Source of the DNA: an uncultured Rhodospirillales bacterium
GTDB lineage: Bacteria; Pseudomonadota; Alphaproteobacteria; Acetobacterales; Acetobacteraceae
DNA length: 37,730 nucleotides
Reading direction: 5' to 3'
NCBI GenBank assembly: GCA_903928895.1
Contig: CAIYSR010000078.1
Location: 1 to 37,730 of the forward strand
A model generated the notes under the pieces. The model saw only the letters and a list, made by a program, of their open reading frames with translations. It searched no databases and had not been told where the DNA came from. The position numbers were made by a program, and so were the translations under genes. Of the stretch, positions 1-37,730 are shown one piece after another (position 1 is the first letter of the stretch; each line of letters starts with the position of its first letter).

Positions 1-59
1 CACCACGATACTGGGGTCCCCGCTCGCCTGTCGCCCATACCAGCCCAAGCCAAACGGAT

Positions 60-101
60 AAAAGTTTTTTGCTTCTTTTTTTCAAAAAAGAAGCGCTTGC
101 C
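60..101 (+). repeat. Dispersed AT-rich hairpin element, copy A (left-half form)
   Basis: This element has a T-rich lead (AAAAGTTTTTT), then an inverted repeat at 71-94 (GCTTCTTTTTT, two loop bases, AAAAAAGAAGC), then GCGCTTGCC. The same unit recurs in both orientations at seven other places in the window. It lies 26 bases before the rsmB-like gene, so here it probably ends transcription from a gene to the left of the window. A terminator role is inferred from the hairpin and from its position in all copies. Bases 1-59 show nothing else I recognise. Confidence 0.85.
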
Positions 102-127
102 TTTCTCTACCCCAGGACTCACCGCGC

Positions 128-1423
128 ATGACCCCCGCCGCCCGCGTCGCCGCCGCCATCGAGCTCGTCGCCGCGATCGACCATGCCCCGCGCAAGCCGG
201 CCGATGCGGTCGCCAACGCCTTCTTCCGCGAGCGCCGCTACATCGGCTCCGGCGACCGCCGCGCCATCTCCGAACGCGCCTGGGCCGTCATCCGCAGCCG
301 CCGCCGGCTGACCTGGTGGCTCGCCCGCTCCGAAGCCCGCATTTCGCCGCGCATGCTGGTTGCCGCCTCGCTCATGCTCGAAGGCTGGACCGGTGACGGC
401 CTGATCCAGACCTACGCCGGCGGCCAATACGCCCCGGACAAACTCTCGCCGACCGAAAAACCTGTGCTTAAGGCCCTCGAAGGCCGCACCCTCAACCATC
501 CCGCGATGCCCACCGGCGTGCGCATCGAGGCGCCAGACTGGATCGTGCCTCTCCTCGAAGCCCGCTTCGGCGCGCACCTGACCGAGGAAATGGCGGCGAT
601 GGACCTCCCCGCGCCGCTCGACCTGCGGGTCAACCTGCTCAAATCCGACCGTGACTCCGCCCGCGCCGCTCTGGCCGAAGTCGGCGTCATGGCCGAACCC
701 ACCGCCCTCTCGCCCTGGGGCCTGCGTATCCCCGGCCGCCAACCCATCGTGGCCCTCAAGCCCTTCCAGGATGGCGTGGTCGAAATCCAGGACGAAGGCA
801 GCCAGCTCATCGCCGCCGTGGTCGGCGCCAAACCCGAAATGCGCGTGGCCGACTGGTGCGCCGGCGCCGGCGGCAAAACCCTCGCACTCGCCATGACCAT
901 GGAAAACCGCGGCCACATCGTCGCCTCCGACGTCGCCGCCCATCGGCTGGAAGCCGCGGTCAAGCGCCTGCGCCGCGCCGGCGTCCACAATGTCGAGCAG
1001 CACATGCCCGAGGCCGGCGACAAATGGATCAAGCGCCGCGCCGGCACCTTCGACCGCGTGCTGGTCGACGCCCCCTGCACCGGCACCGGCACCTGGCGCC
1101 GCAATCCCGATGCCCGCCAGCGCCTGACCGAGCGCGACCTGGCCGAACTCGTCACCAAGCAGGCCATGATCCTCGACCAGGCCAGCCGCCTCGTCCGCAA
1201 ATCCGGCCGCCTGATCTACGCCACCTGCTCGCTCCTGCGCGAAGAGAACGAAGCGCAAGTCGAGGCCTTCCTCGCCGGCCACCCCGACTTCACCCTGCGC
1301 CCGCTGGACGAAGCCTGGACCCTGGCAACGCCGCTGCCCTGCCCCGGCCCCTATTTGTCGCTCACCCCCCTGAGCCATGGCACCGACGGGTTCTTCGCCG
1401 CGGTGCTGGAACGCGTGGGGTGA
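128..1423 (+). CDS. RsmB/NOP-family rRNA (cytosine-C5) methyltransferase
   Basis: This 431-residue protein is a SAM-dependent RNA m5C methyltransferase of the RsmB/NOL1/NOP2/Sun family, expected to modify 16S rRNA in the cytoplasm. The N-terminal ~130 residues resemble the NusB-like RNA-binding domain of RsmB. The Rossmann methyltransferase domain follows. Its SAM motif is VADWCAGAGGK (residues 240-250). The two family cysteines are visible: C317 in DAPCTGTG (motif IV) and C367 in YATCS (motif VI, the expected nucleophile). Length matches E. coli RsmB (about 430). The ATG at 128 is the first start after repeat copy A. The stop overlaps the next gene's GTG by three bases, so the two are probably co-translated. 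The exact target base cannot be read from sequence; RsmB or a close paralogue is the best call. Confidence 0.93.
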   Translation: MTPAARVAAAIELVAAIDHAPRKPADAVANAFFRERRYIGSGDRRAISERAWAVIRSRRRLTWWLARSEARISPRMLVAASLMLEGWTGDGLIQTYAGGQYAPDKLSPTEKPVLKALEGRTLNHPAMPTGVRIEAPDWIVPLLEARFGAHLTEEMAAMDLPAPLDLRVNLLKSDRDSARAALAEVGVMAEPTALSPWGLRIPGRQPIVALKPFQDGVVEIQDEGSQLIAAVVGAKPEMRVADWCAGAGGKTLALAMTMENRGHIVASDVAAHRLEAAVKRLRRAGVHNVEQHMPEAGDKWIKRRAGTFDRVLVDAPCTGTGTWRRNPDARQRLTERDLAELVTKQAMILDQASRLVRKSGRLIYATCSLLREENEAQVEAFLAGHPDFTLRPLDEAWTLATPLPCPGPYLSLTPLSHGTDGFFAAVLERVG

Positions 1424-1962
1424 TCGCGGTCCGCCCGGCACAGTTGACTGACGCGCCGGGCATTGCCGCCGTCCATGTCGCGGCTTGGCGCAGCGCCTAT
1501 GCCGGGATCCTGCCGGCCGACTACCTCGCCCGGCTCTCGCTGAACCGGCAGACCGGCCATTATCTGATGGCGATCCAGCGCGGCATCGCCGTGCATGTCC
1601 TCACCGCTGCCGGCGCCGACCTGCCGAACGGCAGCCCCCACCCGCGCGTGGTCGGCTTCTCCACCGCCCGGCGCCACGGCCCCGAGTCGCCCCATGGCGA
1701 AGGCGAGATCGAGACGCTCTACGTGCTGGACGACTGGCGCGAGCGCGGCCACGGGCGGCGCCTGATGCAGGCTTCCGCCGGTTGGCTCGCCGCGCGCGGC
1801 TGCGGCACGCTGTTCCTCTGGGTCCTGCGCGACAATCCGAGCCGCTGGTTCTACGTCCGCCTCGGCGGCGCCGCCGTGGCCGAGCAGACCATCCGTGTCG
1901 CCGGACAGGAGGTGGTGCAGACCGCCTATGCCTGGCGCGCCATCGGCGGGCTGCTGGCCTGA
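1420..1962 (+). CDS. GNAT-family N-acetyltransferase
   Basis: This 180-residue acetyl-CoA-dependent N-acetyltransferase has an unknown acceptor. Its N-terminus (IAVRPAQLTDAPGIAAVHV) is the usual first strand and helix of the GNAT fold. The acetyl-CoA pyrophosphate loop is the segment ending RERGHGRRLM near residue 110. Near residue 140 comes the typical LWVLRDNPSRWFYVRLGG strand-helix, matching the family pattern WVL-x-N-x-(R)-FY-x-x-GG. I chose the GTG at 1420 because it overlaps the methyltransferase stop as GTGA and leaves a GNAT of normal length; the open frame runs further upstream but only as antisense or frame shadow. Translational coupling to the methyltransferase is likely. A RimI-like protein acetylase or a small-molecule acetylase are both possible. 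Confidence 0.85.
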   Translation: MIAVRPAQLTDAPGIAAVHVAAWRSAYAGILPADYLARLSLNRQTGHYLMAIQRGIAVHVLTAAGADLPNGSPHPRVVGFSTARRHGPESPHGEGEIETLYVLDDWRERGHGRRLMQASAGWLAARGCGTLFLWVLRDNPSRWFYVRLGGAAVAEQTIRVAGQEVVQTAYAWRAIGGLLA

Positions 1963-2006
1963 ACTTGCGGCTTGAGCAAAACTGGCGGAGCAACCGGAGC
2001 CGCGCG

Positions 2007-2921
2007 ATGAACCTGCCCGACGAGCCCGTCTACCTCCCCTTCGAAGCCGGCCCCTTCCGCATGGCGATGGGGTTGATCGCGCGCACCCCGGATGACCTGG
2101 TGACGATCGACACAAACTATCCCGCCGAAATGGCCGAACGCCGCATGCTGCTCGACACCAGCCGACACGAGGTCTTCGGCGCCGAGCCCGGCAGCGCGGC
2201 CGCCGGCGCCGAACTGCTGGACCGTCTCGCCGATCTCCTCCCGCGCCGCTTCCCCGACGGCTTCACCCGCGACGGCAGAATGCTGCACAATCGGCTGACC
2301 GGCGAGACCTGGGACCTCGCCACCCCGGCGCTCGACCCGCTGGAGATCGCCGGCCGCCTGGTGCAGGAGGATTTCTGCCTCCTCCGCCTGTCCCCCGAAG
2401 GCCCCATCCTCACCGCTGCCGTGCTGTGCTTTCCTTCGCGCTGGCGCCTGCACGACAAGCTCGGTCACCCCCTCGCCGCCATCCATGGGCCGGTCCCGAT
2501 CTATGCCGAACGCCTGGCCCGCCCGGTGGATCGCCTGATCGCCACGCTGCGCGAAGGCAAGCTGGTCGAGCGTCTCAACTGGTCCGTCACCGACGATCCC
2601 GCCTTGTCCCAGCCCGTCGGCAAACACTTCCGCCGCACCCACAATCCGGACATCACCGCGGCCAACGCCGGCGAGACCCTGTTCCTGCGCGTCGAACGCC
2701 AGACCCTCGGCCTGCTGCCCAACAGCGGCGCCGTGGTCTTCGGCATCCGCGTCCACGTCTACCCCATCGCCCGCATTGCCGCCGTCCCCGAGGTCGCCGC
2801 CCGGCTTGCCGACGCCCTGCGCGCCCTGCCCGAGGAAATGAGAGCCTACAAAAGCCTCCCCCCCTTCGAATCCGCCTTGCTCGCGTATCTCGATGCGCAG
2901 TCCCCCAATGCCAAAGGTTGA
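2007..2921 (+). CDS. DUF3445 protein, haem-dependent oxidative N-demethylase-like
   Basis: This 304-residue protein belongs to the DUF3445 family. Some members are named the alpha subunit of a haem-dependent oxidative N-demethylase (dimethylamine oxidation). Recognisable blocks are the N-terminal PFRMAMGL region, a central CFPSRWRLHDKLGHPL, IHGPVPIYAERL, the NWSVTDDP stretch and C-terminal RVERQTLGLLPNSGAVVFGI. The first ATG that gives a family-like N-terminus is at 2007, 44 bases after the GNAT stop. No ribosome site better than CGGAG is visible. There is no signal peptide, so it is probably cytoplasmic. The partner subunits of the dimethylamine enzyme are absent here, so the physiological substrate is unknown. 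The stop codon lies inside repeat copy B. Confidence 0.82.
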   Translation: MNLPDEPVYLPFEAGPFRMAMGLIARTPDDLVTIDTNYPAEMAERRMLLDTSRHEVFGAEPGSAAAGAELLDRLADLLPRRFPDGFTRDGRMLHNRLTGETWDLATPALDPLEIAGRLVQEDFCLLRLSPEGPILTAAVLCFPSRWRLHDKLGHPLAAIHGPVPIYAERLARPVDRLIATLREGKLVERLNWSVTDDPALSQPVGKHFRRTHNPDITAANAGETLFLRVERQTLGLLPNSGAVVFGIRVHVYPIARIAAVPEVAARLADALRALPEEMRAYKSLPPFESALLAYLDAQSPNAKG

Positions 2922-2990
2922 AAGTTTTTGGCTCCCTTTTTTCAAAAAGGGAGTGCTGTTTTTTTTGACAAAAAGAACCAAAAAACTTTC
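2920..2990 (+). repeat. Dispersed hairpin element, copy B (full two-hairpin form)
   Basis: This is a full copy of the dispersed element. An outer stem pairs GAAAGTTTTT (2920-2929) with AAAAACTTTC (2981-2990). Hairpin 1 (2932-2953) is CTCCCTTTTT / AAAAAGGGAG. Hairpin 2 (2958-2978) opens with GTT and closes with GAAC around a GAC loop. The linker between the hairpins is TGCT, the same as in copy E. Hairpin 1 has C-G pairs where other copies have T-A or C-G in other order, so pairing is kept while sequence changes. It begins inside the stop codon of the DUF3445 gene and precedes guaA, which fits a terminator or 3'-end element. Confidence 0.85.
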
Positions 2991-3064
2991 GCCCTTGGGA
3001 ATTCCTTGCGATCCCGCCAAGCTTATGCTGCAACGCAGCGCACCGAGACAGACAGGTGTTTGCC

Positions 3065-4615
<1,551 letters not shown>

Positions 4616-4657
4616 CCCCAACCGCAACAAAGCCTAAAGCCTGCCCCGCTTCCTTCC

Positions 4658-4683
4658 CCCTCTCCCCTCTTTGGGGGAGAGGG
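4658..4683 (+). terminator. GC-rich hairpin downstream of guaA
   Basis: CCCTCTCCCC (4658-4667) pairs with GGGGAGAGGG (4674-4683) around a short T-rich loop, 42 bases after the guaA stop. The flanking GCCGGGGTGAGGG is part of a proteobacterial intergenic palindrome type seen in many genomes. There is no T-run directly after it, so it may be a repeat that also acts as a 3'-end stabiliser. Confidence 0.6.
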
Positions 4684-4734
4684 CCGGGGTGAGGGTCGTG
4701 CAACCAACGAAATCTCGCCGCCCGCCCCAAGAAA

Positions 4735-4778
4735 GCAAGCAAGCACTTCTTTTTTGAAAAAAGAAGCAAAAAACTTTC
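4735..4778 (-). repeat. Dispersed hairpin element, copy C (inverted left-half form)
   Basis: This copy has the reverse orientation of copies A and G: CAAGCACTTC, a hairpin CTTCTTTTT / AAAAAGAAG (4746-4766), then CAAAAAACTTTC. It lies between the convergent 3' ends of guaA (+) and the AT-rich HsdR-like gene (-), where a bidirectional terminator would serve both. The rest of the gap up to 4874 shows no further feature. Confidence 0.8.
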
Positions 4779-4874
4779 ATCCGTTAAGCGGTACACTGGC
4801 CGCAAACCACCGTCCCCACCCCCCAAACCCCGTCGCCCCCACAATCACTCTCCCGTCGAAACGCCCTTCCTGTC

Positions 4875-5981
4875 CTAAGGGTCGCTAATTGTTATGCTGA
4901 ATTCACCCTCACCCGCCATCTTTGCTTCCCTGGGCGAGTTATCGAACATTGCGTCAAATTTGGGATTTCCGGTCGCCGACCCTTTGATAAAGACATATCT
5001 ATACTCGAACGATAGCATCCCCTTGAATTTATTCCCCTCAATAAATCCGATGGCGTCCGTATATACCGTACAGTCAAATCCGAACGGAATTAGCATCTCT
5101 GGCATTCCAGGAAACAAAGATGCACTTTGGCCTGGAGGCAATCTCCCAGAGATTACGTTTTGGAATATGGTAGGTCGAGCGAGTTCCACGGACACAAACT
5201 CGTCTCCAGAAAAAAACTTGTAATCATCTGAAAGCCCAGCTAACCGATGAAGCTGCGTGATCGATTGAAATGGATTGATCAACGTCACGTGTGCCACGAG
5301 GCGTCCGTCGTCATCACGGCGAACTTCGCCTCCACGGATGCCAGCCACAACACCGTTTAGTGTACCGTTCAATTGAAGGAATGGATGATCGGACAAATGT
5401 TCGCCATATCGAACCTCCCCTCCAGCGATATCCACTCGCGGACCTATTCCCAAACCCAACGGCTTACCCGGCATTGGTCGAACTCGCTCAGATCGCTTTC
5501 TGATGGCCGCCGGTCCGATAATATTAAATATTTCAACTATTTTTTGGTCCATATTTTCAAAACGCCATGTCAGTATCGGGCAATCGAGTTCACTTGTCAC
5601 ATACAGTCGGAACTCACGACCGTTTGTCAGCAGGAAATGAAATGCTCCGATCTCCGGATGCGCTGAATACGTGTGGGCTTGTTCGGCATCGTCCTTGGTT
5701 AATATAGAAGACGGAGCCTTAACTTCGACAGTAAAGCGGCCATACGAAATTACTTCGCAAATATAGTCAGCTCGCCCAGCCAAAGGGGGGTCCTTGCTCG
5801 GATTTTTGCGACCGAGAAATGCACGATCATACCTTAATTTTACTTCAGTCCGGATGTTATCCTGAGTCCCGTGCGCAAATCCGAGACGATGGAGAAGTGG
5901 CCGTACAATAATCTCGCGAACATCCGTCTCATTCATTGCATCAAAGTCGGGTATTGGCATGGAATCAGCACCGCTTGTCAT
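4875..5981 (-). CDS. Solitary PD-(D/E)XK protein with HsdR N-terminal-like nuclease domain
   Basis: This 368-residue protein's first ~160 residues look like the type I restriction enzyme R-subunit N-terminal nuclease fold. Visible are RPLLHRLGF (27-35), E46, D72 in GRADY, E86 and K88 in VEVKAP, and the Q101-x3-Y105 pair of RecB/HsdR-like nucleases. The last ~200 residues match nothing I recognise and seem rich in beta strands. There is no helicase domain, no HsdM or HsdS nearby, no signal peptide and no membrane segment. The gene is far more AT-rich than its neighbours (23 G+C of 60 at 4981-5040), which points to transfer. The ATG at 5981 has a GAGA 8 bases upstream; M8 at 5960 is an alternative start. 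A defence or DNA-processing nuclease is inferred from the fold only. Confidence 0.72.
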   Translation of the reverse strand: MTSGADSMPIPDFDAMNETDVREIIVRPLLHRLGFAHGTQDNIRTEVKLRYDRAFLGRKNPSKDPPLAGRADYICEVISYGRFTVEVKAPSSILTKDDAEQAHTYSAHPEIGAFHFLLTNGREFRLYVTSELDCPILTWRFENMDQKIVEIFNIIGPAAIRKRSERVRPMPGKPLGLGIGPRVDIAGGEVRYGEHLSDHPFLQLNGTLNGVVAGIRGGEVRRDDDGRLVAHVTLINPFQSITQLHRLAGLSDDYKFFSGDEFVSVELARPTIFQNVISGRLPPGQSASLFPGMPEMLIPFGFDCTVYTDAIGFIEGNKFKGMLSFEYRYVFIKGSATGNPKFDAMFDNSPREAKMAGEGEFSITISDP

Positions 5982-6141
5982 TTTTTACATCTCGATCACC
6001 ATTTTGACCGGTTTGCCTCGATTCCGCTATCCCGATTTAACGAAACCGGACAGAATGAGCGACTGCTCGGAAGTCTATCTGCGGCGCAACTTGAACCACC
6101 CCAGCGCAAACTTCGGTCGGCCGCGTCTCGCCACCACCCGC

Positions 6142-6163
6142 CATATCCCATTGACATATCCCA
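6142..6163 (+). promoter_or_regulatory. Direct repeat and -35-like box upstream of vapBC
   Basis: CATATCCCA occurs at 6142-6150 and again at 6155-6163, 13 bases apart, and a TTGACA sits at 6151-6156. VapB-type antitoxins autoregulate by binding repeats near their promoter, so this is a plausible operator. No good -10 box or ribosome site is visible before the ATG at 6186. The rest of 5982-6185 shows only the composition change from AT-rich to GC-rich DNA. Confidence 0.35.
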
Positions 6164-6185
6164 CCCCACCCCCCACCTTCCCCGC

Positions 6186-6407
6186 ATGCCCCGCACAACC
6201 CTCTTCCTCTCCAACCGCTCCCAGGCCATGCGCCTCCCCAAGGAAGTCGCCTTCCCCGAGGGCGTGAAGCAGGTTGCCATCGTCCGCGACGGCAACCGCC
6301 GCATCATCACCCCCGCCGACTCCCTCTGGGACGACTTCTTCGACGCCCCCGGCATCGACCTCCCCCCCCGCGCCCAGCCCGCCGCCCAGGAGCGCGAAAC
6401 CTTCTAG
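6186..6407 (+). CDS. vapB: VapB-type antitoxin (AbrB/SpoVT fold)
   Basis: This 73-residue protein begins MPRTTLFLSNRSQAMRLPKE. That is the N-terminal DNA-binding hairpin of the VapB/VagC branch of AbrB-like antitoxins (pattern LF-x-NRSQA-R-PK). The middle VKQVAIVRDGNRRIITP completes the swapped-hairpin domain. The C-terminal WDDFFDAP and its tail form the usual toxin-wrapping segment. It would neutralise VapC by direct binding and repress its own operon. The start at 6186 is the first ATG that keeps the family N-terminus; no Shine-Dalgarno is visible, so a leaderless message is possible. The TAG stop is followed at once by the vapC ATG. Composition is GC-rich like the host, unlike the AT-rich gene to its left. 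Confidence 0.88.
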   Translation: MPRTTLFLSNRSQAMRLPKEVAFPEGVKQVAIVRDGNRRIITPADSLWDDFFDAPGIDLPPRAQPAAQERETF

Positions 6408-6812
6408 ATGCTCCGCTACATGCTCGACACCAACCTCTGCATCCGTGTCCTGCGTGACCGCCCCGCCGGCCTCCGCCCCCGCTTCAACGCCGAGGCTGAC
6501 AGCCTGTGCATCTCCACCATCGTGCTCACCGAACTCCTCAACGGCGCCGAGAAATCCGCCCGCGCCGACCACAACCGCCGTGAAGTCGAACGCTTCGCCG
6601 CCCGCCTCGAAATCCTCCCCTTCGACGCCAACGCCGCCGCCCACGCCGCCGACATCCGCGCCACCCTCGAACGCGAAGGCAAACCCATCGGCGGCTATGA
6701 CCTCCTGATCGCCGGCCACGCCCGCAGCCGTGGCCTCATCGTCGTCACCGGCAACCTCGGCGAATTCACCCGCGTCCCCGCTCTGCGCTGCGAGGACTGG
6801 GAAGCACCCTAA
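6408..6812 (+). CDS. vapC: VapC-type PIN-domain ribonuclease toxin
   Basis: This 134-residue PIN-domain toxin is predicted to cleave a specific RNA (often initiator tRNA or the rRNA loop in this family) when freed from VapB. The metal-binding acidic residues are in place: D7 in YMLDTN, E42 in LTELLNG and D98 in GGYDLLIAGHA. Then comes VVTGNLGEFTRV, where the usual T-N/D-N is T-G-N. The C-terminus RVPALRCEDW matches the MvpA/VapC family. Length is normal and the frame is intact, so the pair looks functional. It starts directly after the vapB stop without its own ribosome site, so it is translationally coupled. Its last four bases overlap the convergent MAPEG gene. Confidence 0.9.
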   Translation: MLRYMLDTNLCIRVLRDRPAGLRPRFNAEADSLCISTIVLTELLNGAEKSARADHNRREVERFAARLEILPFDANAAAHAADIRATLEREGKPIGGYDLLIAGHARSRGLIVVTGNLGEFTRVPALRCEDWEAP

Positions 6813-7228
6813 AACACCACCACCGCCGCCCGAACCGCCATCGCCAGCAGCACCAGCGAACTCACCGTGAACAGCGCGAACCGCACCATGATCACGTTCA
6901 CCGTCGCCTGCACCAGGCTATGCGCCACCCGCAGCGCCACATAGGCCCAGGCCAGCCCGGCATTCAGCCCCGCCCCCTCCCCCACCAGCGCCACCACCAG
7001 CGCCACCGCGTAGAACAGCGTCGGCTGCTCCATCAGATGATTGTAGTTGTCCGCCTTCCAGCGCACCGAAGCCGGCAACGCCGCCGCCAACTCGCCCGCC
7101 GTCCGCCGTGGATCGAGCTTCAGCCGCGCCGCCCGGATCGCCGGAATGCGGGTGGCATACAGCCACGCCCACATCACGAAACTCCACAGCACCAGGGCGA
7201 TCAGCGGGGCCAGTATCGGACTGCGCAT
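6809..7228 (-). CDS. MAPEG-family membrane protein
   Basis: This 139-residue integral membrane protein of the MAPEG family (membrane-associated proteins in eicosanoid and glutathione metabolism) has four hydrophobic helices, at about residues 4-26, 70-84, 90-108 and 115-137. The family block is NYNHLMEQPTLFYA, with RVAHSLVQ following in helix 3. Bacterial members often act as glutathione transferases or peroxidases, but many are uncharacterised. I choose the ATG at 7228 because GGAGAGG ends three bases before it; a longer start at 7240 would place that ribosome site inside the gene. It is convergent with vapC, overlapping by four bases. The specific substrate cannot be inferred. Confidence 0.85.
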   Translation of the reverse strand: MRSPILAPLIALVLWSFVMWAWLYATRIPAIRAARLKLDPRRTAGELAAALPASVRWKADNYNHLMEQPTLFYAVALVVALVGEGAGLNAGLAWAYVALRVAHSLVQATVNVIMVRFALFTVSSLVLLAMAVRAAVVVF

Positions 7229-7398
7229 GGGCCTCTCCATTCACTACCACGGCACCGCCGCCGCGGGACGCCCACCCTAGAATCGAACCCCGCCCCGGCA
7301 AACCCCCAGGCGCCTTGCCATGTTGTGGTCCGCCACCCGATCAGCGAAACTATCCCGTGCGCTGGCCCCCCGACCCACTGCCATCACGGAGAACCACC

Positions 7399-7824
7399 AT
7401 GTCCGACCCATCCGGCACCGGCGACGCCGCCGACCCCTGGCGGCTGCAAACCCCGCCGCTCAGCTCGGAATTCACCCTCCACCGCGGCGTCGTCGATGGC
7501 CGCGACGTCCTGGTTTGCACCGTCGGCAAAACCATCCTGCACTACGATGCACGCTGCATCGAGCACCTCCACGCCATGCTCACCGCCCGCGCCGACTGGG
7601 TCGAACTCGGCTCGGCCGACGAGCAGAAAGACGCCAAACCCGGCACCGTCGAAGCCTGGGCCCGCGCGCCGGACAACCCGATCGGCGGCTGGTACGGCCT
7701 CAAGAAAGGCCTGCGCGGCCGCTTCGCCATGTACATCCCCCCGCTCCTCGAACGCCTCGGCCTGGCCGAAGTCGAGCACAACCCCAGATCGAACCGCATG
7801 CGGGCAGTCAAGCCGGGTGGCTGA
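7399..7824 (+). CDS. Conserved small protein of unknown function
   Basis: This 141-residue soluble protein has no signal peptide or membrane helix. It begins MSDPSGTGDAADPWRLQTPP. It holds the stretches TILHYDARCIEHLHAML and WVELGSADEQK, and then GGWYGLKKGLRGRFAMYIPP. These read like conserved family blocks and I recall similar bacterial hypothetical proteins, but I know no function. The ATG at 7399 is preceded by CGGAGAA at good spacing. It is followed 37 bases later by the UPF0114 gene and may form an operon with it. Codon use is like its neighbours, which supports a real gene. The gap 7229-7398 between it and the divergent MAPEG gene must hold both promoters; I see no clear boxes. Confidence 0.72.
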   Translation: MSDPSGTGDAADPWRLQTPPLSSEFTLHRGVVDGRDVLVCTVGKTILHYDARCIEHLHAMLTARADWVELGSADEQKDAKPGTVEAWARAPDNPIGGWYGLKKGLRGRFAMYIPPLLERLGLAEVEHNPRSNRMRAVKPGG

Positions 7825-7861
7825 AACCCGTCACCCAGCGGCGCCCACGAAAGACCCCACC

Positions 7862-8392
7862 ATGACAACACCCCGCCCCATCCTGGAGCGCCTGCTGGAA
7901 CACACCTTGTTCCGTGCCCGCTGGCTCCTCGCCCCCTTCTATGTCGGGCTGGTCATCGCCATGGCAGCCCTCCTGGTGGTGTTCGGCATCGAACTTTACC
8001 ACCAACTTTCCATCCTCCTCACCATGACGCCGGCGCAGGCGATTCTGATGGCGCTGTCGCTGATCGACCTGTCGCTGACCGGCAACCTGCTGCTGATCGT
8101 CATCTTCTCCGGCTACGAGAACTTCGTCTCCAAGATCCATGTCGGCGAAGACGACGATCGGCCGGGCTGGATGGGCACGGTCGATTTTTCCGGCCTGAAA
8201 ATGAAGCTGATCGCCTCCATCGTGGCGATCAGCGCAATCGCCCTGCTGCGCTCGTTCATGGAACTGGCCGAGGGTGACGCGCTGGACGAGCGCCGGCTGC
8301 ATTGGCTGGTCATCGTCCACCTGACCTTCGTGCTCTCCGGTGCCGTTCTCGCCATCATGGACTTCGTCGCCAGCAAGGTCAGCAAGCACTGA
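7862..8392 (+). CDS. UPF0114 (YqhA-like) membrane protein
   Basis: This 176-residue inner-membrane protein matches the UPF0114/YqhA family. The family opening is LLEHTLFRARWLLAPFYVGL. A first helix (about 22-44) is followed by LTGNLLLIVIFSGYENFVSKI, a strongly conserved family block, then GLKMKLIASIVAISAIALL and a last helix ending DFVASKVSK. About four membrane segments are expected. The function of the family is not established. The ATG at 7862 follows a weak GAAAGACC ribosome site. The 120-base gap to the convergent binding-protein gene (8393-8512) has no strong hairpin. Confidence 0.9.
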   Translation: MTTPRPILERLLEHTLFRARWLLAPFYVGLVIAMAALLVVFGIELYHQLSILLTMTPAQAILMALSLIDLSLTGNLLLIVIFSGYENFVSKIHVGEDDDRPGWMGTVDFSGLKMKLIASIVAISAIALLRSFMELAEGDALDERRLHWLVIVHLTFVLSGAVLAIMDFVASKVSKH

Positions 8393-8512
8393 TCAACGGG
8401 CACTGGCCTCAATAGGCATTGGGCAGCTCACGGCCTCCCCTCCGCCAATCCAGCCCATCGGCCCGGCAAAACTCCGCCCTGGATCGACGCCCGCCTACGC
8501 TCCGCCCCGCCC

Positions 8513-10108
8513 TCAGCCGACGGCGAAATTCCGCGCCCGAAAATCCATCACGAACGACCGCGCCGGCGACCACGTGATATCCCGGCGCTTGGCGGTGAAA
8601 TTCGCCGTCTCATGCATCACCAGCACCGCCGGATCATCGCGCTCGACGATCTCAAGCACCCGCCGGAAATCCGCCGCCCGCGCGGCGATATCGGTCGAGG
8701 TCTGGATGCGCTCGATCAATGCCGCCGCCTCGGCGTTGCGCCAATAGCCTCCCTGCTCAAGCTCGCCATTGGCGCCGAACGTGGTCGGAAAAAACGACAC
8801 CGGATCGTTGAAAAACGCGGAGAAGGAGTTGTCGTTCATCGCCCGCTCGACCTTGCCATCCAGCACCTGGCCCCAGTTCTCCCGCATCTGCAAGTCGACA
8901 TTGATGCCCACCGCCTTCCACATCTCGACCAGGATCTGCGCCGTCGAAACCTGGTTGGTGTAGTAGTTCGCCAGCACCTTGAACGGGATCGGCTCGCCCC
9001 GGTAGCCGGCCTCGCCGAGCAGCCGCCGCGCCTCCGCCGGGTCGAACCCGATGCCCTTCCAGTCCGTCACATACATCGGGCCGAAATAGTCGAATTGCAG
9101 ACCATTGGGCACCCGCGTCCGTCCCCCCCAGATCGTCTCCACAATCACCTTGCGATCGACCGCATGGGCCAGCGCGCGGCGAATCCGCGGGTCCTTCAGA
9201 ATTTTGTGGTTCTGATCGAAAATCAGGCCGCGGATATTGGTGATCAGCCCGCCCACCACGTGATGCCGGGCGCTGCTCTCGATGCTCGGGATCTGGTCCG
9301 GCGTGATGTCGCAGGCGAAATCGAACTCGCCGGCCTTCAACCCGTTGATCCGGCTCGCCAACTCCGGCACTTCGAGAAAACGCAGCGTCTTGATCGGCGG
9401 CCGCCCGCCCCAGTAGCCATCGAACGCCTCCAGGATCAGCCGGTTCTCCGCGCGGTACTCGCTGACCTGATAGGGCCCCGTGCCCACCGGCTTGCGCGCC
9501 CAATCCATCCAGCCCGCCGCCTCGCGAAACCCGCGCGGATTGAGGATGCACCCCGTCCGCATCGACACCCGCCCCTCCAGCGTCACATCCGGCACCCGGT
9601 TGACGAACCGCACCGTATGGCTGTCGACGATCTCGATCTTCTCCAGCGCCGGATAGGCCGCCTTCGCCCCCGCCCGAACCTTCGCCGGCGCCCAGCGCGG
9701 ATCAGGCTTGCCGCCCGCTAGCGGCGTTTCATCCCCGGCCCCGAACAGCCGCTCGCCATAGCTCCACGCGACATCCTCGGCGGTGAAAGCGTCGCCATTG
9801 TGATGCTTCACGTTTTGCCGCAGGGTGAATTCCAGCGTGCGCCCGTCAATCCGCCGCCAGCTCTCCGCCAGCCCCGGACGCAGCCCGAGATCGCCCGTCC
9901 AGTTCGTGTCGATCAGCGGCTCGATGTAGAGATTGTAGTGCCGCGTCCCGACATTCGAAGCCTCAAACAAAATGTCGAGCGTGTTGGACGTCGCCAGCCG
10001 CTGCACCGCCACCGTCACCGTCGGACGCGTGTCCGACTGCGCCACCGCAAAACGCGGCAACGCGGCCGCAGCAGTCGCAATCGCGGTCCGGCGGGCAATA
10101 CGGGGCAT
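8513..10108 (-). CDS. Orphan family-5 ABC transporter solute-binding protein
   Basis: This 531-residue periplasmic solute-binding protein is of the DppA/OppA type (SBP_bac_5). The N-terminus MPRIARRTAIATAAAALPRFAVAQS is a twin-arginine-like signal ending AVAQ. The mature part has the family pattern LRPGLAESWRRIDGRTLEFT, then LRQNVKHHNGDAFTAEDV, and later DPRIRRALAHAVDRKVIVE. I choose ATG 10108 because GGAGA lies six bases upstream; an ATG at 10120 also fits and would use no good site. No permease or ATPase gene is adjacent, so it must work with a transporter elsewhere, or with the importer at 15.6-21.3 kb. The ligand could be a peptide, a sugar or an opine. Confidence 0.88.
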   Translation of the reverse strand: MPRIARRTAIATAAAALPRFAVAQSDTRPTVTVAVQRLATSNTLDILFEASNVGTRHYNLYIEPLIDTNWTGDLGLRPGLAESWRRIDGRTLEFTLRQNVKHHNGDAFTAEDVAWSYGERLFGAGDETPLAGGKPDPRWAPAKVRAGAKAAYPALEKIEIVDSHTVRFVNRVPDVTLEGRVSMRTGCILNPRGFREAAGWMDWARKPVGTGPYQVSEYRAENRLILEAFDGYWGGRPPIKTLRFLEVPELASRINGLKAGEFDFACDITPDQIPSIESSARHHVVGGLITNIRGLIFDQNHKILKDPRIRRALAHAVDRKVIVETIWGGRTRVPNGLQFDYFGPMYVTDWKGIGFDPAEARRLLGEAGYRGEPIPFKVLANYYTNQVSTAQILVEMWKAVGINVDLQMRENWGQVLDGKVERAMNDNSFSAFFNDPVSFFPTTFGANGELEQGGYWRNAEAAALIERIQTSTDIAARAADFRRVLEIVERDDPAVLVMHETANFTAKRRDITWSPARSFVMDFRARNFAVG

Positions 10109-10509
10109 GCTGGTCTCCATGAACACACGCCAGACATAGCCGGCCACGATTGCGAACATGTGATGGACCGGCGTCGGTTTCGTGACGGCCTCGCCTCTCA
10201 GCGGCAAAGGAAGCAGCAGGCAAGCGCTTCATTTTTGCAAAAAAGAAGCAAAAAACCCCGACCCATTCAGGCCCTGCGGTGGATGCGACCGACCATCTTC
10301 CCTTCGAAATCGCGCAGTCCGCAGCAACGGATCGGCAACCCATCAGGACTTCGCGCTTATCGATATCGGCACACCGGCAGATCACCACGCTCCTGTCCCG
10401 ATAGCACTCAACCCAAACCGCCGGAGCGAACGCGCAACTGGATAAGACTTTGGGGCAACATCACTTCAAATCGTTGAGCTCCACGGGATCATACCCCGAC
10501 CAGCCTGCC
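10109..10509. other. Gene-free stretch between FtsK 3' end and binding-protein 5' end
   Basis: These 401 bases hold repeat copy D (10219-10258) and no gene I can support; the short frames in it lack ribosome sites and family features. The left part (10109-10210) should carry the promoter of the orphan binding-protein gene on the - strand. Bases 10259-10445 are ordinary high-GC sequence. The + strand changes from C-rich to G-rich close to 10450-10510. Confidence 0.6.
10219..10258 (-). repeat. Dispersed hairpin element, copy D (inverted, imperfect)
   Basis: GGCAAGCGCTTC is followed by an imperfect hairpin (CTTCATTTTTG / CAAAAAAGAAG) and CAAAAAACCCC. It has the same orientation as copies C and H. 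It lies downstream of ftsK, which is transcribed leftwards, and upstream of the orphan binding-protein gene, so it can end ftsK transcription. Confidence 0.75.
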
Positions 10510-12948
10510 TCACTCGTCGTCTCCCCCGGTCCGCCGCGCGAGGACCTCGCGTTTGCCGACGTGGTTGGCGGGCGTGACGATGCCTTCCTTTTCCATTTGT
10601 TCGATGAGTTTGGCGGCACGGTTATAGCCGATGTTGAGGTGGCGCTGGAGGAAGCTGGTGGAGGCCTTGCCTTCGCGGCTGACGAGGTCAACCGCCTGGT
10701 CGAACATCGACATTTCGCTGTCGTAGCTGCCGCCGGCAGAGGCGGTATCGTCGTTGCCTTCGGGCATTTCGGTGACTTCGTCGACGTAGTCGGGCTCGCC
10801 CTGGGTGCGCAGGTGGGCGACGACGGCTTCGACTTCCTTGTCGGCGACGAAGGGGCCGTGGACGCGGCGGATGCGGCCGCCGAGCATCATGTAGAGCATG
10901 TCGCCCTGGCCGAGGAGTTGTTCGGCGCCCTGTTCGCCGAGGATTGTGCGGCTGTCGAACTTGCTGATGACGGTGAAGCTGATGCGGGTGGGGAAGTTGG
11001 CTTTGATGGTGCCGGTGATGACGTCGACCGAAGGGCGCTGGGTGGCCATGATGACGTGGATGCCGGCGGCGCGGGCCTTTTGCGCCAGGCGCTGGACGGC
11101 GATTTCGATTTCCTTGCCCGCGACCATCATGAGGTCGGCCATCTCGTCGATGACGACGACAACGAGGGGGAGTTTTTCGAGCGCGAGGGGTTGATCCTCG
11201 AAGACCGGTTTGCCGGTCTCGCTGTCGAAGCCAGTCTGGACGCGGCGGATGACGACTTCGCCGCGGGCGCGGGCTTCGGCGACGCGGTCGTTGTAGCCGG
11301 CGATGTTGCGCACGCCGAGCTGGGACATCGAGCGGTAGCGGCGGTCCATTTCGCCGCAGGCCCATTTGAGGGCGGTGACGGCCTTGGCGGGTTCGGTGAC
11401 GACGGGGGCGAGGAGGTGGGGGATGCCTTCGTAGATCGACAGCTCCAGCATCTTGGGGTCGATCATGATGAGGCGGCAGTCGTCGGGCGAGTGCTTGAAG
11501 AGCAGCGAGAGGATCATGGCATTGATGCCGACCGACTTGCCGGAGCCGGTGGTGCCGGCGACGAGGAGGTGAGGCATGCGGGCGAGATCGGCGATGATGG
11601 CTTCGCCGTCGATGGTTTGACCGAGCGCGAGGGGGAGCGTGGCCTGAGAGGTGATCCAGGGCTGGGAGTGCAGGAGTTCGGTGAAATAGACGGTTTCGCG
11701 CTTCTGGTTCGGCACCTCGATGCCGATGACGTTGCGGCCGGGGACGGTGGCGATGCGGACGGCGAGCACGGAGAGCGAGCGGGCGACATCGTCGGCGAGG
11801 CCGATGACGCGGGCGGCGCGAATGCCCGGCGCCGGTTCGAGCTCGAAGAGGGTGACGACGGGGCCGGCGGTGTGTTCGACGATGCGGCCTTCGACCCCGT
11901 ATTCGGCGAGCACGGTTTCGAGCAGGCGGGCGGTGGCGTCGAGCTGCTCGGTCGTGGGGCCGCCGAGGGTGGCGCGGTCGGGGGCGGGGGCGAGCAGGTC
12001 CATGGAGGGGAACTGCCACGTCTGTTCGAGCGGCAGCGGAATTTGCTCCGGGGCGGGCTTCTTCCCGGTGGCGGGTTTGGGGGCGCGCGCAGCGGCGCCG
12101 GGGAGGGGGGCGGGGCCGGCAATGGCGGAGGGGAAGGCGTTGGGCGCGGGCACCTGGGGGGCGCCGAGCCTGGGTTCGGCGCGGGTGGCGGCCGGCTGCG
12201 CCGGCGGTCGCGGGGGGGCGGCTTTGGTGGTGGTGGTGGCGCCGTCGATGCGGTGGAACAGGTGCACGCCGAATGCGGTGGCGCGTCGCCCGAGCCGGCC
12301 GAACAGCCCGGCACCGGCGCGGCCGTGGGTGACGCCGGTGCGGGCGACGGCGCGGGCGGTATGGTAGTCGCGCGCGGTCAGGCCGAGGGCGAGGAGGACC
12401 AGCAGCAAAGCGAGGATGGAGCCGAGTGCCGCCATGGCGATGCCGCCGTATGGGCCGAGCAGGTCGGTGCCGGCGGCGAGAGCGAGGCCGCCGATCAATC
12501 GTCCGGCGGCGCCGCCAGGGCCGGCGGCGGTGGGCCAGGGGCTATCAAGCGGAACGGCGGCCAGCAATGCGGCGAGGACGGGCAGGGCGGCAAGCAGGGC
12601 AGCGAGGCGAAGCGGCACGCCGCCAAGGCCGCGATGGGCGCCGATGCGCCAGGCCCAGGCGAAGGCCGCCAGGGCAGGCAGCGCGCCGGCGAGGCCGAAG
12701 CCCTGCAACAGCAGGTCGGCCGCGATGGCGCCGGGCAGCATGGCGTGGTTGTGGGCCGGGCGCAGGGTCGCGGTGTTGAGCGAGGGGTCGGCGGGGTCGT
12801 AGCTGGCGAGGGCGACGGCGAGCAGCACGCCGGCCGCGAGCAGCAGGCCGGCGGTGGCGCGGTCGAGCAGGATGCGCAGACGCGAATGCAGTTCCGGCGA
12901 TGCGAAGGCCGACGCGGGACCGGGACGGGTCTGGGCACCCAACGCCAT
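10510..12948 (-). CDS. ftsK: FtsK/SpoIIIE DNA translocase
   Basis: This 812-residue septal DNA pump resolves chromosome dimers and clears DNA at division. Hydrophobic helices fill the first ~185 residues (the membrane domain). A proline- and alanine-rich linker follows to about residue 310, and then the RecA-like motor. Its Walker A is GTTGSGKS near residue 468 and its Walker B is VVVVIDEMADLM. The C-terminal gamma domain holds YNRAAKLIEQMEKEGIV, the winged helix that reads KOPS sites. Length is typical for alphaproteobacteria and shorter than E. coli FtsK because of the linker. The ATG at 12948 has AGGAG nine bases upstream. It is downstream of the lactonase gene on the same strand, separated by 105 bases with a small tandem repeat. 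Confidence 0.96.
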   Translation of the reverse strand: MALGAQTRPGPASAFASPELHSRLRILLDRATAGLLLAAGVLLAVALASYDPADPSLNTATLRPAHNHAMLPGAIAADLLLQGFGLAGALPALAAFAWAWRIGAHRGLGGVPLRLAALLAALPVLAALLAAVPLDSPWPTAAGPGGAAGRLIGGLALAAGTDLLGPYGGIAMAALGSILALLLVLLALGLTARDYHTARAVARTGVTHGRAGAGLFGRLGRRATAFGVHLFHRIDGATTTTKAAPPRPPAQPAATRAEPRLGAPQVPAPNAFPSAIAGPAPLPGAAARAPKPATGKKPAPEQIPLPLEQTWQFPSMDLLAPAPDRATLGGPTTEQLDATARLLETVLAEYGVEGRIVEHTAGPVVTLFELEPAPGIRAARVIGLADDVARSLSVLAVRIATVPGRNVIGIEVPNQKRETVYFTELLHSQPWITSQATLPLALGQTIDGEAIIADLARMPHLLVAGTTGSGKSVGINAMILSLLFKHSPDDCRLIMIDPKMLELSIYEGIPHLLAPVVTEPAKAVTALKWACGEMDRRYRSMSQLGVRNIAGYNDRVAEARARGEVVIRRVQTGFDSETGKPVFEDQPLALEKLPLVVVVIDEMADLMMVAGKEIEIAVQRLAQKARAAGIHVIMATQRPSVDVITGTIKANFPTRISFTVISKFDSRTILGEQGAEQLLGQGDMLYMMLGGRIRRVHGPFVADKEVEAVVAHLRTQGEPDYVDEVTEMPEGNDDTASAGGSYDSEMSMFDQAVDLVSREGKASTSFLQRHLNIGYNRAAKLIEQMEKEGIVTPANHVGKREVLARRTGGDDE

Positions 12949-12962
12949 GGGGCGGCTCCTGA

Positions 12963-12998
12963 GAAAAGGTGAGGTCCGGGGAAAAGGTAAGGTCTGGG
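12963..12998 (-). repeat. 18-bp tandem near-repeat in the ftsK leader
   Basis: Two adjacent 18-base copies (12963-12980 and 12981-12998), each beginning GAAAAGGT on the + strand, differ at two positions. They lie 15-50 bases upstream of the ftsK start and so would be in its promoter or leader. No further function is evident. Confidence 0.6.
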
Positions 12999-13053
12999 AT
13001 GAAGTGTAGCGTACAAGAGGTTGAGGGGCGAAGAGGTTTGGCGGCGGACGGGG

Positions 13054-14082
13054 TCAGAGTTCGATGATCTCGACCCAGTTGGCGCCGCGGCCGACCGCGA
13101 TGGCACCGGTGGGGACGAGGACGCCGTCGGGCTCGATGGCGTAGCAGCCGAGGCGGCCGGAGCCGAGGCCGGCGCAGAGCAGGAACCGGCCGGAGGGAGC
13201 GATGGCGAAACCGCGCGGGGTGGGTTCGCTGGGCACGCGGCACAGCGGGGTGAGGGTGCCAGTGGTGGGGTCGATGGCGAAGCCGTTCAGCGTGTCGGTC
13301 AGGCGTTCGCTGGCGTAGAGGAAGCGACCGTCCGCGGTGACATGGATGTCGGCAGCCGCGACCGGCAGCGGAACCGCCGGGGGCAGCAGCGAGACGATCT
13401 GCCGCTGCGCCAGGGCTCCGGTGTCGGGGTCGCGCCCATAGGTGATGATGGTGCCGTCGAGTTCGTTGACGACGTAGAGCACCCGGCCGCCCTGGCCGAA
13501 GGCGAGGTGGCGCGGCCCGGCGCCGGCCGGGGTGCGGGCGGCGACCTGGACGGCGGGCGCGAGGCGGCCGGTGGCGGCGTCGAAGGCCTGGCACAGGATG
13601 GCGTCGCCGCCGAGGCTGGCGGCGTAGAGGAAGCGGTTGTCGGGGCTGGGCAGGGCGCTGTGCGCCTTGGGCGGGGTGGCGAGGATTTGCGCCGGGTCGC
13701 CGGCCAGACCGTTCTCGGTGATCGGGTTGGCTGCCAGTCTGGCGCCGCTGTACGAGGCGCTGAACAGGGTGCGGCCGGTCGCGTCGGTGCTGAGGTAGCA
13801 CATGCTGTCGGCCAGGGTGGCCAGGGACAGGAGGGTGAGTTTGCCGGTGGTGGGGTGGATGGCGAAGCTGGCGACCGGCCAGGGTTCGGCGCGGAGGCCG
13901 GCATAGAGGCGGCTGCGGTCGGGCGAGATCGCCAGCGGCAGGCTGCCGGCGGAGCGGGCATCGGTGCCGGGTACCTCGGTACGGTCGAGTTCGCGCAGCG
14001 CGCCGGTGGTCTGGTCGAAGGCCAGGGTGGTGATGTGCTGGTCGTCGGCGCAGGAGACGTAGACGATGGTACGTGGCGGCAT
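13054..14082 (-). CDS. Beta-propeller lactonase (6-phosphogluconolactonase/YbhE-like)
   Basis: This 342-residue cytoplasmic protein of the lactonase family (seven-bladed propeller, Pgl/YbhE type) opens sugar-acid lactones in known members. The start MPPRTIVYVSCADDQHITTL is the first blade. Repeated units such as LPLAISPDRSRLYAG, LPSPDNRFLYAASLGG, GPRHLAFGQGGRVLYVVNE and GFAIAPSGRFLLCAG mark successive blades. There is no signal peptide. It is divergent from the glucarate-dehydratase-like gene, with 70 bases between start codons. A shared promoter region and a joint role in sugar-acid catabolism are therefore likely: lactone opening followed by dehydration. The exact lactone is not readable. 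A 3-carboxymuconate lactonase role is a less likely alternative. Confidence 0.85.
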   Translation of the reverse strand: MPPRTIVYVSCADDQHITTLAFDQTTGALRELDRTEVPGTDARSAGSLPLAISPDRSRLYAGLRAEPWPVASFAIHPTTGKLTLLSLATLADSMCYLSTDATGRTLFSASYSGARLAANPITENGLAGDPAQILATPPKAHSALPSPDNRFLYAASLGGDAILCQAFDAATGRLAPAVQVAARTPAGAGPRHLAFGQGGRVLYVVNELDGTIITYGRDPDTGALAQRQIVSLLPPAVPLPVAAADIHVTADGRFLYASERLTDTLNGFAIDPTTGTLTPLCRVPSEPTPRGFAIAPSGRFLLCAGLGSGRLGCYAIEPDGVLVPTGAIAVGRGANWVEIIEL

Positions 14083-14152
14083 GAGGGTTCCCCGGGTGGC
14101 CGGATGCGGCGATGTGCGCGACTATGGCAGCCGGAGCAGGCGGGAGGAAACC

Positions 14153-15421
14153 ATGGCGCGAGGAATGCGGGTGGCGGAGGTGCGGGTGACGCCGATTGCG
14201 TTCCGCGACCCGCCGTTGCTGAACGTGGCCGGGGTGCATGAGCCGTGGGCGTTGCGCAGCATCATCGAGGTGGTGACCGAGGATGGGCTGGTCGGGCTCG
14301 GCGAGACCTATGGCGAAGAGGTGACGCTTGCCGACCTGCTGGCCTGCGCGCCGGCGCTGGTGGGGGTCGTTCCGTTCGATCTGAATGGGGTGCGGCGACG
14401 GATCAACGAAATCCTGCACGGGCATGACGAGGCGCCGGCGATGATCCCGGCCTCCGGCACGCGACGGGTGAATGTCGCGTTCGGGGCGTTCGAGGTGGCG
14501 ATGCTGGATTTGCAGGGGCAGTTTGCCGGGGTTCCGCTGCATGTGCTGCTCGGGGGCGCCGTGCGCGAGCGGGTGCCTTACAGCGCCTATCTGTTCTACA
14601 AGTTCGCCCGCCACCATGGCGATTCCGGCTATCCCACGGATGATTGGGGCGAGGCATTGAGCCATGCCCAGATGGTGGATCAGACGCGGCGGATGGTCAG
14701 CGACTACGGGTTCGGCTCGATCAAGCTGAAGGGGGGCGTGTTCGAGCCGGAGTATGAGATCGAGACGTTGCGGGCGATCAGGTCAGCCTTTCCGGATCAT
14801 CCGTTGCGGATCGACCCCAATGGCGGCTGGAGCGTGGCGACGACGTTGCGGGTGTTGCCGCAGCTTGACGGGTTGCTGGAGTATCTGGAGGACCCCACGG
14901 GGACGCTGGAGGAGATGGGGGAGGTGGCGAAGCAGGCCTCGATGCCGCTTGCGACCAACATGGTGACGGTGGAGTTCGGGCATATTCCGAAGACGCTGGC
15001 GCTGGGGGCGGTGCAGGTGATTTTGAGCGATCATCATTACTGGGGCGGGCTGCGGTCGACGCAGCAGCTGGGGCATCTGGGGCGGGTGTTCGGGCTGGGG
15101 ATTTCGATGCATTCGAACTCGCATCTGGGCATCAGCCTGGCGGCGATGACGCAGGTGGGCGCGACGTTGCCGAACCTCACCTATGCTGCGGATTCGCATT
15201 ATCCGTGGCAGGTGGACGAGGTCATCGCCGGCGGCAAGCTGCGCTTCGAGGGCGGTGCGCTGGCGTTGCCGCAGGGCCCGGGCCTGGGGGTGACGCTCGA
15301 TCGCACGGCGTTGGCCGCCCTGCACGCGAATTTCCTTGCCTGCGGCATCCGGCGTCGCGACGATGGCAGCGAGATGCGCAAGCACCAGCCGGACTGGCAG
15401 GGCGCGCGGCCAAGATTCTAA
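14153..15421 (+). CDS. Enolase-superfamily sugar-acid dehydratase, glucarate dehydratase-like
   Basis: This 422-residue protein is predicted to abstract the proton next to a carboxylate and eliminate water from an acid sugar. Its active-site layout is that of the glucarate dehydratase branch. It has K191-L-K193, metal ligands D221 (RIDPNGGW), E246 (YLEDP) and N269 (ATNM), and the D293 (SDHHY) / H320 (SMHSNSH) dyad, with spacings like those of E. coli GlucD. An N-terminal capping domain precedes the barrel. The ATG at 14153 has GGGAGG at ideal spacing. It diverges from the lactonase and precedes an ABC importer after repeat copy E. Glucarate or galactarate are guesses; other members of this branch accept other acid sugars. 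Its codons mostly end in G, unlike genes left of 10.5 kb. Confidence 0.87.
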   Translation: MARGMRVAEVRVTPIAFRDPPLLNVAGVHEPWALRSIIEVVTEDGLVGLGETYGEEVTLADLLACAPALVGVVPFDLNGVRRRINEILHGHDEAPAMIPASGTRRVNVAFGAFEVAMLDLQGQFAGVPLHVLLGGAVRERVPYSAYLFYKFARHHGDSGYPTDDWGEALSHAQMVDQTRRMVSDYGFGSIKLKGGVFEPEYEIETLRAIRSAFPDHPLRIDPNGGWSVATTLRVLPQLDGLLEYLEDPTGTLEEMGEVAKQASMPLATNMVTVEFGHIPKTLALGAVQVILSDHHYWGGLRSTQQLGHLGRVFGLGISMHSNSHLGISLAAMTQVGATLPNLTYAADSHYPWQVDEVIAGGKLRFEGGALALPQGPGLGVTLDRTALAALHANFLACGIRRRDDGSEMRKHQPDWQGARPRF

Positions 15422-15426
15422 TGGGT

Positions 15427-15497
15427 GAAAGTTTTTTGCTTCTTTTTTTCAAAAAAGAAGTGCTGTTCTTTTTTGAAAAAAAGAACCAAAAAACTTC
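15427..15497 (+). repeat. Dispersed hairpin element, copy E (full two-hairpin form)
   Basis: This is the clearest full copy. An outer stem AAGTTTTTTG (15429-15438) pairs with CAAAAAACTT (15487-15496). Hairpin 1 (15439-15460) is CTTCTTTTTT / AAAAAAGAAG. The linker is TGCT. Hairpin 2 (15465-15486) starts GTTC and closes GAAC. As RNA it would form a three-way junction. It lies six bases after the dehydratase stop and before the importer genes, so it may cut or weaken transcription between them. Confidence 0.88.
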
Positions 15498-15563
15498 TAT
15501 CCGATGGCTTCGGATTTGAATGTGCGATCCGGCACGGAGATGCCGGACCAAAGGGAGGCGATG

Positions 15564-17477
15564 ATGGCGAACGTGGGACGGCGGGCGTTTGTGGCGGGTG
15601 CGGCGGCGATGTCGGCGGGGCCGGCTTTGGCGCAGGGTGCGGCCAAGGAGGCGCCGGCGTTGGCGGCCTTGGTGGCCGAGGGCAAGTTGCCGAAACTGGC
15701 GGATCGGGTGGGGGCGAACCCGCTCGTGATCACGCCGCTGGAGAAGGCCGGCACCTATGGCGGGCAGCTCCGGCGCGGGCTGCGCGGCAGTGCGGACCAT
15801 AATGGCATCCTGCGCATGGTCGGCAACCAGGGCCTGGTGCGCTGGAACGCGGCCTTCACCGAGGTGCTGCCCAATGTGGTGGAGAAGTGGGAGGTCAACG
15901 CCGGTTCCACCGAGTTCACGTTTCATCTGCGCAAGGGGATGCGCTGGTCCGACGGGGCGCCGTTCACGGCCGATGACATCGTCTTCGCCATCGAGGATTG
16001 CTGCAAAAACCCGGAACTGTACCGCTCGGTGCCATCGCCACTGGTGATCGCGAACAAGCCGGGCACGGCGACCAAGATCGACGAGACGACGGTGAAGGTG
16101 AGCTTCGAGGCGCCCTATGCGCTGTTCCTGGAGATCATGGCGACGCCGCTGGGGCAGCATCCGACGCTGTTTCCGAAGCACTACGCGTCCCAATTCCATC
16201 CCAAATACAACCCCAAGGTGGCCGATCTGGTGAAGGCGGCCAATGTGTCGGACTGGGGGGCGCTGTTCCGCTCCAAGCTCGGCGACATCGAGATCCCGCT
16301 GCGCTGGGGCAATCCGGAAAAGCCGGTGCTGGACCCCTGGGTGGTGCAGGAACCCTATACCGGTGGTGCCACAAGGGTGCTGATGCGGCGCAATCCATAC
16401 TTCTGGCAGGTCGATACCGACGGGCGGCAGTTGCCATATATCGACGCGTTGAATTTCGGGATTTCGCAGGATGTGGAATCGCTGATGCTCGACGTCATCT
16501 CGGGCAAGCTCGACATCCAGGACCGCCACATCGACACGTTGCAGAACAAGCCGACCTTGTCGCAGAACGCGGGCAAGGGTGGCTACCGGCTGGTCGAGCT
16601 GATCAACTCGGGCTCGCAGCAGTGCCAGATCTATTTCAACATGCTGCACAAGGACCCGAAGATGCGGGCCTTCTTCGGCAACAAGGCGGTGCGCCAGGCA
16701 TTGTCGCTGGGGATCGACCGGACCGAGATCATCGAGCTGGTCTATCTCGGGCAGTCCGAGCCGTTTCAGGCCGGGCCGCGGCCGGGGCATCCGTGGTATC
16801 ACGAGAAGCTGGCGCGGCAGTTCAGCAAGTATGACAAGGCGGCGGCCGGCGCGATGCTGGATGCGGCGGGCTACGGCAAGAAGAACGGGCAGGCGCAGCG
16901 GCTGCATCCGGATGGGACGAAGGTGTTCTTCGCCATCGACGTCATCCCCACGCTCTACCCCGATCTGGTCGACACGCTCGAACTGGTGAAGCGGCACTGG
17001 GCCGAGATCGGCATCGACTGCAAGGTCAACACCATCGAGCGCTCGCTCTACTACACCCGCGGCGACAACAACGAGCATGACTGCGCGGTCTGGCCGGGGG
17101 CGGGCGGGCTCGACCCGATGCTCGACCCGCGCGACTTCTTCGCCCAGCACCCGCAGGGCTCGCGCTACGCCATCCCCTGGACGCAATGGTATGTCTCCAA
17201 CGGCAAGGAAGGCGAGGAGCCGCCGGAGAACCAGAAGCAGCGGATGAAGCTGTTCGACGTCGCCCGCGGCACCGCCGACATGGCCAAGCGCGGCGCCGCC
17301 ATGAAGGAGCTGTTCGACCTCACGGCCGATGCCTTCGAGACGGTGGGCGTGTGCCTCGCGGTCAACGCCTTCGGCATCGCCAGCAACAGGCTGAAGAACG
17401 TGCCGCAGAAGATGCCGTCGTCGTGGAGCTGGCCGAACCCCGGGCCGTCGCTGCCGCAGCAATACTTCTTCGGCTGA
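15564..17477 (+). CDS. Family-5 ABC solute-binding protein of the importer operon
   Basis: This 637-residue periplasmic binding protein is at the large end of SBP_bac_5. The N-terminus carries a twin-arginine signal (GRRAFVAGAAAMSAGPALAQ) with cleavage expected after ALAQ. Family blocks are FTFHLRKGMRWSDGAPFTADD and, later, VRQALSLGIDRTEIIE. Large members with this opening (NPLVITPLEKAGTYGGQ) resemble binding proteins for oligosaccharides such as alpha-galactosides more than classic peptide receptors. That resemblance and the dehydratase and lactonase next door favour a sugar or sugar-acid ligand. The ATG at 15564 is five bases after GGAGG; a second ATG directly before it is less well spaced. 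Third-position bases shift from mostly G to mostly C around 16.9 kb within the gene. Confidence 0.9.
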   Translation: MANVGRRAFVAGAAAMSAGPALAQGAAKEAPALAALVAEGKLPKLADRVGANPLVITPLEKAGTYGGQLRRGLRGSADHNGILRMVGNQGLVRWNAAFTEVLPNVVEKWEVNAGSTEFTFHLRKGMRWSDGAPFTADDIVFAIEDCCKNPELYRSVPSPLVIANKPGTATKIDETTVKVSFEAPYALFLEIMATPLGQHPTLFPKHYASQFHPKYNPKVADLVKAANVSDWGALFRSKLGDIEIPLRWGNPEKPVLDPWVVQEPYTGGATRVLMRRNPYFWQVDTDGRQLPYIDALNFGISQDVESLMLDVISGKLDIQDRHIDTLQNKPTLSQNAGKGGYRLVELINSGSQQCQIYFNMLHKDPKMRAFFGNKAVRQALSLGIDRTEIIELVYLGQSEPFQAGPRPGHPWYHEKLARQFSKYDKAAAGAMLDAAGYGKKNGQAQRLHPDGTKVFFAIDVIPTLYPDLVDTLELVKRHWAEIGIDCKVNTIERSLYYTRGDNNEHDCAVWPGAGGLDPMLDPRDFFAQHPQGSRYAIPWTQWYVSNGKEGEEPPENQKQRMKLFDVARGTADMAKRGAAMKELFDLTADAFETVGVCLAVNAFGIASNRLKNVPQKMPSSWSWPNPGPSLPQQYFFG

Positions 17478-17493
17478 TCATGACCGGGCGGGC

Positions 17494-18489
17494 GTGCGGA
17501 CCGTGCTGAAATTCATCGCCACGCGCCTGCTCTGGATGATCCCGTCGCTCGCGGTGATCAGCATCATGGCCTTCGTGCTGATCCGCCTGCCGCCGGGCGA
17601 TTTCGTCACCAACTACATCGCCACCCTCGCCGCCTCCAACGAGGTGGTGGACCAGAACACCGCGGCCGAGTTGCGGGCGCGCTTCGGGTTGGATCAGCCG
17701 ATGATCGTGCAGTACTGGAAGTGGATCTCCGGCATCGTGCTGCGCGGCGATTTCGGCTTCAGCTTCGAGTGGCAGCAGCCGGTGGGGGACCTGATCTGGG
17801 AGCGGATGGGTCTGACCTTGGTGCTGACCTTCAGCACCCTCCTGGTCACCTGGGCGATCGCCTTGCCGGTCGGCGTGTATTCCGCGGTGCGGAAATATTC
17901 GATCGGCGACTATCTCGCCAGCTTCTTCAGCTTCCTCGGCCTCGCGGTGCCGAGCTTCCTGCTGGCGCTGGTGCTGATGTATGTGGCAGCGATGTATTTC
18001 AGCCAGGATGTCGGCGGCCTGTTCAGCCAGGAATACCTGACCGCGCCCTGGAGCATCTGGAAGTTCCTCGACCTGATGTCCCATATCTGGATTGCGGTGA
18101 TCATCCTCGCCACCTCCGGCACCGCCAGCCTGATCCGCATCATGCGCGCCAACATGCTGGACGAGCTGAGCAAACCCTACGTCACCACGGCGCGGGCCAA
18201 GGGCCTGTCAGAGATGACGCTGCTGTTCCGCTACCCCGTCCGCCTCGCCCTCAACCCCTTCATCTCCACCATCGCCTGGCTGCTGCCGAACCTGGTTTCG
18301 GGCTCGGTGATCGTGGCCATCGTGCTCAACCTGCCCACCGCCGGGCCGCTGCTGCTGCAATCGCTGATGAGCCAGGACATGTATCTGGCCGGCGCCTTCG
18401 TGCTGCTGATCTGCGCCCTGACCCTGGTCGGCACGCTGATTTCCGACGTGCTGCTCGCGCTGGTCGATCCGCGCATCCGGCTGGAGTAG
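17494..18489 (+). CDS. ABC importer permease 1 (DppB/OppB-like)
   Basis: This 331-residue inner-membrane permease forms half of the translocation pore. It has the N-terminal helix of the DppB type (about residues 10-30), a periplasmic stretch, then five more helices. The EAA loop that docks with the ATPase is in the segment LSKPYVTTARAKGLSEMTLL, about residues 230-250. Start choice is uncertain: GTG 17494 has no clear ribosome site, and GTG 17503 is possible; both give MLKFI-like or longer basic N-termini before the first helix. It starts 16 bases after the binding-protein stop and is followed three bases after its stop by permease 2, so they form one operon. Confidence 0.92.
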   Translation: MRTVLKFIATRLLWMIPSLAVISIMAFVLIRLPPGDFVTNYIATLAASNEVVDQNTAAELRARFGLDQPMIVQYWKWISGIVLRGDFGFSFEWQQPVGDLIWERMGLTLVLTFSTLLVTWAIALPVGVYSAVRKYSIGDYLASFFSFLGLAVPSFLLALVLMYVAAMYFSQDVGGLFSQEYLTAPWSIWKFLDLMSHIWIAVIILATSGTASLIRIMRANMLDELSKPYVTTARAKGLSEMTLLFRYPVRLALNPFISTIAWLLPNLVSGSVIVAIVLNLPTAGPLLLQSLMSQDMYLAGAFVLLICALTLVGTLISDVLLALVDPRIRLE

Positions 18490-18492
18490 ACG

Positions 18493-19617
18493 ATGTCCGC
18501 AACCATCGCCGCCGCGCCGCCGGCCCGCTTCGCCGTGGCCTCGCAATGGACGCTGATGTGGTGGGCCTTCCGCCGCCACAAGCTCGCCATGGCCGGGCTG
18601 GTGGTGACGCTGGCGTTCTACCTGATCGCCGCCGTGCCCGGGTTTTTCGCGGTCAACGACCCGGTCCAGCAGAACGCGCGCACCGCGTTCCACCCGCCGC
18701 AGGGCATCCATCTGCTGGAATTCGGGGACAGTTGGGTGCCGTCGCTGCGGCCCTATATCCATCCGTACGTGCTCAAGCGCGACCCGGTGAGCCTCGCGTC
18801 GGTCTATGTCGAGGACCGGGCGCGGAAGGTCTATCTGAACATGTTCGCCGAGGGCTACGAATACTCGGTCTTTGGCCTGTTCAAGACCCGGACGCATTTG
18901 TTCGCGACCTCCGAGGCCCGCCAGCCGCTGTTTCCCTTCGGTGCCGACCGGCTCGGCCGCTGCGTATTCAGCCGCATCATCCAGGGCGCCCAGATCTCGC
19001 TCACCGTGGGACTGGTCGGCGTGTTTCTCTCGCTTGGCATCGGCGTCATCATCGGCGGCATCTCGGGCTACTACGGCGGGCGGATCGACTTCGCCTTGCA
19101 GCGGGTGGTGGAATTCGTGCTCTCGCTGCCGACCATCCCGATCTGGCTCGCCATGGCCGCCGCCCTGCCGCATGACTGGCCGGCGGCGCTGAACTATTTC
19201 TGCATCACACTGATCCTCTCGCTCACCGGCTGGGCGCAGTTGGCGCGCGTGGTGCGGGGGCGGTTCCTGTCACTGCGCACCGAGGAATTCGTCACCGCCG
19301 CCCGGCTCGACGGCGCCTCCGAGGGCCGTATCATCTTCCGCCACATGCTGCCGAGCTTCGCCTCCCACATCATCGCCAGCATGACGCTCGCGGTCCCCGC
19401 GATGATCCTGGCGGAGACCTCGCTGTCCTTCCTCGGCCTCGGCCTCCAGCCGCCCACGATCTCCTGGGGGGTGCTGCTGCGCGAGGCGCAGAACATCCGC
19501 TCCATCGCCACCGCGCCCTGGCTGTTCGCGCCCGGCGCGGCGGTGGTAATCGCGGTGATCGCGCTCAACTTCCTCGGCGACGGCCTGCGCGACGCCGCGG
19601 ACCCCTACAACAAATGA
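18493..19617 (+). CDS. ABC importer permease 2 (DppC-like, with enlarged periplasmic segment)
   Basis: This 374-residue permease is the partner of the preceding one. A cytoplasmic N-terminus leads into the first helix (about 36-54). It is followed by an unusually long periplasmic segment of about 100 residues, and then the five-helix core. The EAA loop reads LRTEEFVTAARLDGASEGRI. The long insert after helix 1 is seen in relatives that import oligosaccharides such as alpha-galactosides, and supports a non-peptide cargo here (inference). The stop overlaps the ATPase start as ATGA, so the two are translationally coupled. Confidence 0.92.
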   Translation: MSATIAAAPPARFAVASQWTLMWWAFRRHKLAMAGLVVTLAFYLIAAVPGFFAVNDPVQQNARTAFHPPQGIHLLEFGDSWVPSLRPYIHPYVLKRDPVSLASVYVEDRARKVYLNMFAEGYEYSVFGLFKTRTHLFATSEARQPLFPFGADRLGRCVFSRIIQGAQISLTVGLVGVFLSLGIGVIIGGISGYYGGRIDFALQRVVEFVLSLPTIPIWLAMAAALPHDWPAALNYFCITLILSLTGWAQLARVVRGRFLSLRTEEFVTAARLDGASEGRIIFRHMLPSFASHIIASMTLAVPAMILAETSLSFLGLGLQPPTISWGVLLREAQNIRSIATAPWLFAPGAAVVIAVIALNFLGDGLRDAADPYNK

Positions 19618-21299
19618 CTGGCGCCATGGAAATGATCGGCGCCCCGGTCCTCGAGGTCGCCGGCCTGTGCACCGAATTCCCGCTGCGCCAGGGCACCCTC
19701 AAGGCGGTGGACGATGTGTCGTTCACCGTTCGCCGCGGCGAGACCCTCTGCATCGTCGGTGAATCCGGCAGCGGCAAATCCGTCACCGCCCGCTCCATCC
19801 TGCAGATCGTCGACGCCCCCGGCCGCATCACCGGCGGCGCGATGATCCTGCACCGGCGCGGCGGCGGCAGCGTCGATCTCGCCACGCTCAACCCGCGCGG
19901 GCGCGACATCCGCAACATCCGCGGCGCCGAGATCGCCATGATCTTCCAGGAGCCGATGTCCTCACTTTCGCCGGTCCACACCATCGGCGCCCAGATCGTC
20001 GAGGTCCTGCGCCTGCATGTCGGACTCGACAAGAAGGCCGCCCGCACCCGCACCATCGAACTGCTGCGCCAGGTCGAGATCCCCAACCCCGAGACCGCGC
20101 TCGACCGCTACACCTTCGAATTCTCCGGCGGCATGCGCCAGCGCGCCATGATCGCCATGGCGCTCGCCTGCAACCCCTCGCTGCTCATCGCCGACGAACC
20201 CACCACCGCGCTCGATGTCACCACCCAGGCGGAAATCCTCGACCTCATCCGCCGCATGCAGGCGGAGTACGGCATGGCGGTGATGTTCATCACCCACGAC
20301 ATGGGCGTGGTCGCCGAAATCGCGGACCAGGTGCTGGTGATGTATCGCGGCCGCGTGGTCGAGACCGGCCCGGTCGATGCGATCTTCCACGCGCCGCAGG
20401 ACGACTACACCAAGATGCTGATCGGCTCGGTGCTCAAGCTCGAAGCGAAGTCCGAACTCCGCGCCAGCCGCGTCGTCGCGGCGGCGATGCTGCCGGTGCT
20501 TGATGTGCGCGGTCTGGACATGCGGTTCGGCGCCTTCAAGGCGGTCGACAACGTCGCCATCACCCTCCAGCCCGGCGAGACCCTCGGCGTCGTCGGTGAA
20601 TCCGGCTCGGGCAAGACCACCGTCGGGCGCTGCCTGCTGCGGGTCTACGACCCCTCCGGCGGCACCATGTCCTACCGCCGCGCCGACGGCTCAGTGATTG
20701 ACCTCGCGACGGCGGACGCGGCGATGCTGAAACAATGCCGGCGCGAAATCCGCATGATCTTCCAGGACCCGATGTCCTCGCTCAATCCGCGCATGACGGT
20801 GGCGCAGATCGTCGGTGAGCCCCTGCTGGTGAACGGCCTCGCCAGCGGCCGGGAACTCGATGACCGCGTCGCCGCCCTGCTCGAACAGGTCGGCCTCGAA
20901 CCGGCCTGGCGCGAACGCTATCCCCACGCCTTCTCCGGCGGCCAGCGCCAACGCATCGGCATCGCGCGGGCCATCGCCCTCAAACCCCGCATCATCGTCG
21001 CCGACGAAGCCACCTCCGCCCTCGACGTGTCGATCCGCGCCCAGGTGCTGGACCTGCTGATCCGACTGCAGGACGAACTCGGCCTGTCCTACATCTTCAT
21101 CAGCCACGACATCGGCGTCATCCGCTACATGTGCGACCGGGTGGCGGTGATGCATCGCGGCCGGGTGGTGGAAACCGGCGAGACCGGGCAGGTCTGCGAC
21201 GCGCCGGTGCACGACTATACCCGGGCCCTGCTCTCGGCCATCCCGCGGCCGGACCCGCGGGCACGGTCGATCCATACGCGGTTTCGCTACCAGGGATAG
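19614..21299 (+). CDS. Double ABC ATPase (DppD-DppF fused)
   Basis: This 561-residue fusion of two nucleotide-binding domains powers the importer. Domain 1 has Walker A GESGSGKS (49-56), signature FSGGMRQR and Walker [13 protein letters not shown]. Domain 2 has Walker A GESGSGKT (328-335), signature FSGGQRQR and Walker [13 protein letters not shown]. In domain 2 the usual P after DE is A, as in many OppF-like proteins. Both sites look active. Each domain is followed by the short oligopeptide-type C-terminal segment. The start overlaps the permease 2 stop by four bases. A second in-frame ATG lies at 19626. The operon ends at a hairpin shared with the convergent bcp gene. Confidence 0.95.
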
Positions 21300-21317
21300 C
21301 GACCCTGGTCGCCCGAG

Positions 21318-21334
21318 GCACGCTTCAGGCGTGC
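21318..21334. terminator. Shared hairpin between convergent importer operon and bcp
   Basis: GCACGC (21318-21323) and GCGTGC (21329-21334) form a perfect six-base stem with a TTCAG loop, between the ATPase stop and the bcp stop. No T-run follows on either side, so it may act with Rho or as a transcript-end stabiliser. Confidence 0.5.
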
Positions 21335-21801
21335 TATAGCGCCTGGGCGGCGGCCAGGACCGCGGCGGCGTGGCCGGGGATTTTGATCGAGCGCCAGATC
21401 CGGGCGATTTTGCCGTGGGCGTCGATCAGGAAGGTCGAGCGTTCCATGCCCATGTATTTGCGTCCGTACATGGATTTCTCCACCCAGGTGCCGTAGGCCT
21501 CGGCGGTTTTCTTGTCCGCGTCCGAGGCCAGCGGGAAGGTCAGCGCGTATTTGGTGGCGAATTTCTCGATCGCCTTCATCGGGTCAGGCGACACCCCGAT
21601 CACGTCGAGGCCGGTGGCGGCGAGGGCGGGCAGGGCTTCCTGGAAGGCGCAGGCCTCCTGGGTGCAGCCGGGCGTGTCGGCCTTGGGGTAGAAATAGAGG
21701 AGGAAGGGCCTGCCGGCATAGGCCGCCAGGCTCACGGTCCGTCCCCCGCTGGCGGGCATTTCGAAGGCCGGGGCCGCTTCCCCTTCGGTCAGTTCGCTCA
21801 T
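21334..21801 (-). CDS. bcp: Thiol peroxidase / peroxiredoxin Bcp (PrxQ type)
   Basis: This 155-residue cytoplasmic peroxiredoxin reduces hydrogen peroxide and organic peroxides with electrons from thioredoxin. The peroxidatic cysteine is C46 in YPKADTPGCTQEAC. A second cysteine at C51 gives the C-x4-C pair of the atypical two-cysteine PrxQ/Bcp class. FLIDAHGKIARIW is the conserved C-terminal strand. Length is typical. The ATG overlaps the glnE stop as ATGA, so Bcp is translated from the glnE message. The operon ends at the shared hairpin. Confidence 0.95.
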   Translation of the reverse strand: MSELTEGEAAPAFEMPASGGRTVSLAAYAGRPFLLYFYPKADTPGCTQEACAFQEALPALAATGLDVIGVSPDPMKAIEKFATKYALTFPLASDADKKTAEAYGTWVEKSMYGRKYMGMERSTFLIDAHGKIARIWRSIKIPGHAAAVLAAAQAL

Positions 21802-24719
21802 TCCTCGATCGCTCCCACATGGCGGATGAAGGCCGCGCGCACGTCGCCGGCCGTGCTGTCCAAGATGGGCCGCAACGCGTCGAGGTCAACCGCCGCGATG
21901 CCAAGGCCACGCACGGCGTCGAGCAGCGCGGCGGCGGCGGCTTCGGAGAGCCTGGCCTGCGGGTTGCGGCCGTAGAGAATGCGCAACATGCCCTGCACCG
22001 TGCGCCACAGCCGGTCGGCCAGCAGCAGCGGCGCGGCTTCGGCCGCTGGCAGCAGGGCGGTCAGCGCCTCGCCGGTGGCCGGACCGTGCGGCTTTCCGGC
22101 GAGGAGTTGCAGGGTCTGGGCGATGAATTCGACCTCGATCTGGCCACCCGGCCGCAGCTTGACGTCCCACTGGCCCGAGGGCGGCAACTCCTTGAGCAGG
22201 CGCTGGCGCATCGATGCGGCGTCAGCGCGGATCTTGTCGGCCCCGCCGCCATGGGAGATGGCGTGGGCGATCGCCGCCTCGACCTTGAGCCGCAGCGGTT
22301 TCGGCCCGGCGACGACGCGGGCGCGGGTGAGGGCCATGCGCTCCCAGGTCCAGGCCTCGGTGGCGTGGTATTTCTCGAACCCCGCGAGCGACACCGCGAC
22401 CGGCCCCTTGTTGCCCGACGGGCGCAGCCGCATGTCGACCGCGAACATCGGCCCGTCGGCGTCGGGTGCCGTCATCGCCGCGACATAGGCGTGCACGGCG
22501 CGAATGAACCACTGGCTCGCCGGCAGCGGCCGTCTGCCGCCGGACTGGGTGACGTCCGGCGGATGGTCGTAGATGAACATCAGGTCGAGGTCGGAGCCGG
22601 CCATCATCTCGCGTCCGCCGGCCTTGCCCAGCATCACCAGCACCATGCTGCCGCCACGTACCCGGCCGAAGCGGCGGGCGAAATCGGCGGTCACCAGCGG
22701 CAGCAGCGCGGCGAGCGCGGCATCGGCGACAGCGGTGCGCGCGCGGCCGGCCGCATCGGCGTCCATCCGTCCTTCGAGCGTTGCCACCGAAACCGAGAAC
22801 TCCTCCTCGCGCACAGTGACGCGGATGATGGAGATTGCCTCCTCCAATTCCCGCGCATCGCCGAGCCGGGCCTTGAGCAGGCGCGCGATATCGCCCGGCG
22901 CCTCCGGCACCAGCAGTCCCTCGATCGCCGAGGGCGTGCGCGCCAGGTGGTCGGCGAGCGAGGGCGCGGCACCGAGGATGGTCGCCACCCGGTCGATCAG
23001 CGCCGGTGTGCGCTGGAACAGCTGGAGCAGCTGGAAGCCGGCCGGCAGGAGGCCGAGAAAGGCGTCGAACCGCGCCAGCGCCGCATCGGGCTGGGACTGG
23101 CGGGCCAGCGCGGGGAGGAGTTGCGGCAGCACCGCGCGCATGGTGTCGCGCGAGCGTTGCGAGCGCAGCGCCCGCACCCGTCCGCCGTACCAGCCGCGCA
23201 CGGCGGCGATCGCAGCGCCGGGATTGCCGAACCCCATCGCCGCGAGGGCCGCGACGGTGGCATCGGGCGGGTCGATCCCACTGAAATCGAGGGCCGAGAC
23301 CTCGCCATGCTCCAGCCCCGGCACCGCCTCGAACAACTCGGCATAGCGCGCCTGCACCCGCCCGGCGTGTTTCAGCAGGGTGGTGGCGAAGGCGGCGGCA
23401 TCGGTCTGGCCGATGAACGCGGCAAACGCTTCGAGCTGGTCGGCGCCGGCCGGGAGCACATGGGTCTGCCGGTCCGCCACCATTTGCAGCCGATGCTCGA
23501 CGCCACGCAGATAGACGTAGGCGGCGTCGAGCTCCGCCACCGCCTGCCGCCCGAGATGCCCGGCCCGGACCAGCAGCCGCAGGGCCTCGCGCGTGCGCTG
23601 CACCCGCAACACAGGGTCGCGCCCGCCCCATACCAGCTGGAGCGTCTGGGCCAGGAACTCGATCTCGCGGATGCCGCCGCGGCCGAGCTTGACGTTGAGG
23701 CCAAGTACCCGCGCCACCGGATCGGCGGCGGCGGTGACGGCGGTGCCCTTGTGCTCGTTGATCCGTCGCTTCATCGCATGGATGTCGGCGATGGCGGCGA
23801 AATCGAGGTGGCGGCGCCAGATGAAGGGGCGGATTTCCTGGAGGAAACCCGCCCCCATCAGCAGGTCTCCGGCGACCGGGCGGGCCTTCAGCATCGCCGC
23901 CCGTTCCCAGTTCTGGCCCATGCTCTCGTAGTAGGCGATGGCGGCGGGCAGGGCGATGCAGGGGGGCGTCGCGGCCGGGTCCGGGCGCAGCCGCAGGTCG
24001 GTGCGGAAGACGTAGCCGTCGGCGTCGCGCGCTTCCATCAGCGTCACCAGATCGCGAGCCATGCGCGAATAGAAGCCAGCCGGGGCGTCGCCGTGGTAGA
24101 CCCCCGACTCCGGGTCGTGCAGCAGGATGAGGTCGATATCGCTGGAGTAGTTCAGTTCGCGGGCGCCAAGCTTCCCCATGCCGAGCACGGTGAAGCCGCA
24201 ATCCCGCTCCGGCGTGGCGGGGTAGGGCAGGCGCAGCTGCCCGGCCTCATGGCCGGCGCGCAGCAGATGCGCGACCGAGCGCTGCAAGGCGGTCTCGGCG
24301 AGGTCGCACAACGTCTCCGTCACCCGCTCCAGCGGCCACAGGCCGCCGATATCGGCGATCGCGGTGGCCAAAGCGACGACGCGCTTGGCCCGGCGCAGCG
24401 CGGCGGCGAGCTGCGCGCGGGGCAGCGTCGGCGCGATGGCGGCGAGTTCGGCCAGGGCTTCGGCCACCACGCGGTCCGGCCCATCCTTCAGCAGGTCGCG
24501 CAAGGCGGCGGGTTCGCGCAGCACGAGTTCCGCGAGATAGGGGCTGTTGCCGCCGAGCGAGCGCAGCAGCGTGCGGGCGCCGCCGTGCTGGCCGGCGCTG
24601 CGGGCGAGCTTGGCCTCGGCCCGCCCGATCGCCTCGAAACGTTCGACCAGGCGGTCGGCCGCCCCCGCGTCGGCGGGGCGGGGCCACAGGGTGGGCAGTC
24701 GGAACTTGCTCGCGCTCAT
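21798..24719 (-). CDS. glnE: Glutamine synthetase adenylyltransferase / adenylyl-removing enzyme
   Basis: This 973-residue bifunctional enzyme adds AMP to glutamine synthetase or removes it, in answer to PII and glutamine. Two nucleotidyltransferase domains are clear: N-terminal GMGKLGARELNYSSDIDL (about residues 180-198) and C-terminal MLGKAGGREMMAGSDLDL (about 690-712). Each is followed by its helical GlnD-UR_UTase-like region with LRPGGQIEVEF and GRGGIREIEFLAQ. Length fits the family (about 950-1000). I choose the ATG at 24719 (MSASKFRLP); a longer frame to 24782 would overlap the divergent AsmA-like gene. No good ribosome site is visible at either. It is coupled to bcp downstream. Confidence 0.96.
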   Translation of the reverse strand: MSASKFRLPTLWPRPADAGAADRLVERFEAIGRAEAKLARSAGQHGGARTLLRSLGGNSPYLAELVLREPAALRDLLKDGPDRVVAEALAELAAIAPTLPRAQLAAALRRAKRVVALATAIADIGGLWPLERVTETLCDLAETALQRSVAHLLRAGHEAGQLRLPYPATPERDCGFTVLGMGKLGARELNYSSDIDLILLHDPESGVYHGDAPAGFYSRMARDLVTLMEARDADGYVFRTDLRLRPDPAATPPCIALPAAIAYYESMGQNWERAAMLKARPVAGDLLMGAGFLQEIRPFIWRRHLDFAAIADIHAMKRRINEHKGTAVTAAADPVARVLGLNVKLGRGGIREIEFLAQTLQLVWGGRDPVLRVQRTREALRLLVRAGHLGRQAVAELDAAYVYLRGVEHRLQMVADRQTHVLPAGADQLEAFAAFIGQTDAAAFATTLLKHAGRVQARYAELFEAVPGLEHGEVSALDFSGIDPPDATVAALAAMGFGNPGAAIAAVRGWYGGRVRALRSQRSRDTMRAVLPQLLPALARQSQPDAALARFDAFLGLLPAGFQLLQLFQRTPALIDRVATILGAAPSLADHLARTPSAIEGLLVPEAPGDIARLLKARLGDARELEEAISIIRVTVREEEFSVSVATLEGRMDADAAGRARTAVADAALAALLPLVTADFARRFGRVRGGSMVLVMLGKAGGREMMAGSDLDLMFIYDHPPDVTQSGGRRPLPASQWFIRAVHAYVAAMTAPDADGPMFAVDMRLRPSGNKGPVAVSLAGFEKYHATEAWTWERMALTRARVVAGPKPLRLKVEAAIAHAISHGGGADKIRADAASMRQRLLKELPPSGQWDVKLRPGGQIEVEFIAQTLQLLAGKPHGPATGEALTALLPAAEAAPLLLADRLWRTVQGMLRILYGRNPQARLSEAAAAALLDAVRGLGIAAVDLDALRPILDSTAGDVRAAFIRHVGAIEE

Positions 24720-24733
24720 GCGGCAGGCTGGCC

Positions 24734-27700
24734 ATGAGGCGGCATGCCGGTCAAGCCATGCGCGGCGTCTTCCGGCGCGCAAGGCAGGTGTTGAGCCTCG
24801 GCTTCGCGCTGGTGCTGGCGCTGACTTTGGCGGTGCTGGCGCTGTCCTGGCGGTTGGCGAGCGGGCCGATCGCGCTGCCCTGGCTGGTGCGCCAGCTCGA
24901 GGCCGCCGCCAACACCGACCCCGCCGGGCCGCGCTGGTCGATCGGCGCGGCGGAACTGGCGTGGGAGGGTTTCGGCAACGGACTCGACCGCCCGCTCGAC
25001 ATCCGCATCACCGATGTGGCGGTGGCCAGCGCCGCCGGGCGGGTGCTGGCGCGGCTGCCCGAGGCCCGCGTCAGCCTCGCCGCGCGCGAACTGCTGCGCC
25101 TGCGCCTGATCCCCAGCGCCATCGAACTGCGCGGCGCCGAGTTGCGCGCCCGCCGCAGCGCCGCCGATGGCATCACGGTTGAGCTTCCGAGCGGCGAGAA
25201 TCCCGCTGGTGGCCCCGATGCCGCGCCGGCGCCGGCCAGCACCGTCGAAGACCTCATCGCCGCCCTGCTGCGCCCGCCCGAGGATGGCAGGCTGAGCCAA
25301 TTGCGCCGCGTGGTGGTGCGCGAGGCCCATCTGGTGCTGGACGACACCGGCTCGGCCACGACCTGGAATGCCACCAACCTGACGCTCGACCTGCGCCGCG
25401 GCGCCGGCGGCGGGGTCGACGGCACCGCAACGCTCGATGTCCCGCTGGGCAGCCAGACCCTGCATCTCGACCTGCGCGCCGCCCTGCGCGACCAGGCCGA
25501 GACCCTCACCCTCAACATCCGTGCCGAGCCGCTCAACCCGGCTCAGCTCGCGCGCGACCTGCCGGTACTGGCCGCCGCGGCGCCGCTCGATGCCGCGGTT
25601 TCGGCCGAGCTGCTGCTGGTGCTGGGCCGCGGCCTCGATCTCCGCCGTGGCGAGGCCAGGCTGCGGCTCGGCCCTGGCCGCGTCGAGGTGGTGCGCGGCA
25701 GCCTGCCGATTGCCGGTGCCAGTGCCACCCTGCGCGGTGACTTCACCGCCATCTCGCTCACCGACCTGCTGGTCGACGTGGCCACGCCCAGCGGCGCGCC
25801 CAGCCGTATCGCGGTCTCCGGCGGGGTCGAGATCGCGGCGAACGGCTATGATGCCGCCCTCGCCGTCACCTTGGACCAGATCGGCGCGGCCGATCTTGGC
25901 GCCGTCTGGCCCGACGGCGTGGCCGGGCCGGGCACCAAGGTCTGGGTCGCGCGCAACATCACCGACGGCACCGCGCATGACCTGCATGCCGCCATCGGGC
26001 TGCATGTGCCGCCCGACCTGTCCGACGTTCAGGTCACCCGGATCACCGGCGGGCTGAGCGCCGAGGGGCTCACCGTGCACTGGTTGCAGCCGGTGCCGCC
26101 GGTTGAGCAGGCGCAGGCGGAGCTGAGCTTCGTCTCGCCCGATATCATCGACGTCACCCTCGCCGCTGGGGTTCAGGGCGGGCTCAAGCTCACCGGCGGC
26201 CTCGTCCGCCTCTCCGGCCTCGCCCAGCGCGACCAGGTGGCCGATATTGCGGTCGATCTCGCGGGTCCGTTGCCCGATGTGCTCGCGGTCCTGCGCCATC
26301 CCCGGCTGCGCCTGCTCGACCGCCGCCCGATCGAAATGCGCGATCCCGCCGGCGAGGTGCGCGGCCGCGTCGAAATCGCCGCCCTGCCCCTCGATTCCCG
26401 GATCACCGTCGAGGACGTGCATCTGCGCGGCACGGCGAAGCTGACCGGCGTGCATCTCGGTGCCATCGCCGCCGGGCGCGATCTCGACGACGGCGTGCTG
26501 GAGCTGACCGCCACCAATGACGGGCTCAAGGCCGGCGGCACGGCTCGGCTCGCCGGCATCGCCGCGAAGCTGGCCGTCGACATGGATTTCCGCGCTGGCG
26601 CGCCGACGCAGATCGTGCAGTCCGTCACCGTCGCGGCCAGCCCCGAGCCGGCGCAGCTCGCGGCCGCCGGCCTCGATCTGGGCTCGGTGATCCAGGGCGC
26701 CGCCCCCGCCAGCCTGATCTGGCGCGCCCGGCGCGACGGGCATGGTGAGCTTGCCGTCACCGCGGATCTCGGCCCGGCGAGCTTGCGGTTCGACGAGCTC
26801 GGCTTCGCCAAGCCGGCCGGCCGGCCGGCCAAGGCGGACGTCCACGTCGCGCTCGAGCGTGAGCGCATCACCGCCATCGACCGCCTCACGGTGCAGGGCG
26901 AGGGGATCGATGCCGAGGCCCGCATCGTGTTTGCCGCGGGCCGCCCGACCCAGGCACTGATCGCCCGGCTGCGCCTGGGGGCCGCAACCGATCTGCGCGC
27001 CGACATCACCTTTCCCGCCCGCGACGGAGCGGCCTGGCGGGCAAATCTCGCCGGCGCGAGCATCGACGCCGCCGCCCAACTGCGGCGCACCCCGCCGGGT
27101 GCGCCGCCCGGCCCGCCCTATGTGCTCGATGCGAAGCTCGACCGCGTGGTTTTCGGCGACGGCCGCTTGCTGTCCGGCGTCGTGCTGCATGCCGAGAACG
27201 ACGGGCGCATCAACCGGGCCCTGCACGTCGCCGGCCGGGCCGGTGCCGGCGCCTTCGCCATCGACGTCGTCCCGGTGCTGGGCGGGCGCTCCCTCGCCGG
27301 CACCGCGGCGGATGCGGGCGCGCTGCTCCACGCGCTCGACCTGATCGGCGACATGAAGGGCGGCGAGATGACGCTGTCCGGCCGCTACGACGACAGCCGG
27401 GCCGATCACCGCCTGTCCGGTAGCGCCGTGATCACCGAATTCCGCATGACCAGGACGCCGGGGCTGGCCGCGCTGCTCCAGGCCATGACGTTCTACGGGC
27501 TGGTCGAGATGGTGCGCGGCCCCGGGCTCGGCTTCGCCCGGCTGGAGGCGCCGTTCAGCCTCGCCGGCGACACGCTGGAACTCAACGACGTGCGCGCCTT
27601 CAACAGCTCCCTCGGGATGACCGCGCGCGGCAGGGTCGATATGGCGAGCGGGCAGTGCGACATCGTCGGCACCATCGTGCCGGCCTATTTCTTCAATTCG

Positions 27701-27916
27701 CTGCTCGGCAACATCCCGTTGATCGGCCGCCTGTTCAGCGTCGAACGCGGCGGCGGGCTGTTCGCGGCCAACTACAGCATGACCGGCGACTGCGACGATC
27801 CCTCGGTCGGGGTCAATCCGCTCTCGGCGCTGACCCCGGGTTTTCTGCGCGGCATCTTCGGGCTCTTCGACAATCCCGACGCGGCCCGCGCCCCGACAGC
27901 AACCCCGGTGCGGTAG
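24734..27916 (+). CDS. AsmA/YhdP-like envelope protein
   Basis: This 1060-residue protein has one N-terminal membrane helix (about residues 17-42) and a long, beta-rich periplasmic part of the AsmA-like superfamily (DUF3971 plus AsmA-like C-terminal region). The C-terminal signature is GTIVPAYFFNSLLGNIPLIG, with FAANYSMTGDCDDPSVGVNP and LSALTPGFLRGIFGLFD after it, as in alphaproteobacterial members. YhdP and relatives form bridges that carry phospholipid to the outer membrane; the same role is inferred here. ATG 24734 has AGG at seven bases; ATG 24758 is an alternative. Its start is only 14 bases from the divergent glnE start, so promoters must overlap coding sequence. It is convergent with the P1 peptidase gene after 12 bases. 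Confidence 0.9.
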   Translation: MRRHAGQAMRGVFRRARQVLSLGFALVLALTLAVLALSWRLASGPIALPWLVRQLEAAANTDPAGPRWSIGAAELAWEGFGNGLDRPLDIRITDVAVASAAGRVLARLPEARVSLAARELLRLRLIPSAIELRGAELRARRSAADGITVELPSGENPAGGPDAAPAPASTVEDLIAALLRPPEDGRLSQLRRVVVREAHLVLDDTGSATTWNATNLTLDLRRGAGGGVDGTATLDVPLGSQTLHLDLRAALRDQAETLTLNIRAEPLNPAQLARDLPVLAAAAPLDAAVSAELLLVLGRGLDLRRGEARLRLGPGRVEVVRGSLPIAGASATLRGDFTAISLTDLLVDVATPSGAPSRIAVSGGVEIAANGYDAALAVTLDQIGAADLGAVWPDGVAGPGTKVWVARNITDGTAHDLHAAIGLHVPPDLSDVQVTRITGGLSAEGLTVHWLQPVPPVEQAQAELSFVSPDIIDVTLAAGVQGGLKLTGGLVRLSGLAQRDQVADIAVDLAGPLPDVLAVLRHPRLRLLDRRPIEMRDPAGEVRGRVEIAALPLDSRITVEDVHLRGTAKLTGVHLGAIAAGRDLDDGVLELTATNDGLKAGGTARLAGIAAKLAVDMDFRAGAPTQIVQSVTVAASPEPAQLAAAGLDLGSVIQGAAPASLIWRARRDGHGELAVTADLGPASLRFDELGFAKPAGRPAKADVHVALERERITAIDRLTVQGEGIDAEARIVFAAGRPTQALIARLRLGAATDLRADITFPARDGAAWRANLAGASIDAAAQLRRTPPGAPPGPPYVLDAKLDRVVFGDGRLLSGVVLHAENDGRINRALHVAGRAGAGAFAIDVVPVLGGRSLAGTAADAGALLHALDLIGDMKGGEMTLSGRYDDSRADHRLSGSAVITEFRMTRTPGLAALLQAMTFYGLVEMVRGPGLGFARLEAPFSLAGDTLELNDVRAFNSSLGMTARGRVDMASGQCDIVGTIVPAYFFNSLLGNIPLIGRLFSVERGGGLFAANYSMTGDCDDPSVGVNPLSALTPGFLRGIFGLFDNPDAARAPTATPVR

Positions 27917-27928
27917 CGCCGCCGCGTC

Positions 27929-28939
27929 TCAAAGCGCGTCGCGCAGCCCGACGCGGCGATGTCCGTCCCGCCCCGAGGTGGTGGCGGAGGCGGCGAGGGC
28001 GTCCAGCACAGCCTCGTAGGTGGCCTCCGCCATGGCCTGGAACAGGGTGTCGATGCGGTTCTCGTTGAGCATGCGCAAGGCAACCACATCCTTGCGCGCG
28101 TCGTGGTCGATGCGGTTGGCGGTGGTGAAGCCGATCACGAGGTCGCCGCTGCCATGGCCCCAGAACGAGCCCGCCCAGGCGAGCCCGGCCCCCCCGCGGC
28201 GGATCACCCGGCGCAGCTGGCGGTGATCGAGCGGCACGTCCGTCGCCATCACGATGATCACCGATCCGCGCTCCGGCGCCGGTTCCGCCGGCGGCGCCAG
28301 CCGCCGCCCGTCGGGCAGGCGCAGGTCTCCAGCGCGGCCGAAATTGGCCAGCACCAGCACGCCGAGATGATGCAGCCTCTTGTCCAGCTTCACCTGGCGC
28401 GAGGCCGAGCCGATGCCGCCCTTGAAGCCGAAACAGCTCATCCCGGCGCCTGCCCCGACCGCGCCGACGGCAAAGTCCGCCGCCACGGCAGCGAGCGCGG
28501 CGCAGGCATGCGCCTCGGTCACCGCCATGGCCTGAATGTCGTTGAGGTGGCCGTCATTGCACTCCCCCACCACCGGGTTCACCGTGCTGGTGCGCCGCCC
28601 GATATCGGGGTTCGCGGCGATCGCGCGCCGGATCAGGGCCGTGCCGCAGGTGCCGACCGAGAGCGTGTTGGTGAGCAGGATCGGCGTCTCGAGCTGGCCG
28701 AGCTCCTCGACCTGCATCAGCCCGATCGACTTGCCGAACCCGTTCAGCACATCGGCCGCCGCCACCGGCTTGTCGCGGAAGACATTGCCGTCATGCGGCA
28801 CGATCGCGGTCACCCCGGTGCGCAGGTCGCCCTCCGCAAGGGTCACATGGCCGACCCTCACTCCGGGGACGTCGGAGATGAGATTGCGCACCCCCGGCGC
28901 CAACCGACCCGCCACCAGCCCCATCTCCCGCGCCCGCAT
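27929..28939 (-). CDS. P1-family (DmpA-type) N-terminal nucleophile aminopeptidase
   Basis: This 336-residue self-cleaving hydrolase of the DmpA / L-aminopeptidase-D-esterase family (MEROPS P1) has the N-terminal block ISDVPGVRVGHVTL, then TNTLSVGTCG, VVGECNDGHLNDIQ and the glycine-rich AGMSCFGFKGGIGSASR. The autocleavage site is expected between G225 and S226 in ERGSVIIVMATDVPL, which makes S226 the new N-terminal nucleophile. Members cleave short peptides, beta-alanyl dipeptides or amides; the substrate is not readable. GGGAG lies five bases before ATG 28939. The start overlaps the stop of the upstream hydrolase by one base (TAATG), so the two are coupled. Confidence 0.92.
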   Translation of the reverse strand: MRAREMGLVAGRLAPGVRNLISDVPGVRVGHVTLAEGDLRTGVTAIVPHDGNVFRDKPVAAADVLNGFGKSIGLMQVEELGQLETPILLTNTLSVGTCGTALIRRAIAANPDIGRRTSTVNPVVGECNDGHLNDIQAMAVTEAHACAALAAVAADFAVGAVGAGAGMSCFGFKGGIGSASRQVKLDKRLHHLGVLVLANFGRAGDLRLPDGRRLAPPAEPAPERGSVIIVMATDVPLDHRQLRRVIRRGGAGLAWAGSFWGHGSGDLVIGFTTANRIDHDARKDVVALRMLNENRIDTLFQAMAEATYEAVLDALAASATTSGRDGHRRVGLRDAL

Positions 28940-29775
28940 TAGCGCGCTCCCTCGACGTAATCGATCCCGGTCCGCACCACGGCGAACTCGGTGAGGTTGT
29001 TGTGCGCCGCCCCCGGAACCAGCAGGAACCGCCCCTGCGCCGCCACGGCCGCCACGCGCGCGCCCATCGCGGGCGGGATCAGCCGGTCCTCTGAGCCATG
29101 CATGACCAGCACCGGGGCCGTCACCGCCCTGATCCGCGCCAGCGTGTCGAAGCGGTCCTGCAGCAGCCCATTGGCCGGGATGAAGGGGTATTGCCGCCGC
29201 GCCATGTCGATCAGCGCGGTGAACGGCGCCTCCAGCACCACCGCCGCGACCGCGCCTTCGGCTGCTCCCAACTCTTCGGCCAGGCGCACGGCCAGCGCCG
29301 TGCCGAGGGATTCGCCCCAGATCACGATCCGCTCGGGCGCATATCCGCGCGCCCGCAACAGCTCGTACGCCGCGCGCGCATCAAGCGCGAGCCCCTCCTC
29401 CGACGGCGCGCCCGGATTGCCGCCATATCCGCGCCACTCCAGCAGCAGCACGCCCCAGCCGGCGGCGGCGAACTGGGGCACGCGCGGCGCGCGATGGCCG
29501 ATGGTGCCGGCATTGCCATGCAGGAACAGCGCCACCTTGCCGCCCGCCGCCTCCGGCGCGCGGAACCAGGCGTTGAGGTCCAGCCCATCGGCGGTGCGCA
29601 CGCGCAGCACCTCGACATCCGGGACGCCCGAGGCCACCGGATCGGGCCGGCTTCCGGCGGTGATGAACACGAGGCGGCGCTGCCCGAAATAGAGTCCCGC
29701 GCACAGCGCGACATACAGCGCCGCCACCACCAGCAGCGGCCACATCATCCAGCGAACCAGGTCGACGACAGCCAC
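28939..29775 (-). CDS. Membrane-anchored alpha/beta hydrolase (BEM46/ABHD13-like)
   Basis: This 278-residue serine hydrolase has one N-terminal membrane helix (about residues 10-29), which puts the catalytic domain in the periplasm or at the membrane. The oxyanion loop is LFLHGNAGTIGH. The nucleophile is S156 in WGESLGTA. The acid is in MHGSEDRLIPP and the histidine in PGAAHNNL. The pattern is that of the BEM46/ABHD13 group, whose substrates are mostly unknown. I choose GTG 29775 because AGGGGG lies seven bases upstream; the open frame continues to 29844 without a ribosome site. It is the first gene of a two-gene unit with the P1 peptidase and is divergent from ppk2 across 146 bases that include an FNR/FixK-like box. 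Confidence 0.85.
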   Translation of the reverse strand: MAVVDLVRWMMWPLLVVAALYVALCAGLYFGQRRLVFITAGSRPDPVASGVPDVEVLRVRTADGLDLNAWFRAPEAAGGKVALFLHGNAGTIGHRAPRVPQFAAAGWGVLLLEWRGYGGNPGAPSEEGLALDARAAYELLRARGYAPERIVIWGESLGTALAVRLAEELGAAEGAVAAVVLEAPFTALIDMARRQYPFIPANGLLQDRFDTLARIRAVTAPVLVMHGSEDRLIPPAMGARVAAVAAQGRFLLVPGAAHNNLTEFAVVRTGIDYVEGAR

Positions 29776-29849
29776 GTGCGAACCCCCTGCGGCAAACCCC
29801 GCGCGGCAAACCCTGTCGTTGCCGCTATCCCGGCGCCGGTGCAAGGGGG

Positions 29850-29863
29850 TTGATCGATGTCAA
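29850..29863 (+). promoter_or_regulatory. FNR/FixK-like binding site upstream of ppk2
   Basis: TTGATCGATGTCAA fits TTGA-N6-TCAA exactly and TTGAT-N4-ATCAA at nine of ten positions. FNR/FixK-family regulators bind such palindromes under low oxygen. Its centre is 65 bases before the ppk2 ATG. A class II site at -41.5 would start transcription near 29898, leaving a 24-base leader with the AGGA ribosome site. It could also affect the divergent hydrolase. Confidence 0.6.
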
Positions 29864-29921
29864 TGGCGTGATATCCACGGCCGAGGCAGGATGCGCCCGC
29901 TGCGGAGCGACAGGAACCGAC

Positions 29922-30953
29922 ATGGCACGAACGGCCGGCAAACAGTCCAACGCCGCTGCCCCGACCGGGGCGGCGGTGGATCCCATCGCCGCGCAGGCGC
30001 CGGTCGCGATCCCGGCCGCCGGGGACGGGACCGAACCGCGCGCGGCCCACGACAGCGGCCTCGCGCGGCACCGGATCGCGCAGATGAAGCACGACCCGGC
30101 GGCCATCCGCCGCCTGTTCGAAACCGGCGAATACCCCTATGCCACGCGCCTGCGCAACGACGCCTACGAGGAGCACATGCTCCAGCTCCAGCGCGAGCTG
30201 CTCAAGGCCCAGCGCTGGGTGGAGGAGAGCGGCGAGCGCATCATCCTGCTGTTCGAGGGCCGCGACGCCGCCGGCAAAGGCGGCACCATCAAGCGCTATA
30301 CCGAGCACATGAACCCGCGCACCGCGCGCACCGTCGCGCTGCAGAAGCCGACCGAGCGCGAGCGCAGCCAGTGGTTTTTCCAGCGCTACATCGCCCATCT
30401 CCCCGCCGCCGGCGAGATCGTGCTGTTCGACCGCTCCTGGTACAACCGCGCCGGGGTCGAGCGGGTGATGGGCTTCTGCACGCCGCATGAATATCTCGAG
30501 TTCATGCGCCAGTGCCCCGAGTTCGAGCGCATGCTCACCCGCAGCGGCATCCGCCTGTTCAAGTTCTGGTTCTCGGTCAGCCGCGAGGAGCAGCGCAAGC
30601 GCTTCGAGGCGCGCGAGACCGACGCCCTCAAGCAGTGGAAACTCTCGCCGATCGACCGCGCCTCGCTCGACAAATGGGACGACTACACCGAGGCCAAGGA
30701 GGCGATGTTCTTCTACACCGACACCGCCGACGCGCCCTGGACGATCGTCAAATCCGACGACAAGCGCCGCGCCAGGCTCAACTGCATGCAGCATTTCCTC
30801 AACGCCATACCCTACGCCGGCAAGGACCACACCATCGTCACCGGCCCGGACCCGCTGATCGTCGGCGCCAGCGGCCATGTCATCGGCACCGGCCAGCACA
30901 TCATCGACAAGACCGTCCACCCCGCCCTGCAACGCGGCCGCCGCGAGAAATAG
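29922..30953 (+). CDS. ppk2: Polyphosphate kinase 2
   Basis: This 343-residue PPK2-family kinase transfers phosphate between polyphosphate and nucleoside di- or monophosphates. A low-complexity Ala/Pro N-terminus (~45 residues) precedes the P-loop kinase core. Walker A is GRDAAGKGG (113-121). The lid and Walker B region holds D170 in FDRSWYNRAGVERVMGFC. The C-terminal KWDDYTEAKEAMFFYTD and IVKSDDKRRARLNC are typical of the short one-domain form that makes GTP or ATP from polyphosphate. The ATG at 29922 has AGGA seven bases upstream; an in-frame ATG at 29850 lies inside the FNR-like box and is unlikely. It stands alone; repeat copy F follows. Confidence 0.95.
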   Translation: MARTAGKQSNAAAPTGAAVDPIAAQAPVAIPAAGDGTEPRAAHDSGLARHRIAQMKHDPAAIRRLFETGEYPYATRLRNDAYEEHMLQLQRELLKAQRWVEESGERIILLFEGRDAAGKGGTIKRYTEHMNPRTARTVALQKPTERERSQWFFQRYIAHLPAAGEIVLFDRSWYNRAGVERVMGFCTPHEYLEFMRQCPEFERMLTRSGIRLFKFWFSVSREEQRKRFEARETDALKQWKLSPIDRASLDKWDDYTEAKEAMFFYTDTADAPWTIVKSDDKRRARLNCMQHFLNAIPYAGKDHTIVTGPDPLIVGASGHVIGTGQHIIDKTVHPALQRGRREK

Positions 30954-30995
30954 CCGCCGCCGTGCGCACCTGGGGCGACGGATCGCAGACAGGAA

Positions 30996-31038
30996 GGAAG
31001 TGTTTCTTTTTTTGAAAAAAAGAAACAAAAAAACTTTG
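30996..31038 (+). repeat. Dispersed hairpin element, copy F (right-half form)
   Basis: After GGAAGT comes a hairpin at 31002-31026 with twelve paired bases, GTTTCTTTTTTT / AAAAAAAGAAAC, around a single G (a shorter stem is likely in practice). CAAAAAAACTTTG follows. It corresponds to hairpin 2 plus the right outer arm of copies B and E; the stem foot is GTTTC/GAAAC instead of GTTCT/AGAAC, with pairing kept. It lies 42 bases after the ppk2 stop. Confidence 0.8.
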
Positions 31039-31080
31039 CCCGTGGCTTCGCCGTGGATGAAACGATAGACTCCAAGAAAT

Positions 31081-31122
31081 AAAAGTTTTTTGCTTCTTTT
31101 TTTCAAAAAAGAAGCGCTTGCC
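31081..31122 (+). repeat. Dispersed hairpin element, copy G (left-half form)
   Basis: This copy is nearly identical to copy A: AAAAGTTTTTT, the hairpin GCTTCTTTTTT / AAAAAAGAAGC, then GCTTGCC. It lies 43 bases right of copy F, so here a right half precedes a left half, the reverse of the order in full copies B and E. Confidence 0.85.
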
Positions 31123-31141
31123 TGCCCCGTTCCTGCTTGGG

Positions 31142-31260
31142 CCGCAGGCGTCTTCGCCTTGCACCGCAGGCGTCTTCGCCTTGCACCGCAGGCGTCTTCG
31201 CCTTGCACCGCAGGCGTCTTCGCCTTGCACCGCAGGCGTCTTCGCCTTGCGCCGCAGGCC
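31142..31260 (+). repeat. 22-bp tandem repeat array, five units plus a partial unit
   Basis: Units start at 31142, 31164, 31186, 31208 and 31230, with a partial one at 31252. Each has the core AGGCGTCTTCGCCT, a five-base stem AGGCG / CGCCT with a TCTT loop. The copies are nearly identical, so the array is young or kept uniform. There are no unique spacers, so it is not a CRISPR. Because 22 is not a multiple of three, any translation would cycle through all three frames; I regard it as non-coding. Confidence 0.9.
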
Positions 31261-31388
31261 ATCAACCCAGCGATATCGGCACGATCCTGCCCGTGGGGAG
31301 CGCATTGATGGGCTTCGCCTGCCTCCAAACGCGAGATCGGGGCTTTCCAACTGAAGGCCATCGCCCCAGCCGCTGTCATGGATGGGTT

Positions 31389-31409
31389 CCAAGGGCCTGC
31401 GGCCCTTGG
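31389..31409. repeat. Strong GC hairpin upstream of the MFS gene
   Basis: CCAAGGGCC (31389-31397) and GGCCCTTGG (31401-31409) form a perfect nine-base stem with a TGC loop. It lies 92 bases before the MFS start. It may be another interspersed palindrome of this genome or a terminator for read-through from the left; no T-run follows. Confidence 0.65.
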
Positions 31410-31501
31410 CCGGCGGAGCCTTGCTTGCCTTCACCTGATTGCCCTGCCGACGCCGCGGGGGGACCTGGCGCGCATGGCGGCGGGCGGGGCATAGTCGGGC
31501 C

Positions 31502-32749
31502 ATGGTCCTCACGCTCCTCGCCGCGCGGCGTTTCCTGCCGTTGTTCGTCACCCAGTTCCTGGGCGCGCTGAACGACAATCTGTTCAAGAACGCCATGGTA
31601 CTACTGCTGCTGTGGCGGGAAGGCGCGGCCGGGCCGGCGCTGGTGGCGGCGGCGGGGGGGGTATTCATCCTGCCCTACGCCCTGTTCTCCAGCCTGGCCG
31701 GGGAACTGGCGGACCGTTCGGTGATGGCGCGGCTGATCCGCGCGGTGAAGCTGTTCGAGATCGCCCTGATGCTGCTCGGCGCCGCCGGCTTCGTCACTGG
31801 CGATCCCTGGCTGCTGATGGCCGTGCTGTTCGGCATGGGGGTCCATTCGACGTTCTTCGGCCCGGTGAAATACGCCATCCTGCCGGTGCAACTGGCCGCG
31901 GCGGAGCTGGTCACCGGCAACGGGCTGATCGAGGCCGGCACCTTCCTCGCCATCCTGATCGGCACCATCCTCGGCGGCGGCCTCGTGCTGCTGGAGGGCG
32001 GCATCTGGGTGGTTTCGGCGGCCGCCCTGCTGGTCGCCGGGCTCGGCTATGCCGCGGCACGCTCCATCCCGCCCACCGCCCCGGCCGCACCCGGCCTGCG
32101 GCTCGACTGGAACCTCTGGCGGGGCACGTTCCACATCCTGGCGCTGACCCGCGCCAACCCGGTGGTGTGGCGCGCGATCCTGGCGATCTCCTGGTTCTGG
32201 ACGGTGGGCGCGACCGTGCTGTCGCAGTTCCCGGTGCTCGCCAAGGATGTGCTGGGCGCCTCGGGCACGGTGGTGACGCTGTTTCTCGCCACCTTTTCCA
32301 TCGGCATCGGGGTCGGCTCGCTGCTGGAGGCGCGGCTGCTGCACGGCCATCTTTCGCTGCGCCATGTGCCCTGGGCCTGTCTCGGCATCTCCCTGTTCAC
32401 CTTCGATTTCGTGCTGGCGAGCGGGGGCGGGCAATTCGTCGACCCGGCCGCCCTGCTCGCCGGGGTGGCGGGCTGGCGCATTCTGGCGGATTTGTTCGGC
32501 CTCGCGGTCTGTGGCGGCGTGTTCTCGGTGCCGCTCTACACCCTCATGCAGGAGCGTTCGGACCCGGCGATCCGCTCGCGGGTGATCGCGTCCAACAACG
32601 TGATGAATGCCGTGTTCATGGTGGCCGGGGCGGTCGTGGCGACCGTGCTGGCGGGGCAGGGCGTGGGCTCCCCCACGATCCTGGCCCTCACCGCGGTGGC
32701 CAATCTCACCGCCCTCGCCCTGATCTGGCGGACGATGCGGCGGGACTGA
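31502..32749 (+). CDS. MFS transporter, LplT-like (lysophospholipid transporter type)
   Basis: This 415-residue inner-membrane protein of the major facilitator superfamily has about twelve hydrophobic segments. Its opening FLPLFVTQFLGALNDNLFKNA is the hallmark of the LplT group. LplT flips lysophospholipids inwards for re-acylation by Aas. ELADRSVMARLIRAVKLFEI is the loop 2-3 region, and the GVHSTFFGPVKYAILP block is also typical of this group. In many proteobacteria this permease is fused to, or next to, an acyltransferase and acyl-ACP synthetase; here it is a single-domain protein with no such neighbour. The ATG at 31502 has no strong ribosome site. It converges on the CBS-BON gene with 16 bases between stops. 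Lysophospholipid transport is inferred from the family. Confidence 0.85.
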   Translation: MVLTLLAARRFLPLFVTQFLGALNDNLFKNAMVLLLLWREGAAGPALVAAAGGVFILPYALFSSLAGELADRSVMARLIRAVKLFEIALMLLGAAGFVTGDPWLLMAVLFGMGVHSTFFGPVKYAILPVQLAAAELVTGNGLIEAGTFLAILIGTILGGGLVLLEGGIWVVSAAALLVAGLGYAAARSIPPTAPAAPGLRLDWNLWRGTFHILALTRANPVVWRAILAISWFWTVGATVLSQFPVLAKDVLGASGTVVTLFLATFSIGIGVGSLLEARLLHGHLSLRHVPWACLGISLFTFDFVLASGGGQFVDPAALLAGVAGWRILADLFGLAVCGGVFSVPLYTLMQERSDPAIRSRVIASNNVMNAVFMVAGAVVATVLAGQGVGSPTILALTAVANLTALALIWRTMRRD

Positions 32750-32765
32750 TCAGACCGCCACCGCC

Positions 32766-33479
32766 TCACACCATCAGGGCGCCGGGAAACAGCGGATAGG
32801 GCTCCTCGGACAGCACGATCAGGTGGCTCTGCACGCCCTTCACCCCGGCGACGCCCTTGGCGGCGAGTTCGAGCGCGCGCTGCTCCTCGCGCGTGTTCAC
32901 CAGCCCCCACAAATGCACCACCCCGTCGGTCACCACGACGCTGTTGTCCGCCCGCCGGCTCCAGGCCTGGCTGGCCAGTTCGGTCAACAGGGCGCCGCGG
33001 ATGGCGTCGTCGTCGGCGGTGGCCCCTTCCGGGGCCGGCGCGATCGAGGCCAAGGTGCGCAGCAGGTTGGAGCGGCTGACGATGCCGACCAGCGTGTCGC
33101 CGTTCAGCACCGGCACGCGCTTGACCCGGCGCTCCTCCATGATGTCCGCGATCGCGGCCAGCGAGGTGCCCGGGGCCACGGTGATGACGGATTTGGTCAT
33201 GATGTCGCGCGCGACCTCGCCGTGCGAGCGGACATATTCGTCGGCCAGCGTGGCGGTGCCGGTGAAGAAGGCGAGCCACGAGCCGCGCTTGCGCTGGGTG
33301 CCGAGCTCGGCGCGGCGCAGCAGGTCGCCCTCGCTGACCAGGCCGGTGACCCGGCCGTCGGCATTGACCACCGGCACGCCGCTGATCCCGCGCGCCAGCA
33401 ACAGCTTGACGATATCCCGCACCGAGGTTTCTTCGGTGACGGTGACCACGGGGGCGGTCATGATGTTGGCGGCGTTCAT
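32766..33479 (-). CDS. CBS-pair and BON domain protein
   Basis: This 237-residue soluble protein starts MNAANIMTAPVVTVTEETSV. CBS motif 1 (about 7-60, RGISGVPVVNADGRVTGLVSEGDLL) and CBS motif 2 (about 95-150, RRVKRVPVLNGDTLVGIVSRSNLL) form a Bateman module that should bind an adenine nucleotide. A C-terminal BON domain (about 160-228, VVVTDGVVHLWGLVNT) may bind lipid or membrane. Such proteins are stress-linked in several bacteria. AAGGAGA lies eight bases before ATG 33479. It is divergent from the universal stress protein gene, and the 120-base gap contains two FNR/FixK-like boxes, so low-oxygen control of both sides is likely. Confidence 0.92.
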   Translation of the reverse strand: MNAANIMTAPVVTVTEETSVRDIVKLLLARGISGVPVVNADGRVTGLVSEGDLLRRAELGTQRKRGSWLAFFTGTATLADEYVRSHGEVARDIMTKSVITVAPGTSLAAIADIMEERRVKRVPVLNGDTLVGIVSRSNLLRTLASIAPAPEGATADDDAIRGALLTELASQAWSRRADNSVVVTDGVVHLWGLVNTREEQRALELAAKGVAGVKGVQSHLIVLSEEPYPLFPGALMV

Positions 33480-33511
33480 GGCACATCTCCTTTGACGGTG
33501 CTTGATCCCCA

Positions 33512-33525
33512 TATGAGGGGGTGCG
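33512..33525. promoter_or_regulatory. Weak FNR/FixK-like half-palindrome
   Basis: TTGATCCCCATATG has a perfect left half-site (TTGAT) and a partial right half (ATATG against ATCAA). Its centre, 33518.5, would suit a start of transcription near 33560 for the rightward usp operon. This is weaker than the neighbouring box and could be chance. Confidence 0.3.
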
Positions 33526-33538
33526 ACCTTTCCCGGCA

Positions 33539-33552
33539 TTGATCCAGATCAC
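33539..33552. promoter_or_regulatory. FNR/FixK-like binding site in the CBS-BON / usp divergent promoter
   Basis: TTGATCCAGATCAC matches TTGAT-N4-ATCAA at nine of ten positions. Its centre at 33545.5 would place a class II start of transcription near 33504 for the leftward CBS-BON gene, leaving a 25-base leader with its ribosome site. For the rightward usp gene the same spacing gives a start near 33587, only 13 bases before the ATG. Confidence 0.6.
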
Positions 33553-33599
33553 GATGGCGCCGTCCAGTGCCGGGTAGAATTCGGACAAAGGAGACCCCC

Positions 33600-34466
33600 A
33601 TGTTCAAGCACGTTCTCGTTCCCGCCACCGGCTACGCCACGGACGACGCGGTCTTCGCCACCGCTCTGCTGGCGGCCAAGCCGTTCGGCGCCCACGTCGA
33701 GTTCCTCCACGCCAAGGTCGACGTCACCGAGGTCGTCGTCGCCATGTCGGCCGGCGGGGTCGGCGGCGGTGGCGCGGTGCAGGGCGTGGTCGACAAGCTC
33801 GAGGAGGACGCCAAGTCCCAGGAGCAGAAGGCCTGGAACGCGTTCACCAGGTTCTGCGAGAGCAACGGCCTGCCGACCAGCGGCGGCGCCCCGGGCGCGG
33901 GCCTGTGCGCCGACATGATCGTCGAGACCGGCAGCGAATCCCAGTGGGTCGCCGAATACGGCCGCTTCGCCGATCTCGTCGTGGTCGGCCGCCGGCGCGA
34001 TGGCCAGGATGTCGCGATGGACGTGCTGGAGGCCGCCCTGATGGACACCGGCAAGCCCCTGCTGATCGCTCCGGCCGCCCCTCCCGCTGCCCTGCTCGGC
34101 ACCGTGGTGATTGCCTGGAAGGACACGCCGGAGGCCGCGCGCGCTGTGGCGGCCGCCATGCCGCTGATCGATCACGCCGAGCGTGTCATCATCCTCACCG
34201 TCGGCGAGGGCGATGCCGCGCCCGACGTGAGCTGCGAGCGGCTGCAACGCGCCCTGCGCTGGCACAATGCCGAAACCTCGGTGAAGATGCTGCCCCGCGC
34301 CGGCCGCGCCCCGGTCGAGGTGCTGCTGGAGGCTGCCACCGCCCTGGGCGCCACGCTGATGGTGATGGGCGGCTACAGCCACTCGCGGCTGCGCGAGGTG
34401 GTCTTCGGCGGCTTCACCCAGCGCATCCTCAACGGGGCGGACCTTCCCGTGCTGATGGCGCATTAA
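33600..34466 (+). CDS. Universal stress protein (UspA family)
   Basis: This 288-residue protein has two Usp-like halves. Its first strand is FKHVLVPATGYATDDAVFAT. The second half, from TVVIAWKDTPEAARAV, ends in the ATP-loop region MVMGGYSHSRLREVVFGGFT and the final strand ADLPVLMAH. The N-terminal half carries an unusual Gly-rich AMSAGGVGGGGAVQG loop near residue 55. AAGGAG is well placed before ATG 33600. It opens an operon with ftsH (start directly after the stop) and the M20 hydrolase. The FNR/FixK-like boxes upstream point to low-oxygen induction, as known for Usp genes in several proteobacteria. Its direct molecular role is not known. Confidence 0.92.
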   Translation: MFKHVLVPATGYATDDAVFATALLAAKPFGAHVEFLHAKVDVTEVVVAMSAGGVGGGGAVQGVVDKLEEDAKSQEQKAWNAFTRFCESNGLPTSGGAPGAGLCADMIVETGSESQWVAEYGRFADLVVVGRRRDGQDVAMDVLEAALMDTGKPLLIAPAAPPAALLGTVVIAWKDTPEAARAVAAAMPLIDHAERVIILTVGEGDAAPDVSCERLQRALRWHNAETSVKMLPRAGRAPVEVLLEAATALGATLMVMGGYSHSRLREVVFGGFTQRILNGADLPVLMAH

Positions 34467-36326
34467 TTGTCCGGCACGCAAGGCCGCAAGCCCGCGCCCG
34501 AGGGGCGAAACTGGCTGACCGGGATCGCCTGGATCGCGGCACTCGGTTTCCTCGTCTTCAGCATCGCCGGCCAGTACGCCGGCGGTGCCTCCGAGACCAT
34601 CTCCTACACCCGCTTCCGCCAGCTGCTGGCGGACAACCAGGTGGCGCGGGTGGTGGTTTCGGGCGAGCAGATCCGTGGTGATTTCCGCGAAAAGCAGAGC
34701 GGCGGCGCCACCAGCTTCACCACCCAGCGGGTGCCGCCGGACGTGGCGGAGCTGCCGGCGGCGAAGGACGTCGAGTTCAGCGCGACGCCGGCGGGGGGCG
34801 GGCTGTCGACGCTGCTCGGCTGGATCCTGCCGCCGCTCATGTTCGTCGGCATCTGGTTCGCCGCCTCGCGCCTGATGGGCGGCAAGGGCGGGGGCATGCT
34901 GGGCGGCGGGCTGCTCGGCGTCGGCCGCAGCAAAGCCAAGCTGGTCGCCGAAACCGACGTGAAGGTCTCGTTCGACGATGTCGCGGGGGTCGACGAGGCC
35001 AAGGAGGAACTGCACGAGATCGTCGACTTCCTGCGCACCCCCGACGCGTTCGGCCGCCTCGGCGCCCATATCCCGCGCGGCATCCTGTTGGTCGGCCCGC
35101 CCGGCACCGGCAAGACGCTGCTGGCCCGGGCCGTCGCGGGCGAGGCGGGGGTGCCGTTCTTCAACACGAACGGCGCCGAATTCGTCGAGATGTTCGTCGG
35201 CGTCGGCGCCGCACGGGTGCGTGACCTGTTCGAGCAGGCCCGCCAGAAGGCGCCCTGCATCATCTTCATCGATGAACTCGACGCCCTCGGCCGCGCCCGC
35301 GGCGCCTCGCCCGCCGGCGGCCAGGACGAGAAGGAACAGACCCTCAACCAGCTCCTCGCCGAGATGGACGGCTTCGACCGCTCCGTCGCCATCGTCATCC
35401 TCGCCGCCACCAATCGCCCCGAAATCCTCGACCCCGCGTTGCTCCGCGCCGGCCGCTTCGATCGCCAGGTGCTGGTCGACCGGCCGGAGAAGAAAGGCCG
35501 GGTGCAGATCCTCAAGGTGCACCTCAAGAAAATCACCTTGGCGTCCGATATCGACTACGACGCCCTCGCGGCGATGACCCCGGGCTTCACCGGGGCCGAC
35601 CTCGCCAATCTCGCCAACGAAGCGGCCGTGCACGCCACCAGGCGCAAGGCTGATGCGGTGGCGATGGCCGATTTCGCCGCCGCTGTCGAGCGCATCGTCG
35701 CCGGCCTGGAAAAGCGCTCCCGCGTCCTGATCCCGAGCGAACGGCGCATCGTCGCCTATCACGAGATGGGCCACGCTTTGGTCGCCCGCGCCATCCAGGG
35801 CGCCGATCCGGTGCAGAAGGTCTCCATCATCCCGCGCGGCATCGCCGCCCTCGGCTACACCATGCAGCAGCCGATGGAGGACCGGTTCCTCATGGGCGCC
35901 AATGAGCTGCGCACCCGCATGGCGGTGCTGATGGGCGGCCGCGCGGCCGAAACCCTGCTCGGCCCCGACGTCTCCACCGGGGCGGCCGACGATCTCGCAC
36001 GGGCCACCGACATCGCCCGCGGCATGGTCGCCCGCTTCGGCATGGGCGGCGCCCTCGGGCCGGTGGCATGGGACACCGAGCCCGGCCGCTTCCTCGACCA
36101 GCCCGGCGCGTTCTGGCGGCCGCGCGGCTATAGCGAGGCCACCGCCCGCGAAATCGACGATGCCGTGCGCGAACTCCTCGGCCGGGCGCTGGAGCGGGCG
36201 CTGGCGATCCTGCGCACCAACCGGACCGCACTCGATGCCGGCGCCGAAAACCTCCTCGCCCATGAGATGCTGACCGGCGACGAGCTGCCGGTTCCGATCC
36301 CTGAAAGCAACAATGATGCGCTATAA
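34467..36326 (+). CDS. ftsH: FtsH-type ATP-dependent zinc metalloprotease, stress-operon paralogue
   Basis: This 619-residue membrane-bound AAA+ protease degrades membrane and regulatory proteins. Two membrane helices (about 18-36 and 110-132) flank the periplasmic domain. Walker A is GPPGTGKT (210-217). The pore loop lies in [11 protein letters not shown], Walker B is [11 protein letters not shown], and the arginine-finger region is [10 protein letters not shown]. The zinc site is H432-E-M-G-H436 with D509 in TGAADDL. The common FtsH motif is HEAGH; the M is unusual. The start is TTG 34467, directly after the usp stop and without a ribosome site, so translation is likely coupled. The operon context suggests a stress paralogue rather than the housekeeping FtsH usually found beside tilS; I have not seen the second copy in this window. 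Confidence 0.93.
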
Positions 36327-37560
36327 CCTTCCCCTCAGCGGCGCTCGCCTGTGGGCCGATCTCATGGAAATCGCCGAGATCGGCGGCACCGCGAAAGGCG
36401 GCTGCAACCGCCAGACCCTGACCGACCTCGACAGCCAGGGCCGCGCCCTGTTCGCGCGCTGGGCCGAGCAGGTCGGGTTGACGCTGCGCGTCGATCGCGT
36501 CGGCAACATGGTCTTCACCCGGCCCGGCCGCGACCCCACGCGCAAGCCGGTTGCCATCGGCAGCCATCTCGACACCCAGCCCACCGGCGGCAAGTTCGAC
36601 GGCATTCTCGGCGTGCTCGCCGGGCTGGAGATCATGCGCGCCCTCTATGAGTCCGGCGCCGAGACCGCGGCGCCGCTGGTGCTGATCAACTGGACCAACG
36701 AGGAGGGCGCCCGCTTCGCGCCGCCGATGATGGGCAGCGGCGTCGCCATGGGCGTCTTCACCGAGGCCGAGGTACTGGACAAGCGTGACGCCGAGGGGGC
36801 GGTGTTCGGCACGGAACTGCGCCGCATCGGCTGGCAGGGCAGCGCCGATCCGGCCGCGCTGCAAGACCTCGGCGCCTATTTCGAGCTGCACATCGAGCAG
36901 GGCAAGCAGCTCGAGGACGAAGGGCTCGATCTCGGCGTCGTCACCCATGCGCTGGCGCAAAGCTGGTACGAGGTCACTGTCGAGGGGACCGAGTCCCATG
37001 GCGGCTCCGTCATGGCCGGGCGGCAGGACGCGATGATGGGCGCGGCCCCGCTGATCGCCGCCGTCGAGGCGATTGCGCTGGCGGCGCTGTCGCCCGCGGG
37101 CGAGCCGGGGCGCGGCACGGTCGGCTGCGTCACGGTCTATCCGTCCAGCCGCAACATCGCGCCGGGCCGGGTGTGGTTCAGCATCGACACCCGCCACGGC
37201 GATCCGGAGCGGCTGGAATGGATGGGCGCGGAGATCAAGGCGACGGCGGCGCGGATCGCGGCGGCGCGCGGCCTGCGGATCGCGGTCGAGGATTTCTGGC
37301 ACGCGCCGATGACGCAATTCGCCCCCGATCTGGCCGCGCATCTGCGCGAAGGCGCCCGGGCGCGGGGCTATCGGTTCAAGGACATGCCGACCGCGATCGG
37401 CCACGATGCCGTCTATATGGCGCGGCACGTGCCGAGCGTGATGCTGTTCTGCCCCTGCCACGGCGGCATCAGCCACAACGAAGCGGAGAGCATCACGCCG
37501 CACTGGGCGACCGCGGGGCTTGAGGTCCTTGCCGATGCGGTGCTTGCCGCGGCGAATTAG
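36313..37560 (+). CDS. M20-family amidohydrolase (N-carbamoyl-L-amino acid hydrolase / allantoate amidohydrolase type)
   Basis: This 415-residue zinc-dependent hydrolase is of the hydantoinase/carbamoylase family. Metal-binding residues lie in GSHLDTQPTGGKFDG (H85, D96), WTNEEGARF (E130/E131), FELHIEQG (H193) and the C-terminal HGGISHNEAE. The lid domain has ESHGGSVMAGRQDA, where many relatives have H-A-G-T-x-P-M. It would split carbamoyl or ureido amino acids or allantoate; the substrate is not certain. It starts 14 bases before the end of ftsH at ATG 36313 (a second ATG follows directly), so it is part of the usp-ftsH operon. Its place in a stress operon is odd for a purine or pyrimidine breakdown enzyme. 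Confidence 0.92.
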   Translation: MMRYNLPLSGARLWADLMEIAEIGGTAKGGCNRQTLTDLDSQGRALFARWAEQVGLTLRVDRVGNMVFTRPGRDPTRKPVAIGSHLDTQPTGGKFDGILGVLAGLEIMRALYESGAETAAPLVLINWTNEEGARFAPPMMGSGVAMGVFTEAEVLDKRDAEGAVFGTELRRIGWQGSADPAALQDLGAYFELHIEQGKQLEDEGLDLGVVTHALAQSWYEVTVEGTESHGGSVMAGRQDAMMGAAPLIAAVEAIALAALSPAGEPGRGTVGCVTVYPSSRNIAPGRVWFSIDTRHGDPERLEWMGAEIKATAARIAAARGLRIAVEDFWHAPMTQFAPDLAAHLREGARARGYRFKDMPTAIGHDAVYMARHVPSVMLFCPCHGGISHNEAESITPHWATAGLEVLADAVLAAAN

Positions 37561-37569
37561 AATCGGGGC

Positions 37570-37601
37570 GGGGAAGCGCTTCTTTTTTGAAAAAAGGAAT
37601 A
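37570..37601 (-). repeat. Dispersed hairpin element, copy H (truncated)
   Basis: GGGAAGCGCTTC is followed by TTTTTTGAAAAAAGGAAT, an inverted-orientation copy cut short on its right side and lacking the CAAAAAACTT arm. It starts ten bases after the M20 stop and would serve as the terminator of the usp-ftsH-M20 operon. Confidence 0.7.
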
Positions 37602-37730
37602 CTCCGACTCCCTGAGAATGCGTGAAAAGGGTGTTGCGCCGGCTCGGTAGTGTCGATTCTAGTTTGGCGATGATCGGCAAGCGCTTTCTCAAGGAACCTG
37701 CCCGGCAAGCGCTTTTGGCGTTGGCGCGCG
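37602..37730. other. Right edge of window: repeat-like motifs, possible partial frame
   Basis: GGCAAGCGCTTT occurs at about 37677 and GGCAAGCGCTTTT again near 37707, each like the foot of the dispersed hairpin element but without its T/A-rich stem. A frame from ATG 37670 (MIGKRFLKEPARQALLALAR) is open to the edge. It has no ribosome site and I do not recognise it, so a real gene start is unproven. Confidence 0.25.

What the first reader, a model, noticed from the sequence alone, without database searches (positions are those of the whole stretch)
2920..15497. Dispersed two-hairpin intergenic element with compensating base changes
At least eight copies (60, 2920, 4735, 10219, 15427, 30996, 31081, 37570) of one element lie in gaps next to gene ends. 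Full copies B (2920-2990) and E (15427-15497) fold as two hairpins joined by TGCT inside an outer stem AAGTTTTT/AAAAACTT, a three-way junction. Hairpin 1 is CTCCC/GGGAG in B and CTTCT/AGAAG in E; hairpin 2 has a T-G pair in B where E has C-G, and GTTTC/GAAAC in F. Sequence changes while pairing is kept, so the structure itself seems to be selected. Half copies (A, C, D, F, G, H) suggest the two hairpins can move or be lost separately. All copies sit 3' of a gene where the neighbour is visible, so a terminator or 3'-end role is the simplest view.
Basis: partly seen in the sequence, partly recalled or inferred. Interest (0 to 1): 0.7.

Follow-up and report, generated by a model that had tools for sequence, protein, structure and literature searches.

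The report
Gene-end hairpin repeats in Acetobacteraceae
A short hairpin-forming DNA repeat has been copied to a large number of places in this bacterium and some of its relatives, mostly just after genes, where some copies look able to stop transcription and where jumping genes often land; it resembles known bacterial repeat families but seems to be an undescribed one.

Summary
In detail: all eight copies are there. They are copies of one ~45-60-nt unit (AACGGATAAAAGTTTTTTG, an A/T hairpin, a GCGCTT.. tail), not of a three-way-junction element. Units occur singly, head-to-head ('+-', B and E) or back-to-back ('-+', F/G).

The genome holds 286 AAGTTTTTTG (3 in the reversed control). Model hits: 71 of 249 Acetobacteraceae genomes; in a class-wide draw of 337, only 2, both in-family.

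Compensating changes are strong inside the hairpins (70 doubly changed cells against 20 shuffled) but absent in the outer 'junction' stem (22 against 21). G-U and A-C deviations on the sense strand are equal in the arms (19:17), so selection on RNA is not shown. Nine orthologous copies show 8 compensated pairs, yet 30 of 50 changed pairs are broken.

Copies follow stop codons and avoid divergent gaps. Hairpin-plus-U-tract signals are common in '-+' (28 of 38 strands), rarer in '+-' (8 of 58).

No REP transposase (Y1_Tnp) was found in this genome. Two insertion sequences land in the unit: 7 of 7 and 22 of 32 ends read.

Best reading: a REP-like mobile repeat family, undescribed in my searches, partly usable as terminators.

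The parts
50..108 (+). copy A: single unit upstream of the gene 128-1423; the gene on its other side lies beyond the contig start
   Evidence: orthologous unit in G003 identical over the hairpin and its 5' flank
2910..3000 (+). copy B: head-to-head pair '+-' (arms CTCCC and GTTC), begins at the stop codon of the gene 2007-2921
4735..4790 (-). copy C: single unit, about 120-127 nt after the stop of the gene 3056-4615 (guaA by recall)
10219..10260 (-). copy D: degenerate single unit between two minus-strand genes (8513-10159 and 10510-12948)
15417..15508 (+). copy E: head-to-head pair '+-' (arms CTTC and GTTC), core 7 nt after a stop codon
   Evidence: decayed ortholog in G003, absent in G004
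30996..31050 (-). copy F: minus unit of a back-to-back pair '-+'
31069..31129 (+). copy G: plus unit of the same '-+' pair; terminator-like signal of the pair on the minus strand only
37570..37599 (-). copy H: minus unit, interrupted in its hairpin
37600..37730 (+). end of an IS630-family insertion sequence inserted into copy H; the contig stops inside it

Best explanation
The element is a REP-like, non-autonomous repeat whose basic piece is one unit: a conserved outer strand (AACGGATAAAAGTTTTTTG), a roughly 10-bp A/T hairpin with an exchangeable first pair (C-G, G-C or T-A), and a GCGCTT(C/G)CCTTCC tail. Shown: the unit is highly repeated, often in inverted pairs, either head-to-head ('+-') or back-to-back ('-+'), and at the few sites compared it comes and goes between species. 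Shown: base pairing is kept inside the hairpin. Inferred: it spreads by copying at the DNA level with an enzyme that recognises the hairpin; that enzyme was not found, and the usual Y1 (RAYT) transposase is absent from this genome. Inferred: copies survive at gene 3' ends because they are filtered out of genes and promoters. Where two units lie back-to-back, the outer strands can meet as A-tract/stem/loop/stem/U-tract, on both strands in 11 of 19 such pairs, and can act as an intrinsic terminator. The '+-' form mostly lacks this signal and is at most a 3'-end or intercistronic structure. Shown: two insertion sequences use the units as landing sites.
For: Copy number 286 against 3 in the reversed control; four congeners hold 91-144 matches each. 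71 of 249 family genomes; in the class draw only 2 of 337, both in-family. Hairpins 97.3% paired against 90.1 shuffled, and 70 doubly changed cells against 20.1; the single-unit alignment gives 24 against 3.2. Turnover: the E site is empty in G004; at the A site G001 and G002 have two overlapping genes and no element; the gap after the 2007-2921 gene holds '+-' here, '-+' in G003 and G001, and nothing in G002. Form sorted by context in the own genome: '-+' 9 of 19 in convergent gaps against '+-' 2 of 40, p = 0.0003. Terminator-like signal on 28 of 38 '-+' strands against 8 of 58 '+-'. IS630-family 7 of 7 ends and a second IS 22 of 32 ends in the unit. Y1_Tnp absent from the own genome.
Against: No mobilising enzyme and no target-site duplication of the element itself was found; the one filled/empty comparison read closely, E against G004, showed no clear duplication. 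No expression data. Outer-stem letters of the two units of one element do not covary, so the central stem of '-+' may only reflect a shared unit sequence. F/G, the window's own '-+' pair, carries the signal only on the strand opposite to its flanking genes, and two of 19 '-+' pairs on neither strand. In the own genome convergent gaps are not enriched overall (8 of 60 against 4 of 29). In G004 '+-' also sits in convergent gaps. 30 of 50 changed pairs among orthologs are broken.
Confidence: 0.6

Rival explanations
1. One reading: the RNA structure itself is selected at each site as a terminator or 3'-end stabiliser. Copies are kept because the mRNA needs the fold.
For: Hairpin covariation. Position close behind stops: median 14 nt for 52 co-directional '+-' copies. 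Among 9 orthologous copies 8 compensated pairs against 3.2 shuffled (P = 0.0045) and 30 broken against 37.8 shuffled (0 of 2000 shuffles as low). First own-genome set: sense-strand G-U 37 against A-C 14 in the outer stem.
Against: The G-U excess did not repeat (relatives 17:15, held-out 12:15; all 67:46, p = 0.06) and is absent in the arms (19:17). A held-out strand prediction gave 7 right, 8 wrong. No covariation in the outer stem. 30 of 50 changed pairs among orthologs are broken. The E ortholog in G003 is decayed.
Confidence: 0.25
2. A classical MITE of an insertion sequence: the '+-' form has the outer strand as terminal inverted repeats and moves with an IS transposase, with a target-site duplication.
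For: Outer inverted repeats and high copy number. Several contigs end inside near-identical T-type copies, as expected of recent amplification.
Against: No IS with these ends was met (none was searched for systematically). The two ISs seen next to units insert into them and have other ends. Half units and '-+' pairs are common. No clear duplication at E.
Confidence: 0.15
3. A DNA-level signal (uptake sequence, nucleoid-protein or recombination site) that happens to lie at gene ends.
For: No robust strand asymmetry of deviations. Four A/T pairs are invariant in all 48 rows of one alignment and all 50 of the other, which share some copies. DNA uptake sequences in Neisseria and Pasteurellaceae also form inverted pairs that double as terminators between tail-to-tail genes (PMC1852404, passages read).
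Against: The conserved unit is about 45-60 nt long, against 9-11 nt for uptake signals (PMC1852404). Copies are rare inside called genes (4 of 77 own clusters). No binding data.
Confidence: 0.15

Closest known systems
REP sequences / REPINs / BIMEs (RAYT-associated)
   Same: Short intergenic palindromes in high copy number, often in inverted pairs, near gene 3' ends; used as IS landing sites (PMC1525189, abstract read)
   Different: No GTAG or CGTC tag in the consensus. No Y1_Tnp in this genome. A/T hairpin in a genome whose window is 68% GC. The survey of GTAG- and CGTC-tagged repeats reports CGTC repeats missing in Acetobacteraceae (PMC3733652, passages read)
DNA uptake sequences doubling as terminators (Neisseria, Pasteurellaceae)
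   Same: A repeated motif in closely spaced inverted pairs, frequent between convergent genes, forming terminator hairpins (PMC1852404, passages read)
   Different: Unit far longer and with its own internal hairpin; no link to competence tested
MITE-like intergenic units such as ERIC/IRU, RIME, NEMIS (recalled, not compared by any search)
   Same: Dispersed inverted-repeat elements that fold when transcribed
   Different: Two permuted arrangements of one unit; no Rfam family reaches its cut-off in the window

Membership tests
REP / REPIN | Short palindrome repeated in high copy in intergenic gaps | tested here: met
   286 core matches against 3 in the control; 4 of 77 own clusters overlap a called gene
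REP / REPIN | GTAG or CGTC tag at the foot of the hairpin (two main super-families) | tested here: not met
   Majority consensus of 50 units has neither
REP / REPIN | Y1 (RAYT/TnpA-REP) transposase in the genome | tested here: not met
   PF01797: 0 in the own genome. Of 7 relatives searched, G034 has one partial hit over the cut-off and G001 one below it; 5 have none
REP / REPIN | Arrangement in inverted pairs | tested here: met
   '+-' and '-+' pairs, 52 of 77 own clusters
MITE | Terminal inverted repeats | tested here: met
   Outer strands of '+-'
MITE | Target-site duplication | tested here: inconclusive
   E filled against G004 empty shows no clear duplication; other sites too diverged
MITE | Autonomous partner with the same ends | not tested
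   No systematic search; the ISs seen beside units have other ends
Intrinsic terminator | Hairpin directly followed by a U-tract | tested here: inconclusive
   At or below -12 kcal/mol: '-+' 28 of 38 strands (both strands in 11 of 19 pairs), '+-' 8 of 58. F/G on one strand only, B and E on neither
Intrinsic terminator | RNA 3' ends at the site | not testable with these tools
   No transcript data
Structured RNA element | Covariation of paired columns | tested here: met
   Hairpins yes; outer stem no
Structured RNA element | G-U tolerated over A-C on the transcribed strand | tested here: not met
   Arms 19:17; outer stem 67:46, p = 0.06, significant in the first set only
DNA uptake sequence | Short (about 9-12 nt) motif | tested here: not met
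   Conservation spans about 45 nt

The most novel reading that the evidence does not exclude
A REP-like family spread over Acetobacteraceae that moves without a RAYT enzyme: one hairpin unit, copied at the DNA level by another hairpin-recognising system, is arranged in two permuted inverted-pair forms. The back-to-back form has been taken up as bidirectional intrinsic terminators, while the units also serve as landing pads that keep two different insertion sequences out of genes.
Probability: 0.3. Interest if true: 0.65.

Novelty: new variant of a known kind. Interest (0 to 1): 0.45.

Why it matters
If right, REP-type repeats can spread without the one enzyme they are thought to depend on, and part of a bacterial family carries an easily recognised set of candidate terminators. 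It would also show how one repeat can shield genes by drawing insertion sequences to gene ends. In practice it accounts for many contig breaks in this genome and gives a marker for annotating gene ends.

Tried and rejected
Sense-strand G-U excess as proof of RNA selection: 37:14 in the first set (ungapped) or 38:16 (gapped). Not repeated in the two later sets (17:15 relatives, 12:15 held-out). Dropped.

Covariance-model strand score as predictor of gene direction: 7 right, 8 wrong among 15 co-directional held-out copies with at least 1 bit difference, out of 20 fetched; 3 were convergent and 2 below 1 bit. Dropped.

Terminator scan: the first run scored only the first 14 elements of each form (21 of 28 against 1 of 28). 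The full run on all 19 '-+' and 29 '+-' elements of those stretches gave 28 of 38 against 8 of 58. The full run is used; it weakens the contrast.

Y1/RAYT transposase: none in the own genome.

Intrastrand triplex (PIT/BoxC-like): considered, passages of PMC4666352 read; not tested.

Circular permutation of '+-' and '-+' through a circular intermediate: upstream flanks listed; by eye the two forms share little beyond about 11 nt, so not pursued.

A first count of gaps was biased, because some stretches had been extended over several copies. It was redone with 3-kb stretches only: 67 of 80 own and 42 of 51 relatives' stretches passed the length filter. The form-by-context comparison is kept.

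Element DNA against plasmids: no match; the low-complexity filter may hide it. IS protein pieces against NCBIfam and Pfam: none; the second piece has no match in plasmids.

Literature: seven searches listed no paper that I could see describing this element; one search searched six literal stretches of it and found 0 papers. Passages read: PMC12306157 (RepRanger), PMC3733652, PMC4666352, PMC2765452, PMC1852404. Abstract and outline read: PMC1525189. RepRanger predicts very many REPs in Lichenicola cladoniae, a member of this family (6,569 in its Table 3; its text says 1,369), so it may have counted such units there without describing them.
Full report
What was checked. The window is contig C78 of an unnamed 5.57-Mb genome of 191 contigs. 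Its nearest named relatives by one protein (GMP synthase by recall) are metagenome assemblies: Umea1p3_bin-407, 95% identical, and a Lake Pavin MAG, 94%. The ten-letter core AAGTTTTTTG occurs 286 times in the genome, and 3 times when read backwards. Gene calls come from my own codon-usage script, not from an annotation, and it misses A/T-rich genes; gene names are recalled.

Anatomy. Reading 134 AAGTTTTT hits in 61 own-genome sequences, a few of them chance, shows one repeating unit. It has an outer strand AACGGATAAAAGTTTTTTG, with frequent transitions in the first part. A hairpin follows whose foot is CTTC, GTTC, TTTC, CTCC or CTCCC with its complement. A tail GCGCTT(C/G)CCTTCC ends it. Units occur singly, head-to-head ('+-', B and E) or back-to-back ('-+', F and G). 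Of 77 own clusters, '+-' make up 32 (25 co-directional, 3 divergent, 2 inside called genes, 2 at edges), '-+' 20 (9 convergent, 9 co-directional, 1 inside, 1 edge) and single units 25. My pattern missed D and H, so some singles may be pairs with a worn partner.

Structure. Across 48 '+-' copies from five congeneric genomes, the two hairpins are 97.3% paired against 90.1% after shuffling, with 70 doubly changed cells against 20.1 and a covariation score of 0.235 against 0.107; none of 500 shuffles reached these three. The number of pairs with a double change (6 against 5.4) and of pair types (17 against 16.7) does not exceed the shuffles. In 50 single units the figures are 99.1% against 93.3% and 24 against 3.2. 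The outer stem, which would make the three-way junction, is 84.7% paired against 84.2% shuffled, with 22 doubly changed cells against 21.1. Within one element the outer strands of the two units are no more alike than strands dealt out anew, in '+-' and in '-+'. So the selected or copied structure is the hairpin; the outer stem pairs because both units carry the same sequence. B folds as a junction, E as one long hairpin.

RNA or DNA. If the sense RNA were selected, G-U should be tolerated and A-C not. In the first own-genome set the outer stem gave 37 against 14. With gap-aware pairing the own set gave 38:16, relatives 17:15 and a held-out own set 12:15; all together 67:46, p = 0.06. In the hairpin arms the count is 19:17 in 39 co-directional rows. 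A held-out prediction of gene direction by the model's strand score was right 7 times and wrong 8. I therefore do not claim selection on the RNA strand.

Orthologous copies. The element comes and goes among congeners. At E, G003 has a decayed copy and G004 none. At A, G003 has the same unit, G004 a '-+' pair, and in G001 and G002 the two neighbouring genes overlap by ATGA without it. After the 2007-2921 gene there is '+-' here, '-+' in G003 and G001, and nothing in G002. Thirteen orthologous pairs were aligned; nine with '+-' in both were counted. Eight pairs changed on both sides and stayed paired, against 3.2 shuffled (P = 0.0045). Of 50 changed pairs that are paired in the own genome, 30 are broken, against 37.8 shuffled. 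Compensation above chance and frequent decay go together, as expected of a mobile family with weak or patchy use at single sites.

Position. In 3-kb stretches (67 own, 42 of relatives) the 100 target gaps with a detected copy are 66 co-directional, 25 convergent and 9 divergent. The 53 flanking gaps, of which 4 hold a copy themselves, are 28, 4 and 21. Divergent gaps are avoided (p = 1e-5; own genome alone 5 of 60 against 12 of 29, p = 0.0004). The convergent excess (p = 0.009) comes from the relatives' sample only (own genome 8 of 60 against 4 of 29). Copies lie close behind stops: for 52 co-directional '+-' copies the median is 14 nt to the upstream stop and 42 to the next start. Counting only distances under 60 nt, units facing the stop with their outer strand have a median of 9.5 nt in the own genome (35 of 44 within 20 nt); units facing it with the tail have a median of 39 here (20 of 69 within 20 nt) and 9 in other genera (19 of 19). 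Short gaps made by the element itself could give much of this.

Two forms, two signals. On all 19 '-+' and 29 '+-' elements of the first own stretches, both strands were searched for a hairpin ending 0-1 nt before five or more T, at -12 kcal/mol or below: 28 of 38 '-+' strands and 8 of 58 '+-' strands have it. Eleven of 19 '-+' pairs have it on both strands and two on neither. F/G has it only on the minus strand, opposite to its flanking genes; B and E have it on neither. Many of these hairpins use the foot of the unit hairpins and would compete with them. In the own genome '-+' is the form found between convergent genes (9 of 19 against 2 of 40, p = 0.0003). Among relatives '-+' is convergent in 10 of 14 and '+-' in 2 of 19, but 6 single units in convergent gaps, several fetched as full-length matches, suggest that '+-' there is undercounted. 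I infer that '-+' can act as an intrinsic terminator, often in both directions. No transcript data were available.

Distribution. Model R2 finds the unit in 71 of 249 family genomes, 33 of 102 genera, at E 1e-5. In a class-wide draw 2 of 337 matched, this genome and another of the family. Among 35 genomes reached through loci, 9 matched: the two congeners; Roseomonas sp. GC11 (147), an Acidiphilium MAG (126), Gluconacetobacter asukensis (22), G. liquefaciens (15), Endobacter medicaginis (12), an uncultured Acetobacteraceae (2) and Pseudoroseomonas rhizosphaerae (1); scores were capped at 150. There were none in the sampled Acetobacter orleanensis, Komagataeibacter, Gluconobacter, Azospirillum and Thalassospira genomes. 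L103 was not held and not searched. In the best-scoring loci fetched from other genera, plus L091, I count 11 '-+', 1 '+-' and 18 single units.

Insertion sequences. Copy H is cut at 37600 by an element end. All seven places of that end in this genome, searched with up to 2 mismatches, sit inside the hairpin foot of a unit, in either orientation. Its protein start matches an annotated IS630-family transposase (54.5%, E 9e-5). A second insertion sequence, with end GCAATAAGAGCG, has 38 ends, near contig edges wherever the contig length is known. Of 32 read, 11 are followed by the hairpin side and 11 by the outer side of a unit, and 10 by other mostly A/T-rich sequence, some of which may be degenerate units. 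I infer insertion into AAGTTTTT with that stretch duplicated. REP sequences are known IS targets (PMC1525189, abstract).

Verdict. The three-way junction and RNA selection are not supported. The element works like a REP-type repeat. As a member of the described REP/RAYT families it fails two defining features: the tag, and the transposase in this genome. Seven literature searches turned up no description of it that I could see.

Noticed in passing
window 37570-37730; L259-L265: An IS630-family insertion sequence sits inside the hairpin of copy H; all 7 places of this IS end found in the genome are inside units of the element, in both orientations.
   Followed up: yes
L286-L315, L270, L271 (contig edges of the own genome): A second insertion sequence with end GCAATAAGAGCG (38 ends) lies in the AAGTTTTT of the units in 22 of 32 ends read; many contigs break there. 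Its family was not identified.
   Followed up: partly
L277, L278, L279, L284, L285: Contigs end inside near-identical T-type '+-' copies (GTTTC..GAAAGCGCTTTC..GAAAC), so true copy number may be higher than the assembly shows.
   Followed up: no
window 4875-5981: An open frame of 368 aa on the minus strand next to copy C, 48% GC against 68% for the window; possibly acquired.
   Followed up: no
L036, L223 (loop of '-+' pairs): Some '-+' loops carry an extra G/C hairpin (GGGGCGAAGCC..GGCTTCGCCCC) between the units; other loops share GACTCCAACGG / GGCGAAGCCA motifs.
   Followed up: no
window 6186-6812: A pair of short genes in tandem (73 and 134 aa) that looks like a VapB/VapC-type antitoxin-toxin pair by recall; not searched.
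   Followed up: no
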